From Sphingomonas sp. (GTDB lineage Bacteria > Pseudomonadota > Alphaproteobacteria > Sphingomonadales > Sphingomonadaceae): 64,000 nt of DNA. Below the pieces are notes generated by a model. That model saw only the letters and a list, made by a program, of their open reading frames with translations, did no database searches and had not been told where the DNA came from. This document shows, piece by piece, positions 1 to 64,000 of the stretch; position 1 is the stretch's first letter; each line of letters starts with the position of its first letter. The position numbers and the translations under genes are program-made. The stretch spans positions 1 through 64,000 of the forward strand of contig NZ_JANXNX010000062.1 in assembly GCF_025353885.1 (NCBI RefSeq), in the 5' to 3' direction.

Positions 1-4
1 GGTT

Positions 5-448
5 ATGGCTGCAATTGCCGTCGCGTCAAATTCAGGCGGCGAACCCGCCAATGTAAGGATCGTGACCACAAAGATCGTTATCGCTGCGTCACCGGCCAAG
101 GTCTGGGATGCAGTTCGCGATGTTTATGCCGTTGATACGCGGCTCGTACCTGGCATGGTCACAAAGGTTGGACGCATCGGTGATGTCCGCACCGTGACCT
201 TCGCCAACGGCTTTGTAGTCCACGAACGTATCGTCTCCGTTGATGATCGAGCGCGTCGCATCACCTACTCAGCATTTGGCGGCAACGCGACTTATCACCT
301 CGCCACGATGAAAGTCGTCGCCGAACGACACCAGCGGAGTAAGGTGATCTGGCAGACGCGGTTCTTACCAGCTGAGCTCGAACCCTTTATCAAGCACAAC
401 ATGCAAGCGGGGGCTCAAGTCATGAAGGCTCACCTCGAAATGCGATAA
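5..448 (+). CDS. SRPBCC-like (polyketide cyclase/START-fold) family protein
   Basis: 147 aa ORF; N-terminal pattern 'VTTKIVIAASPAKVWDAVRDVYAVDTRLVPGMV' typical of SRPBCC proteins. True start could lie upstream of the window. Confidence 0.7.
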   Translation: MAAIAVASNSGGEPANVRIVTTKIVIAASPAKVWDAVRDVYAVDTRLVPGMVTKVGRIGDVRTVTFANGFVVHERIVSVDDRARRITYSAFGGNATYHLATMKVVAERHQRSKVIWQTRFLPAELEPFIKHNMQAGAQVMKAHLEMR

Positions 449-825
449 TGGTGTCGGCGAAGTTGAACTGCGAGAGGGCTAGATGGCTGCTTTTCGTGTC
501 GTTTGACGAATGTTGAGCGTCCAAATTTGGGGCGGGAGCGGAATTGCCGTTTTTTGGCCGGAATGGCCGCTCGCACAAACTTCTTCGTCAATAGCGGCCT
601 GTCCGCATCTCACCCATTCAAGACATTGGCACTGCTCGATCTGATTTACAAAAGCAGTCGTAGGCTGCCAGAAAATGTGAGGTGAACGAAAGGCAGGTTT
701 TGCAAAACGCGAAACGCTTCGCGAATGTCTGAAAAGTTGGCGGTTGCAGTCGCTCGAATGAACCTGCGTCGGAATGTCAGATTCCGCCCACTTGCGGACA
801 TTGGCCGAACCGTTAGTCTACGCTA

Positions 826-1212
826 ATGGCGAACATGTTTGGGACGTATTCTGGGCGAGCATTCACGGGTCTTGTCGCCGCGTTTGCAATCGGGGTTGCT
901 GTGGTCGCGACGTGTAACACCGTTTGGGCGGTTGTCGCCGGATTTCCCCTTTCTTCGCTGTGGGACGATGCGACGATCTTCCAAATCCTGATCGCCAGCG
1001 CACCCTTCATATTGTTGGCGTTACTCGGGGTTGGCGCACGGCGGCCGTGGATCGTTGCCTTATGTCTCACCGTAGTGTTTTGGGCCTTCTATGCCTACGT
1101 GATTACTCGCCCCTACGAGGGCGGGGGAGCTAATATCGGTTTGGGCATCTTGATGATGTTCTCGCCACTTCCGATAGCAGGAGCCAGCCTGCTTGCTCGT
1201 GACTCTGGCTAA
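826..1212 (+). CDS. Small integral membrane protein, unknown function
   Basis: 128 aa ORF with about four hydrophobic segments; no recognised family. Confidence 0.55.
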   Translation: MANMFGTYSGRAFTGLVAAFAIGVAVVATCNTVWAVVAGFPLSSLWDDATIFQILIASAPFILLALLGVGARRPWIVALCLTVVFWAFYAYVITRPYEGGGANIGLGILMMFSPLPIAGASLLARDSG

Positions 1213-1262
1213 TCGCCCGAGCGCTGACGAGATGGAGAACGGCAGCTAACCACCAAATCCGG

Positions 1263-1554
1263 TCAGTAAGATGGTTGCGCCAAAACAGTAGAAACGTGCT
1301 TCGCAAGTTGGGGGGACAGTCGGCATACGCCATTCGCGGATAACAAAGTCTGCGCCGCTGAAAACGTGTTTGGCGACAAATGCCAGGACTGTGGCGTCCA
1401 CCTTAGGCCGTTCCCGCTCTACGAGGTCTAGAATGAAGGCAGGTTTCTCGCGCCGACCGTTGTGCATGACCCCGAGCGTCGGATCATACCCGTCCGCAAT
1501 GGCCTGCACCTGCACCTGCGCGAGCTTTGCCGCAGCCGCTGATCTATAGCCTGT
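1263..1554 (-). pseudogene. cas1 remnant (C-terminal part of CRISPR-associated endonuclease Cas1), truncated and frameshifted
   Basis: Minus-strand translation 'AKLAQVQVQAIADGYDPTLGVMHNGRREKPAFILDLVERERPKVDATVLAFVAKHVFSGADFVIR' matches the Cas1 core pattern (GxDPTxGxxH...R.xxxxDLxExxRPxVDxxVL.F). After a frame change near 1340 it continues 'ANGVCRLSPQLAKHVSTVLAQPSY*', a typical Cas1 tail. Confidence 0.8.
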
Positions 1555-1640
1555 TTACGCCCGGCGGACGCCAGCAGGTCGTATTCGGCGGGAGTTCTGT
1601 GCGCGCGCGGTAGCGGGAAAGCCGGGAAAGCCGGGCACGT

Positions 1641-2762
1641 TCAGCACCCTGCCCTTGCTGGTTTGCTCGCGAAACGGTCGCCCAGCCAGTCGAGCGTCTG
1701 CGTGGCCGAGCGTTTGGCGACAGAGACGTGGTCACCGCCCGCTATCGATACAAACTGCACGGTGGCGCGGCGGGCGCACAGTTGGTCGACCAGCGCGCGG
1801 GTGACGGCGGGGGCGACGATGACATCGGCGGATCCCTGGACGATCAGCAGCGGCATCGTCAGCCCCGCCGGAGTGACCGAGTTCTGCTGCATCAGCGCCG
1901 CCCAGCGCGGCGATTGGGAAAGGTCCACATTGCGGAGTTGATGCGCCAGCCGCAGCATCCCGACCTTGGTACGGAGCGCGAACCCGTCGAGGCTGACGCA
2001 ATTCCTGGCGATGGCCGTGATCAGCCGCGCCGTCGGCGGCCTGACGACGCTGGTGAGCGGGACGCTGTAAACCTGCGACCAGCTTTGCGCGGCATAGGAC
2101 GTCAGGAAGGCGCGGACGGCGGCGTTGCTTCCGCCGGTCAGATTGGCTTTCAGGTCGGTCGGCGGGGCCGCGGCGACAACGCCGACCAGGGTGAGTTCGG
2201 GCGCGTAGCGGGCGGCGAGTTTGCCCGACCACAACACCGAAAACCCGCCAAGCGATTCGCCCCACAAGGCAAAGCGCGCAGAGGCCTTCGCGCCGGGAAA
2301 TGCGCGCGCTGCCCGGACCGAATCAAGCACGCTATGGGCGCTGGCGATACCGACCAGGAACGGGTGCGGACCGGGGTTGCCAAGGCCCTGGTAATCGGGC
2401 GCGGCGACGACATAACCCGCCGCCAGCAGCCCGCCCAGACCCGGGATCTGGGTAAACAGCGCGGGTTTGTCCGACAGGCCGCAGCCCTCCGCGATACCCG
2501 ACGCGCCGTGCGCCCAGGCAACGACGGGACGACCACCGGCTGGGGCAGGTCCGGCGGGCACGATGATGGCACCGCTGACGACGATCGGGCGACCGTCCTT
2601 GTCGCGCGATCGGTAGCGGATACGATACGCGGCCGCGCCCGCCGGAGCGCCCGCGATTGAGGTGGAGGACACGATCTCACCCGCCGCCCAGGCCGGGACG
2701 CTCGTGAACATCAGTGTTAGCGCGGCAATGGCAGCGCGCATCATCCGGGTTGGCAATCGCAT
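1641..2762 (-). CDS. Secreted alpha/beta hydrolase, secretory lipase-like
   Basis: ORF (max extent to 2795) with signal peptide 'MRLPTRMMRAAIAALTLMFTSVPAWAAG', 'GESLGGFS' nucleophile elbow, C-terminal 'GGDHVSV'. Confidence 0.8.
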   Translation of the reverse strand: MRLPTRMMRAAIAALTLMFTSVPAWAAGEIVSSTSIAGAPAGAAAYRIRYRSRDKDGRPIVVSGAIIVPAGPAPAGGRPVVAWAHGASGIAEGCGLSDKPALFTQIPGLGGLLAAGYVVAAPDYQGLGNPGPHPFLVGIASAHSVLDSVRAARAFPGAKASARFALWGESLGGFSVLWSGKLAARYAPELTLVGVVAAAPPTDLKANLTGGSNAAVRAFLTSYAAQSWSQVYSVPLTSVVRPPTARLITAIARNCVSLDGFALRTKVGMLRLAHQLRNVDLSQSPRWAALMQQNSVTPAGLTMPLLIVQGSADVIVAPAVTRALVDQLCARRATVQFVSIAGGDHVSVAKRSATQTLDWLGDRFASKPARAGC

Positions 2763-2834
2763 CCTGACGTCCTCCACAAGAATTGCAGCGAGCATAGCCG
2801 ACTGGGGCCGACCCGCAAGGACACGCTGCTGCTT

Positions 2835-3851
2835 TCAAATCTTCGCGGTGCTGTCCCGGCTGATCAATTCATAGGGCAGCAGGCGGCGATAGCGTTGGTC
2901 GGTCGCGGCACCACGGTAACCGGGGTCGACCAGTATATCGATCGCCGCCGCCGCCATCTCCGATTTCGGCTGGCGAATCGTCGTCAGGGGTGGCCAGGCG
3001 GCGCGGGCGGTGGGCGCATCGTCAAACCCGGCGATCGACAGCATCTCCGGCACTGCCACATCCAGCTTCATGGCCGTGACAAGCACGCCGAGCGCCATGT
3101 CGTCGTTACTGGCGAACACCGCTGTCGGTCGAACATCGGCCGTGAGCAACGCGGTCGCGGGGCCAAGTGCCGAACGAAAGGAGAAGTCACCCTCCAGCAC
3201 ATAGGCCTGGTCGACCGCCAGCCCCCCCTCTGCCATGGTCGCGCAAAAGCCGTCATAGCGCTTGCGAGAGGCGCTGTGGTTCGGGTCGCCCTTGATGAAG
3301 GCGATCGTCCGGTGCCCAAGGGCAATCAGATGGCGCGTCATGTCGCTGGCCGCCGCGAAATCGTCCATTTCGACCAGTCCCGAGCGGTGGAAATCTGCAC
3401 TGGGCGCAATCCGCACATAGGCGATGCCCGCCGCATCGAGCATGTCGAGCAAAGCGGCGTTGTCGCAGATCGGAGGGGTCAGGATGACGCCTTCGAGCCG
3501 GAGCGCGCGGATACTTTGCTCGACCTCCGCAATCCAGTGTGGCGAGGCGAGGTTAACCGGCTCGACGACGAGGTGATAACTCTGCGCACGACTGCGCATC
3601 AGGGCACCGAATTGCACGTCGTTGGCGTATCCCGAAGCCGGGTCATCGAGGAACAGGCCGAGCAGGTAGGATCGTGAACTCGACAGGCTGCGGGCAAAGG
3701 GGTTGGGGCGATAGTCGAGTTCCGCGACGACCCGCAGCACAATGTCCCGGATTTCGGGGCGGACGTGCTGTTCGCCGTTGATGACGCGGGACACGGTCTT
3801 CGGGGAAACGCCGGCGCGGATCGCGACGTCCTTGATGGTGATCGTCTTCAT
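2835..3851 (-). CDS. LacI-family transcriptional regulator
   Basis: 'TIKDVAIRAGVSPKTVSRVINGEQHVRPEIRDIVLRVVAELDYRPNPFARSL' LacI HTH plus periplasmic-binding-like domain. Start at 3851 inside a longer ORF; overlaps the MFS stop by 4 nt. Confidence 0.93.
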   Translation of the reverse strand: MKTITIKDVAIRAGVSPKTVSRVINGEQHVRPEIRDIVLRVVAELDYRPNPFARSLSSSRSYLLGLFLDDPASGYANDVQFGALMRSRAQSYHLVVEPVNLASPHWIAEVEQSIRALRLEGVILTPPICDNAALLDMLDAAGIAYVRIAPSADFHRSGLVEMDDFAAASDMTRHLIALGHRTIAFIKGDPNHSASRKRYDGFCATMAEGGLAVDQAYVLEGDFSFRSALGPATALLTADVRPTAVFASNDDMALGVLVTAMKLDVAVPEMLSIAGFDDAPTARAAWPPLTTIRQPKSEMAAAAIDILVDPGYRGAATDQRYRRLLPYELISRDSTAKI

Positions 3852-5062
3852 CGTGTGGCCCTGACGGCAAAGCGGGCGAACAGCGCAATGCCGAAATAAC
3901 AGGCGGCGGGGAGCAGGAGCGACAGGCCGAGGCCGATCCGATCGGCAAGCAGTCCGGTGAGGTAGGGAATAATCGCGCCGCCCACTACCGCCATGCACAG
4001 GAACATCGAGGCAATGGGAGCGGCCTGGGCCTTTTCCGGAAGCGCAATTGCATAGACGGTCGGGTAGATGACGGCATTGCAAAGGCCAACCGCGAGCAGC
4101 GCGGCGGCGGCCAGGGGACCGTCGAACAGTGCGCCGACGCAGGTCAGTGCCGTCGCCCCGACCGACACCGACAGGAGCATGGTTGCGGAGGAGACCCGGC
4201 GGAGAAGAAAGGCTCCGGCAAAGCGACCGACCATTGCGCCGCCCCAGTAGAGGGCGACCATTCGCCCCGCGGCCACCGGTTCGGCGCCGATGGATTGCTT
4301 CAGCATCAGATAGTTGGTCAAGAGCGCGCCGATCGTAACTTCAGCACCGACATAAGCGAACATCGCCACAATACCGAATTGTAGCTTTCGATCGCCACTA
4401 AGGACATTGCGATAGGATGGCGCGGTCGTCCGGGTCCGGGACAGCATATTGCGGTTAAACGCGAACGCACCCGCGAGGATGAGCAACCCGACCGCCGAAA
4501 ACATGAAGGGCAGGACAACCGATCCAGCCCCGCCAACCGCAAAACTGCCGTCCGAGCGCGGCAGCAGAAATTGCGCACACAACAGGGGACCGGCCACCGT
4601 TCCCAGCGAGTTGAACCCCTGTAGCAGCGTCAGTCGCGATGCCGCACTGGAGGCGGGGCCGACCACGGTGACGACCGCATTGGCCGCAATTTGGAGGAAC
4701 GTGATGCCGACCGACAGCAACAGTAGCGCCAGCAGCACGAGGACGAACGACAGCAGCGCGTGCGCCTGCACGAACCCCAGGCAACCGAGCACCATGACGA
4801 CCAGCCCGGTAGCAATCGAGCGCATGTATCCGGCCCGCACGATGAACGCCGCGATCGGGATGGCGAACAGCAAATAGCTGGAGTGGAAGGCGAGTTGGAC
4901 CAGCAGCGACTGGGCATAGTCCAGGTTGAACAGCAGTTTCAGCCGGGGCACCAGCAGGCTGACCAGCGAGGTGAGGAAGCCGCCAAAGAAACATATGCCG
5001 ATCGACAGCCGGAAGAGGCGCGTGGCCACGTTATCGTCCGATGCGATGCCGGCATTTTTCAT
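3848..5062 (-). CDS. MFS sugar transporter, FucP/GluP (FHS)-like
   Basis: 404 aa, about 12 hydrophobic segments, 'LLQGFNSLGTVAGPLL' motif typical of the FHS family. Confidence 0.85.
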   Translation of the reverse strand: MKNAGIASDDNVATRLFRLSIGICFFGGFLTSLVSLLVPRLKLLFNLDYAQSLLVQLAFHSSYLLFAIPIAAFIVRAGYMRSIATGLVVMVLGCLGFVQAHALLSFVLVLLALLLLSVGITFLQIAANAVVTVVGPASSAASRLTLLQGFNSLGTVAGPLLCAQFLLPRSDGSFAVGGAGSVVLPFMFSAVGLLILAGAFAFNRNMLSRTRTTAPSYRNVLSGDRKLQFGIVAMFAYVGAEVTIGALLTNYLMLKQSIGAEPVAAGRMVALYWGGAMVGRFAGAFLLRRVSSATMLLSVSVGATALTCVGALFDGPLAAAALLAVGLCNAVIYPTVYAIALPEKAQAAPIASMFLCMAVVGGAIIPYLTGLLADRIGLGLSLLLPAACYFGIALFARFAVRATR

Positions 5063-5134
5063 CCGCGAGCCCTGTTCATTGACCGAACCATACAGTTGTA
5101 ATCGGGAAACGAAAACACAATCGCATAAAAACCC

Positions 5135-5146
5135 GACATCGATGTC
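5135..5146. promoter_or_regulatory. Candidate LacI-family operator 1 (GACATCGATGTC, perfect palindrome)
   Basis: 12-bp perfect palindrome in the lacI/MFS-TonB receptor divergent intergenic region; overlaps a minus-strand CTGACA (-35-like). Confidence 0.75.
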
Positions 5147-5157
5147 AGACTTTCGTT

Positions 5158-5169
5158 GACATCGATGTC
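5158..5169. promoter_or_regulatory. Candidate LacI-family operator 2 (GACATCGATGTC, perfect palindrome)
   Basis: Second identical 12-mer, 23 bp centre-to-centre from operator 1; overlaps plus-strand TTGACA (5156-5161). Confidence 0.75.
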
Positions 5170-5224
5170 GGTTTCTGGTGATGGGACGAGGTAGCTCAAA
5201 ACGAGCGCAATACAGGAGGATGAA

Positions 5225-7684
5225 ATGAAGGGGCAGTTTCTAGCCGCGAGCACTGCGCTCGCCACATCGTTTTTCGTAATTTCGGCCGCCGCCGCGCAGA
5301 CGACGCCAACTCCGACTGCAAACAGCGGACAGGCAGCAACCGATAACGGCGCAATCGAAGACATCGTCGTGACCGCAACGCGGCGCGAAACAAGTCTGCA
5401 GAGCACGCCTATCGCGGTTTCCGCGTTCAGCCAGGCGACACTCGATCGCCAGCAGGTCAACAACGTCACCGACCTCGCGCGTTTCGTCCCATCGCTCCAG
5501 TTCACCCAGCAGGGCGACCAGTCGGCGGTTCTGCTGACATTGCGCGGTATCGGTAACGACACGGCCTATACCGAAGTCGCCGATCCCGAAGTCGCGATCT
5601 ATATCGACGGTATCTATTCGCCCCGTTCGCAGGGTGCTTCGGTGCTTTTCTATGACCTGGAACGCGCAGAAGTGCTGCGCGGGCCTCAGGGAACGCTGTT
5701 CGGTCGCAATGCGACAGTCGGCGCGCTGAGCCTGATCACCGCCAAGCCCACGCTTGATAAATTCTATGGCAATGTCGAAGCAATCGCGGGCGATTACAAC
5801 CGCTTTGGATCACGTGGTGCCGTCAATGTTCCTGTCAGCGACAGCCTGGCGCTGCGTTTCGCATTCGTGACCGAACAGCATGACGGTTACGCTGATTATC
5901 AGCAGGCCCCGAACGTCCCCAATGTCGATCGCGCGGCGTTCATCACGACCGGCAAGAAATATTACGCCGTCGACCAGAAATCGGCGCGTATCAGCGCGCT
6001 GTTCCAGCCTCCTGGAAGCAAGTTCAGCTGGTTGCTGAGCGGCGAAGGCTTCCTCGATCGCGGCGCGCCCGTCATCGCGCTGTTGCAGACACCACGCCCC
6101 GGCACGAAGCTATATTCGACGCTGAGCGACACGGCGCCCGACACGCACCGCTATTCATGGGCGATCCGCAGTAACATCGGATATGATCTGACCGACCACA
6201 TGCAACTGGCCTATATCGCGGGCTATTCGCGCATTGGCGGCAGCACGCAGGCCGATGCGGATGCCGGTGCCTTGCCCCCCACGGGCGGTTTCGACCCGGT
6301 GTCGGGGCTGCAACTGTATCTTGGCGGATTCGGCGAGAACCGAACGGTCAATTCCAGATATAACTTCATGAGCCATGAGGTCCAGTTGAAGTCGAGCGGC
6401 GAAAACACCATCGACTACATTCTCGGTGGCTATTATTCGCACGAAAAAAACCAGATCCGTTTCGATGTCGATCAGCGTGACGGCTATCGGAATGGCGGAA
6501 CCCGTGCCTTTGTCGGCAGCTTCATCCAGGCCGATCGCGAGATCGATTCACTGGCAGGCTTTGGCCAGGTCACCTGGAACGTTACCAAGGCGCTTCGCGT
6601 CACCGGTGGCCTCCGCTACACGCGCGACAAGAAAAAGGACGTCGGCGGCCGCAACGTAACCGCGTTCGGTTGCCCGGCTCCGGGCGCGCCATCGTGCACG
6701 GTAAACATCTTTGGTGCCTATCCGAATGCCAGTGCTGCCGAACTGGTGGCATTGCTGAACGCACAGGGCGGCAATTTCTCCATCTCGAACAACGACGTGA
6801 AGGGGAGCTGGGGCAAATTGACCTATCTCGCCCGCGTCGATGCCGATTTGGCACCGGGCGTGCTGGGCTATGCAAGCATCAGCAGCGGTTTCAAGTCCGG
6901 TAACATCCAGGATGGTGGCGAAACGACCAATCCCGAAACGATCACCAACTATGAAGCCGGTTTCAAGGCCAAGTTGTTCGACCGTCGCGTAACCTTCAAC
7001 GCCGCAGCCTATTATTCCGATTTCAAGGGGTATCAGGTCAACCAGGTTCGCACGACCCGCGATGCGAACGGCAATACGATCGCCAGTCAGGTTGTGACAG
7101 AGAACGCCAAGGGGGCAACGGCCTATGGCCTGGAAGCCGAACTGGTCGCCAACGTCACCAATCATGACCGTATCCAGTTTTCAGGATCTCTGCAGAAGAC
7201 CAAGCTGAAAGCGCTGGCAACGATCGATGGCCGTTTCGACAACAGCGGCGATGTGACCGCAATCCGTCAGTTGGCGGGCAACGAGCTGGCTCACGCTCCG
7301 CGCTTTTCGGCAACTGCGACTTACGAACATGACTTTGTAATGGCCAACGGTGGCAGCATTACGCCACGGGCGACGATCCACTATGAATCCAAGAGCTACC
7401 TGACCTTCTTCAACGGCGATCGCACCAACCGGGTCGTGAACGGCGTCCCGGTCTATTACGGAACCGACTTCGATACGCAGAAGGGCTACACCAAGACCGA
7501 TCTGGCGATCCGGTACAACGCACCGGATAACCGGTTTGTGTTCGAGGTTTTCGGGCAGAACCTGGAGGACAAGGCGATCCGCACCAGTGCGGCAACGTTC
7601 GGGCCGACCCGTTATGCGCCGGTCTTCCTGTCCAACCTGCAGGCGCCACGAACATTCGGCGCGCGGATCAAGGCCAACTTCTGA
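5225..7684 (+). CDS. TonB-dependent receptor
   Basis: 819 aa; signal peptide, TonB box 'DIVVTATRR', plug 'LRGPQGTLFGRNATVGALSLITAKP', C-terminal aromatic beta-strand. Confidence 0.95.
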   Translation: MKGQFLAASTALATSFFVISAAAAQTTPTPTANSGQAATDNGAIEDIVVTATRRETSLQSTPIAVSAFSQATLDRQQVNNVTDLARFVPSLQFTQQGDQSAVLLTLRGIGNDTAYTEVADPEVAIYIDGIYSPRSQGASVLFYDLERAEVLRGPQGTLFGRNATVGALSLITAKPTLDKFYGNVEAIAGDYNRFGSRGAVNVPVSDSLALRFAFVTEQHDGYADYQQAPNVPNVDRAAFITTGKKYYAVDQKSARISALFQPPGSKFSWLLSGEGFLDRGAPVIALLQTPRPGTKLYSTLSDTAPDTHRYSWAIRSNIGYDLTDHMQLAYIAGYSRIGGSTQADADAGALPPTGGFDPVSGLQLYLGGFGENRTVNSRYNFMSHEVQLKSSGENTIDYILGGYYSHEKNQIRFDVDQRDGYRNGGTRAFVGSFIQADREIDSLAGFGQVTWNVTKALRVTGGLRYTRDKKKDVGGRNVTAFGCPAPGAPSCTVNIFGAYPNASAAELVALLNAQGGNFSISNNDVKGSWGKLTYLARVDADLAPGVLGYASISSGFKSGNIQDGGETTNPETITNYEAGFKAKLFDRRVTFNAAAYYSDFKGYQVNQVRTTRDANGNTIASQVVTENAKGATAYGLEAELVANVTNHDRIQFSGSLQKTKLKALATIDGRFDNSGDVTAIRQLAGNELAHAPRFSATATYEHDFVMANGGSITPRATIHYESKSYLTFFNGDRTNRVVNGVPVYYGTDFDTQKGYTKTDLAIRYNAPDNRFVFEVFGQNLEDKAIRTSAATFGPTRYAPVFLSNLQAPRTFGARIKANF

Positions 7685-7742
7685 CCTGACAAGACGTGAA
7701 ACCATCGACCAACCCCTTCCCCGGTCGATGCGTCCACTCTAG

Positions 7743-7779
7743 CGGTGGCGCGGCCCAACGGCCCGCCACCGTTTTTTTT
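7743..7779 (+). terminator. Rho-independent terminator-like hairpin
   Basis: CGGTGGCG-C-GGCC-CAAC-GGCC-CGCCACCG stem followed by T8, between the TonB receptor stop and the GH3 start. Confidence 0.8.
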
Positions 7780-7796
7780 ATTCAAATTCGAACAGG

Positions 7797-10067
7797 ATGA
7801 TGATGAAAGCTGCAACGCGCCTCGCATTGAATGCCAGTTTGGTAGCCATTGTCGTCCTTCCTGGATTGCCCGTGGTGGTGGTCGCCAAAGAGGCAACGAA
7901 AGTTGCCGCCAGCGGCACAGCGAACCCACAAGCGCGCGCCGATGCTCTGGTGAAGGCAATGACGCGCGAGGAAAAACTGCGCCTCGTCCACAGTTATTTC
8001 CCGCCTTTGTCGAAGGTGTCCGGGGCGATGGGGATGATCCCCTCAGCGGCGCATATGGAAGGCGTGCCACGGCTCGGCATCCCCACCTTGCGCGAAAGCG
8101 ATGCGAGCCTGGGGGTCGCCAACCAGATCGAACAGCGCAAGGGTGATGTCGCGACCGCGCTGCCTGCCGGCCTCGCCACCGCGGCGACGTTTAACCCAGA
8201 GCTTGCGTTTCGCGGCGGCGCGATGATCGGTTCGGAGGCACGGGCAAAGACCTTCAACGTGCTGTTGGCGGGCGGCCTGAACCTGACCCGCGATCCGTTC
8301 AACGGACGCAATTTCGAATATCTGGGTGAAGATCCCCTGCTGGCGGGCGTGATGGCGGGCGAATCCATTCGCGGGGTCGAGAGCAATCATATCGTTTCGA
8401 CGATCAAGCATTTCGCGATCAACTCACAGGAAACAGGGCGTCATGTTTCCGATGCCCTGATCGGCGAAGCGGCGCTGCGTGAAAGCGATCTGCTGGCGTT
8501 TGAACTGGCGATCGAGCGCGGCAAGCCGGGTTCGGTCATGTGCGCCTATAACAAGGTCAACGGCGACTATGCGTGCGAGAACGACTTCCTGTTGAACCGG
8601 GTGCTGAAAGGCGACTGGGGCTACAAGGGCTGGGTCATGTCGGACTGGGGCGCGGTTCATTCGACCGTCAAGGCGGCGTTGTCCGGGCTGGATCAGCAGT
8701 CGGGGCAGGAATTGGACACGGCACCCTTTTTCCAGGAGCCCCTGGCAAAAGCGCTGGCGGCTGGCACCGTTCCCGAGGCGCGGCTGAACGATATGGCGCG
8801 ACGTATATTGTATGGCGTGATCGCAAGTGGGCTGATCGATCATCCGGTTCCGGACACCGCCCAGCCGATCGATTATGCCGCACATGCCGAGGTCGCGCAG
8901 CGCACTGCCGAAGAGGGAATTGTCCTGTTGAAGAACAGCGGCGCCCTGTTGCCCGTGGCAAGGACCGCGCGCCGGATCGTCCTGATCGGCGCCCACGCCG
9001 ATGTCGGGGTGTTGTCCGGCGGCGGGTCCTCACAGGTTCGTTCGGTCGGCGGCGCGCCGGTCGAGATACCGCTGACCAAGGGCGAGGCAGCCTCGTTCGC
9101 GCGGATAACATGGCACGCTTCCTCGCCACTCAAGGCGATCCGCGCGGCGCTGCCACAGGCCGATGTCACTTATGTCGATGGCGGGGACGTGGCGGCGGCG
9201 GCGGCGGCGGCAAAGGGTGCCGACCTGGCCATCGTCTTTGCCTGGCAGTGGCAGACCGAGGCCCAGGATGCGGAAACGCTGATGCTGCCTGACAACCAAG
9301 ATGCGTTGATCGACGCGGTGGCGGGCGCGAATGCAAAGACGCTGGTCGTTCTGGAAACCGGCGGGCCGGTGACGATGCCATGGATCGACCGCGTGCCAGC
9401 GGTGTTGCAGGCATGGTATCCGGGGCAGCGCGGCGGCGAGGCGATCGCGCGGATACTGGTCGGTGACGTCAACCCGTCGGGACGACTGCCGATGACGTTC
9501 CCGGTCCGCGCTGAACAGGCCCCCCGCAGTGCGCCGGTCGGACTGGCTGCGCTAAAGGCTTCGGATGCGGGGCGTGAGGCTGGCGATGCGACATCGAAGC
9601 TCGCACCGTTCGCGATCGATTACCGGGAGGGCGCCGACGTCGGCTATCGCTGGTATGAGAAGACCGCGCAAAAACCGCTGTTTCCGTTCGGATACGGACA
9701 GTCCTACACCAGCTTCCGCTATGCGAACCTGACGGTGGCGGGCGGCGCGACGATCACGGTCAGCTTCGATGTGACGAATACGGGCACGCGGTCGGGCCAG
9801 GATGTGCCACAATTTTATGTGCAGCCGGTGGACAAGGGCAATGCGTTCCGCCTGGCGGGCTGGACGAAGCTGAAGCTGGCGCCGGGGCAGACGCAGCGGG
9901 TGACGATCGTGGCTGAGCCACGGACGTTCTCGCGTTACGATGTCAAGGCGCGACGCTGGCAGCGGGATGCGGGGAAATATGCGATCGCCGTCGGGCATTC
10001 GGCCGAAGACCGCGCGCTGGCAGGGACGATCGTGCTGGGCGCAGGTTCGGGATTTACCAAACCATAA
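7797..10067 (+). CDS. Secreted glycoside hydrolase family 3 beta-glucosidase (BglX-like)
   Basis: 756 aa; signal peptide; 'GWVMSDWGAVHST' catalytic nucleophile region; C-terminal fibronectin III-like domain. Confidence 0.93.
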   Translation: MMMKAATRLALNASLVAIVVLPGLPVVVVAKEATKVAASGTANPQARADALVKAMTREEKLRLVHSYFPPLSKVSGAMGMIPSAAHMEGVPRLGIPTLRESDASLGVANQIEQRKGDVATALPAGLATAATFNPELAFRGGAMIGSEARAKTFNVLLAGGLNLTRDPFNGRNFEYLGEDPLLAGVMAGESIRGVESNHIVSTIKHFAINSQETGRHVSDALIGEAALRESDLLAFELAIERGKPGSVMCAYNKVNGDYACENDFLLNRVLKGDWGYKGWVMSDWGAVHSTVKAALSGLDQQSGQELDTAPFFQEPLAKALAAGTVPEARLNDMARRILYGVIASGLIDHPVPDTAQPIDYAAHAEVAQRTAEEGIVLLKNSGALLPVARTARRIVLIGAHADVGVLSGGGSSQVRSVGGAPVEIPLTKGEAASFARITWHASSPLKAIRAALPQADVTYVDGGDVAAAAAAAKGADLAIVFAWQWQTEAQDAETLMLPDNQDALIDAVAGANAKTLVVLETGGPVTMPWIDRVPAVLQAWYPGQRGGEAIARILVGDVNPSGRLPMTFPVRAEQAPRSAPVGLAALKASDAGREAGDATSKLAPFAIDYREGADVGYRWYEKTAQKPLFPFGYGQSYTSFRYANLTVAGGATITVSFDVTNTGTRSGQDVPQFYVQPVDKGNAFRLAGWTKLKLAPGQTQRVTIVAEPRTFSRYDVKARRWQRDAGKYAIAVGHSAEDRALAGTIVLGAGSGFTKP

Positions 10068-10100
10068 CGGTGCCGGGGATCAAAGTTCTGGGAGACTGAC

Positions 10101-12629
10101 ATGAAGCGCGTTTCACTGATCGTCATGGCCACGGCATTGCTGGCGGGGAACGCGGACGCAAAAGATGCGGCCGCGAGCATGACCCCGGAGGCGGCAGTGG
10201 CGCATCCCCAGTTGTGGCCGTCGCTGAAAAGACTGCCGCGCGATGCGGCGGTCGAAAAGCGAGTGGATGCCCTGATCGCGGCGATGTCGCTGGACGACAA
10301 GGTGGGGCAGATGATCCAGGTCGATATCGGCAGCATCAAGCCGGTCGACGTGGAAACCTACAAGATCGGGTCGATCCTGAACGGGGGCAATTCAGGCCCG
10401 TACGACGACGAGCTGGCGCCGCCGCCCAAATGGCTGAAACTGGCCGACGAATATTATGACGCGTCGATGAAACGGAGCGACAAGGGGCCGCGCATTCCGA
10501 TTATCTGGGGCACCGACGCAGTGCACGGGAACAACAATATCGTCGGGGCTACGCTGTTCCCGCACAATATCGGACTGGGTGCAGCGCATGATCCGGCGCT
10601 GATCAGGCGGATCGGTGAGATCACATCGATCGAGACCGCGGCGGCCGGACAGGACTGGACCTTCGCGCCGACGCTGGCGGTGGTGCAGGACGACCGCTGG
10701 GGCCGGATTTATGAAAGCTATTCGGAAGAGCCGCAGATCCCGGCCGAATATGCCAGTGCCATGATCGAGGGGGTGCAGGGCAAGTTCGGCACCAAAGCCT
10801 TTCTGTCGCCGCAGCACCTGATCGCGACGACCAAGCATTTCCTGGGCGATGGCGGCACCGGCGGGCGCGACCAGGGCGACACGCAGGTCTCCGAACAGGT
10901 GCTCCGCGATGTCCATCTTGGCGGGTATCCGGCAGCGATCACGGCTGGCACGCAGTCGGTCATGATCAGCTTTTCAAGCTGGAACGGCGTCAAGATGAGT
11001 GGCAACAAAAGCTTGCTGACCGATGTCCTGAAGGACCGGATGAAGTTCGACGGCTTTGTAATCGGCGACTGGAACAGCCACGGCCAGGTGCCGGGATGCA
11101 CCAACGAAAGCTGTGCTGCAGCAATCAACGCGGGCATGGACATGTTCATGTATTCGGGGCCGGGCTGGAAACAGCTTTACACCAACACGCTGGCCCAGGC
11201 GAAGTCGGGTGAGATACCGATGGCACGGGTCGACGATGCGGTGCGGCGTATCCTGCGCGTCAAGATCCGCGCCGGGACGTTCGATCGCGGACGGCCATCG
11301 TCGCGTGCCTATGCGGGCAAATTCGATGCATTCGGTGCGCCTGCGCATCGCGCCGTTGCGCGGTCCGCGGTCCGTGAATCGCTGGTGCTGCTCAAAAACG
11401 AAAATGTCCTGCCGCTGAAGCCCAGCGCCAGAATATTGGTGGCGGGCGCGGGAGCGGATGACGTCAGCCAGCAAGCGGGTGGATGGACAATCACCTGGCA
11501 AGGCACGGGCGTCACCAACAAGGATTTCCCGAATGCCCAGACAATCTGGTCGGGCATCGCAGAGACGGTGAAGCAGGGCGGCGGGACCGCAACGCTGTCC
11601 GTCGATGGTTCGTTCACCACCAAGCCCGACGCAGCGATCGTCGTGTTCGGAGAACAGCCCTATGCCGAATTTAAGGGCGACCGGCCAACGCTGGAATATA
11701 GCGCCGACGACAGGTCCGACCTGGTCCTGCTGAAAAAGCTGAAAGCCGCCGGTATCCCGGTGGTTGCGGTGTTCCTGTCGGGGCGACCGTTGTGGGTCAA
11801 TGCCGAGCTGAATGCGTCCGACGCGTTCGTCGCTGCATTCCTGCCGGGGAGCGAGGGCGGTGGCGTCGCCGATGTCCTGTTTGCCAAGGTGGACGGCAAA
11901 CCGCGCTATGACTTTCGTGGCAAGCTGAGTTTTTCGTGGCCGAAGCGTCCCGATCAATATGTGTTGAACCGGCGCGACCTGAACTACGATCCGCTATTCG
12001 CCTATGGATACGGGCTGACCTATGCGACGCCGCGCCACCTCGGCATGCTCGACGAAAAGCGACCCGCTGGCATGGCGGCGGGAATGATCGGCCAGTTGTT
12101 CAACAAGGGGCGGGTCCCCGAAGGCTGGTCGATGGCAATGGAGAGCGCCGGACAGGCCAGTACGCCGATTGCCGGGGCAGCCACAGCATTGCCGACCGGC
12201 AGCATGACTGCGCGCACGGTCGATCGTCGCGCGCAGGAAGACGCGTTGCGGCTGGCCTGGTCCGGCCCGGCCATCGGCACATTGAAGATTGCCGCGCCGC
12301 GACCCATCGATATCGACCGCGAAACCAACGGGGAACTGAGCCTGGTCATGGAGTATCGCGTCGATCAGGCGGCGGCAGCCATGGTCACGATCGGCGTGGC
12401 CAACGGGACCAAGATCGCAGCGGTGCCCATCGGGAAGACCTTGAGTGCGGCCAAGGCGGGCGAATGGAATGAGATCGCGGTGCCGCTGAAGTGCTTTGCA
12501 GCGCGCGGTGCCGACATGAAGACGCTTTCGTCGCCATTCGTCCTGTCGTCGGGCGCGGGCACGACACTGTCGGTGTCGAACGTCCGTCTCGACTATGTTT
12601 CGATCCCGATGAACAAGTGCGGTGACTAG
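10101..12629 (+). CDS. Secreted glycoside hydrolase family 3, exo-1,3/1,4-beta-glucanase-like (ExoP type)
   Basis: 842 aa; 'GTDAVHGNNNIVGATLFPHNIGLGAAHDPALIRRIG', 'ATTKHFLGDGGTGGRDQGDT', 'DGFVIGDWNSHGQVPG'; extra C-terminal beta-rich domain. Confidence 0.93.
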   Translation: MKRVSLIVMATALLAGNADAKDAAASMTPEAAVAHPQLWPSLKRLPRDAAVEKRVDALIAAMSLDDKVGQMIQVDIGSIKPVDVETYKIGSILNGGNSGPYDDELAPPPKWLKLADEYYDASMKRSDKGPRIPIIWGTDAVHGNNNIVGATLFPHNIGLGAAHDPALIRRIGEITSIETAAAGQDWTFAPTLAVVQDDRWGRIYESYSEEPQIPAEYASAMIEGVQGKFGTKAFLSPQHLIATTKHFLGDGGTGGRDQGDTQVSEQVLRDVHLGGYPAAITAGTQSVMISFSSWNGVKMSGNKSLLTDVLKDRMKFDGFVIGDWNSHGQVPGCTNESCAAAINAGMDMFMYSGPGWKQLYTNTLAQAKSGEIPMARVDDAVRRILRVKIRAGTFDRGRPSSRAYAGKFDAFGAPAHRAVARSAVRESLVLLKNENVLPLKPSARILVAGAGADDVSQQAGGWTITWQGTGVTNKDFPNAQTIWSGIAETVKQGGGTATLSVDGSFTTKPDAAIVVFGEQPYAEFKGDRPTLEYSADDRSDLVLLKKLKAAGIPVVAVFLSGRPLWVNAELNASDAFVAAFLPGSEGGGVADVLFAKVDGKPRYDFRGKLSFSWPKRPDQYVLNRRDLNYDPLFAYGYGLTYATPRHLGMLDEKRPAGMAAGMIGQLFNKGRVPEGWSMAMESAGQASTPIAGAATALPTGSMTARTVDRRAQEDALRLAWSGPAIGTLKIAAPRPIDIDRETNGELSLVMEYRVDQAAAAMVTIGVANGTKIAAVPIGKTLSAAKAGEWNEIAVPLKCFAARGADMKTLSSPFVLSSGAGTTLSVSNVRLDYVSIPMNKCGD

Positions 12630-12633
12630 CCGG

Positions 12634-13635
12634 TCAGCCTCGTTGGCCTAGACGGGCCGCCACCAGCGCCATCAGGTCGCCTTCGGGACGCGGGCCATAG
12701 TGTGAGATGACTTCGGCGGCACAGACCGCACCCATGACCAGACTGTCCTCGAGCGAGCGGCCCTGCGCCTGTCCGCTGAGGAAGCCCGCCGCAAACAGGT
12801 CACCCGCGCCGGTGGTATCGACAAGCTGCGCGATCGGTTCGGCGGCGACACGGGCATGTCCGCCCCCGCTATGCGCTTCGGCTCCCGCCGCGCCATGGGT
12901 GACAACGAGGGTCGCGACTTTTGCCGACAGGGCGGTGACTGCGCTGGCGACATCGGCGGTGCCCATCAGGGCGTGAACCTCTCCGTCATTGGCAAACAGG
13001 ATGTCGATGTCGCCCGCATCGATCAGCGTGCGGAAATCCGCGCCGTGGCGGTCGATCACGAACGCGTCGGACAGGGTGAACGCGACCTTGCGGCCATTGG
13101 CCTTTGCCGTGTCGATGGCGGCGCGCATCGCGGCGCGCGGTTCCTCCGGGTCCCACAGATAGCCTTCGAGATACAGGATGGCAGAATTGGCGATCAGGTC
13201 GTGGTCGATCGCGGCGGCGGGCAGGAATTGCGACGCGCCCAGAAAGGTATTCATCGTCCGCTGCCCGTCGGCGGTGACGAGGATCAGGCAGCGCGCCGTT
13301 GGTGGTTCCACGCCCCGTTTTGCTGTGTCGAAGCGGACGCCGAGCGCGCGGATGTCGTGGGCAAAGACCTCGCCCAGCTGGTCGTCGGCAACCTGTCCGA
13401 TAAAGGCGCATTGCTGGCCAAGCGCGGCCAGCCCCGCGATGGTGTTGCCCGCCGAACCGCCAGAGACTTCGCGGCCCGGACCCATGCGACCATAGAGTTC
13501 GGTAGCGCGCGCGGCGTCGATCAGTTGCATCGAACCGCGCGTCAGGTTTTCGGATGCAATGAATGCTTCGTCGGCACTTGCGATCACATCGACGATCGCA
13601 TTGCCGATCGCCACAACATCGTATTTCGCCGTCAT
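12634..13635 (-). CDS. Adenosine kinase-like PfkB-family carbohydrate kinase
   Basis: 333 aa; 'GGSAGNTIAGLAALGQ' and 'VDTTGAGDLFAAGFL' PfkB signatures. Confidence 0.9.
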   Translation of the reverse strand: MTAKYDVVAIGNAIVDVIASADEAFIASENLTRGSMQLIDAARATELYGRMGPGREVSGGSAGNTIAGLAALGQQCAFIGQVADDQLGEVFAHDIRALGVRFDTAKRGVEPPTARCLILVTADGQRTMNTFLGASQFLPAAAIDHDLIANSAILYLEGYLWDPEEPRAAMRAAIDTAKANGRKVAFTLSDAFVIDRHGADFRTLIDAGDIDILFANDGEVHALMGTADVASAVTALSAKVATLVVTHGAAGAEAHSGGGHARVAAEPIAQLVDTTGAGDLFAAGFLSGQAQGRSLEDSLVMGAVCAAEVISHYGPRPEGDLMALVAARLGQRG

Positions 13636-13764
13636 AAATACCCTATGGTTTGCGGGCGCGCGTTTCGCACGGTTCGCCCTGAGCCTGTTCTGGCCCCGCC
13701 TTTACTTGGATGGCGCAAAAGGGGAAGGGCGATGCTTCGACAGGCCAGCAGGACGGACCCCGCA

Positions 13765-14136
13765 ATGCGACATTATGCTGTATTTCTCGTGCTGCCGGTA
13801 ATGCTGTCAGGCTGCGTCTCGACCCCGACCGCGCGACCAAGCGTCACGCCGACACGCAGCGCACCGATGCGGGCGACGGGGCTGGAACGGGTGCTGGGTG
13901 CCAACGGCCGCGCCCTGGTCGCGTTGTTCGGCCCGTCGGACCAGGATGTGCGTGAGGAAACGTCGCAGCGCATCCAGTTTCGCAGCCCGATCTGCGTGCT
14001 GGACGCCTATCTGTATCCAGAGGCCAAGGGCCGCGATCCGGTGGTGACTTATATCGACGCGCGCCAGCCCGATGGCCGCGACATCGACCGCGCTAGCTGC
14101 GTGGCGGCGATGATCCGGCGCAAAGAGGCACGCTGA
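13765..14136 (+). CDS. Putative lipoprotein, unknown function
   Basis: '[20 protein letters not shown]' lipobox; 123 aa; 3' end overlaps convergent queG. Confidence 0.7.
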
Positions 14137-15169
14137 GCGCAGCCAGCGCCCAATCGGCGGCTTCGGCGACGGTCGCGGATTCGTCCGACAGCAGGCGGCG
14201 GAGCGGTTCGATCAGCGCCATCGACCCGCTGTTGCCTGCCGCGATGGCGGCGTTGCGGACCATGCGTTCGCGCCCGATGCGCTTGATCGGGCTGCCCGAA
14301 AAGACCGCGCGAAACCCGGCGTCGTCGAGCGCCAGCAGGTCCGACAATTCCGGCGCGGCGAGTTCGGGGCGACCGACAAACGCGCGGTTGGCTTGGGCGG
14401 CGTCGGCAAACTTGTTCCACGGACAGACCGCCAGGCAATCGTCGCAGCCATAGATGCGGTTGCCGATGGCGGCACGAAACTCGTGCGGGATCGGTCCCTT
14501 GTGCTCGATCGTCAGGTAGGAGATGCAGCGTCGGGCATCCAGCCGATAGGGTGCCGGAAACGCATCGGTCGGGCAGGCACGCTGGCAGGCGTCGCAACTG
14601 CCGCAGCTGTCGGCGTGGCTGTCGTCGGGATCGAGGTCGAGCGTCGTCATGATGCACCCAAGGAACAGCCAGCTGCCGTGTTCGCGGCTGACGAGGTTGG
14701 TGTGCTTGCCCTGCCAGCCGATTCCCGCCGACTGGCCCAACGGCTTTTCCATGACGGGTGCGGTATCGACGAAGACCTTCAGTTCGCCCCCCGCGGTCGC
14801 GACCAGCCACCGGGCCAAAGCCTTCAGGTTGCGCTTGACGACATCGTGATAGTCGGCCCCTTGTGCATACACCGAAATGCGACCGATCCCACCCTCCCCC
14901 GCCAGCCGCAGCGGGTCCTGCGCGGGGGCGTAGCTCATGCCCAGCGCGATCACGCTGAGCGCGTCGGGCCACAGCGATTGCGGGGCGGCGCGCTGGTCCG
15001 CGCGGTCCACCATCCATGCCATGCTGCCGTGCTGCCCGGCGTCGATCCATGATTGCAAGGCCGCGCGCCCATCGACCGCATCGGCGCGCGTCACCCCGCA
15101 CGCGGCAAAACCCAGCCGCGCGGCTTCGGTCTTTAAGGCTTTGGTCAGTCCTGTCTTGCTAGGCGGCAT
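14093..15169 (-). CDS. queG: tRNA epoxyqueuosine(34) reductase QueG
   Basis: 358 aa; two 4Fe-4S motifs '[16 protein letters not shown]' and '[14 protein letters not shown]'; '[12 protein letters not shown]'. Confidence 0.95.
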
Positions 15170-15218
15170 GGCGTGTCGCTAACACGGTCGGCACACCCTT
15201 TCGCCAAGGAATTTCGGG

Positions 15219-16163
15219 TTGAGTATCGATTTGGCGGTTTCCGCCCACGGGCTGGTCAAGAACTTCGGTAATACCCGGGCCGTCGACGGCATCGATCTGG
15301 CAGTGCCGCCGGGAGCGATCTATGGCGTGCTCGGCCCCAATGGTGCGGGCAAGACGACAACGCTGCGGATGGTGCTGGGCATTATCGACCCCGACGAAGG
15401 CACGCGGTCGCTTCTGGGCTACGACCGCCCGATGCAGGCGGCGCCGCTGGTCGGCTATCTTCCCGAAGAGCGTGGCCTGTACCCCGCCATGCAGGCGCGT
15501 GAGGCGATTGCCTTCATGGGCGCGCTGCGCGGACTGCCATTGGCCGAGGGACGGCGGCGGGCCGATGCGCTGCTGGAAGAATATGACCTGGGCCACGCCG
15601 GCAAAAAGATGATCCGCACCCTGTCGAAGGGGATGGCGCAGACCGTGCAATTGCTGGGCACGCTGATCCACAAGCCGCGCCTGATCGTATTGGACGAACC
15701 GTTTTCGGGACTGGATGCGCTGAACCAGGGGCGTCTGGAGGGGATGATCCGGACGCAGGCCGCAGAGGGCGCGACGGTGTTGTTCTCGACCCATGTCATC
15801 GCTCATGCCGAGCGCCTGTGCGAGCGGATCGCGATCATCGCCGCCGGCAAGGTCCGGTTCGAGGGTCGCGTGGACGAGGCGCGCGAACGGCTGCGCCCAC
15901 AGGTGCGGCTGCGGACGCGCACGACCGAGGGAAATTGGCGGAGCGCCATCCCGGCGGATGCCGTCCGCAACGGCGCCGACTGGAAATTCGAATTGCCCGG
16001 CGACGGGATCGAACCGCTGTTGAATGCGCTGATCCAGGGCCAGGCGGGCATTGAAAGCTTGTCGATCGAGCGTCCCGGCCTGCACGATGCGTTCGTGGCG
16101 ATCGCGGGCGCGCAGGCGGCAGCCGATATGGCGGCCCCCACGACAGCGGAGAAGGTGGCATGA
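15219..16163 (+). CDS. ABC transporter ATP-binding protein (NatA-like)
   Basis: Walker A 'GPNGAGKTTTLRM', Walker B 'LIVLDEPFSGLD', C-terminal DUF4162-like tail. Confidence 0.92.
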   Translation: MSIDLAVSAHGLVKNFGNTRAVDGIDLAVPPGAIYGVLGPNGAGKTTTLRMVLGIIDPDEGTRSLLGYDRPMQAAPLVGYLPEERGLYPAMQAREAIAFMGALRGLPLAEGRRRADALLEEYDLGHAGKKMIRTLSKGMAQTVQLLGTLIHKPRLIVLDEPFSGLDALNQGRLEGMIRTQAAEGATVLFSTHVIAHAERLCERIAIIAAGKVRFEGRVDEARERLRPQVRLRTRTTEGNWRSAIPADAVRNGADWKFELPGDGIEPLLNALIQGQAGIESLSIERPGLHDAFVAIAGAQAAADMAAPTTAEKVA

Positions 16164-17389
16164 ACCGGACGCTATCCTCGATCTGGGTGATCGCCCGCCG
16201 CGATTTCACCGCGACGGTATTTTCACGGACGTTCCTGCTGTTCCTGTTGGGGCCGTTGATGGCGCTGGGCTTCGGCGGACTGTTCGGCGTCGTCGGGGGC
16301 CGTGCCGACGATGCGGCTTTGCGCTCCTCGGTGGCGGTCATCGGCAGCGCCAGCGATACTGCGCCGATCCGCAAAGCCTATGCGGGCATGAACACGCGAT
16401 TGGGTGGCGCCCTGCCCGACCTGCGTTTCGTCGAACCGAAGGGCGATGTGGCGATCCAAGCGCGTGGTCTGTTGTCGGCGCAAAAGAACGGCGCGACCAT
16501 CGTGCTGACCGGCTGGCCAGCCGCGCCGCGCCTGGTCGGCCCGGCGCGGCAGATCGACGATTTGCAAAATAACGTGCGCCTGATCCTCGACGAGATCCGC
16601 ACCGCAGATGCCCTGAAACAGGCGCGCATCGTCCGGCCGGAGGTCAAGCTGCAACGCACCGTCATCGATCCGGCGGGCGGTGGCACGTCGGCAGCACGGC
16701 ACATCGTCGCGCGCGGTGCACAGTCGCTGCTGTTCATGCTGACGCTGCTACTGGCGGGCATGCTGCTGTCGAACATGGTTGAGGAAAAATCGAGCAAGGT
16801 GATCGAGGTGTTGGCCGCCGCCGTGCCGATCGACGCGATCTTCTATGGCAAGCTGATCGCGATGCTGGGCGTCTCGCTGACCGGGATCATCGTGTGGGGA
16901 TCGGTCATCGGTATCGCCGTCGTCAGCTTCATTCCGGCGGGGATGCCGCTGCCGCTGCCCGCAATGGGCTGGCCGTTGTTCATTACGCTGGGCGCGGTCT
17001 ATTACATCATGAACTACATGCTGCTGGGCGGGGCCTTCATCGGCATCGGCGCACAGGCCAACAGCGCGCGTGAGGTCCAGACGCTGTCGATGCCGATCAC
17101 CATGTCGCAACTTGCGGTGTTCGCGCTGGCTTCGGCAACGGTCAACGATACCGGTGGGCCACTGGCGACCTTTGCCGCGATTTTCCCGCTGTCGTCGCCG
17201 CTGGCGATGCTGGGCCGGGCGGCGCAGGACGCGACCCTCTGGCCGCACCTGCTGGCGCTGATATGGCAGGCGGCATGGGTCGCGATCATCGTGCGCTTTG
17301 CCGCCAGGCGGTTCCGGACCGGAGTGCTGAAGTCGGGGGCCCCGAGACGCAAATGGTTCGGGCGGACGCGCGCGGCAAAGGCTGGCTGA
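16160..17389 (+). CDS. ABC transporter permease (NatB-like, ABC-2 type)
   Basis: 409 aa; 'MVEEKSSKVIEVLAAAVP' typical of NatB/ABC-2 permeases; 4-nt overlap with the ATPase gene. Confidence 0.9.
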   Translation: MNRTLSSIWVIARRDFTATVFSRTFLLFLLGPLMALGFGGLFGVVGGRADDAALRSSVAVIGSASDTAPIRKAYAGMNTRLGGALPDLRFVEPKGDVAIQARGLLSAQKNGATIVLTGWPAAPRLVGPARQIDDLQNNVRLILDEIRTADALKQARIVRPEVKLQRTVIDPAGGGTSAARHIVARGAQSLLFMLTLLLAGMLLSNMVEEKSSKVIEVLAAAVPIDAIFYGKLIAMLGVSLTGIIVWGSVIGIAVVSFIPAGMPLPLPAMGWPLFITLGAVYYIMNYMLLGGAFIGIGAQANSAREVQTLSMPITMSQLAVFALASATVNDTGGPLATFAAIFPLSSPLAMLGRAAQDATLWPHLLALIWQAAWVAIIVRFAARRFRTGVLKSGAPRRKWFGRTRAAKAG

Positions 17390-17446
17390 TCGCGCTGCAA
17401 CCATTTAGGGGGCAAGCGCGTATCTCGATGCGAATGGAGAGTTCCG

Positions 17447-17941
17447 ATGACATTTAGCCGCCGTGCGTTTTTGAGCAGTTCGGGGGTCGCGCTTGCGGGC
17501 GTGACACTGGCAACGGGAGCGTGTGCGAAGGCCGCGCCAAAGGCCAGATATGAAATCACCCTGACCGATGCCGAGTGGAAAAAGCGCCTGACTCCTGCGC
17601 AATATGCGACGTTGCGGCAGGACGCGACCGACGTGCCGTTCAAGAGCCCGTTCCTGAACGAACATCGCGCAGGCATCTTCTCGTGCGCAGGATGCAACCT
17701 GCCGGGATTTTCGTCGCGGACCAAGTTCGACAGCGGCACCGGCTGGCCCAGTTTCTATGATTTCCTGCCCAATGCCGTGCGGACCGAGACCGACACCACG
17801 CTGGGGTTTTCACGCGTCGAAGTGCATTGCCGGCGGTGTGGCGGGCATCTTGGCCACGTCTTCGAAGACGGCCCCGCGCCGACCGGCAAGCGTTATTGCC
17901 TGAACGGAACCGCGCTGAAGTTTACGGCGGGGAAGACGTAA
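17447..17941 (+). CDS. msrB: Peptide-methionine (R)-S-oxide reductase MsrB with Tat-like lipoprotein signal
   Basis: 'CAGCNLPGFSSRTKFDSGTGWPSFYD', 'VEVHCRRCGGHLGHVFEDGPAPTGKRYCLNG'; N-terminus 'MTFSRRAFLSSSGVALAGVTLATGACAK'. Confidence 0.95.
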   Translation: MTFSRRAFLSSSGVALAGVTLATGACAKAAPKARYEITLTDAEWKKRLTPAQYATLRQDATDVPFKSPFLNEHRAGIFSCAGCNLPGFSSRTKFDSGTGWPSFYDFLPNAVRTETDTTLGFSRVEVHCRRCGGHLGHVFEDGPAPTGKRYCLNGTALKFTAGKT

Positions 17942-17974
17942 CCCGTCACCCCGGCGCAGGCCGGGGTGACGGGT
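17941..17974. repeat. REP-like palindrome / bidirectional terminator
   Basis: ACCCGTCACCCCGGC-GCAG-GCCGGGGTGACGGGT perfect inverted repeat between convergent msrB and SDR. Confidence 0.75.
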
Positions 17975-17990
17975 GGGGGTCTTGTTGAAA

Positions 17991-18779
17991 TCAGGCGTCG
18001 ATACCCGGCCCCAGTGACGCGTTGACCACTCCGCCGTCGACAGTGATCGTATGGCCCACCACGTAATTCCCCGCCGCGCTGGCCAGATAGATTGCGGCGG
18101 CGGCCATGTCCTCAGGAACGCCGATGCGACGCGACGGAATGCGTTTTGCGACGCCCTCGCCATGGTCGCGCGCCGCCTTGTTCATGTCCGACGGAAACGC
18201 ACCCGGCGCGATCGAGGTGACGTTGATATGGTCGGTGATCAGCCGCGCGGCCATGCGTCTGGTCAGATAAATCAACGCCGATTTCGAAGCGTGATAGCTA
18301 TAGGTGTCCCAGGGATTGAGCCGCTGGCCGTCGATCGAGGTGATGTTGATGACCTTGGCCGGCTGTTCGGCGCGGGCCGAAGCCTTCAGTAACGCATGCA
18401 GCGCCTGGGTCAGGAAGAACGGCGATTTCAGGTTCAGGTCCATGACCTTGTCCCACCCGCTTTCGGGGAAATCCTCGAACGGTGCGGCCCATGCGGCTCC
18501 GGCATTGTTGACCAATATGTCGAGGGCGGGTTCGTGGGTCGCAAAGTCGGCGGCGAGTGCCCGGCACCCCGCGACGGTCGAAACGTCATGCGGCAGGGCG
18601 ATGCAGTTCGGGCCCAGTTCGGCGGCGGTCGCGGCACAGGCATCGGCCTTGCGCGACGAGATATAGACTTTTGCTCCCTGCGCGATGAAGCCCGCTGCGA
18701 TCCATTTGCCGATATTGCGCGACCCGCCGGTGACGAGCGCGACGCGCCCATCGAGGCGAAATAACTTGCTGGTGTCCAT
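17991..18779 (-). CDS. SDR family oxidoreductase (RhlG-like)
   Basis: 262 aa; 'VTGGSRNIGKWIAAGF', 'NNAG', 'YSYHASKSAL' Rossmann SDR motifs. Confidence 0.9.
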   Translation of the reverse strand: MDTSKLFRLDGRVALVTGGSRNIGKWIAAGFIAQGAKVYISSRKADACAATAAELGPNCIALPHDVSTVAGCRALAADFATHEPALDILVNNAGAAWAAPFEDFPESGWDKVMDLNLKSPFFLTQALHALLKASARAEQPAKVINITSIDGQRLNPWDTYSYHASKSALIYLTRRMAARLITDHINVTSIAPGAFPSDMNKAARDHGEGVAKRIPSRRIGVPEDMAAAAIYLASAAGNYVVGHTITVDGGVVNASLGPGIDA

Positions 18780-18793
18780 ATGTCGGTCCCTGG

Positions 18794-19936
18794 TTAGCCG
18801 CCGCGCTTGATGGTTTCGCGGGCGATGACGAGTTGCTGAATCTGGCTGGTGCCCTCGTAGATGCGGAACAGCCGGACGTCGCGGTAGAAGCGTTCGATGC
18901 CGTAATCGGCGATATACCCGGCGCCGCCGAATATCTGGACGGCCTTGTCGGCCACGCGCCCGACCATTTCGGATGCGAAGTATTTGACGGCGGCGGCCTC
19001 CATCGTGACGCTGTCACCCGCGTCCTTTTTGTTGGCGGTGTCGATGACGAAGGCGCGCGCGGCGAGGCTTTCGGTCTTCATGTCGGCAATCATCGCCTGG
19101 ACCAACTGGTGGTCCGAGATCGGCTTGCCGAATTGTTTGCGGGTGGTGGCGTAGGCGACCGAATCGGCAATCAACCGCTCGGACGCGCCCACGCAGACGG
19201 CTGCGATGTGGAGCCGCCCGCGATCGAGCACACGCATGGCAACCTTGAACCCCTCGCCCTCTGCGCCGAGCATGTTCCCGGCCGGGACCGGCACCTCGTC
19301 GAAATTAACGTCGCAGACGTGCGCGCCGTGCTGGCCCATCTTTTTCTCTGGGACACCGATCGACAGGCCGGGGGAGTTGGCCTCGACCAGAAACGCCGAG
19401 ACGCCGTGTGCGCCCTCTCCCCCCGTCCGGGCCATGACGGTAAACAGCGATGCCTTGTCGGCGTTGGTGATATAACGCTTGGTGCCCGTCAGCCGCCACT
19501 GGTTGCCGTCGCGGACCGCGCGCGTCTTCACGCTGGCGCTGTCGGAGCCGACATCGGGTTCGGTCAGCGCGAAGCTGGTTATGATACTCCCGTCGGCAAT
19601 CTGTGGCAGCCAGCGCGCCTTTTGCTCGGGCGTCCCGGCCATCACCAGGCCTTGCGAGCCGATGCCGACATTGGTGCCGAATGCCGAACGCATCGCCGGT
19701 GAGGTGTGGCCGAGTTCGATGGCGACGCGACATTCCTCGGCCATCGACAGCCCCAGCCCGCCATATTCAGGCGCGATCGACAAGCCGAACAGGCCAAGTT
19801 CTTTCATCTCGGCAACCAGCCGATCGGGAATGGCGTCACTGTCGGCGACCTCTGCTTCAGCGGGACGCAGGCGTTCGTTCACAAAACGCCGGACGCCGTC
19901 CATCAGCGCTTCGAAAAGTTCGGGGTCAAGGCTCAC
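18794..19936 (-). CDS. Acyl-CoA dehydrogenase
   Basis: 380 aa; 'FALTEPDVGSDSASVKTRA', 'QIFGGAGYIADYGIERFYRDVRLFRIYEGTSQIQQLVIAR'. Confidence 0.93.
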   Translation of the reverse strand: MSLDPELFEALMDGVRRFVNERLRPAEAEVADSDAIPDRLVAEMKELGLFGLSIAPEYGGLGLSMAEECRVAIELGHTSPAMRSAFGTNVGIGSQGLVMAGTPEQKARWLPQIADGSIITSFALTEPDVGSDSASVKTRAVRDGNQWRLTGTKRYITNADKASLFTVMARTGGEGAHGVSAFLVEANSPGLSIGVPEKKMGQHGAHVCDVNFDEVPVPAGNMLGAEGEGFKVAMRVLDRGRLHIAAVCVGASERLIADSVAYATTRKQFGKPISDHQLVQAMIADMKTESLAARAFVIDTANKKDAGDSVTMEAAAVKYFASEMVGRVADKAVQIFGGAGYIADYGIERFYRDVRLFRIYEGTSQIQQLVIARETIKRGG

Positions 19937-19954
19937 TTTAACAATCCATTCCGG

Positions 19955-21088
19955 TCAATAGCCGTTCAGCCGCGCCACGCGGTCGGCATGGTAACGCGCG
20001 TCACCGAAGAATTCCTCAAGCGCGCGGTCGCGTTTCATATACAGGCCGATGTCATATTCGTCGGTCATGCCGATGCCGCCGTGCATCTGGACGCCCTCCT
20101 GCACCGCCAGCGCACAGGCGCGCCCGGTCTTGGCCTTGGCGACCGCGACGGCGAGTTCGGCGCGCGGGTCGTCAGCGTCGAGCAGTTGCGCCGCCTTCAG
20201 GACAGTGGCGCGGGCGACTTCCATTTCGCCATACAAATGCGCGGCGCGGTGCTGGAGCGCCTGAAACTCACCGATCAGGCGACCGAACTGCTTGCGGGTC
20301 TTCAGATAGTCGACCGTGGCATCCAGAGCGGCACCCCCCACGCCCAGCATTTCGGCAGCAGCGCCGACGCGCCCGGCATCGAGCAAACTGGCGAGCGGCC
20401 CCCAGCCGCCATCGACCTCCCCGATCACGGCGTCGGCATCGACCTCCACCCCGTCGAGCGTGACGTGCGAGGCCAGCGAGGAGTCGACGAGCAGGACCGG
20501 GTCGGCGGACAGGTTGGCGGCGTTCTTCGGGACCGCGAACAATGTGATACCGTCGGTTTCACCGACCGCCCCTGCCGTGCGCGCAGCAACGATCAGCATG
20601 TCGGCGACATGGCCGTGCAGGACGAACTGCTTGGTGCCCGACAGTTTGAAGCCATTGCCCGACCGTTCCGCCTTCAGCGCGATCCGGTCGGGCCGGTGCT
20701 TCGCGCTCTCTTCGATGGCGAGCGCGACGATGGCATCGCCGCGGGCGATCCGCGGCAACCATTCGGCACCGAGCGTCGCCGACGTCTTCAGCGCCGTAAC
20801 CGCTGCAACCGCTGTCGTCAGAAATGGCGAGGGCGTCAGGTTGCGACCGATCTCCTCCAGAACGATGCCCGCCTCGACATGGCCCAGACCGAGGCCACCT
20901 TGCGCTTCGGGCACCAGGATGCCGGTGAAGCCCATTTCAGCAAATTGTTTCCAGACGTCGCGGCTGAACCCGGTCGGGTCGCGGCTGTCCCGCAATTGGC
21001 GCAGGTGCCTGACAGGGGCAGTATCGGCAATAAAGGGGCGCGCGGTATCGCGCAGCATGGCCTGGTCGTCGGTGTGGTAAAGCGGCAT
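19955..21088 (-). CDS. Acyl-CoA dehydrogenase family protein
   Basis: 'GFTGILVPEAQGGLGLG', 'RKQFGRLIGEFQALQHRAA', 'VQMHGGIGMTDEYDIGLYMKRDR'; internal ATG at 21088 is the more plausible start. Confidence 0.9.
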   Translation of the reverse strand: MPLYHTDDQAMLRDTARPFIADTAPVRHLRQLRDSRDPTGFSRDVWKQFAEMGFTGILVPEAQGGLGLGHVEAGIVLEEIGRNLTPSPFLTTAVAAVTALKTSATLGAEWLPRIARGDAIVALAIEESAKHRPDRIALKAERSGNGFKLSGTKQFVLHGHVADMLIVAARTAGAVGETDGITLFAVPKNAANLSADPVLLVDSSLASHVTLDGVEVDADAVIGEVDGGWGPLASLLDAGRVGAAAEMLGVGGAALDATVDYLKTRKQFGRLIGEFQALQHRAAHLYGEMEVARATVLKAAQLLDADDPRAELAVAVAKAKTGRACALAVQEGVQMHGGIGMTDEYDIGLYMKRDRALEEFFGDARYHADRVARLNGY

Positions 21089-21092
21089 TGGT

Positions 21093-22265
21093 TCAGGCTC
21101 CGGGCAATTCGAGGATGCGCTTGGCAATGACGCCGAGCATGACTTCGCTGGTGCCACCCTCGATGCTGTTGGCCTTGGTGCGGAGCCAGGTGCGCGCGGT
21201 GCCGCCGCCGCCCGAAGCTTCGCTTTCCCATTCGAGCGCGTCCGAACCGCGCGCTGCCATGATCAGTTCGGAACGCCTTTTGTTCAGCTCGGTCCCGACA
21301 TATTTCATCATGTTGGGTTGGGCGGGGTGGCTTTTCCCCGCCTTGATCTCGTCGACGAACTTTTCGCTCATCGCGCGGAAGGCCATGACCTCGACATCGA
21401 AATTCGCCATGTCGGCACGCAACACGGGTTCGTCAGCGGCAATATCCTTGAACTGCGCGCCGATGGACATCATGTCGGTGCCGAGGCCGCCGCCCGAGAT
21501 CATCTCGCGCTCATGGCCCAGCAGATATTTGGCAACGTCCCAGCCACGGTTCAGCGCACCGACGATCTGGTCCTTGGGCACCGTGACATTGTCGAAGAAA
21601 GTCTCGCAGAACGGCGAATTCCCACTGATCAGCAGGATCGGTTTGGTGGTCACGCCGGGGGTCGCCATGTCGAACAGCAGGAAACTGATGCCCTTGTACT
21701 TGTCGTTCTTGTCTGTGCGAACGAGGCAGAAAATCCAGTCGGCCTTGTCGGCATAACTCGTCCAGATCTTCTGGCCGTTGACGACCCAGTGATCGCCCTT
21801 GTCTTCGCCATAGGTCGCGAGCGAGACCAGATCGGAGCCCGAGCCGGGTTCGGAATAGCCCTGGCACCAGCGTATTTCACCTTTGGCGATCTGGTTGAGA
21901 TAATGGACCTTCTGGTCTTCAGTGCCAAACTTCAGCAGGGCTGGCCCGAGCATCCAGATGCCAAAGCTGGACAGCGGCAAACGACAGCGGAGCGCCGCCA
22001 TTTCCTGCCGCAGGATCTTGGTCTGCTCGGGGCTGAGCCCGCCGCCCCCATATTCGGTGGGCCAGTCGGGGACCGTCCAGCCCTTTGCGGCCATCGCCTC
22101 CATCCACTGCTTCTGCGCGGGTGACTTGAAAATCGGGTTGCGCCCGCCCCAGCAGGCGTCGGTTTCGTCGCGCACCGGCTCACGCATCTCTGCCGGGCAA
22201 TTGGCTTCCAGCCACGAGCGGGTCTCGGCACGGAACATCTCAAGGGCTTCCAGGGTCTGGGCCAC
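21093..22265 (-). CDS. Acyl-CoA dehydrogenase
   Basis: 390 aa; 'WCQGYSEPGSGSDLVSLAT', 'GQKIWTSYADKADWIFCLVRT', 'SIEGGTSEVMLGVIAKRILELPG'. Confidence 0.93.
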   Translation of the reverse strand: MAQTLEALEMFRAETRSWLEANCPAEMREPVRDETDACWGGRNPIFKSPAQKQWMEAMAAKGWTVPDWPTEYGGGGLSPEQTKILRQEMAALRCRLPLSSFGIWMLGPALLKFGTEDQKVHYLNQIAKGEIRWCQGYSEPGSGSDLVSLATYGEDKGDHWVVNGQKIWTSYADKADWIFCLVRTDKNDKYKGISFLLFDMATPGVTTKPILLISGNSPFCETFFDNVTVPKDQIVGALNRGWDVAKYLLGHEREMISGGGLGTDMMSIGAQFKDIAADEPVLRADMANFDVEVMAFRAMSEKFVDEIKAGKSHPAQPNMMKYVGTELNKRRSELIMAARGSDALEWESEASGGGGTARTWLRTKANSIEGGTSEVMLGVIAKRILELPGA

Positions 22266-22428
22266 GGTCTCTCTCCAAAGTCGATTCTGGCGCTGAAGCT
22301 ATGCGCGCTTGACGTGTCCGGCAAGCGTCGGATGAGGACGGGCGCTTTCCGTAGCGGCAAAGTTTTGCCGGTTGACCGCGCCCGAATCGCTGACCTAGCA
22401 AGCGGCAAAATATTCCAGGAGAGCGCTG

Positions 22429-23712
22429 ATGGATTTCGACCTGACCGAACGCCAGAGTTACTGGCGCGACCGCGTTCGCAGCCACATGGCCGCCCATGTC
22501 TTTCCGCGGGCGGGCGATTACGACACGCAGCGTGCCACTGGCGAACGCTGGAAAGTCCTGCCCGTCGTCGAGGAGGAAAAGGCGCGTGCTAAGGCTGCGG
22601 GCCTGTGGAACCTGTTCATGCCCCCGACTTCAGGCCGGGCGCACGTCGATGACAGTTTCGAATTCGAGGGCCCGGGACTGACCAACCTCGAATATGCGCT
22701 GTGTGCCGAGGAGATGGGCCGGATCGGCTGGGGGGCGGAGGTGTTCAACTGTTCGGCACCCGATACCGGCAACATGGAAGTGCTCCACCGCTATGGCACG
22801 CGCGCGCAAAAAGACCGCTGGCTAAAGCCCCTGATGAACGGCGAAATCCGTTCGGCATTTCTGATGACCGAACCCGATGTCGCTTCGTCGGATGCCACGA
22901 ACATCGAAACGTCGATCCGGCGCGACGGCGACGAATACGTGCTGAACGGCGTCAAATGGTGGTCGTCGGGCGCGGGCGATCCGCGCTGCAAGATCGCCAT
23001 TGTCATGGGCAAGACCGATTTCGAGGCACAACGCCATGCGCAACAGTCGATGGTGCTGATGGAACTGGATGCGCCGGGCGTAAACATCATCCGGCACCTG
23101 CCCGTCTTCGGCTATGACGATGCCCCGCACGGCCATATGGAAATCGAGTTGCATGATGTCCGGATCCCGGTCTCCAACATGCTGCTGGGCGAAGGGCGCG
23201 GGTTCGAGATTGCGCAGGGTCGCCTGGGGCCGGGCCGCATCCATCACTGCATGCGGACGATCGGCACCGCTGAGGTCGCGCTGGAAAAAATGGTGAAACG
23301 CCTGCTTAACCGTGTCGCTTTCGGCAAGCGGATCGCCGATCATAGCGTCTGGGAACAGCGCGTTGCCGCCGCGCGCATCGACATCGAAATGAACCGCCTG
23401 TTGTGCCTGAAGGCGGCCGACATGATGGATAAGGTCGGCAACAAGTTCGCGCAGGCGGAGATCGCGATGATCAAGGTGTCGGCCCCGAACATGGCGCTGC
23501 GCATATTGGACGATGCCATCCAGGCGTTCGGCGGCGCGGGCGTATCGAACGACGCGGGCCTTGCCGAAGCCTATGCACACCAGCGGACCTTGCGGCTCGC
23601 CGACGGCCCCGACGAGGTTCACGCACGCTCGATTGCCCGGATCGAGTTCGGGAAACATGGTGAAAAGGCCACGCGCATCGTGTCGAGTGGGGACATGGGG
23701 GCCACTCGGTGA
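22429..23712 (+). CDS. ACAD10/11-like acyl-CoA dehydrogenase
   Basis: 427 aa; '[20 protein letters not shown]', '[22 protein letters not shown]', '[28 protein letters not shown]'. Confidence 0.93.
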
Positions 23713-24797
23713 AGGCAGCCGTCCTCTGGAAGGCGCAGACGCCGCTGACGATCGAGGACGTGCGTGTCGACAATCCGCAGGCGCATGAGGTTTTGATCCG
23801 GACCGCCGCCTGCGGGGTTTGCCGTTCGGACCTGCATTTCGTCGACGGCACCTATCCGCATCCGATGCCCTGCATCCCCGGCCATGAAGCCGCCGGGATT
23901 GTCGAGGCGGTCGGCAGCGAGGTGCGGACGGTGGCAATCGGCGATGCCGTCGTCACTTGCCTGTCGGCCTATTGCGGCCAGTGCGAATTTTGCGTGACCG
24001 GGCGGATGTCGCTCTGCCTGGGTGGCGATACGCGACGGAAAAAGGGCATGCGGTCCCGCATCGTGCGCGAAACCGACGATTTGCCTATCAACCAGATGCT
24101 CAACCTGTCGGCCTATGCTGAAATGATGCTGGTCCACGAACATGCCTGTGTCCGGATCGACCCTGAAATGCCGCTCGACCGGGCCGCGATCCTGGGCTGC
24201 GCGGTCGTGACCGGCGCGGGTGCGGTGTTCCATGCCGCCGACATCACACCGGGCGACGTGGTTGCGATCATCGGCTGTGGCGGCGTCGGGCTGGCCGCGG
24301 TCAATGCGGCAAGGATTGCCGGGGCAGGAAGGATCATCGCCTGCGACCCGGTCGCTGAAAAGCGCGAACTGGCACTGAAGCTGGGCGCCACCGATGCCGT
24401 GGACGCCGGGGCGGAGGACGCCGCAAACCTGATCGTCGAGATGACCAAAGGCGGGGTCGATCATGCCATCGAGGCGGTCGGGAGACCGGCTTCGGGAAGG
24501 CTCGCGGTCGATATCTTGAAGCGCGGCGGCACGGCGACTATCCTCGGCATGATGCCACTGACCGAACGCATTGGCCTTGGAGCGATGGACCTTATGTCCG
24601 GCAAAAAATTACAAGGTGCGTTAATGGGAGCGAACCGCTTTCCCGTGGATATTCCGCGACTGGTCGAATTCTACCTGCGCGGTCGGCTCGACCTCGACAC
24701 GATCATTGCCGAACGAATCCCGCTCGACCGGATCAACCATGCATTCGCCACGTTGCGTCGTGGTGACAGTGCGCGCAGCGTGATCGTGTTCGCATGA
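23709..24797 (+). CDS. Zn-dependent alcohol dehydrogenase
   Basis: 362 aa; '[16 protein letters not shown]', '[12 protein letters not shown]', structural Zn cysteines '[15 protein letters not shown]', '[12 protein letters not shown]'; 4-nt overlaps both sides. Confidence 0.92.
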
Positions 24798-25864
24798 CCG
24801 TGGACGCCTCCATCGAGATGATCGGGACGGTTGGCGTCCCCGAGCGCGACCGGCTGGACGAGGATCGACTGACCGCGTGGATGAGCGCCAATGTCGCGGG
24901 GTTTTCGGGACCGCTGACCTTGTCGAAGTTCGCCGGCGGCCAGTCCAATCCGACCTACCGGATCGACAGTTCCTCGGGTCCCTATGTCCTGCGTCGCAAG
25001 CCGTTTGGAACTTTGCTGCCGAGCGCCCACGCCGTCGATCGCGAATATGCGGTCATCGCCGGGCTGTTCCCAACCGGCTTTCCGGTGCCGCGTCCTTACG
25101 GGCTGTGCACCGACGATGCCGTGATCGGTTCGATGTTCTACGTCATGGGCATGGTCGCCGGGCGGACGATCTGGGACGGGTCGTTGCCCGATGTCGCGCG
25201 CGACCAGCGGCGACCGACCTATGAGGCGATGATTGACACGCTCGCCGCGCTCCATTCGGTCGACTATGAGGCGGCGGGCCTGGGAAGCTACGGCAAGCCC
25301 GGCAATTATTTCGAGCGGCAGGTCGGGCGCTGGACCAAGCAATATCGGGCGTCCGAGACCGAAGTCATGCCGGACATGGAAAACCTGATCGCGTATCTGC
25401 CGCAGACGATCCCGCCGCAGACCCGGACCAGTATCGTCCACGGCGATTTTCGGATCGACAACATGATTTTCGATGCCACCGAGCCGAAGGTCCTGGCATT
25501 GCTCGACTGGGAATTGTCGACGCTGGGGGACCCGCTTGCCGACGTTGCCTATCTGCTGATGAACTGGGTGACCAAGCCCGAAGGGCGTTCGGGGTTAGGC
25601 GGTTACGACCTGCCCGGGTTGAACATCCCGACGATCGACGAAGCAACCGCGCGTTATTGTGCCGCAACCGGGCGTGACGGTATCCCCGACCTGAACTGGT
25701 ATTTCGCCTACAATCTGTTCCGGCTGGCAGGTATTGTTCAGGGCATCAAGAAGCGCGTGATTGACGGGACGGCATCGTCGGCACACGCGGCGGAAACGGC
25801 GGAACGTGTGGCTCCGCTGGCGGCGGCGGCATGGGGTTTCGCACAGAAGGCAGGTGCACGATGA
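24794..25864 (+). CDS. APH-type phosphotransferase family protein (LvaA / ACAD10-11 kinase-domain-like)
   Basis: 356 aa; '[12 protein letters not shown]', '[25 protein letters not shown]', '[14 protein letters not shown]', '[24 protein letters not shown]'. Confidence 0.92.
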
Positions 25865-26667
25865 ATGGTCGGCTAAACGGCAAGACAGCGATTGTCACCG
25901 GCGCGGGATCGGGCATCGGACGCGCCACCGCCATCCTGTTTGCAAGCGAAGGGGCTCGCGTCTTGATCGGCGACGTGTCCGATGCCATTCATGCAACCGC
26001 GCGCGTGATTGCGGCGGCGGGCGGCACGGTCACGGCCGTGCAAATGGATGCAGGGTCGGAGGACGATGTTGCGTCGCTGGTCGCAACCGCGATTGCCGAA
26101 TATGACGCCGTCGATGTCGCCTATGCCAATGCCGGGATTTCGGGCGGGATGCCGGGCATTTTCGACCTGACCGTCAATGATTGGACTGAGATTCTGCGCG
26201 TCAACCTAATCGGCCCATGGCTGATGGTGAAGCATGCGGGACGCGCCATGATGGAGGCAGGGCGCGGCGGCTCGATCATCTGCACCGCCAGCGTTGCCGG
26301 GTTGCGCTCGGGCGCGGGCGGCCCCGCCTATTCGGCATCGAAGGCCGGGGTGATCAACCTGGTGCAGACCAGCGCGCAGCAGCTTTCGGGAACCAATGTG
26401 CGCGTCAACGCCATTTGTCCGGGCCTGGTCGAAAGCGGGATGACCGAACGGACGTTCACCTATGCGCGGGAAAAAGGCGTGATGGACAGAGTCGGTCGCC
26501 TGAACCCGCTACGCCGTGCGGGGCAACCGATAGAAATCGCGCAAACCGCGCTGTTCCTGGCGTCTGACGCATCGAGCTATATCAACGGGCAGGCCATCGT
26601 CGTCGATGGCGGGCTGTCGACCTCACACCCTGTCACGCGGCAGGAAACCGGAAAGACCGCAGTATGA
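25861..26667 (+). CDS. SDR family oxidoreductase
   Basis: '[31 protein letters not shown]', 'ANAGI', '[12 protein letters not shown]', '[17 protein letters not shown]'; ATG at 25861 overlaps the previous stop. Confidence 0.92.
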
Positions 26668-27887
26668 TGCCAACCGTATCCGACCCGCACGAACTTGGTT
26701 TTGACGGCGAACGGCTGGCGCGGATCGACGAATTGCTCGCCACCAAATATATCGGCGGAGGGCGCATTCCCCACGCCGCGCTGCTAATCGGGCGCGGCGA
26801 CGAGGTTGCGCATCTGTCGGTGATGGGTGACGCGCGTGCCGGTGAAGCGCTGCAGGCAGACGCAATCTTTCGCATCGCATCGATGACCAAGCCGATCACC
26901 AGCATCGCCTTCATGCAGTTGGTCGAACGCGGCAAGGTCGCGCTGTCCGATCCGGTTGCGAAGTTCCTGCCGGAATTTGCAGACATTGGCGTGTTCGTCA
27001 GTGGCGGCGGCAACACGCCGTTCAAGACACGTCCTCCCGCCTCGCCGATGCGAATGATCGACCTGTTGCGCCACACGTCGGGGCTAACCTATAGTTTCCA
27101 GGAGCGCTCGAATATCGACGCCGCGTATCGCAAGGCCGGATTCGAACGGTTCGACGGCGGGACGCTTGACGAGATGGTGGCAGCGCTAGGGCAATTGCCA
27201 ATCGAATTCGATCCCGGTTCGGCATGGAATTATTCGGTCGCGACCGACGTCCTGGGGGCAGTGGTGCAGCGCGTCTCAGGCCAGTCGCTTGATGCCTATT
27301 TTGCCGAACATATCCTGGGGCCGCTGGCCATGGTCGACACCGGTTTCCAGGTGCCCGCCGATAAGCTGGCGCGCGTGCCCGACTGTTACGTCTGGGATCC
27401 GGTCACGCGCATGAAACTGTACGACCCGGGCGAAGGCACGGCCTGGGGCAAGGCTCCGAAACTACTTTCGGGCGGCGGCGGCCTGACCTCCACGATCGGC
27501 GACTATCACCGGTTTGCGCGGATGCTGTTAAACGGTGGCGAGCTGGACGGGGCCCGCATTGTGGCGCCACACACGCTGAAACTGATGACGGCAAACCACC
27601 TGCCCGGCGGTCGCGACCTGACGCAAATGTCGAAATCACTTTTCAGCGAGGCCGAGAACGCGGGTGCCGGTTTCGGGCTTGGTTTTGCCACCGTGATCGA
27701 CCCTGCCGCAACGATGCTGCCGGGCAATGCGGGTGAGTTTTATTGGGGCGGGATGTTTTCGACCGGGTTTTTCGTCGATCCGGTGGACGACGTTATCATG
27801 GTGTTCATGACGCAATTGATGCCGTCGAACGCCTATCCGGTCCGTCGCGAACTGAAGACAATGCTTTACTCGGCCCTGATCGGCTGA
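26664..27887 (+). CDS. Serine hydrolase, beta-lactamase/esterase (class C-like) family
   Basis: 407 aa; '[16 protein letters not shown]' (SxxK), '[11 protein letters not shown]' (YxV), '[13 protein letters not shown]'. Confidence 0.9.
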
Positions 27888-27897
27888 AACACGGAGA

Positions 27898-29931
27898 ATG
27901 ACCATGACATCACCCATTTCGACCGAGCGCCATGAAGATGTCCTCGTCATCGTTTCGAACAATCCTCCGGTCAACGCGCTGGGTGCCGATGTCCGCATCG
28001 GCCTGGACGCCGGGATCAGGGAAGCGCTGGCCGACGACAATATCAAGGCAATTGTAATCCGTTGCGACGGACGTACCTTTTTTGCGGGCGCGGACATCAC
28101 CGAGTTCACCAAGGCACCGGTCGAACCCGGCCTGCCCGAAGTGGTCAACACGATAGAGGCTTCGACCAAACCGGTTATCGCGGCTATTCACGGCACCGCG
28201 CTCGGCGGCGGATGCGAGATTACGCTGGGCTGTCATTACCGCATCGCCGTCCCCTCGGCCAAGATGGGCACGCCCGAGGTCAAGCTTGGACTGTTGCCGG
28301 GTGCCGGTGGCACCCAGCGCCTGCCACGCGTGGCGGGTATCGAGGCGGCGGTGGAAATGTGCGCGACGGGGACCCCGATCGGCATGAAAAAGGCGCTCGA
28401 GATCGGGCTGATCGACCGGATGGCGGGCGAGGACATGCTCGTGGCCGACGCGATCGCCTTTGCACGCGAGATGATTGCACAGGGGCCGAGACCCTCTCGT
28501 GCGCTGCCGGTGAAGGGCAACGTCGCGGCCATTGCGGACTTTGCCAAGGCCAATGCGCGCAAGTTCCGCGGGTTCGACGCACCAGCCGCCAACATCGCTT
28601 GCGTCGAGGCAGCCACCCGGCTGTCCTTCGACGAGGGACTGGCGTTCGAACGCGCGGAGTTCTTAAAGCTGATCATGGGCGTCCAGTCGGCTGCCCAGCG
28701 CCACATCTTTTTCGCCGAACGCCAAGCTCAGAAGATCGACGGCCTCGCGCCCGACGTCCAGCCCCGGACCATCAACCGCGTCGGCGTGATCGGCGCGGGC
28801 ACGATGGGCGGCGGGATTTCGATGAATTTCCTGAGCGCAGGCGTCGCCGTGACGATCGTCGAGATGAAGCAGGATGCGCTCGACAAGGGCACCGGCATCA
28901 TGCGCAAAAACTATGAGGCGAGCGCCGCCAAGGGACGCATCACGCCAGCGCAGGTCGAGAGTGCCATGGGGCTATTAAAGGCCACCCTGGCGCTGGAGGA
29001 TCTCAGCGACTGCGACCTCATTATCGAGGCCGTATATGAAGACATGGGCGTTAAAAAGGAAATTTTTGGCAAGCTCGACAAGATTTGCAAGCCGGGCGCA
29101 ATCCTTGCGTCAAACACCAGCTACCTCGACATCGACGAGATTGCCGCCAGCACCAGTCGACCGCAGGATGTGCTGGGAATGCACTTCTTTTCTCCGGCCA
29201 ATGTCATGAAACTGCTTGAGGTCGTTCGCGGGGCAAAGACGGCTCCCGACGCCCTGATGACGGCGATGGGACTGGCCAAGAAGATTGGCAAGGTCGCGGT
29301 GGTCGCAGGCGTGTGCGATGGGTTTATCGGCAACCGGATGCTAAAACCGCGCCAGCTTGAAGCGATGAAGTTGCTGATGGAAGGTGCGACGCCCGACCAG
29401 GTCGACCGGGTGCATGTCGCGTTTGGAATGCCGATGGGGCCATTCCAGATGGCCGACCTCGCGGGTGTCGATATTGGCTGGCACCGCGACCCAACGCGGA
29501 TCGAGAACATCCGCGATGCACTCGCGGCCGTTGGTCGCTGGGGGCAAAAGACCGGCAAGGGATTTTACGACTATGACGAAAAGCGCAACCCGACACCGTC
29601 ATCCGAGACACAGGCCATTATCGACGATTTTTCGGCCAAGGCAGGCCTGACCAAGCGCGAGATCGGTGATCAGGAAATTATCGAACGGACCCTCTACACG
29701 ATGGTCAATGAAGGTGCGCTGATTCTTGAAGAAGGCATGGCGCAGCGGGCGTCGGACATCGATGTCGTCTGGATCTATGGCTATGGATGGCCCGTCTATC
29801 GTGGCGGGCCGATGTTTTGGGCCGACACCGAAGGCAATGACAAGATCGTTGCGGGGCTTGAGAAGAATGGCTTCGAGGTCGCAGCGTCATTGAAAAAACT
29901 TGCCGAGACCAAAGGGCGGTTCAACCGGTAA
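27898..29931 (+). CDS. Bifunctional enoyl-CoA hydratase / 3-hydroxyacyl-CoA dehydrogenase (FadB/FadJ-like)
   Basis: 677 aa; crotonase domain '[10 protein letters not shown]', '[15 protein letters not shown]'; HAD domain '[19 protein letters not shown]', '[15 protein letters not shown]'. Confidence 0.95.
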
Positions 29932-30146
29932 TACCCGCGCCGGGATATGGCGCATTTCGACCGGCAAGTCTGGCGGGCCCTACGGGGCTCGCCGACTAAG
30001 TCGCCAAGAATGTCCAAACTTTCACGGCATTATTCGCTTCGTCCTGTCGGTCGCGCGACTCATCGCGGGCCAGAGGCCCGGTCTATTTCCTATTAACACT
30101 TTGCCCGTCACTAAGGTTCCAGCGACACGCAAGGGGGTTACCAATA

Positions 30147-30680
30147 GTGCGGTTTTTGGCACCGATTATCGGAATGGGCGTGTTTGTGCTCTCGATCCTG
30201 ACACCCGCACCCGCTCATGCCCAATTCTATCAATGCGTCGCCTATGCGCGTGAAGTTACCGGCATGGAAATCCGTGGCAATGCCAACACATGGTGGGGTC
30301 AGGCCGAGGGTCGTTTCCAGCGTGGCAAAGCCCCGAAGGCCGGTGCGATACTCGCATTCAAGTCGGCGCGGGGGATGCCTGCAGGTCATGTCGCTGTCGT
30401 AGCGCAAGTCGTCAGCGACCGGGAAGTCCTGCTCGACCACGCAAACTGGTCGCGCCCCGGCGCGGTCGAACGTGGCGTTCGCGCAGTCGACGTTTCGCCA
30501 GAGGGCGACTGGAGCCAAGTCCGCGTCTGGTACGCCGGCATAGGCGACCTCGGCACGCGGACCAATCCGACGTTTGGCTTCATCTATCCCGGCACGCGCC
30601 CGACTCCTGTCTATGCAGAAGCGGACCGAGGGCCGCTGGTCAGCCAAGATGTTGTCCAGATGGCGATGCTCGGACGCTGA
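30147..30680 (+). CDS. Secreted CHAP-domain (cysteine amidohydrolase/peptidase) protein
   Basis: Signal peptide ending 'PAHAQ', 'FYQCVAYAREVTG', 'GHVAVVAQVVSDREVLLDHANW'; GTG start. Confidence 0.85.
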   Translation: MRFLAPIIGMGVFVLSILTPAPAHAQFYQCVAYAREVTGMEIRGNANTWWGQAEGRFQRGKAPKAGAILAFKSARGMPAGHVAVVAQVVSDREVLLDHANWSRPGAVERGVRAVDVSPEGDWSQVRVWYAGIGDLGTRTNPTFGFIYPGTRPTPVYAEADRGPLVSQDVVQMAMLGR

Positions 30681-30740
30681 ACTTGGCGTTGGGCAGGGTT
30701 TCAACCCTTCCCCGCCACCCCGAAACGCCTTCTGATTACA

Positions 30741-31055
30741 CTATTCGAGCTTGCTCACAGTGACGGCGGTATCATCTCCAGCCGGGCTCTCGGCCTCGGA
30801 GGTATCAGCCGCCTTGTCCGCGTCGAGATACCAGACCTCGATCGGGCCGGTCAGCTTGATTGTCAGTGGATTGCCCTTGCGATCGACCTTCTTGCCGAGC
30901 GAGACACGGATCCAGCCTTCACTGATGCAATATTCATCGACATCGGTCCGTTCGCTGTCCTTGAACCGAACACCGATACCACGCGCGAGCAGGTCGGCGT
31001 CATGGAACGGGCTTGAAGGATTGATGGCAAGGCGATCGGGTGGTGTGTCTGTCAT
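30741..31055 (-). CDS. DUF3297 family protein
   Basis: 104 aa; 'DRLAINPSSPFHDADLLARGIGVRFKDSERTDVDEYCISEGWIRV'. Confidence 0.85.
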   Translation of the reverse strand: MTDTPPDRLAINPSSPFHDADLLARGIGVRFKDSERTDVDEYCISEGWIRVSLGKKVDRKGNPLTIKLTGPIEVWYLDADKAADTSEAESPAGDDTAVTVSKLE

Positions 31056-31122
31056 GACCCGCCATGCCCGCGAACCAAGATTATTTCAACACAGCAAAGG
31101 GGCCGCCGATCTGTGACCGGTT

Positions 31123-32253
31123 TTAGCGCAGCAGCCCCGCTGAGCGCAGGGCATCATCGATGACCTTTGCAACGGCACTGACCGCGGGTGGCTTGGGCAG
31201 GACACTGGCGCGCACGGGCTTGGCGAGCGGCACCAGCTTTGCCTTGACAGTTTTGCTGACCGGCAATGCTGATTTCACGGTGCGCGCGGGTGCATCCCCC
31301 AGTCCCCAGAACGCAGCGATATGGCGGGTCGAAAATATCCCAACGTCCAGCATATAGGGTCCGCTGACCCCTCCGCCCGTTGCACCTTCGGGATCCAGCG
31401 GCGTGCCATGGCCCATGCGATCGATACGGAAATCCTCGATAACGACACGGCCTTCTGCGTCGCGCCACGTCCGGCGCGGATGCCCATCGATCGTCTCGAC
31501 TAAGGTCGGCTCGAGAGGCAGGTCATGCAGTGTGCGCCACTGGTCGATCAACAACCCGGCATTGGCCTGATCCACGGTATGGTCCGCGCTTCCGTGCCAG
31601 ACCGACAAGGTTGGCCAAGGTCCCTCATGTGTCGACGCGTCGCGCACCAGCGATCCAAGTTGTGTGGCACCAGGAGCGCCGCTGCCGCGCATCCGGTCGA
31701 AGGCACCCGCCATCGACGTCGCCGAACCATAGGGAATGCCGGCGATAACGGCACCGCTGGCGAAAACATCGGGATACGTCGCCAGCATAACGGCCGCCAT
31801 CGCACCGCCCGCCGACAGTCCGGTTACAAAGACGCGCGCGGGATCAAGGTCGTGCGCGGCGATCATGCCCGCAACCATCTGGCGGATCGACAGGGCCTCC
31901 CCGCCGTCGCGCTGGATATCTTCTGAAACGAACCAGTTGAAACAGAGATTGCCGTTGTTCGCGCGCTGTTGCTCGGGGTAAAGCACGGCAAAACCCTGCT
32001 CGTCCGCAAGCGCAGACCAGCCCGACCCATGGTCATAGGCCGCGCTGCTTTGCGTACAGCCGTGCAGGACAACGACCAGCGGAGCAGACGCCGGCAGGTC
32101 ATCCGGCACATAGACCCGTGCCCGCAGTGCGCCAGGGTTCGACCCGAAGCCGACCATGTCGGACAACCGGTCGGGATGGTTTCCCATCGGATTGGTGTCC
32201 AGCCCCCGAAAAAAGGACAGTCGGGCGATCGTGTCCGACAGATTACGCATCAA
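31123..32253 (-). CDS. PHB depolymerase-family esterase
   Basis: 376 aa; 'VVVLHGCTQSSAAYDHGSGWSALADEQGFAVLYPEQQ', 'VTGLSAGGAMAAVMLATYPDVFA'. Confidence 0.92.
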   Translation of the reverse strand: MMRNLSDTIARLSFFRGLDTNPMGNHPDRLSDMVGFGSNPGALRARVYVPDDLPASAPLVVVLHGCTQSSAAYDHGSGWSALADEQGFAVLYPEQQRANNGNLCFNWFVSEDIQRDGGEALSIRQMVAGMIAAHDLDPARVFVTGLSAGGAMAAVMLATYPDVFASGAVIAGIPYGSATSMAGAFDRMRGSGAPGATQLGSLVRDASTHEGPWPTLSVWHGSADHTVDQANAGLLIDQWRTLHDLPLEPTLVETIDGHPRRTWRDAEGRVVIEDFRIDRMGHGTPLDPEGATGGGVSGPYMLDVGIFSTRHIAAFWGLGDAPARTVKSALPVSKTVKAKLVPLAKPVRASVLPKPPAVSAVAKVIDDALRSAGLLR

Positions 32254-32346
32254 AAAGTCTCCGGCGAGCAGCCCTCAAACGGACCAGCTCACTCTTCAAC
32301 TCCCGACATAGCGCATCTGTTGCTGCGCTGCACAAGATTTTATCGG

Positions 32347-33144
32347 TTAGTGAACGAATCTGGCGACGACATCGCGATAGGATCGACTGACTTTCACCTG
32401 CGCGCCCGAATCAAGGACGAGGAAACATTCGCCATTGGTATGTGGCTTAACCTGCTTGACGAGGTCGAGGTTGACGATGGTGGAGCGGTGAATGCGCTGG
32501 AACCGGCGCGGGTCGAGACGGCGTTCGAGATCCTTCATCGTCTCACGCAGGATCAGCGTGTTGTCGCCGGTGTAGATGCACATATAGTCACCCGCCGCAT
32601 CGATCCGTTCGATGGAATCCACATCGACGCGGAAAATCTGGCCGCGATCCTTGATGTTGATAAGCTTTTCAAAGCGATTGGCCGCGGGCCCCTCGTTATC
32701 GGCCATTTCTTCGGCGGCATCGGGCGCATGTTCGGTCAGCGCCTCCATCAGGCGACCAGCCTCCTCGACGCCCTTTTTCTCGGCGAGGCGTTGGCGCACA
32801 CGGTCGAGCGTGTCGGCAAGGCGCGCCTCTTCCACCGGTTTCATCAGATAGTCGGTCGCTTGCGCTTCGAACGCCCGGATCGCGTGATCGGAATAGGCAG
32901 TAACGAATACAAAGAGCGGTGGTTCGACTTCCATCAGCCCCGATACAACCGAAAACCCGTCGAAACCCGGCATCTGGATGTCGAGAAACACCAGGTCTGG
33001 CTTATTTGTCTTGATCGACCGGATAGCCTCGCGCCCGTTCATGCAGGTATCGACAATCTCCACGTCGGGATGATTGGCAAGCCTTAGTTCCAGGCCTTGG
33101 ATGGCCAGTTTTTCGTCATCGACCAGTATTGCGCGAATTGTCAT
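32347..33144 (-). CDS. LytTR-family response regulator
   Basis: 265 aa; receiver 'DDEKLAIQGLE...LVFLDIQMPGFDGF' plus C-terminal LytTR domain 'RRFQRIHRSTIVNLDLVKQVKPH'. Confidence 0.93.
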   Translation of the reverse strand: MTIRAILVDDEKLAIQGLELRLANHPDVEIVDTCMNGREAIRSIKTNKPDLVFLDIQMPGFDGFSVVSGLMEVEPPLFVFVTAYSDHAIRAFEAQATDYLMKPVEEARLADTLDRVRQRLAEKKGVEEAGRLMEALTEHAPDAAEEMADNEGPAANRFEKLINIKDRGQIFRVDVDSIERIDAAGDYMCIYTGDNTLILRETMKDLERRLDPRRFQRIHRSTIVNLDLVKQVKPHTNGECFLVLDSGAQVKVSRSYRDVVARFVH

Positions 33145-34235
33145 GCGACCTCTTGGCTAACGTCATCGACTAGGAACGGGATCTCTACCGTCACGATAAA
33201 CCCGCCTTCAGGATTGTTGCGAGCATCGAAACGGTGATCGGGTCCATACGCCTGCGTCAGCCGGTCCCGAATATTGGCAAGGCCGACGCCGGTTGAATAG
33301 CTGGGCCTGACGCTGCCGTCATTCAAGCCCGGACCGGTGTCGGACACGGTGATCTGCACCCGTTCGCCGACCAGCCGCGCAGTAACCGCGATTTCGGCTC
33401 CCTCCTCCATCGGCGTAACAGCGTATTTGATGCCGTTTTCGACCAAAGGTTGTAGCAGGAGCGACGGGATGCGCGCGCGCGCGGCCAGCGGATCAAGATC
33501 GAAGGTCGCTCGCAACCGTTCCTCGAAGCGCATTTTTTCGATGTCGAGATACAGTTTCAGCGTCTCGAACTCCTGGTCGAGCGTCGTCTGAAACTGCGGT
33601 TCGTTGACCAATGTGTAACGCAGGAACGATGACAGACGGCTCAGCATCGCGTTCGCGCGGTCGGTTTGTTTCAGCAGCACCAGCGTCGAGATCGAATTGA
33701 GCGTGTTGAACAGAAAGTGCGGGTTGAGCTGGTAACGCAACATCGCCAGTTGTGCCGATGACGCCGCCCCCTCCAGCTTGAACAGCTGGACGCGCTGGTC
33801 CTCGGCAATCAAGAAGAAATTGATGCCGTAATAGAGCGCGGACCACGCGCCCAATAGCAAACCGTCGATCAGCACCGAAGCCAGCAGCAACGCGCCCTCG
33901 AACGCGCCACCACGATTGACCATCGAGAAAACAAATGCGTCGATTACCGAATAGGCGGCCAGCGCGAGCACGACCGCCGCCAGCGATCCCGTCCAGATGA
34001 CAATGGGGGGCTTGCGGATCAGCAGGCGAAAGGCCGCGGCAATGACAAGGGTCAGCGAATAGCCGGTGGCAGCGGACACCAGCACCGGGATAAAGAACGA
34101 AATGCTCATCCCGTTTGCAACGCCCTGCGCCGCGCGCAACAGTAGGTATCCGCTCCACCCCGCCCCCTGGAGCATCCAGAATGCACGGTTCTTGTCGTCG
34201 AAAAATGTTTGCGGGCGAGGTTGAACGGTAGCCAT
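33141..34235 (-). CDS. LytS/YehU-type sensor histidine kinase
   Basis: 364 aa; 'QLNPHFLFNTLNSISTLVL', 'PSLLLQPLVENGIKYAV', 'DTGPGLND'; 4-nt overlap with the response regulator. Confidence 0.93.
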   Translation of the reverse strand: MATVQPRPQTFFDDKNRAFWMLQGAGWSGYLLLRAAQGVANGMSISFFIPVLVSAATGYSLTLVIAAAFRLLIRKPPIVIWTGSLAAVVLALAAYSVIDAFVFSMVNRGGAFEGALLLASVLIDGLLLGAWSALYYGINFFLIAEDQRVQLFKLEGAASSAQLAMLRYQLNPHFLFNTLNSISTLVLLKQTDRANAMLSRLSSFLRYTLVNEPQFQTTLDQEFETLKLYLDIEKMRFEERLRATFDLDPLAARARIPSLLLQPLVENGIKYAVTPMEEGAEIAVTARLVGERVQITVSDTGPGLNDGSVRPSYSTGVGLANIRDRLTQAYGPDHRFDARNNPEGGFIVTVEIPFLVDDVSQEVA

Positions 34236-34348
34236 CGGGCGGACGCTAGCGTTTTCAGACGCGCGGGGGAACCGTTGACCCCGCGATCAAGAACTAGTGA
34301 CAAATCGCTGCGTCAGGGGTTATTCTGAAGCAGGATAGGAGAGCCGAG

Positions 34349-34975
34349 ATGGCCGATAGCGACTGTCGAACGAACATGGGGCCGACCCATGCTGGAAAAC
34401 CCCATGCCGGGTTTCGTAATTTTGAGGAAAGTACGCAGGAGGACTGGTCACTGATCGGACAGCATTTCCGGAGCTTTGCGGGCGGACTTGCCGATCGCGT
34501 CTTGCGACATCTGATGCTGCTTGATGGGGATTATGGCGGGTTTCCAATCGATCGGCTCCAGCACAGCCTGCAGACTGCGACCCGCGCGCATCGCGACGGT
34601 CGGGGAGAGAGCTATGTCGTCATGGCGCTGTTGCACGACATCGGCGATACGCTGGGCAGCTATAATCATCCCGATATCGGCGCCGCCATCGTCAAGCCAT
34701 TCGTCACCGAGGAGGAGCATTGGATTTGCGCCCAGCATGGTGTTTTCCAGGGCTATTATTATTTCCATTTCCTGGGCGGAGACCGCGACGCGCGCGAGGC
34801 GTTCCGCGACCACCCGCATTTCGCCGCCTGTGAACTTTTTTGCCGGGAGTATGACCAGGCCGCGTTCGACCCCGACTATGACACCGAACCGCTGGACTTT
34901 TTCGAGCCGATGCTGCGCCGGGTGCTGGCACGGCCGGTCAATGGAATGATGGCGAGGGTTGTGACGGAAAGCTGA
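34349..34975 (+). CDS. HD-domain protein, possibly PhnZ/MIOX-like diiron oxygenase
   Basis: 208 aa; 'DRLQHSLQTATRA', 'VVMALLHDIGD', 'EHWICAQHGVFQGYYYFHFLGGDRD', 'CREYDQAAFDPD'. Confidence 0.75.
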   Translation: MADSDCRTNMGPTHAGKPHAGFRNFEESTQEDWSLIGQHFRSFAGGLADRVLRHLMLLDGDYGGFPIDRLQHSLQTATRAHRDGRGESYVVMALLHDIGDTLGSYNHPDIGAAIVKPFVTEEEHWICAQHGVFQGYYYFHFLGGDRDAREAFRDHPHFAACELFCREYDQAAFDPDYDTEPLDFFEPMLRRVLARPVNGMMARVVTES

Positions 34976-34981
34976 AACAAA

Positions 34982-35012
34982 GACCGCCGCCCCCGGATTG
35001 AGAGCGGCGGTC
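34982..35012. terminator. Hairpin between HD protein and TonB-receptor pseudogene
   Basis: GACCGCCGC ... GCGGCGGTC 9-bp inverted repeat between convergent units; no long T tract. Confidence 0.45.
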
Positions 35013-35030
35013 CCATACACGGGTCGATCT

Positions 35031-36030
35031 TCAGAAGCTGATGCGAGCACCCACGCGGAGTGCATAAAGCGACGATCCGTTGGCTGTCATCAACTGGTCA
35101 GCGATCAAGTTGGCAGGAGTCGGCGACAAATATTGATATTGCGCGCAGGTGTTTACGCCTGCCGCCACACAGGTCACGCGCGCCACCGACTTGTTGAAGT
35201 AGAAGGTCGAGCGCAACTGCTGTCCCCATTTGTGGTTGACCAAATTGGTCAGGTTTTCGATGTCGCCGAACACCGTGAACTTGGTGCCCAATGGCAGGGC
35301 AAGCTCCTGCTCGACGTGAAGATCGATCTTTGTAAAGGCCCTTGACCGGAAGGCGTTGCGTGGAGCGATCTTGCCAAGATAGTTTGCAAGGCCGCTGCCC
35401 GTGATGATGGCCTCTACCGCCGCATGCCTGCCTGGTAACCGGCAATCGGCAATCGGCAATCGAGTCGAAGTAATAGGTGCCGTTACCGGGGTTTACGAAC
35501 AGGTTATAGGTATCGACACTCTAGAAATCGGCCAGCAACCGCAGGTTATGGTCGATCAGACCATCGACACCGTAAGTGTAGAATGCGGTGCCGTGGAACT
35601 GGTTGGTCCCGATTTCCGGATCGCGTTGGCCGTGCCCCCCTGGAAAAAGCCGTCACGGACGTCATACGGGGCAATCTTTGTCTGGAATTGTTCAATCGCG
35701 TCAATTGGCACCGGCCCGCGACGCGATGGCAGTCCGTCGGGATTGAGGCCGAAACCATCGGTGATGGGAACGCCGTCGATGGTGAACCGGTTGTAACGGG
35801 CGTTCTGCCCGGCAAAGCTGACGTTCCGGCCGCTGGTGCTGCTGGTTTCGAGAGTGGCGAACGGGTCGCGCCGTATCAGGTCGCGAATGTCGCGGTTGAT
35901 GCTGGCGATCTGCGAAATCTGCTCGGCGCCAAGGACGGTGGCCGGTCCCTTGAAACAGAGCTCGCCTTCGTAAGTTTCGATGCCGTTACGACAATGTGGC
36001 TACCGCCGCCGGCAAGCATCGCAGAACGAA
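35031..36030 (-). pseudogene. Oar-like TonB-dependent receptor, N- and internally-deleted remnant
   Basis: Minus strand reads 'GGGSHIVVTASKLTKASSVSRGPATVLGAEQISQIASINRDIRDLIRRDPFATLETSSTSGRNVSFAGQNARYNRFTIDGVPITDGFGLNPDGLPSRRGPVPIDAIEQF...' (plug), then jumps to C-terminal barrel 'TYGVDGLIDHNLRLLADF*SVDTYNLFVNPGNGTYYFDSIAD' and '...FGDIENLTNLVNHKWGQQLR...ALRVGARISF*', with an in-frame stop and frameshifts. Confidence 0.85.
35441..35461. repeat. 7-bp tandem repeat (GGCAATC)x3
   Basis: Direct reading of sequence; lies at a frame change in the TonB-receptor pseudogene. Confidence 0.85.
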
Positions 36031-36070
36031 ACTTATCGAATTCGTGGTGTAAAATGACACGTCTACGGAC

Positions 36071-37615
36071 TCAGTGGCCGGTGGGCACGTTGGTTGTGTT
36101 GGTCGCGCGCGGGGCCAGCCAGACCAGGATGGCGGACAGCACGAATGCCCCCCCGGCAATCAGAAAAACCTGGATCATGCCAAGGGTCGATGCCTGAACC
36201 TCGACCAATCGGTCGAGCGTCGCACGCGCCTGTTCCAGCGACATTCCGGCTTGCTGAAGTGTCGAAATCGTGGCTCCCGGATTGTTCAGCATCGGCACCA
36301 GGTCGGCACGCGACGCGCGCGACGCATTGTCCCAGGCGGTGGTCGCCAGCGCGGTGCCGACGGCACCCGAAAGCGTGCGAGTAAAGCTCATCAGCCCGGC
36401 AGCCGAAACGGTTTCATTCGGGCGCACGCTGCTTAAGGCAATCGACGTCAAGCCAATGAAAAAGAACGGCATGCCGATCCCTTGGACCAGCTGGGGTAAC
36501 GATAGCGTCCAGTAATCGGCGCTCGATGTCCACCCGGCGCGCATCAGCGACACCCCGGCCATCCACAATATCGCCGCACAGACCGTATAACGCAAGTCGA
36601 CCTTGCCGATCAGTCGGGCGGCGAAGGGAGAAAGTATGACGGCAAAGACACCGACCCACGCAACGGTGTAGCCGGAATCGGTAGCAGTATAGCCGACGAT
36701 CTGCTGCAGCCACAGCGGCATCAATACAACGCTCGCGAAAAAGGCACCATAAGCGAGCGAGATCGACAGCGTCCCGGCGGTAAAGCCACGATGCCGGAAT
36801 ATCCGAATATCGACGATCGGATCGTCGGTCGTCAGTTCCCAGATGACGAACGCGGCCAGGCCGACGACGGCAACGATCGCAAGCACGACAATATAGGGTG
36901 AGCCGAACCAGTCGTTCTCCCGGCCCGTGTCGAGCATAATCTGGAAGGCAGCAACGAACAGCACCAGCAATGCCAGCCCACCGAGATCGATGCGACGCTT
37001 TACGACGGTGGTTTCGTAGGGAACGATCAGCCGCGACACCGCAAATATGCAGAGAGCCACGACGGGCAAGTTGATGAAAAATATCCACGGCCACGACCAG
37101 TTATCGCTGATCAGGCCACCGAGGATGGGGCCAACGATTGGCGCCGAGGTCGTCGTCATCGCCCAGATGCCGAGGCCAAGTGCCGCCTTATTCTTTGGGA
37201 ATATCCGCAGCAGCAACGTCTGGGACAGCGGCATCAGCGGTCCACCCGACAGCCCCTGGAGAATACGGAACGTCACCAGCATCCCCAGCGTCCCCGAAAC
37301 CCCGCACAGGAACGAAAACACCGCAAAGCCGCACAGCGATATGATAAACCACCGCACGCTGCCAAACCGCGACGACAGCCACCCGGTCAGGGGAACGCTG
37401 ATCGCGTCGGCGACGGCGTAACTGGTGATGACCCAGGTCCCTTGCGTCGGCGAAACCGCGAGGCCACCGGCAATGTGGGGCACCGAGACGTTGGCGATCG
37501 TTGTGTCGAGAACCACGACGAAATTGGCAAGCGCCAGCGAAAACGCCGCTAGCAGGAGCTTTGCACCGGTCAGCGGCGCTGGCTCGGACGCTGGTTGGTC
37601 AGGCACGCTCGCCAT
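36071..37615 (-). CDS. DHA2-family MFS multidrug efflux transporter (EmrB-like)
   Basis: 514 aa, about 14 TM; 'VLDTTIANVSVPHIAGGLAVSPTQGTWVITSYAVADAISVPLTGWLS'. Confidence 0.94.
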   Translation of the reverse strand: MASVPDQPASEPAPLTGAKLLLAAFSLALANFVVVLDTTIANVSVPHIAGGLAVSPTQGTWVITSYAVADAISVPLTGWLSSRFGSVRWFIISLCGFAVFSFLCGVSGTLGMLVTFRILQGLSGGPLMPLSQTLLLRIFPKNKAALGLGIWAMTTTSAPIVGPILGGLISDNWSWPWIFFINLPVVALCIFAVSRLIVPYETTVVKRRIDLGGLALLVLFVAAFQIMLDTGRENDWFGSPYIVVLAIVAVVGLAAFVIWELTTDDPIVDIRIFRHRGFTAGTLSISLAYGAFFASVVLMPLWLQQIVGYTATDSGYTVAWVGVFAVILSPFAARLIGKVDLRYTVCAAILWMAGVSLMRAGWTSSADYWTLSLPQLVQGIGMPFFFIGLTSIALSSVRPNETVSAAGLMSFTRTLSGAVGTALATTAWDNASRASRADLVPMLNNPGATISTLQQAGMSLEQARATLDRLVEVQASTLGMIQVFLIAGGAFVLSAILVWLAPRATNTTNVPTGH

Positions 37616-37617
37616 TA

Positions 37618-38790
37618 CTAGTTGCGTCCGTTGTCGCCACGAGTATCGATCGTCGCCGTCATCGAGAGGCCCACCCGCAGCGGATGGACGCGCAGTTCAC
37701 CGGCGTCCAGCGTAACCCGAACGGGCAGGCGCTGAACAACCTTGATCCAGTTGCCGGTCGCATTTTGTGCCGGGATAAGCGAGAACGCCGCACCGGTGCC
37801 ACCGGCATAGCCCGTCACGCGACCATGATAAACGACGTCACTGCCGTAGAAATCGGAGGTGAGTTCGACTGGCTGGCCGACCCGGACCCGCCCGAACTGA
37901 CTTTCCTTGAAATTGGCGTCGACATAGACCGTTGCGAGGGGGACGAGCGTCATGATCGGCGCACCGGCAGCAATCCGCTGGCCAACCTGCACCTGGCGAT
38001 TGGCAACGATACCATCGATCGGGGCACGAATGACCGTGCGCGACAGGTCCAGCCTAGCCTTGTCGAGACGCGCCCGCGCCGATGCCACATCGGGTGTCGT
38101 CGAGATGGTTGTGCCCCGGGTCAGGGCCTCCGTCGCCGCTGCCTCGCTCAATGCCGAGGATCGCACCGCCTGCGCCGTCGCGATGCCCGCCGCAGCCAGA
38201 TCACGGGCCGCCCTGGCTGCCGAGAAGGAGGCGCGAGCGGACGACAATTCCTCGCCCGAGACAGCGCCACTCCCCACCAGCGCCTCGCGCCGGGCCAGAT
38301 CGACACGCGCGCGTTCGAACTGGGCGGCCGCGTCGGCGGCCTTGGCGCGTGCCTGCGCAATATCGGCGTCGCGGGCCTGGACCTGGGCGCGCGCAGCGCC
38401 GACGTTGGCGGCGGCCTGTCCGTATTTTTGCTGGGCCAGGAACAACGCGGCTTCGGCAGTCGCGACGTCGACCTTGGCATCGGCGTCGTCGATGACGACC
38501 AGCACGTCACCCTTGTGGACGACCTGCGTGCCACCGACGCGCACTTCGCGGACCGCTCCGGCCACCAGCGGCGTGACTTGCGCCGTGTCTGCGCCGACAT
38601 AAGCATTGTCGGTGTGAACCCGGCCAGCCTGGGTCAGGAAATACCAGACGCCCCACAGGATCGCGACTACCACCACGACCGCGGCAAGGATAAGGAACAG
38701 CGTCTTGCGCCGCGCGGCCTTGTCCACCGGCGACTTTTCGTCAGCTAGGGCCGTGTCGGACGGAAATTCGGAAGGATGGGCGTCGGCCAT
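37618..38790 (-). CDS. HlyD-family periplasmic adaptor (EmrA-like)
   Basis: 390 aa; one TM; 'VHTDNAYVGADTAQVTPLVAGAVREVRVGGTQVVHKGDVLVVID', 'RTVIRAPIDGIVANRQVQVGQ'. Confidence 0.94.
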   Translation of the reverse strand: MADAHPSEFPSDTALADEKSPVDKAARRKTLFLILAAVVVVVAILWGVWYFLTQAGRVHTDNAYVGADTAQVTPLVAGAVREVRVGGTQVVHKGDVLVVIDDADAKVDVATAEAALFLAQQKYGQAAANVGAARAQVQARDADIAQARAKAADAAAQFERARVDLARREALVGSGAVSGEELSSARASFSAARAARDLAAAGIATAQAVRSSALSEAAATEALTRGTTISTTPDVASARARLDKARLDLSRTVIRAPIDGIVANRQVQVGQRIAAGAPIMTLVPLATVYVDANFKESQFGRVRVGQPVELTSDFYGSDVVYHGRVTGYAGGTGAAFSLIPAQNATGNWIKVVQRLPVRVTLDAGELRVHPLRVGLSMTATIDTRGDNGRN

Positions 38791-40217
38791 TATCTGGCTC
38801 CTGATGAAATGCGAGTGTCGTGATAGCCGCCGCCAAGTGCGCGGATCAGGGCAATGTCAAGGACGATACGACGTGCCTCCAGGTCGGCGACGGCGCGCCG
38901 ACTGATGAGAACCGTGTCGTCGCCATTGAGGACGGGCAGTTGGTTCGACAGGCCACCTCGATACCGGATCGCAGCGATCTTGCGCGCTTCCTCGGCTGCA
39001 GCCAGAGCCTGGCGCTGTTCGGCCAGCCGGACATCGGCCGCTTGGCGGCTTGTCAGGGCATCGGCGGTCTGCTGAAGTGCGATGATCAACGTCGCATCGT
39101 AGCGCGAGACAGCTTCGTCATAATCAGCCCTGGCACCGCGATACCTTCCTGCCAGACGCCCGCCATCGAAGATTGGCAAACTGAAGGCCGCGCCGCCGTT
39201 ACCATAACTCGATCCGCTTTCGAATAGCTTACCCAGCCCCAGGGATTGCAGGCCCACGATCGCCGACAGGCTGATGTTGGGATAAAAGTCAGCCTTTGCG
39301 ACCTTGATCCGCTTTGCCGCGGCCTCGGCACGCAGTCGAGCGGCGACGATATCCGGGCGTCGTCCGACCAGATCGATCCCCGCGTTCGAAGGAATCCCGA
39401 CACCTGTTTCGCGCAAAGTCGGGCGCACGATCCGCCGGCCACGGTCGGGACCCGCACCCACCAGTGCGGCCAGTCTATGGCGCGTCAGGGCAATCGATTC
39501 GTCGAGTGCGGCAATATCGGCGCGCGCTGCCGGGACGCGCGATTCGGCCTGGCGGAGACTGCCGCGGGTGTCGACGCCGACGGCCACGCGCTGGCTGGTG
39601 AGGTCAACGGTCGCCTGCCGTATCTTAAGCGCGTCCTCTGCCACATCGCGTTGCATGTAATATTGCGCAAGCTGTGCGTAATTGGTCGCAATATCCGTGC
39701 TGAGCATCAGCCGGGCCTGCTCCAGATCAACGCGCACCGCCGCCGCCTCCGAGGTTGCCGCTGCCAGCGCGGCCCGGTCCTTGCCCCATATATCAAGGTT
39801 AAAGGAAAAGCTGCCGCTCAGCCTGCCTGTGTCCTGGATTCCTTTGGGCACGAACTGGGCGGGTATCCCCAGGTTGTAGCTTTGCTTGTTGCCACCCGCG
39901 ATGCCATCGAGCGTTGCGCTGGGCAGCAAGGCCGCCCCCGCCTGCTGCGACATCGCATCGGCCGCGCGGACCCGAGCGGTCGCGGTTGCCACGTCAGGCG
40001 ATCCGACAAGCGCTTCGTCGATCAACTGTGACAAGGCAGCGTCGCCAAATGTCGTCCACCATCGGTCTACTGGCCACCCAACCGCCGTTCCAGGAAGCGA
40101 AAGGGTAGCAGCCAGCGACGCCGCATCGCGCGGAGCGGGTGCCTGTCCCAGTCTGGGCATAGTGGCGCACCCGCCAACACAGGCAGCCAGAACGAGGGGG
40201 ACAACGAGCAAACGCAT
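38790..40217 (-). CDS. Efflux outer-membrane factor (NodT/OprM family lipoprotein)
   Basis: 475 aa; lipobox 'VPLVLAACVGGC'; 'GRRPDIVAARLRAEAAAKRIKVAKADFYPNISLSA'. Confidence 0.93.
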   Translation of the reverse strand: MRLLVVPLVLAACVGGCATMPRLGQAPAPRDAASLAATLSLPGTAVGWPVDRWWTTFGDAALSQLIDEALVGSPDVATATARVRAADAMSQQAGAALLPSATLDGIAGGNKQSYNLGIPAQFVPKGIQDTGRLSGSFSFNLDIWGKDRAALAAATSEAAAVRVDLEQARLMLSTDIATNYAQLAQYYMQRDVAEDALKIRQATVDLTSQRVAVGVDTRGSLRQAESRVPAARADIAALDESIALTRHRLAALVGAGPDRGRRIVRPTLRETGVGIPSNAGIDLVGRRPDIVAARLRAEAAAKRIKVAKADFYPNISLSAIVGLQSLGLGKLFESGSSYGNGGAAFSLPIFDGGRLAGRYRGARADYDEAVSRYDATLIIALQQTADALTSRQAADVRLAEQRQALAAAEEARKIAAIRYRGGLSNQLPVLNGDDTVLISRRAVADLEARRIVLDIALIRALGGGYHDTRISSGAR

Positions 40218-40229
40218 TTTTTCTAAACC

Positions 40230-40243
40230 GTACTATCTGGTAC
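40230..40243. promoter_or_regulatory. Candidate TetR operator A (GTACTATCTGGTAC)
   Basis: Reverse complement GTAC-CAGATA-GTAC matches operator B; 13 bp upstream of the outer-membrane-factor start. Confidence 0.6.
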
Positions 40244-40296
40244 ACCGGATGGAAGGTGCCCAATTCACTGAATCGAGCCGGTTGTCAATCGCAATG

Positions 40297-40310
40297 ATAC
40301 TTGATAGTAC
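40297..40310. promoter_or_regulatory. Candidate TetR operator B (ATACTTGATAGTAC)
   Basis: RTAC-YWGATA-GTAC motif shared with operator A; just upstream of the ATG at 40318. Confidence 0.6.
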
Positions 40311-40317
40311 ATTTCTC

Positions 40318-40950
40318 ATGGCCACTGCACTTTTGCCCAACGCCCCACTTCAGGATTCGCGCCGCTGCGCTTTCGTTGACGCAGCAAGACTCGCTTTTTT
40401 CGAGAATGGTTATGCGAGCACGACGATGTCGGCAATTTCCGCAGCGGTCGGCGGATCAAAGACGACGCTGTGGTCGTATTTCCCGTCGAAAGAAGCATTG
40501 TTTGCGGCTGTGATCGACGAAATCGTCGAACAATATGGTTGCGCCCTGTCCGTGGAATTCTCCCCGGACCAACCGGTGGACAATGTCCTTGAGCATTTTG
40601 CGGCCGCCATGCTTTCGACAATGCTATCCCCGCCGATCATCAGTCTCCACCGTTTGGTCACCGGCGAAGCAAGGCGTTTCCCCGAAATCGGCCAAATGTT
40701 TTATGAACGAGGTCCGAAACGAGGCAAGGCCCGCTTGGCGGTCTATATCCAGTTACTGATGGACGACGGGCGCCTGCGTGCCGGGGACGCCGCAATTGCC
40801 GCCCGCCAGTTCGCCGCAATGTGCCAGGGCAATGCATTCCAGAAGGCGCTCTATAGCGTCGAGTCTCCGAGCCCCGACGTGGTGGCTCGTGACATTACTG
40901 CGGCCATCGACTCTTTTCTGCGGGCCTGGGGACCCGACATTTCCCGTTAA
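40318..40950 (+). CDS. TetR/AcrR-family transcriptional regulator
   Basis: 'AFVDAARLAFFENGYASTTMSAISAAVGGSKTTLWSYFPSKEALFAAVIDEI' HTH; start assigned at 40318 (alternative ATG at 40294 would overlap operator B). Confidence 0.9.
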   Translation: MATALLPNAPLQDSRRCAFVDAARLAFFENGYASTTMSAISAAVGGSKTTLWSYFPSKEALFAAVIDEIVEQYGCALSVEFSPDQPVDNVLEHFAAAMLSTMLSPPIISLHRLVTGEARRFPEIGQMFYERGPKRGKARLAVYIQLLMDDGRLRAGDAAIAARQFAAMCQGNAFQKALYSVESPSPDVVARDITAAIDSFLRAWGPDISR

Positions 40951-40951
40951 G

Positions 40952-42745
40952 CTAGACGTCGTCGCCCATTCGCAGCGCCGCGATGAACGCCTCTTGCGGG
41001 ATGCTGACGCTGCCATATTCGCGCATCCGTTTCTTACCCTCTTTCTGCTTGTCGAGCAGCTTCTTCTTTCGGCTGATGTCGCCGCCATAGCATTTCGCAG
41101 TGACATCTTTGCGCATTGCGGCGATGGTCTCACGCGCGATGACCTTGCCACCGATGGCCGCCTGGATCGGGATTTTGAACAGATGGCGGGGGATCAAATC
41201 CTTCAGCCGCTCGCACATCCCCCTGCCCCGCGCTTCGGCGGTGCCACGATGAACGATCATGCTGAGGGCATCGACGGGCTCGGCATTGACCATGATGTTC
41301 ATCTTCACCAGATCGCCCTCACGGTGGCCGATCTGGTGATAGTCGAAACTGGCGTACCCGCGTGAGATCGACTTCAACCGGTCATAGAAATCGAAGACCA
41401 CCTCGTTCAACGGCAACTCATAGGTCACCTGCGCGCGGCCACCGACATAGGTCAGGTTCTTCTGGATACCGCGACGATCCTGGCAAAGTTTCAGGATCGA
41501 CCCGAGATATTCGTCCGGCACATAAATCACCGCCTCGATCCACGGCTCTTCTATGAAGTCGATCCGGCTTGCATCGGGCATATCGGCGGGGTTGTGGAGT
41601 TCGATGACTCCGCCACCGTGGTTCATGTGAATTTCATAGATCACGCTTGGTGCGGTGGTAATCAGGTCCAGGTCATATTCGCGGGTCAGGCGCTCCTGAA
41701 TGATCTCCAGGTGGAGCAACCCAAGGAATCCGCACCGAAAGCCGAACCCCAGGGCCGCGCTGCTTTCGGTTTCAAAGCTGAAGCTGGCATCGTTCAGCCG
41801 CAGCTTGCTGATGCTCTCGCGCAGTTTTTCGAAGTCGTTGGCATCGACCGGGAACAACCCGCAGAACACCACCGGCTGCACTTCCTTGAAGCCCGGCAAT
41901 GCCTCCAAGGCAGGCCGCTTGGCATCGGTCACCGTGTCACCGACGCGGGTCTGCGCCACTTCCTTGATTTGTGCGGTGATGAAGCCGATCTCGCCCGCCG
42001 CCAGTTCGGGAAGGATTTCCATCTTGGGCCGCATGCAGCCGACGCGGTCGACCAGATGCTTGGTGCCCGCTGCCATGAACTGGATTTCCTGACCTTTACG
42101 CAGGACACCGTCGATCACGCGGATCAGGATGACGACGCCAAGGTAGGGATCGTACCAGCTATCCACCAGCATCGCCTTCAACGGGGCGTCGCGGTCACCC
42201 TTGGGCGGAGGGATCCGTTCCACGATCGCGTCCAGCACTTCCTCGATACCGATCCCCGACTTGGCCGACGTCATCACCGCGCGCGACGCGTCGAGGCCGA
42301 TGATGTCCTCGATTTCCTTGCGCACCATTTCCGGCTCGGCGGCGGGCAGGTCGATTTTGTTGATAACGGGCACGATCTCATGGTCATGCTCGATCGACTG
42401 GTAAACATTGGCGAGCGTCTGCGCCTCGACACCCTGCGCCGCATCGACCACCAGCAGCGCTCCTTCGCACGCGGCGAGGCTGCGGCTGACTTCATAGGCG
42501 AAATCGACATGGCCCGGCGTGTCCATCAGGTTGAGCTCATAGCCCTTCCAGTTCAGGCGTACCGTCTGCGCCTTGATCGTGATGCCGCGCTCTTTTTCGA
42601 TGTCCATGTTATCCAGGACCTGCGACGACATTTCGCGTGCGGTCAGGCCGCCGGTCGTCTGGATCAACCGGTCTGCCAGTGTGGACTTGCCGTGATCGAT
42701 ATGGGCGATGATCGAGAAATTGCGGATCTTGTCGAGAGGTGTCAT
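40952..42745 (-). CDS. lepA: Elongation factor 4
   Basis: 597 aa; '[28 protein letters not shown]', '[39 protein letters not shown]'. Confidence 0.98.
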
Positions 42746-42882
42746 CGCCCGCGCCTAGCAGGGGATCGCGCACGAGTCAGCCGGACAAGTCACATCGATG
42801 CACAAAGGGTCGCTTTCCGTTATATTTTTCGGCATACGACCTCTTAAGGGCGCAAAAAACTATCCATTTCGAAACGGGGAAT

Positions 42883-43848
42883 ATGATGTTTAGAAAAGCT
42901 TTGCTTGCCGGAGCCGCGTGTTCGCTCGTGGCGACCGGTCCCGCATTTGCCGGACCTGCCAGACCATCAGGTACGCAACGCACCCAGGAAGCGGCAATGA
43001 CCGACGTTCCGCGCTGCACGCGCAAACTGGGCACCGTGTCGGTCATGGACGGTGACGACCCATCGGGCTGGACGCAATTCCAGCTGACCGGTCCGCAAAA
43101 ACTGATCAAGGTGCTGGTGCAGCGATCGGGTTGCTTCAACTTGGTCGATCGCGGCTCGGGTCTCAGCGCGGCGCAGCGCGAACGCGACATCGGTGGCGAC
43201 CTTGGCCTTCAGCGGCGCTCAAACGTCGGGCAGGGCCAGATCAAGGCAGCCGATTACGTTCTGGTTGCCGAAGTCCAGGCGTCGAACCGCAACTCGGGCG
43301 GCAGCGCCATCGGTGCTGGCATCGGCGGGCTCGTTGGTGGCCGCTTCGGCGGGCTCGTCGGCGGGATCGGCAGCAAGAAGATGGAGGCGAATACCGTCCT
43401 GTCGCTGACCAACGTCCGCACGACCGAAACCATTGCGGTCCAGGATGGCTATGCTGTCAAGAACAGCCTGAGCTTCGGTGCCGGTGGCGGCGCGGGCTTT
43501 TTCGGCGGCGGTGCAGCGGCAGTCGGCGGCGGTTACGACAATACCGACATCGGTCGCATCGTGACGCTGGCCTTCATCCAGGCGTATTCAAAGATGGTCA
43601 TGGACCTTGGGCTGGTTCGCCCGGGCAGCGTCGGCACCGCCGAAGCCACGCCGACCAAGACCTATACCGCGATGGGATCTGTCGCGATGCGCGCGACTGC
43701 CGCGCCGGGAGGACGCGTCGTTCGGACCGCGCCCGGAGGCACGATCCTCTATCCGACCGGCCGCAAGGAGGGTTTGTGGTGGGAAGTTACGGATGAAAAC
43801 GATAACACCGGCTGGGTCCTCAACACCCGGCTCGCACCCTCGCAATAA
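42883..43848 (+). CDS. CsgG/HfaB-like secreted protein with C-terminal SH3-like domain
   Basis: Signal peptide; CsgG-like 'LIKVLVQRSGCFNLVDRG...RERDIG...ADYVLVAEVQ...'; C-terminal 'VVRTAPGGTILYPTGRKEGLWWEVTDENDNTGWVLNTRLA'. Confidence 0.8.
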   Translation: MMFRKALLAGAACSLVATGPAFAGPARPSGTQRTQEAAMTDVPRCTRKLGTVSVMDGDDPSGWTQFQLTGPQKLIKVLVQRSGCFNLVDRGSGLSAAQRERDIGGDLGLQRRSNVGQGQIKAADYVLVAEVQASNRNSGGSAIGAGIGGLVGGRFGGLVGGIGSKKMEANTVLSLTNVRTTETIAVQDGYAVKNSLSFGAGGGAGFFGGGAAAVGGGYDNTDIGRIVTLAFIQAYSKMVMDLGLVRPGSVGTAEATPTKTYTAMGSVAMRATAAPGGRVVRTAPGGTILYPTGRKEGLWWEVTDENDNTGWVLNTRLAPSQ

Positions 43849-43861
43849 TCCAGCATGATCC

Positions 43862-43896
43862 TGTCATCCCCGCCGGTAAGCCACCGGCGGGGACGA
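43862..43896. terminator. GC-rich hairpin (REP-like)
   Basis: GTCATCCCCGCCGGT-aagcc-ACCGGCGGGGACGAC just downstream of the CsgG-like gene. Confidence 0.5.
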
Positions 43897-43958
43897 CTTG
43901 CGCCGCTTGGCAAATCGCCTAGCATCGGCCCTGACGATGACGTCGGGAGAGCAAAACA

Positions 43959-45269
43959 TTGCGCCACATTGCCATTATCGGATCGGGTCCCGCCGGATAT
44001 TATACTGCCGAGGCCTGCCAGAAAGCTTTCGGCGACGACGTCCGCATCGACATCATCGACCGGATGCCCGTCCCCTACGGCCTCATCCGCACGGGCGTTG
44101 CACCTGACCACCAGTCGATCAAGGCCGTTGCGCGGCGCTTCGAAAGCGTTTCGCTCAGCGACAACGTCCGCTTCGTCGGCAATGTTGCCGTCGGTCGCGA
44201 CGTGGGCATCGCCGAACTTCAATCACTTTACGACGCGGTCGTGCTCGCCACTGGAGCACCTGCGGACCTGAAGCTCGACGTTCCCGGTGCCGACTTGCCC
44301 GGCGTCACTGGGTCGGCGGCGTTCGTCGGCTGGTATAACGGCCACCCCGATTTCGCCGATCTTGACCCGCCGCTGCAGGGTCCCGGGGCGGTCGTGGTCG
44401 GCAACGGCAATGTCGCACTCGACGTCGCGCGCATCCTCAGCAAGACCCGTGGCGAATTCGCGGGCTCGGATATCGCCGGGCATGCCCTCGATGCGCTCGA
44501 TCATTCGGGGATCACCCGCGTGACCTTGCTCGGGCGGCGCGGGCCGCACCAGATCGCCATGACACCGAAGGAACTGGGTGAACTCGGGCGCCTGGAACGT
44601 GCCCAGCCGTTCGTCGCGCACGCCCATCTGCCGCATGACGATGAAGATGCCAGCCTGGAACCCGGGTTGCGCAAGTCGGTCGGCCATCTCCGCAGCTTTG
44701 CCGCAACCGAACACGGCGGAAAGGCAATCGCCATCGACTTCGACTTTTACGCACGGCCCGTCGCGATCGAGGGCGATGGCCGGGTGGAGCGCATCGTCGT
44801 CGAACGCACTCGCCTGGATGACCGGCAACGCCCGGTCGGCACCGGTGAAACCTATGCCATCCCCGCCAGCCTCGTGATCGCGTGTATCGGATACCGCACG
44901 CCCCCGATCGACGGCGTCCCCTATGACGCGCGCCGGGGGCGGTTCGCCAACGACGAGGGTCGGATCCTGCCCGGCCTGTATTGCGTCGGCTGGGCGCGGC
45001 GCGGTCCAAGCGGGACAATCGGCACCAACCGGCCCGACGGCTATATGATCGCCGATCATATCGTTGCCGATATCGCAGCAGGCGCGGGGAAGACCGGACG
45101 CGCCGGCCTCGATGCGCTGCTTGCCACCCGCGCGGTCGATGTCGTGACCTTTCGCGACTGGCAAAAAATCGAAACCGCCGAGGCCGCCCGCGCCCGCGCC
45201 GGAGCACCGCGCGAAAAGTTCGTGGACGTCGCGGACATGCTCGCAGCCGGCCATTCGGAACAGGGTTGA
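43959..45269 (+). CDS. FAD-dependent ferredoxin/adrenodoxin-type NADP+ reductase (FprA-like)
   Basis: 436 aa; 'IAIIGSGPAGYYTAEACQ', 'VPYGLIRTGVAPDHQSIKAV', 'VVVGNGNVALDVARIL', 'GWARRGPSGTIGTNRPD'; TTG start. Confidence 0.93.
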   Translation: MRHIAIIGSGPAGYYTAEACQKAFGDDVRIDIIDRMPVPYGLIRTGVAPDHQSIKAVARRFESVSLSDNVRFVGNVAVGRDVGIAELQSLYDAVVLATGAPADLKLDVPGADLPGVTGSAAFVGWYNGHPDFADLDPPLQGPGAVVVGNGNVALDVARILSKTRGEFAGSDIAGHALDALDHSGITRVTLLGRRGPHQIAMTPKELGELGRLERAQPFVAHAHLPHDDEDASLEPGLRKSVGHLRSFAATEHGGKAIAIDFDFYARPVAIEGDGRVERIVVERTRLDDRQRPVGTGETYAIPASLVIACIGYRTPPIDGVPYDARRGRFANDEGRILPGLYCVGWARRGPSGTIGTNRPDGYMIADHIVADIAAGAGKTGRAGLDALLATRAVDVVTFRDWQKIETAEAARARAGAPREKFVDVADMLAAGHSEQG

Positions 45270-45331
45270 TGCCCGCGAGACGCTTCGCTAAATACCGCTG
45301 ACTGCTGCGCCTCGGCGTGACATTCGACGGT

Positions 45332-45408
45332 CGGGGAATAGCTCAGCCCGGTAGAGCACTGCCTTCGGGAGGCAGGGGCCGGAGGTTCGAATCCTCTTTC
45401 CCCGACCA
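45332..45408 (+). tRNA. tRNA-Pro (anticodon CGG)
   Basis: Acceptor CGGGGAA/TTCCCCG, anticodon arm CTGCC-TTCGGGA-GGCAG, T-loop GGTTCGAATCC, encoded CCA. Confidence 0.95.
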
Positions 45409-45430
45409 GTGATCCAGCCTGACGATCTGA

Positions 45431-47404
45431 CTATTTCGCAACGGCGGCGGCAATGAAACTGTTGCTGCTCGCGAGCAATTTCTCACGCGCGGACGAATTT
45501 TCCAGCTGATGATCAAGCCCTGGAAAGGTGATCAGGTCGACCTTGGCTCCGGCTGACCGCAATCGCGACGCCATCAGTGTCGATTCGGCATAGTCAACGT
45601 TCGCGTCCATTGTGCCATGGATCAGCAGCACGGGCACCTTGATCCTTTGCGCGTTCTGGGCAGGCGACCCCGCAACGATATGCGGCCCCGAACCGATATA
45701 TTGCTGCGACAGCCGGTCGTCGGTCCAACCCGCACGTTCCCGCTTTAGCATTGCGAGGTCGGTCACCGGCGCGATCGCTACCACCGCCTTGAACAGGTCG
45801 GGTGCAACCACAGCCGATTGAAGCGCCGCATATCCGCCATAGGACCAGCCGACGACGGCAAGGCGAGCGGGGTTGGCAATGCCCTGTTTGACCAGCCAGC
45901 GACCGGCGTCGGTAACGTCACCGATGGCGATCTGCCAAGACTGGAAGCCGTTCTTTTCGAACCAGGAATCACCATAGCCCGACGAGCCCCGGAACTGCGG
46001 CTGCAGCACGGCATAGCCTTGGCTTGCATAATATTGCGGAAGCCAGTCGAAACCCCATTCGTCGCGCGACGCGGGGCCGCCATGGGGTAGCACGATGGCC
46101 GGCAAACCCTTGGCACTTGTGATGTTCGGAGGCAGCGTCAGATAGGCCGGGATCAGCGTTCCGTCCGCCGCCGGATAGGTGATCGCTTTCATGTGGCCCA
46201 GCGACCGCCCCTCGAGTTGGGGTCGCGCCGGAAAGAGGATGTGAAGGTCACGCTTGTCGCGATCGTAGAGATAATACACGCCCGGATCGTCGTCGCTCCC
46301 GGCAAAGATAAGCAGCTTTCGCTCGTCGATGCTCGAGTCCACGATCCGCATCAGGGGCTGCTTGGGCACCGCTTTGCCGAGCGACACCATCAGGTTCTGC
46401 AATGCGACGTCGAAAAAAATCATGCTGCGCGCATCGGTCTGATAGGTCGCGCCGACCACCCGGTTGCGGCGTCCGATCTGCACCAGGTCGTCGATATCGA
46501 CGTCGGGTCGGCTGGCAACCATCCGTTCGGTCGAAGTTCCATCGAGCGCCATCGAGTAGATCGCGTTGCGCCCGTCGGCGTGCTTGAACCCGTACGCGAT
46601 ATTCAACGTTGGGCTTACCGCCAGGGGCATGAAACCAGTCTTTGCCTCGTCGTTATATTGCGACAGTCTTTGCCAAGCGCTCTCGCCCGCCTTGCGAAAG
46701 AAATAGGTGTTGACGCCAGTCTGCATCCCGCCGGTGTCGTGGCCTTCTGAGCCATAGATGCGGACTGCGCCTAGCCCGTCGGACAGATAGGTAAAGGCGT
46801 CGCGTCGCGGCGCTTCGACGGCGCGCACCGATCCGGTCCGGGTGTCGACCAGGTCAACCGCAAGCCCTTCGCTGCTAGACCCCAATTTGCTGCCGATCCT
46901 GTCGTCGGGTAGGTGGGGCCGGGACATAAGGACGACACCATCCTGCCCGGGCAGCCAGTCGATAACGTCGCCTCCACCAAGTAGCAGTCCGCGGCTGTTG
47001 GCATTCTGGCGACTGCTGATCTGCTTTAGGTTGGTCCCGTCGATGTCGATTGCAAACAGTCGCGAGAACGAGACCTTGCGGCCATCGACATCGGTCGTGC
47101 CATAGATCATGCACACCAGCCGCGCGTTCGACACCCAATGGCACCGCTTCAGACGCTCGCCGACTCGGTTGCTCGCGATGACGGCGCGCGGCACAGCGTT
47201 TTCGGTCACGCCGCGGACGACGAGGATCGAGCCAACGTCGGTCGGCGTCAGGTAGGCAACCTGCGTCCCGTCGGGTGACAGGCTGACCTGCTCGACCGCT
47301 TCACGCGCGCCGAAGGCAGCCGCATTGTCGGGCGACGTTTGTGCGAAAGCGGTTGCGGAGGATGCCAATCCGATGAACAGCGCCAGCCAGTATTTTGCTT
47401 TCAC
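45431..47404 (-). CDS. S9 family (prolyl oligopeptidase-like) secreted peptidase
   Basis: 657 aa; signal peptide; '[34 protein letters not shown]', '[11 protein letters not shown]'. Confidence 0.93.
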
Positions 47405-47592
47405 TCAAGTTCCTGTCTGACCGACTGAACGGATGGCCTGATCCCACCCTCGACAAATGTATAGCTCTGGCTGTGTCCGAAGCAAGATGGCTCGCCTTTC
47501 CACAAAGGCTGCGTGATGATGGACGCAGGCACGCTCCCGACGCTAAGGATCGATGAACGGCCAGAGCGGGCCGACTCAATCAGGAGAGACGT

Positions 47593-49530
<1,938 letters not shown>

Positions 49531-49552
49531 GGATTGGAGTTGCTCCTCACCC

Positions 49553-52268
<2,716 letters not shown>

Positions 52269-52290
52269 TCCGGCCTGATCGTCGTGATTG

Positions 52291-52965
52291 TCAGGGTTCG
52301 GCAATACGGCGATGGACCACCGCCATCCCCAGATCGGGATACCAGGCCCGTGCGCCTTCAGGTTCCGCATCGGCGGCGATTACGGCCAACTGGCGGTTAA
52401 CTTTCGACCGGTGGTGCATCCGCGCGGTGTTTTCCTGGCCGATGTAGCAGCCCTTGGTGAAGCTGACCCCGTTCAACTCGCGGGCGTTCGCCTCCAGCCA
52501 CAACGTCTTGTCCTGTCCCAGTTCGTCCGCCCCCTCCGCCACGCCAGCCGACAGGCGATGCGCGTGCCAGCCCGTCGCTCCACCATCGGGCGCGGCAATC
52601 CAGCGGTTGCCGAGCGCGGCGCTACGGGGGTCGGGTGTCGTCCCTTGGGTCAGCGACCAGTGCACCGCTAGCGCCGGATCGCGGGCGATGGTGATCGGAC
52701 GGCGCAGGCGAAAGATGGACAGGCGACGGACCAGCGCCTCGGCCTGGGCCGCTTCGCAATCGATCAGGAGATCGTCACCGTCCGACCACACGATAAAATC
52801 GAACAACGCCTTGCCCTGCGGTGTTAGCAATCCGGCCCATACCGGCAGCGCCCCGGCGACGTCGTTGGTCACCAGCCCCTGCAGGAACCCGCGCACATCC
52901 TCTCCTGACAGCCGGATGACGGCGCGGTCGGGCAGAGTCGTGGCGGCTGATGTTGTTTCACTCAT
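52291..52965 (-). CDS. ygfZ: YgfZ/GcvT-like folate-binding Fe-S assembly protein
   Basis: 224 aa; 'VSFTKGCYIGQENTARMHHRSKVNRQLAVI' YgfZ signature (K-G-C-Y-x-G-Q-E). Confidence 0.9.
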   Translation of the reverse strand: MSETTSAATTLPDRAVIRLSGEDVRGFLQGLVTNDVAGALPVWAGLLTPQGKALFDFIVWSDGDDLLIDCEAAQAEALVRRLSIFRLRRPITIARDPALAVHWSLTQGTTPDPRSAALGNRWIAAPDGGATGWHAHRLSAGVAEGADELGQDKTLWLEANARELNGVSFTKGCYIGQENTARMHHRSKVNRQLAVIAADAEPEGARAWYPDLGMAVVHRRIAEP

Positions 52966-53012
52966 GCGGCTAATCTAGGGACTGGCCAGCGGAAACCCAA
53001 GCCGGAGCCCCA

Positions 53013-54050
53013 ATGACCAACCGCCTCACGATCCGCCGACCCGACGACTGGCACGTCCACCTGCGCGATGGCGCGATGCTCGGCGGCGTCGTTGGCTATA
53101 CCGCGCGGCAGTTTGCGCGCGCGATCGTGATGCCCAATCTGGCGACGCCGGTGACGACCGTGGCGGCCGCGACGGCTTATCGGGCACGGATCCTGGCCGC
53201 GCTTTCGCCGAGCACCGATTTCACGCCGCTGATGACCTGCTACTTGACCGATGCCGCCGATCCACAGGAAATTGCGAGAGGGTGGGAGCAGGGCGTGTTT
53301 GCCGCCGCCAAGCTCTACCCCGCCCACGCCACCACCAATTCGGCATACGGGGTCACCGACATCGCCAATCTGACGGCGACGCTGGAACGGATGCAGCAGA
53401 TCGGGATGCCCCTGCTCGTGCACGGCGAAGTGACCGACCGCACCACCGACATCTTCGACCGCGAGGCCGTTTTCATCGACCGAACGCTCACCCCGCTCAT
53501 CCGCGATTTTCCTGCGTTGAAAATCGTCCTCGAACATATCACCACCGCTGACGCCGTCGCGTTTGTGGACGACAGCGGACCATTGGTGGCAGCGACGATT
53601 ACCCCTCACCACCTGATGCTCAACCGCAACGCCATGTTCGACGGCGGCATGCGGCCCCATGCCTATTGCCTGCCGGTTATCAAGCGCGAGCGCCACCGCC
53701 TGGCCCTGCGCAAGGCCGCCACGTCGGGTTCCTCGAAATACTTTCTCGGCACCGACAGCGCGCCGCATGCCACTTCGGTCAAGGAAGCCGCGTGCGGGTG
53801 CGCTGGGATTTTCAACGCGCCCCATGCCCTTGAAAGCTATGCCACCGTCTTTGACGAGGAGGGTGCGATCGACCGGTTTCAGGGGTTTGCTTCAGAAAAC
53901 GGGCCCCGCTTTTATGGCCTGCCACAAAACGTCGGCACCGTGACGCTAGAGCGCTCACCCGTCGCCGTGCCTACCCACCTGACATGCGGCGAGACCGACG
54001 TCGCACCGTTTCAGGCCGGTGAGACGATCGGTTGGCGGTTCCTCGGCTAA
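53013..54050 (+). CDS. pyrC: Dihydroorotase
   Basis: 345 aa; 'RRPDDWHVHLRDGAML', 'KLYPAHATTNSAYGVTD', 'FLGTDSAPHA'. Confidence 0.96.
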   Translation: MTNRLTIRRPDDWHVHLRDGAMLGGVVGYTARQFARAIVMPNLATPVTTVAAATAYRARILAALSPSTDFTPLMTCYLTDAADPQEIARGWEQGVFAAAKLYPAHATTNSAYGVTDIANLTATLERMQQIGMPLLVHGEVTDRTTDIFDREAVFIDRTLTPLIRDFPALKIVLEHITTADAVAFVDDSGPLVAATITPHHLMLNRNAMFDGGMRPHAYCLPVIKRERHRLALRKAATSGSSKYFLGTDSAPHATSVKEAACGCAGIFNAPHALESYATVFDEEGAIDRFQGFASENGPRFYGLPQNVGTVTLERSPVAVPTHLTCGETDVAPFQAGETIGWRFLG

Positions 54051-54802
54051 AACGGCAGCCAGCGGCTTTTTTCGCTGAACTTCATCCAACCGATATTGGC
54101 GCCCAGCCGTAGCCCCACGCCCAGCCGGATGGGGATCAAGACGATGTCGCCACGCCGCAGGTAGGTCGCCGAAAAACCACCCACGAAATAGGCGCGCCCT
54201 TCGACCTGCGGGTAGCGTCGGTACAGTTCCTGGCTGTCGTAAAGGTTATAGACCAGCGTGAAGACCTTGGTCGCGTCGCCACCGACATCGAAACCGACCG
54301 ACGGCCCGGTCCAATAGACTGGCCTTTGCCCCTCGACCTTGTGGCTGAGCGTGCCCGAGCCGTAGCGCAGCCCCACGACGAACGCGCCCGATGCCTCTCG
54401 TCCCGCGATATAGGCGCTGGGCTCACCCTGGTCCTTCAGGATCTTTTCAACCAATCCGGCAAGTCCCGCAGCACCCTTGCCGAACACCCCCTCGGCCGCG
54501 CCGATCAAATCGTCCTTGTGATAAGTCGGCGTGACCTGCGTAGCGAGCGAACTTGCCGGGGCCGCCGATGTCGACCCACTCGTCTCAAACGGGACCGTTG
54601 TCGAATCGGCGGGAGGGGGCGACCGGTACTGCGCGCCGGGGGCGTCCGAGCGCGTCTCGTATCCGCGCTCACCCGCCGCCGGCGGTGACACATCGGCCTG
54701 CGCGGCGGAATTGGGATCGACCGACCGGACCTGCGCCAGAACCGGCGTCGCCACCAGCGCGAAGGCGGCGGCTATCAATGAGAATACTGGCTTGCGTAAC
54801 AT
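54047..54802 (-). CDS. DUF1134 family protein (EipA-like envelope protein)
   Basis: 'GLAGLVEKILKDQGEPSAYIAGREASGAFVVGLRYGSGTL...VYWTGPSVGFDVGGDATKVFTLVYNLYD'; signal peptide from Met at 54802. Confidence 0.9.
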   Translation of the reverse strand: MLRKPVFSLIAAAFALVATPVLAQVRSVDPNSAAQADVSPPAAGERGYETRSDAPGAQYRSPPPADSTTVPFETSGSTSAAPASSLATQVTPTYHKDDLIGAAEGVFGKGAAGLAGLVEKILKDQGEPSAYIAGREASGAFVVGLRYGSGTLSHKVEGQRPVYWTGPSVGFDVGGDATKVFTLVYNLYDSQELYRRYPQVEGRAYFVGGFSATYLRRGDIVLIPIRLGVGLRLGANIGWMKFSEKSRWLPF

Positions 54803-54967
54803 GATCGACCCCCGGGACGCGCTCTGGCTGACAGGGTTAAGCGGGTTAACCCTGTCCGCGCAATGAACGACGCGCCAACGCGAGTCGAATTTGCGCCAGT
54901 CTGCCGCCGTTATGCGAGGTTGAACGCACCGCATGCGCCCGCTATAGGGCCAAGTTCGCTACCAGCC

Positions 54968-55059
54968 GGAGACGTGGGTGAGTGGCTGAAACCAACGGTT
55001 TGCTAAACCGTCGTGGCGAGTAATCGCCACCGCGAGTTCGAATCTCGCCGTCTCCGCCA
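54968..55059 (+). tRNA. tRNA-Ser (anticodon GCT)
   Basis: Acceptor GGAGACG/CGTCTCC, anticodon arm ACGGT-TTGCTAA-ACCGT, long variable arm, T-arm CGAGTTCGAATCTCG, encoded CCA. Confidence 0.95.
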
Positions 55060-55119
55060 GCGATTTGCCACCATCCGGGTGGCTTGCCCCCGCGCGCTGC
55101 GCCCGGCATAGGCGCACCT

Positions 55120-57111
55120 ATGTCCGAACTTCTCAAGATCCGCCTACCCGATGGTTCCGTGCGAGAAGTGCCGCGCGGTTCGACCCCTGCCGATATCGCC
55201 GCCGCCATTGGCCCGGGCCTTGCAAAAGCCGCAATTGCCGGACGCGTGAACGGCGAAGTGCGCGATATCATGCGGCCGTTCGAGGGCGACGCGACACTGG
55301 CGCTGATCACGTCGCGCGATGAAGCCGATGCGCTGGAACTTGCTCGTCACGATTTTGCGCACATCCTCGCAGAAGCGGTGCAGAACGTGTTTCCGGGCAC
55401 CCAGATTACATTCGGACCGTCGACCGATGACGGCTTTTATTATGATTTTGCACCTGCGGGCGACCAGTTTACCGAGGAAGACCTGCCCGCAATCGAAGCC
55501 GAAATGCGCGCCATCATCGGCCGCGATGAAAAGCTTGTGCGCGAGGTGTGGGATCGTGACGCCCTGATCGCGAAATGGCAGGCCGAGGGTGAAAGCTTCA
55601 AGGCGGAATGGGCCGCCACCCTGCCGACCGGCGAAGAACTGACGGTTTATCGGTCGGGCAAGTGGATGGACATGTGTCGCGGACCGCATCTGGCGTCGAC
55701 CGGCAAGCTCGACCCGCAGGCGTTCAAGCTGACGCGCGTTTCGGGTGCCTATTGGCGCGGCGACCAGAACAACGCGATGCTCAGCCGCATCTATGGCACC
55801 GGCTGGCTGAACAAAAAGCAACTCGACGCGCACCTTGTCAGGCTTGAAGAGGCAGCGAAGCGCGACCACCGCCGCATCGCGCAGGAAATGGACCTGTTCC
55901 ATCTCCAGTCCGAAGCACAGGGGTCGGTGTTCTGGCATCCGAAGGGTTATATCCTCTGGCGTCAGCTGGAGGCGTATATGCGCCGTCGTCTCGATGCGGC
56001 CGGATACAACGAAGTCAAAACGCCGCAGTTGATGGACGCCCGCCAGTGGGAGGCGTCGGGCCATTGGGGCAAGTATCGCGAAAACATGTTCGTGGTGCCC
56101 GACGAGATTCCCAATATCGAGGATGAAGGCCCGGTCCTGACCGGAACAAGCGACCTCATGGCGCTGAAGCCGATGAATTGCCCGGCGCACGTTCTGATAT
56201 TCCGTCAGGGGATCAAGTCCTATCGCGATTTGCCGATGCGGCTGGCCGAATTCGGCTGCTGTCATCGCAATGAACCGCATGGCGCGCTGCACGGCATCAT
56301 GCGCGTCCGCCAGTTCACGCAGGACGACGCCCACATTTTCTGCCGCGAAGACCAGATCGTCGAGGAAGTGCGCCTGTTTTGCGACCTGCTCGACGTCGTG
56401 TACAAAGACCTTGGGTTCGCACACTATGCGATCAAGCTGGCGCTGCGCCCCGACAAGCGGTTCGGTTCGGACGAAATGTGGGACCGTGCGGAGAACAACC
56501 TGCGCGATGCCGTCCGTCAGGCCGGCCGGATGGGCGTGGAATATGGCTGGGAGGAATTGCCCGGCGAAGGCGCATTCTATTCGCCCAAGCTGGAATTTCA
56601 TCTGACCGACGCCATCGGCCGGACCTGGCAGTGCGGAACGATCCAGTTGGATTACGTCCTGCCCGAACGCCTGGACGCGTCTTATGTGGGCGAGGATGGT
56701 GCCAAGCACCGCCCCGTCATGCTCCATCGCGCGATCCTTGGTACATTCGAACGCTTCATTGGCATCCTGATCGAACATCACGCGGGCCGCTTCCCGCTGT
56801 GGCTGGCTCCGGTGCAGGCCGTCGTCGCGACCATTGTTTCCGAAACCGACAGTTACGCTCGCGATGTTGTGGCAGCGCTGACGGCGGCGGGGCTTCGTAC
56901 CGATATCGACCTGCGGAACGAGAAGATAAACTATAAGGTTCGCGAACATTCGCTGGCCAAGGTGCCGCACCTGCTGGTGGTCGGAAAACGCGAAGCCGAC
57001 CAGCGCACGGTGGCAATCCGGACGCTCGGTTCGGACGGCCAGCGGATCATGTCGCTCGAAGAAGCCGTGGCCATGCTTGCATCGGCAGCCCGCGCCCCCG
57101 ATATGCTGTGA
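55120..57111 (+). CDS. thrS: Threonine--tRNA ligase
   Basis: TGS domain at N-terminus; '[57 protein letters not shown]'. Confidence 0.98.
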
Positions 57112-57240
57112 TGCAACCGCGCCACGGTAACGTGGATTCGCGCGCGCGGGCTTTGCCAAAATGCCCGTAATCGCGTAAGGATCATGCAATTCTAACCGAA
57201 GCCAACTGAAACAATCGGAGTCCGCGCTATACCACCCCCA

Positions 57241-57780
57241 ATGACTCGCCGCCCCATGGGGCAGGCGCCTATGCCGAATAACGGCCCCCGTTTCAACGAG
57301 TTCATCCAGTCGCAGAAGGTGCGGGTGATCGATGAGAATGGTGAAAATCTGGGTGTGATGCTGACCCGCGAGGCGATGGAAGCCGCGCGTGAAATCGGGC
57401 TCGATCTGGTCGAGGTGTCGCCGAACGCCGACCCACCGGTCGCCAAATATCTCGACGTGGGCAAGTTCAAGTACGAGGCGCAGAAAAAGGCGAACCTCGC
57501 GCGCAAGACGCAGCACACGCAAGAGATCAAAGAGATCAAGATGCGGCCGAACATCGACGATCACGATTATGATACCAAGATGAAAAAGATTTTCGAATTC
57601 ATCGGTGACGGCGACAAGGTAAAGGTCACGCTGCGGTTCCGGGGACGTGAACTTTCGCACGGCCAGCTTGGCATGGCACTGCTGCAGCGCGTGCAGGGCG
57701 ACATCGTCGAGATTGCGAAGATCGAACAGCATCCGCGCTTTGAAGGGCGCCAGATGTTGATGGTCGTTGCACCGAAATAA
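57241..57780 (+). CDS. infC: Translation initiation factor IF-3
   Basis: 'GPRFNEFIQSQKVRVIDENGENLGVM', 'LDLVEVSPNADPPVAKYLDVGKFKYEAQKKA', 'EIKMRPNIDDHDYDTK'; exact start uncertain. Confidence 0.97.
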   Translation: MTRRPMGQAPMPNNGPRFNEFIQSQKVRVIDENGENLGVMLTREAMEAAREIGLDLVEVSPNADPPVAKYLDVGKFKYEAQKKANLARKTQHTQEIKEIKMRPNIDDHDYDTKMKKIFEFIGDGDKVKVTLRFRGRELSHGQLGMALLQRVQGDIVEIAKIEQHPRFEGRQMLMVVAPK

Positions 57781-57800
57781 AACTGTCAAATAAATTGCGC

Positions 57801-57826
57801 GGCCTCAATTCTATCGGATTGGGGCC
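57801..57826 (+). terminator. Possible terminator hairpin downstream of infC
   Basis: GGCCTCAAT-tctatcgg-ATTGGGGCC 9-bp stem with one G:U pair; no strong U tract. Confidence 0.45.
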
Positions 57827-57978
57827 TCACGTTTCCGTAGCGTCATCCGTTGTAACACTGTTGCAAAAAAGCCGCGATATCTTTGAAAATGCGGATAAAC
57901 CTGCTGCCTTGCTAGCTTGTCGGCCATAATGCGCTAATTCTTGTCTCAACGGAACAAAGTGTCCGGAACGAGGAGAGA

Positions 57979-60789
57979 ATGATGCGCAAATTCCCATTCA
58001 TGGTGTCAGTAGCTCTGTGTGCTATCGCCACCCCTGCCTTCGCACAGGATGCGTCCGCGCCGGCGCCAGCCGCCCCGCAGGCCAGCGATGCTACCGACGC
58101 TGGCAACAGCACTGGTGATATCATTGTCACGGCGACCCGCCGATCGGAGTCACTGGCGAACGTGCCCTTGGCGGTATCAGCGGTTACCGCAGAGTCGCTG
58201 CAGAATTCGGGTGCAAACGACATTCGCCAGCTCAACCAACTTGCGCCGTCGCTGCTCGTTTCCTCCACTGGTTCAGAAGCAAACGGTTCGGCCCGTATTC
58301 GCGGCGTGGGTACAGTCGGCGACAATCCTGGCCTTGAAAGCTCGGTCGCGACCTTCATCGATGGTGTTTACCGCAGCCGTACCGGCGCTGGCCTGAACGA
58401 CCTTGGCGAACTGGAGCGTATCGAAGTGCTGCGCGGCCCACAGGGCACGTTGTTCGGCCGCAACGCATCTGCCGGCCTGCTGAACATCATCACCAAGAAG
58501 CCCGAGTTCACCTTCGGCGGCACGGGCGAGGCGACCTATGGCAATTACGACTATTATCGTTTGTCAGCAGGCGTCACCGGCCCGATCACCGACACGATCG
58601 CCGCCCGGATCGACGGCGTGTATTCAAAGCGTGACGGCTATTTCCGCAATGTCGATGCCACTGGCAGGACGCTGAACCGCATCAACAATCGCGATCGCTA
58701 TTTTGTACGTGGCCAGTTGCTGTTCCAGCCGACGACGGACATTTCGTTCCGGTTGATCGGCGATTACACGCATCGCCGGGAAGCGTGCTGCGCAGGCACG
58801 TACATCTCCACCGTCGAGACGTTCGATCCGACCCCCGGCGCGCCCGGCACCAATCCCGAACGCGATTATGCGACGCGTCCCAACCGGATCGTCGATATCC
58901 TCCAGAGCCTCGGCGGTATTTTCCCGGCGGCGGGCGACCCGTATAACCGACGCGTGGCGACGACCCCAGGGCGCAGCTATAATGGCAAGACGACCGACGG
59001 TGGTATCTCGGGAGAACTCAACTGGAATTTCGGAGGCGCCTCGCTGACGTCGATCACGGCGTATCGTGAGTATAAGGCGGAAACGCCGGGCGATTTCGAC
59101 TATTCCAACGTCGATCTGCTGTTCCGCGCGAACGACGGCAATTCCTTCCGCAAGTTCAAAACCTTTTCGCAGGAGCTGCGGCTCCAGGGTTCGGCCTTTA
59201 ATGACAAGCTCGACTGGCTGGTCGGCGGCTACTTCTCGAATGAGAAACTGCAGGTCAGGGACAATCTGCAATTCGGTTCGCAATATGGGGCGTTTGCCGC
59301 GTGCCGCATCGTTGCCACGATCAATCCGGCAGCGGTGCTTCGCAACCCGAATGCACCGGGTTGCCTCAGCCCAACCGGCATCGCCGCACTCAGCGCTCCG
59401 GCTCCGGTGGGCTTTGGTGCTGCGGCGCCGCTGTTTATCGGTGGCCTCAATCGCCTGAGTACGGTCAATAATGTCGGCGACAATCCGTCCGATTATTTCC
59501 AGCGCAGCCGCAACTACGCTATTTTCACCCACAACATAGTCCATGTGACCGACACGATCAGCGTAACGCTGGGGCTGCGGTACACCGATGAGAACAAGAC
59601 GTTCCGCGCAAATTTCAATAACACGAACGCGGCGTGCCCTGCGCAACAGGCGATGTTCTCATCGTTCCTCACTGGTGGTGCAAATGCCGCCTTGTTGCCT
59701 GGCGTTGCACAGGCTCTGGCCCAGGGCATCGTCAACCTGACCTGCCAGGGGAACTCGACCACGGGCTTAAATGCACTGAACCTAAACGACAAGCGCAAGG
59801 AACATCAGTTTACAGGGACGGGCGTCATTTCGTGGAAGCCAACCACCGAACTGCTGACCTATGCCAGTTATTCGAAGGGCTATAAGGCTGGCGGCTTCAA
59901 TCTCGATCGTTCGGCGCTCGGCAATCCGGTGTTCGCGCCGACTGACCCGCGTCAGTCGGGCGTCCGGGGCGCAGGCTTTGGTTCGTCCAACCTGCAATTC
60001 GATGCCGAAAAGGTCGACGCCTATGAAATCGGCTTCAAGTACAATGGCCGTCGCTTCAACCTAAATGTCGCCGCCTTCCGCCAGGATTTCAAAAATTTCC
60101 AGCTGAATACGTTTAACGGCTCGGTCTTCATCGTGCAGAACGTCGACAGTTGCGGAAACGATCTGGCGGGTGCCGATCGCGACAACTCCGGCGCGACCGG
60201 ATCATGCGGGTCGGGCAAGATCAAGCCGGGTGTCCGGGCGCAGGGCGTCGAAGTGGAAGCATCGATCTACCCCTCGCGCAACGTCGCCATCACGGCTGGC
60301 TACACATATGCCCACACTCATTTCCGTAAAAACCTGGTTGGTCGCGACACCGGAACGCCACTGGATCCCGCACTTTTCCTGCTGCCAGGCAGTCAGCTTT
60401 CGAACGCTCCTGAAAACGTGATCACCTCTAGCATTGCGTGGACGCCCGAAATTGGCAGCACCGGGCTCAGCGGCCTGGTCTATGTCGACCAGCGGACGAG
60501 CAGCGATTATAATACGGGGTCGGACCTGTTTCCGGAAAAGCGCCAGGACGGCTTTACGACGGTGAATGCGCGCCTTGGGGTTCGCGGTCCCGAACAGCGT
60601 TGGGCAATCGAGGTGTGGGCCCAGAACGTCTTTAACAAGAATTATCAGCAGGTCGCCTTTGCAAGCCCGTTCCAGGGTGCGGGCTCGGTCGCCCAGGTCC
60701 AGGCATTCGGCGGGACGGCTAACCAGACCTTTTCGTCCTATCTTGCCGAGCCACGCACTTATGGTCTGACAGTGCGCGGCAAGTTCTAA
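57979..60789 (+). CDS. TonB-dependent receptor
   Basis: 936 aa; signal peptide; TonB box 'DIIVTATRR'; 'LRGPQGTLFGRNASAGLLNIITKKP'; C-terminal '...PRTYGLTVRGKF'. Confidence 0.95.
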   Translation: MMRKFPFMVSVALCAIATPAFAQDASAPAPAAPQASDATDAGNSTGDIIVTATRRSESLANVPLAVSAVTAESLQNSGANDIRQLNQLAPSLLVSSTGSEANGSARIRGVGTVGDNPGLESSVATFIDGVYRSRTGAGLNDLGELERIEVLRGPQGTLFGRNASAGLLNIITKKPEFTFGGTGEATYGNYDYYRLSAGVTGPITDTIAARIDGVYSKRDGYFRNVDATGRTLNRINNRDRYFVRGQLLFQPTTDISFRLIGDYTHRREACCAGTYISTVETFDPTPGAPGTNPERDYATRPNRIVDILQSLGGIFPAAGDPYNRRVATTPGRSYNGKTTDGGISGELNWNFGGASLTSITAYREYKAETPGDFDYSNVDLLFRANDGNSFRKFKTFSQELRLQGSAFNDKLDWLVGGYFSNEKLQVRDNLQFGSQYGAFAACRIVATINPAAVLRNPNAPGCLSPTGIAALSAPAPVGFGAAAPLFIGGLNRLSTVNNVGDNPSDYFQRSRNYAIFTHNIVHVTDTISVTLGLRYTDENKTFRANFNNTNAACPAQQAMFSSFLTGGANAALLPGVAQALAQGIVNLTCQGNSTTGLNALNLNDKRKEHQFTGTGVISWKPTTELLTYASYSKGYKAGGFNLDRSALGNPVFAPTDPRQSGVRGAGFGSSNLQFDAEKVDAYEIGFKYNGRRFNLNVAAFRQDFKNFQLNTFNGSVFIVQNVDSCGNDLAGADRDNSGATGSCGSGKIKPGVRAQGVEVEASIYPSRNVAITAGYTYAHTHFRKNLVGRDTGTPLDPALFLLPGSQLSNAPENVITSSIAWTPEIGSTGLSGLVYVDQRTSSDYNTGSDLFPEKRQDGFTTVNARLGVRGPEQRWAIEVWAQNVFNKNYQQVAFASPFQGAGSVAQVQAFGGTANQTFSSYLAEPRTYGLTVRGKF

Positions 60790-61722
60790 TCAGCTTTGGG
60801 AGAGGCGCGGACGGGTCCAGAGCCCGTCGCGACCGAAGCTTGGGGCAGGCTGAACGGCCTGCCCCATTGCTTTCAGGACCCAACCAAGTTTCCGGCCCTT
60901 CGATATGACGACGCGGCTGTCCCACGCCGCCTGGTCCAGCGCATCGACCCGGCGCGCGATATCACCATAGATGCCCGCCGCCGCCAGCACCGCCCAGCGC
61001 GACCGGAACGGCAGTTTTGCCGCACCGACCCGCGCCGATGCTTCGTAGTCGCCGACCATGTTCGCCAGCCACCATGCCATGTCGGCCAGCCGCCCGCGAT
61101 AGTGCGGCCGCATATGCTCGCCGGGCGGGATATCGGCCTCGACCAGCCAATCCATCGGCAGGTAGCAGCGCCCGACCGCATCATCCTCCGAAATATCGCG
61201 CGCGATGTTGGCAAGCTGGAACGCGAGGCCCAGGTCGCAGGCGCGATCCAGCGTTGCTTCATCATCGGGCGCAACGCCCATCACCACCGCCATCATGCAC
61301 CCCACGACGCCGGCGACATGATAGCAATACGTCAGCAAATCGTTTTCGGTGCGCGGCGACCAGTCGGCGGAGTCCATGGCGAAGCCGGTGATCAGGTCGT
61401 CGATGAAGGCGTGCGGCATCGCAGTCTCGCGCGCGACCTGCCCGATGGCGTCGAACGCCGGGTCGCCGGTGGGTTGTCCCGCGAGCGCCAACGCGGTGAG
61501 GTCACGGATTTTGGCGATGCCGGTGGCGGGGTCGGTGACTTCCGATCGCGCGCCGCCATGGTCCTGGCCATCGGCGATGTCATCGCACTTGCGGCACCAG
61601 GAGTAGAGCAGCCATGCTTTCTCGCGGGTCGGCTGGTCGAACAGCCTGCTGGCCATCGCGAAGGACTGCGATCCGCGGGCGATCGAGAGGCGCGCTGTTT
61701 CGACGAGCGCGGCGCGGGTCAC
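60790..61722 (-). CDS. crtB: Phytoene synthase
   Basis: 310 aa; 'GSQSFAMASRLFDQPTREKAWLLYSWCRKCDDIADG', 'FQLANIARDISEDDAVGRCYLPMDWL'. Confidence 0.93.
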   Translation of the reverse strand: MTRAALVETARLSIARGSQSFAMASRLFDQPTREKAWLLYSWCRKCDDIADGQDHGGARSEVTDPATGIAKIRDLTALALAGQPTGDPAFDAIGQVARETAMPHAFIDDLITGFAMDSADWSPRTENDLLTYCYHVAGVVGCMMAVVMGVAPDDEATLDRACDLGLAFQLANIARDISEDDAVGRCYLPMDWLVEADIPPGEHMRPHYRGRLADMAWWLANMVGDYEASARVGAAKLPFRSRWAVLAAAGIYGDIARRVDALDQAAWDSRVVISKGRKLGWVLKAMGQAVQPAPSFGRDGLWTRPRLSQS

Positions 61723-62300
61723 AGGTTGGCCGCCGTCATTCGAAAGATCGTTTCATGAGGTTGGTAGGCCTGCATCCTGGTTAGTAGACCATCTAGTTCG
61801 GACCCGATTACCAGGATTCCGCTATGCTGGGGGCGGATGAAGCCGGTGGCGATCATGTGCGAATTGAACGCTATCAGACCATCGTAAAATCCGGCGACGT
61901 TCAACAATCCAACGGGTTTTTCGTGATAGCCGAGCTGTGCCCAACTGACCGCCTCCCACAGTTCGTCCATCGTCCCGACGCCGCCCGGCAAGGTGATGAA
62001 ACCGTCGCAAAGCTTTGTAAACAGAGCTTTTCTTTCGTGCATGTCGGCGACCACGCGCAATTCGGTGCAGCCGCGGTGCGCGACTTCGGCTTCGACCAGC
62101 GCGCGCGGGATGACGCCGATGACTTCGCCGCCCGCCGCAAGTGCCGCGTCGGCAACGGCCCCCATCAGGCCCAGTCGCCCGCCGCCATACACCACGCCGA
62201 TGCCGCGTTCGGCCAAGGCGGTGCCCACGGCGCGGGCGGTTTCGACATAGACGGGATCGGCGGGAGTGGCCGACCCGCAATAGACCGCGACGCGTTTCAC
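61719..62300 (-). CDS. LOG-family (TIGR00730) Rossmann protein, putative nucleotide 5'-monophosphate phosphoribohydrolase
   Basis: 193 aa; 'VYGGGRLGLMGAVADAAL', 'ALFTKLCDGFITLPGGVGTMDELWEAVSWAQLG' (PGGxGTxxE motif). Confidence 0.94.
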   Translation of the reverse strand: MKRVAVYCGSATPADPVYVETARAVGTALAERGIGVVYGGGRLGLMGAVADAALAAGGEVIGVIPRALVEAEVAHRGCTELRVVADMHERKALFTKLCDGFITLPGGVGTMDELWEAVSWAQLGYHEKPVGLLNVAGFYDGLIAFNSHMIATGFIRPQHSGILVIGSELDGLLTRMQAYQPHETIFRMTAANL

Positions 62301-63778
62301 CGCAGGTCCGCCAGCATCAGTGCAGCGGTCGCCTTGGCGCTGCCCACGACGCCGGGGATGCCCGCGCCCGGATGCGTGCCTGCGCCAACGAAATACATAT
62401 TTGAGATCACGTCGTCGCGGTTGTGGACACGGAACCAGGCGCTTTGGGTCAGCAGCGGCTCCAGTGAAAAGGCGCTGCCCAGATGGGCGTTCAGGTCACG
62501 CCCGAAATCGGCGGGCGAATAAAAGAACTCGGTCATGATCCTAGACCGGATGTCGGGAATCAGCCGCTTCTCGATCTCGTCGAGGATGCGTTCCTTCAGG
62601 ATTTCTCCGACCTCGCCGTCCCAGTCGGCGGGAAACTTGCCGGTGTGGGGGACGGGACACAGCGCGTAAAAGGTCGAGCATCCTTCGGGCGCCATCGACG
62701 GGTCGGTGACGGTCGGGTGATGCAGATACAACGAAAAATCCTGCGACAGGACGCCGCTTTTGTAGATGTCGTCCAGCAGCCCCTTATACCGTGGGCCGAA
62801 CAGGATCATGTGGTGCGGGATGCCAGGCCACGTTCCCTTGATGCCAAAATGCACAACGAACAGCGACGGCGAAAACTTTTTGTGCGCCAGCGACCGCCCT
62901 GCCCGCCGCCCGCGCGCTGACCGCTTCAGCAGGTCGCGATAAGTGTGGACGATGTCGCCGTTGCTGGCGACCGCATCGAAATCGCCATGCCAGCCGCTGG
63001 CCGTGGTCACGCCGGTCACGCGGTCGCCCATCGTCTCGACCTCGGTCACCGCATCGCCCAGCCGCACGACCCCGCCAAGCCGTTCGAACTGCGTCACCAT
63101 CGCCGCGACCAGGCGGTTGGTGCCGCCCTTGGCAAACCAGACGCCACCGTCTTTTTCAAGCTTGTGGATCAGCGCATAGATCGCGCTGGTGGTCATCGGA
63201 TTGCCGCCCACCAGCAAGGTGTGGAACGACAGGGCCTCGCGCAGTTTTTCGCTTTGCACAAAACTCGACACCATCGAATAGACGCTGCGCCACGCCTGGT
63301 ATTTCGCCAGCGCGGGCGCGGCCTTTATCATCGAGGCGAAGTCGAGGAACGCGACTGTCCCCAATTTCTCATACCCCTCGTGAAACACGCCCGCCGAATA
63401 TTCGAGGAAGCGCGCATAGCCCGCGACGTCGTCGGGGTTCAGCTTGGCGATCTCTGCCCGCAGCCCGGCCTCGTCGTTCGAATAGTCGAAATTCGTGCCG
63501 TCGGGCCAGTTCAGGCGGTAGAATGGCATGACCGGCATCAGTTCGATGTCGTCGGCCATGTTGCGTCCCGACAGCGCCCATAATTGTCCCAGACAATCGG
63601 GATCGGTGATGACGGTCGGCCCGGCGTCGAAGGTGAAGCCATCCTTTTCCCAGTAATAACCGCGCCCGCCGGGTTTATCGCGCGCTTCGATGATCGTCGT
63701 GTCGATACCCGCCGATTGCAGGCGAATGGCGAGCGCCAAGCCGCCGAACCCCGCGCCGATGACTGCGGCCCGCTTCAT
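62297..63778 (-). CDS. crtI: Phytoene desaturase
   Basis: 493 aa; 'AAVIGAGFGGLALAIRLQSAGIDTTIIEARDKPGGRGYYWEKDGFTFDAGPTVITDP', C-terminal 'MYFVGAGTHPGAGIPGVVGSAKATAALML'. Confidence 0.96.
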   Translation of the reverse strand: MKRAAVIGAGFGGLALAIRLQSAGIDTTIIEARDKPGGRGYYWEKDGFTFDAGPTVITDPDCLGQLWALSGRNMADDIELMPVMPFYRLNWPDGTNFDYSNDEAGLRAEIAKLNPDDVAGYARFLEYSAGVFHEGYEKLGTVAFLDFASMIKAAPALAKYQAWRSVYSMVSSFVQSEKLREALSFHTLLVGGNPMTTSAIYALIHKLEKDGGVWFAKGGTNRLVAAMVTQFERLGGVVRLGDAVTEVETMGDRVTGVTTASGWHGDFDAVASNGDIVHTYRDLLKRSARGRRAGRSLAHKKFSPSLFVVHFGIKGTWPGIPHHMILFGPRYKGLLDDIYKSGVLSQDFSLYLHHPTVTDPSMAPEGCSTFYALCPVPHTGKFPADWDGEVGEILKERILDEIEKRLIPDIRSRIMTEFFYSPADFGRDLNAHLGSAFSLEPLLTQSAWFRVHNRDDVISNMYFVGAGTHPGAGIPGVVGSAKATAALMLADLR

Positions 63779-64000
63779 GAGTGTCTTCTGTCCATGATTG
63801 CTTTCATTGCGCGACCGATAGAGACGGGCGGTCGTCCCGCCAAGATGCGTAGCTTGTCCAAAATCGTGGAGTGTCCTGCATAAAAGCGCCCGATCAATGC
63901 CGGACGCAGGCCATAGAAACGCTGGAGGACGCGGTATCGTTGCGAGGGTTCGGCGGCGCGGAACAACATTGTCGTCAGCATCCGGTAATAGCCGCCCGAT
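63775..64000 (-). CDS. crtY: Lycopene beta-cyclase, C-terminal part (runs off window)
   Basis: 'GGYYRMLTTMLFRAAEPSQRYRVLQRFYGLRPALIGRFYAGHSTILDKLRILAGRPPVSIGRAMKAIM' typical CrtY C-terminus; 4-nt overlap with crtI. Confidence 0.85.
   Translation of the reverse strand, partial: SGGYYRMLTTMLFRAAEPSQRYRVLQRFYGLRPALIGRFYAGHSTILDKLRILAGRPPVSIGRAMKAIMDRRHS

Follow-up and report, generated by a model that had tools for sequence, protein, structure and literature searches.

Which protein acts at two identical palindromes lying between a pair of divergent operons, and does it control one operon or both? The question arose in a Sphingomonas sp. stretch of 64,000 nucleotides (hereafter the window), in which an MFS sugar transporter gene (3848–5062, minus strand) and a TonB-dependent receptor gene (5225–7684, plus strand) are transcribed away from each other. 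The transporter had an MFS_1 domain and resembled a gluP-like model (3.7e-50, under that model's cut-off). It heads an MFS-lacI operon, since the transporter gene overlaps the start of the lacI gene (2835–3851, minus strand) by 4 bp, and the two genes are therefore probably cotranscribed. The lacI product, our presumed binder, belongs to the LacI/GalR family, as evidenced by its N-terminal LacI helix-turn-helix (PF00356, 7.1e-18), its periplasmic-binding-like effector domain (Peripla_BP_3, PF13377, 2.7e-32) and its alignment with orthologues. The receptor has plug and barrel domains and heads the divergent operon. It is followed on the plus strand by a GH3 enzyme resembling β-glucosidases in its Pfam domains and best PDB matches (7797–10067) and by a GH3 enzyme with an Exop_C domain (10101–12629; Pfam), which matched the exo-1,3/1,4-β-glucanase of PDB 3usz (E 7e-233). 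The most likely role of the locus is the uptake and splitting of β-glucan fragments. Just 3' of lacI, a secretory-lipase-like α/β hydrolase gene (1641–2795) is possibly cotranscribed. No counterpart of it was found beside lacI in 15 related loci or in the set of 80 loci, and we thus placed it outside the conserved unit.

The gap between the MFS start (5062) and the receptor start (5225) is 162 bp long and contains the perfect palindrome GACATCGATGTC twice. The putative operator O1 (5135–5146) is proximal to the MFS and lacI genes, and the putative operator O2 (5158–5169) is proximal to the receptor gene; both were located by exact match and have counterparts in orthologous loci. An earlier note on this DNA had reported two perfect 12-mers with centres 23 bp apart, and both the repeats and the distance were borne out. 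The same note described the element as duplicated in inverted orientation. Because a perfect palindrome reads alike on both strands, this description can apply only to the outer flanks of the pair, AAACCC ... GGTTT. The relaxed motif GACANCGNTGTC occurred three times in the window, compared with 0.10 expected from its composition. The exact 12-mer GACATCGATGTC was found three times in the 2.76-Mb assembly, and all three copies are in the window. The third (29755–29766) is a single site in coding sequence without the paired arrangement. A scan of the whole assembly found no other intergenic GACANCGNTGTC site; the four further matches all lie in long open reading frames. In this assembly, the motif is thus intergenic only in the O1/O2 pair. 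Given the excess in the window and the intragenic position of all other matches, we concluded that the pair is not a product of chance. The genome scan proposed earlier, for copies upstream of other glycan genes, came back empty in this assembly, and a wider regulon in the strain's own genome was rejected because every other match is intragenic.

The pair is conserved in relatives. LacI orthologues were collected from a family search and from named genomes, and orthologues with 55–69% identity to the protein at 2835–3851 carried GACANCGNTGTC in the same intergenic region. The 31 named Sphingomonadaceae loci in this identity range held 60 sites, compared with 0.57 expected, and at least one site was present in 28 of the 31. 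The three loci without a site include two short contigs that end near lacI (L058 and L082). Three loci with MFS and lacI homologues (L038, L039 and L044) had no GACANCGNTGTC site in the stretch covered. The commonest arrangement was a pair of sites in the MFS–receptor gap, as for O1 and O2. Where the gene order is altered, the sites precede GH3 or lacI genes, an arrangement expected of sites that go with the regulator. The GACANCGNTGTC sites are therefore conserved upstream of the genes linked to the orthologous regulator, and the pair can be read as a phylogenetic footprint, because divergent LacI orthologues share it at the same place. The exact double 12-mer pattern had only two matches in 301 family genomes, a scarcity explained by differences among relatives at the two N positions.

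Spacing was scored for adjacent sites less than 150 bp apart in all 80 loci. Twenty-four pairs fell within 21–24 bp (21 bp, 2; 22 bp, 4; 23 bp, 9; 24 bp, 9), and the others were at 33 bp (2), 44 bp (2), 16 bp (1), 142 bp (1) and 145 bp (1). Most spacings are near two, three or four helical turns. Tandem sites that share one face of the helix are expected near 22 or 32 bp, and we found 23 bp here and 21–24, 33 or 44 bp in the relatives. The conserved 23-bp spacing, whose meaning the earlier note had not considered, is the two-turn tandem spacing characteristic of LacI sites that act cooperatively. One locus carries three perfect palindromes at 22-bp intervals (L059:4644–4699), and another has a 44-bp pair with a one-mismatch copy, GACATCGTTGTT, between its members (L057:3780–3835).

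A doubled palindrome could also act as a nucleic-acid hairpin, either a terminator or a structure in the 5' leader, rather than as protein-binding sites. The RNA of the palindromes and their flanks (5128–5176) folded at −26.7 kcal/mol (z −6.3), and the pair was marked as resembling a terminator, with TTTCT as its tail. However, such a hairpin arises inevitably from any doubled palindrome, and this pair lies between divergent genes and over a −35 element. In addition, the outward-read cores are unequal in 10 of 24 loci, some loci have single sites, and the spacing stays close to integral helical turns, a constraint that a hairpin would not impose. We rejected this reading as extremely improbable; the hairpin potential is probably a by-product of the repeated palindrome.

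Another possibility is that the two operators persist as the arms of a long imperfect inverted repeat, with outer flanks copied from one to the other by concerted evolution. The mean identical run of outer flank was about 2.1 within a locus and 0.7–0.8 between loci, and the identity over six bases gave p of about 0.005–0.015. The effect was carried by few loci (L060, L067 and L043); leaving out L060 raised p to 0.08, and a similar p turned up at one of the eight control offsets. We consider this copying unlikely; template switching could be one route to it, and chance could also account for the matches. Mirror-copied outer flanks were seen at L060:4628–4662 (10 nt), L067:4613–4668 (6 nt) and L043:10376–10410 (5 nt), even though one locus differs from another in its flanks.

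Given that O1 and O2 read best as protein-binding sites, we compared candidate binders. The recognition helix of the adjacent LacI is VSPKTVSR. Across lineages, the base adjoining the central CG shifts with residue 17 of the LacI recognition helix: base 5 of the half-site (GACAx) was T in 97 of 124 half-sites accompanied by proline, alanine or threonine at residue 17, compared with 4 of 120 accompanied by isoleucine. The contrast is consistent with recognition of these sites by LacI, although it lies mostly between lineages and may represent one evolutionary event. The main binder could instead be some other regulator, for example a global factor or a second LacI protein. LacI homologues with 44–46% identity also adjoin GACANCGNTGTC in related genomes (L021, L027 and L030), indicating that the motif is common to members of the LacI family. 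Nevertheless, the assembly encodes just two LacI-type helix-turn-helix proteins, and the second has an unrelated recognition helix, VSQSAVSR. Moreover, the non-coding sites in this genome occur solely beside the present lacI gene. A different main binder is very unlikely on this evidence. The conserved pair, the residue-17 contrast and the unlike helix of the other protein make the adjacent LacI the best candidate, and it is the likely binder of O1 and O2. The earlier proposal that the palindromes are LacI operators recognized by the neighbouring LacI is thus supported, as a prediction, by conservation and helix comparison.

The palindromes had also been proposed to overlap two divergent −35 hexamers. 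On the receptor side, O2 overlaps TTGACA (5156–5161, plus strand). The TT preceding the receptor-side core, which completes TTGACA, was present in 22 of 22 Sphingomonadaceae loci, compared with 4 of 22 for the mirror-image flank of the same operator (Fisher p 1e-8 with relatedness ignored; the 22 loci are not independent, and merging them by LacI identity leaves 15 at 80% and 9 at 70%). TTGACA was also present in seven of nine more distant homologous receptor loci and, among those listed, faced the gene in six of eight GH3a-facing loci. This invariance, together with the recurrence in distant receptor and GH3a-facing loci, suggests that O2 very probably overlaps the true −35 of the receptor operon. 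On the other side, O1 overlaps CTGACA (5143–5148, minus strand), which may be the −35 of the MFS-lacI operon. On that flank, 12 of 22 loci have TT and 5 of 22 have CT, as in this window, so that the predicted overlap with a −35 is more weakly supported there than at O2.

These differences bear on the claim that one repressor could shut both promoters with identical geometry. The centre of one operator lies 61.5 bp from its start codon and that of the other 78.5 bp, the latter being the distance from O1 to the MFS start, and the two sides differ in the TT flank. Identical geometry is thus not supported; the placement of both operons under the pair is. A more restricted reading is that the pair serves mainly the receptor promoter, with the MFS-lacI promoter located elsewhere or weakly controlled. 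The uneven TT before the core (22 of 22 on the receptor side vs. 12 of 22 on the MFS side) favours it, as does the failure to see a conserved −10 after O1 in the relatives' loci. On the other hand, a distance of 78.5 bp from O1 to the MFS start is not unusual for LacI sites, and local LacI regulators normally control their own genes (PMC4052901). We regard this reading as possible but somewhat unlikely, and control of both operons and of lacI itself by one LacI is, as a prediction, supported by the position of the pair.

The proposed −10 boxes were not supported. Both hexamers are present at 17-nt spacing, TGATGG at 5179–5184 and TGCGAT at 5120–5125 on the minus strand, but they make poor −10 elements. 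On the receptor side, TGATGG matches TATAAT at one of six positions and the neighbouring GATGGG at two of six, and no −10 hexamer was recognizable at 16–18 nt. On the MFS-lacI side, CTGACA scores five of six and TGCGAT three of six, and neither is conserved. Across 22 receptor-side promoters, the best window at 16–18 nt averaged 2.59 matches, compared with 2.27 and 2.41 at control positions, so that no conserved −10 emerged, and a sigma-70 consensus scan found no promoter. We therefore rejected a sigma-70 −10 box on the receptor side, for want of a consensus-scan match and a clear positional excess. A weak −10 may still exist, because most alphaproteobacterial promoters analysed lack −7T in the −10 (PMC8407463). 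Seven Burkholderiales-type receptor loci have TACGAT, CATGAT or CATCAT 17–18 nt after the embedded TTGACA. These loci (L105, L106, L109, L112, L114, L127 and L129; Roseateles/Burkholderiales-type, LacI homologues 46–50%) carry GACANCGNTGTC, paired or single, beside a TonB receptor, and it is their receptor-side site that embeds TTGACA. Their presence suggests spread or deep conservation of the sites beyond Alphaproteobacteria.

From these sequence features, we infer a scheme of binding, cooperativity, repression, induction and transcription starts, in which O1 and O2 are, with high probability, tandem operators through which LacI (2835–3851) represses both operons, including its own gene. When no inducer is present, O1 and O2 would each be occupied by a LacI dimer, with the two dimers on one side of the helix at a distance of two turns, and their binding would probably be cooperative. 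LacI at O2 would cover the −35 of the receptor-GH3-GH3 operon and block RNA polymerase. LacI at O1 would cover the region where the MFS-lacI operon starts, would probably block its promoter and would autoregulate lacI. A product of β-glucan or β-glucoside breakdown would then release LacI. Considering the GH3 enzymes and the gluP-like transporter, the inducer is probably glucose or a β-glucoside such as cellobiose or laminaribiose.

Ravcheev et al. 2014 describe local LacI regulons with even palindromes, a central CG and a 22-bp spacing peak; 72% of LacI regulators autoregulate, and all sites of RafR and ScrR are double, at 21–22 bp (PMC4052901). The present locus resembles these regulons: GACATCGATGTC is an even, CG-centred palindrome, the pair is spaced at about 22 bp in one divergent region, the operator centres are within 30–140 bp of the start codons, and autoregulation is predicted. 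The text considered names neither the orthologous group of this LacI nor its motif. In a literature search for the exact 12-mer GACATCGATGTC, no title among the matches listed bore on this subject. The experimentally studied sux locus of Xanthomonas campestris comprises the LacI repressor SuxR, the inner-membrane transporter SuxC and the TonB receptor SuxA; SuxR controls the other two and represses its own gene (PMC1790865). The same gene trio is present here, with predicted repression of the transporter, the receptor and the repressor's own gene. However, sux is a sucrose system with an amylosucrase, whereas the present locus has two GH3 enzymes and no recognizable sucrose enzyme.

The type of arrangement is already well known and is conserved in relatives; this locus adds a case to the LacI regulators and leaves the general picture of LacI regulation unchanged. 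It provides a concrete predicted local regulon for β-glucan or β-glucoside uptake in sphingomonads, with an operator motif, a spacing rule and a regulator. BglR1-3 and GluR of Caulobacterales are LacI regulators predicted for β-glucoside or glucose genes (PMC4052901). Homologues of this LacI in Caulobacter (about 46–52% identity) often adjoin GH3 genes and GACANCGNTGTC sites, but those sites have A or G where the present ones have T. For LacI DNA-recognition codes, the way in which base 5 of the half-site varies with residue 17 is a modest but useful datum.
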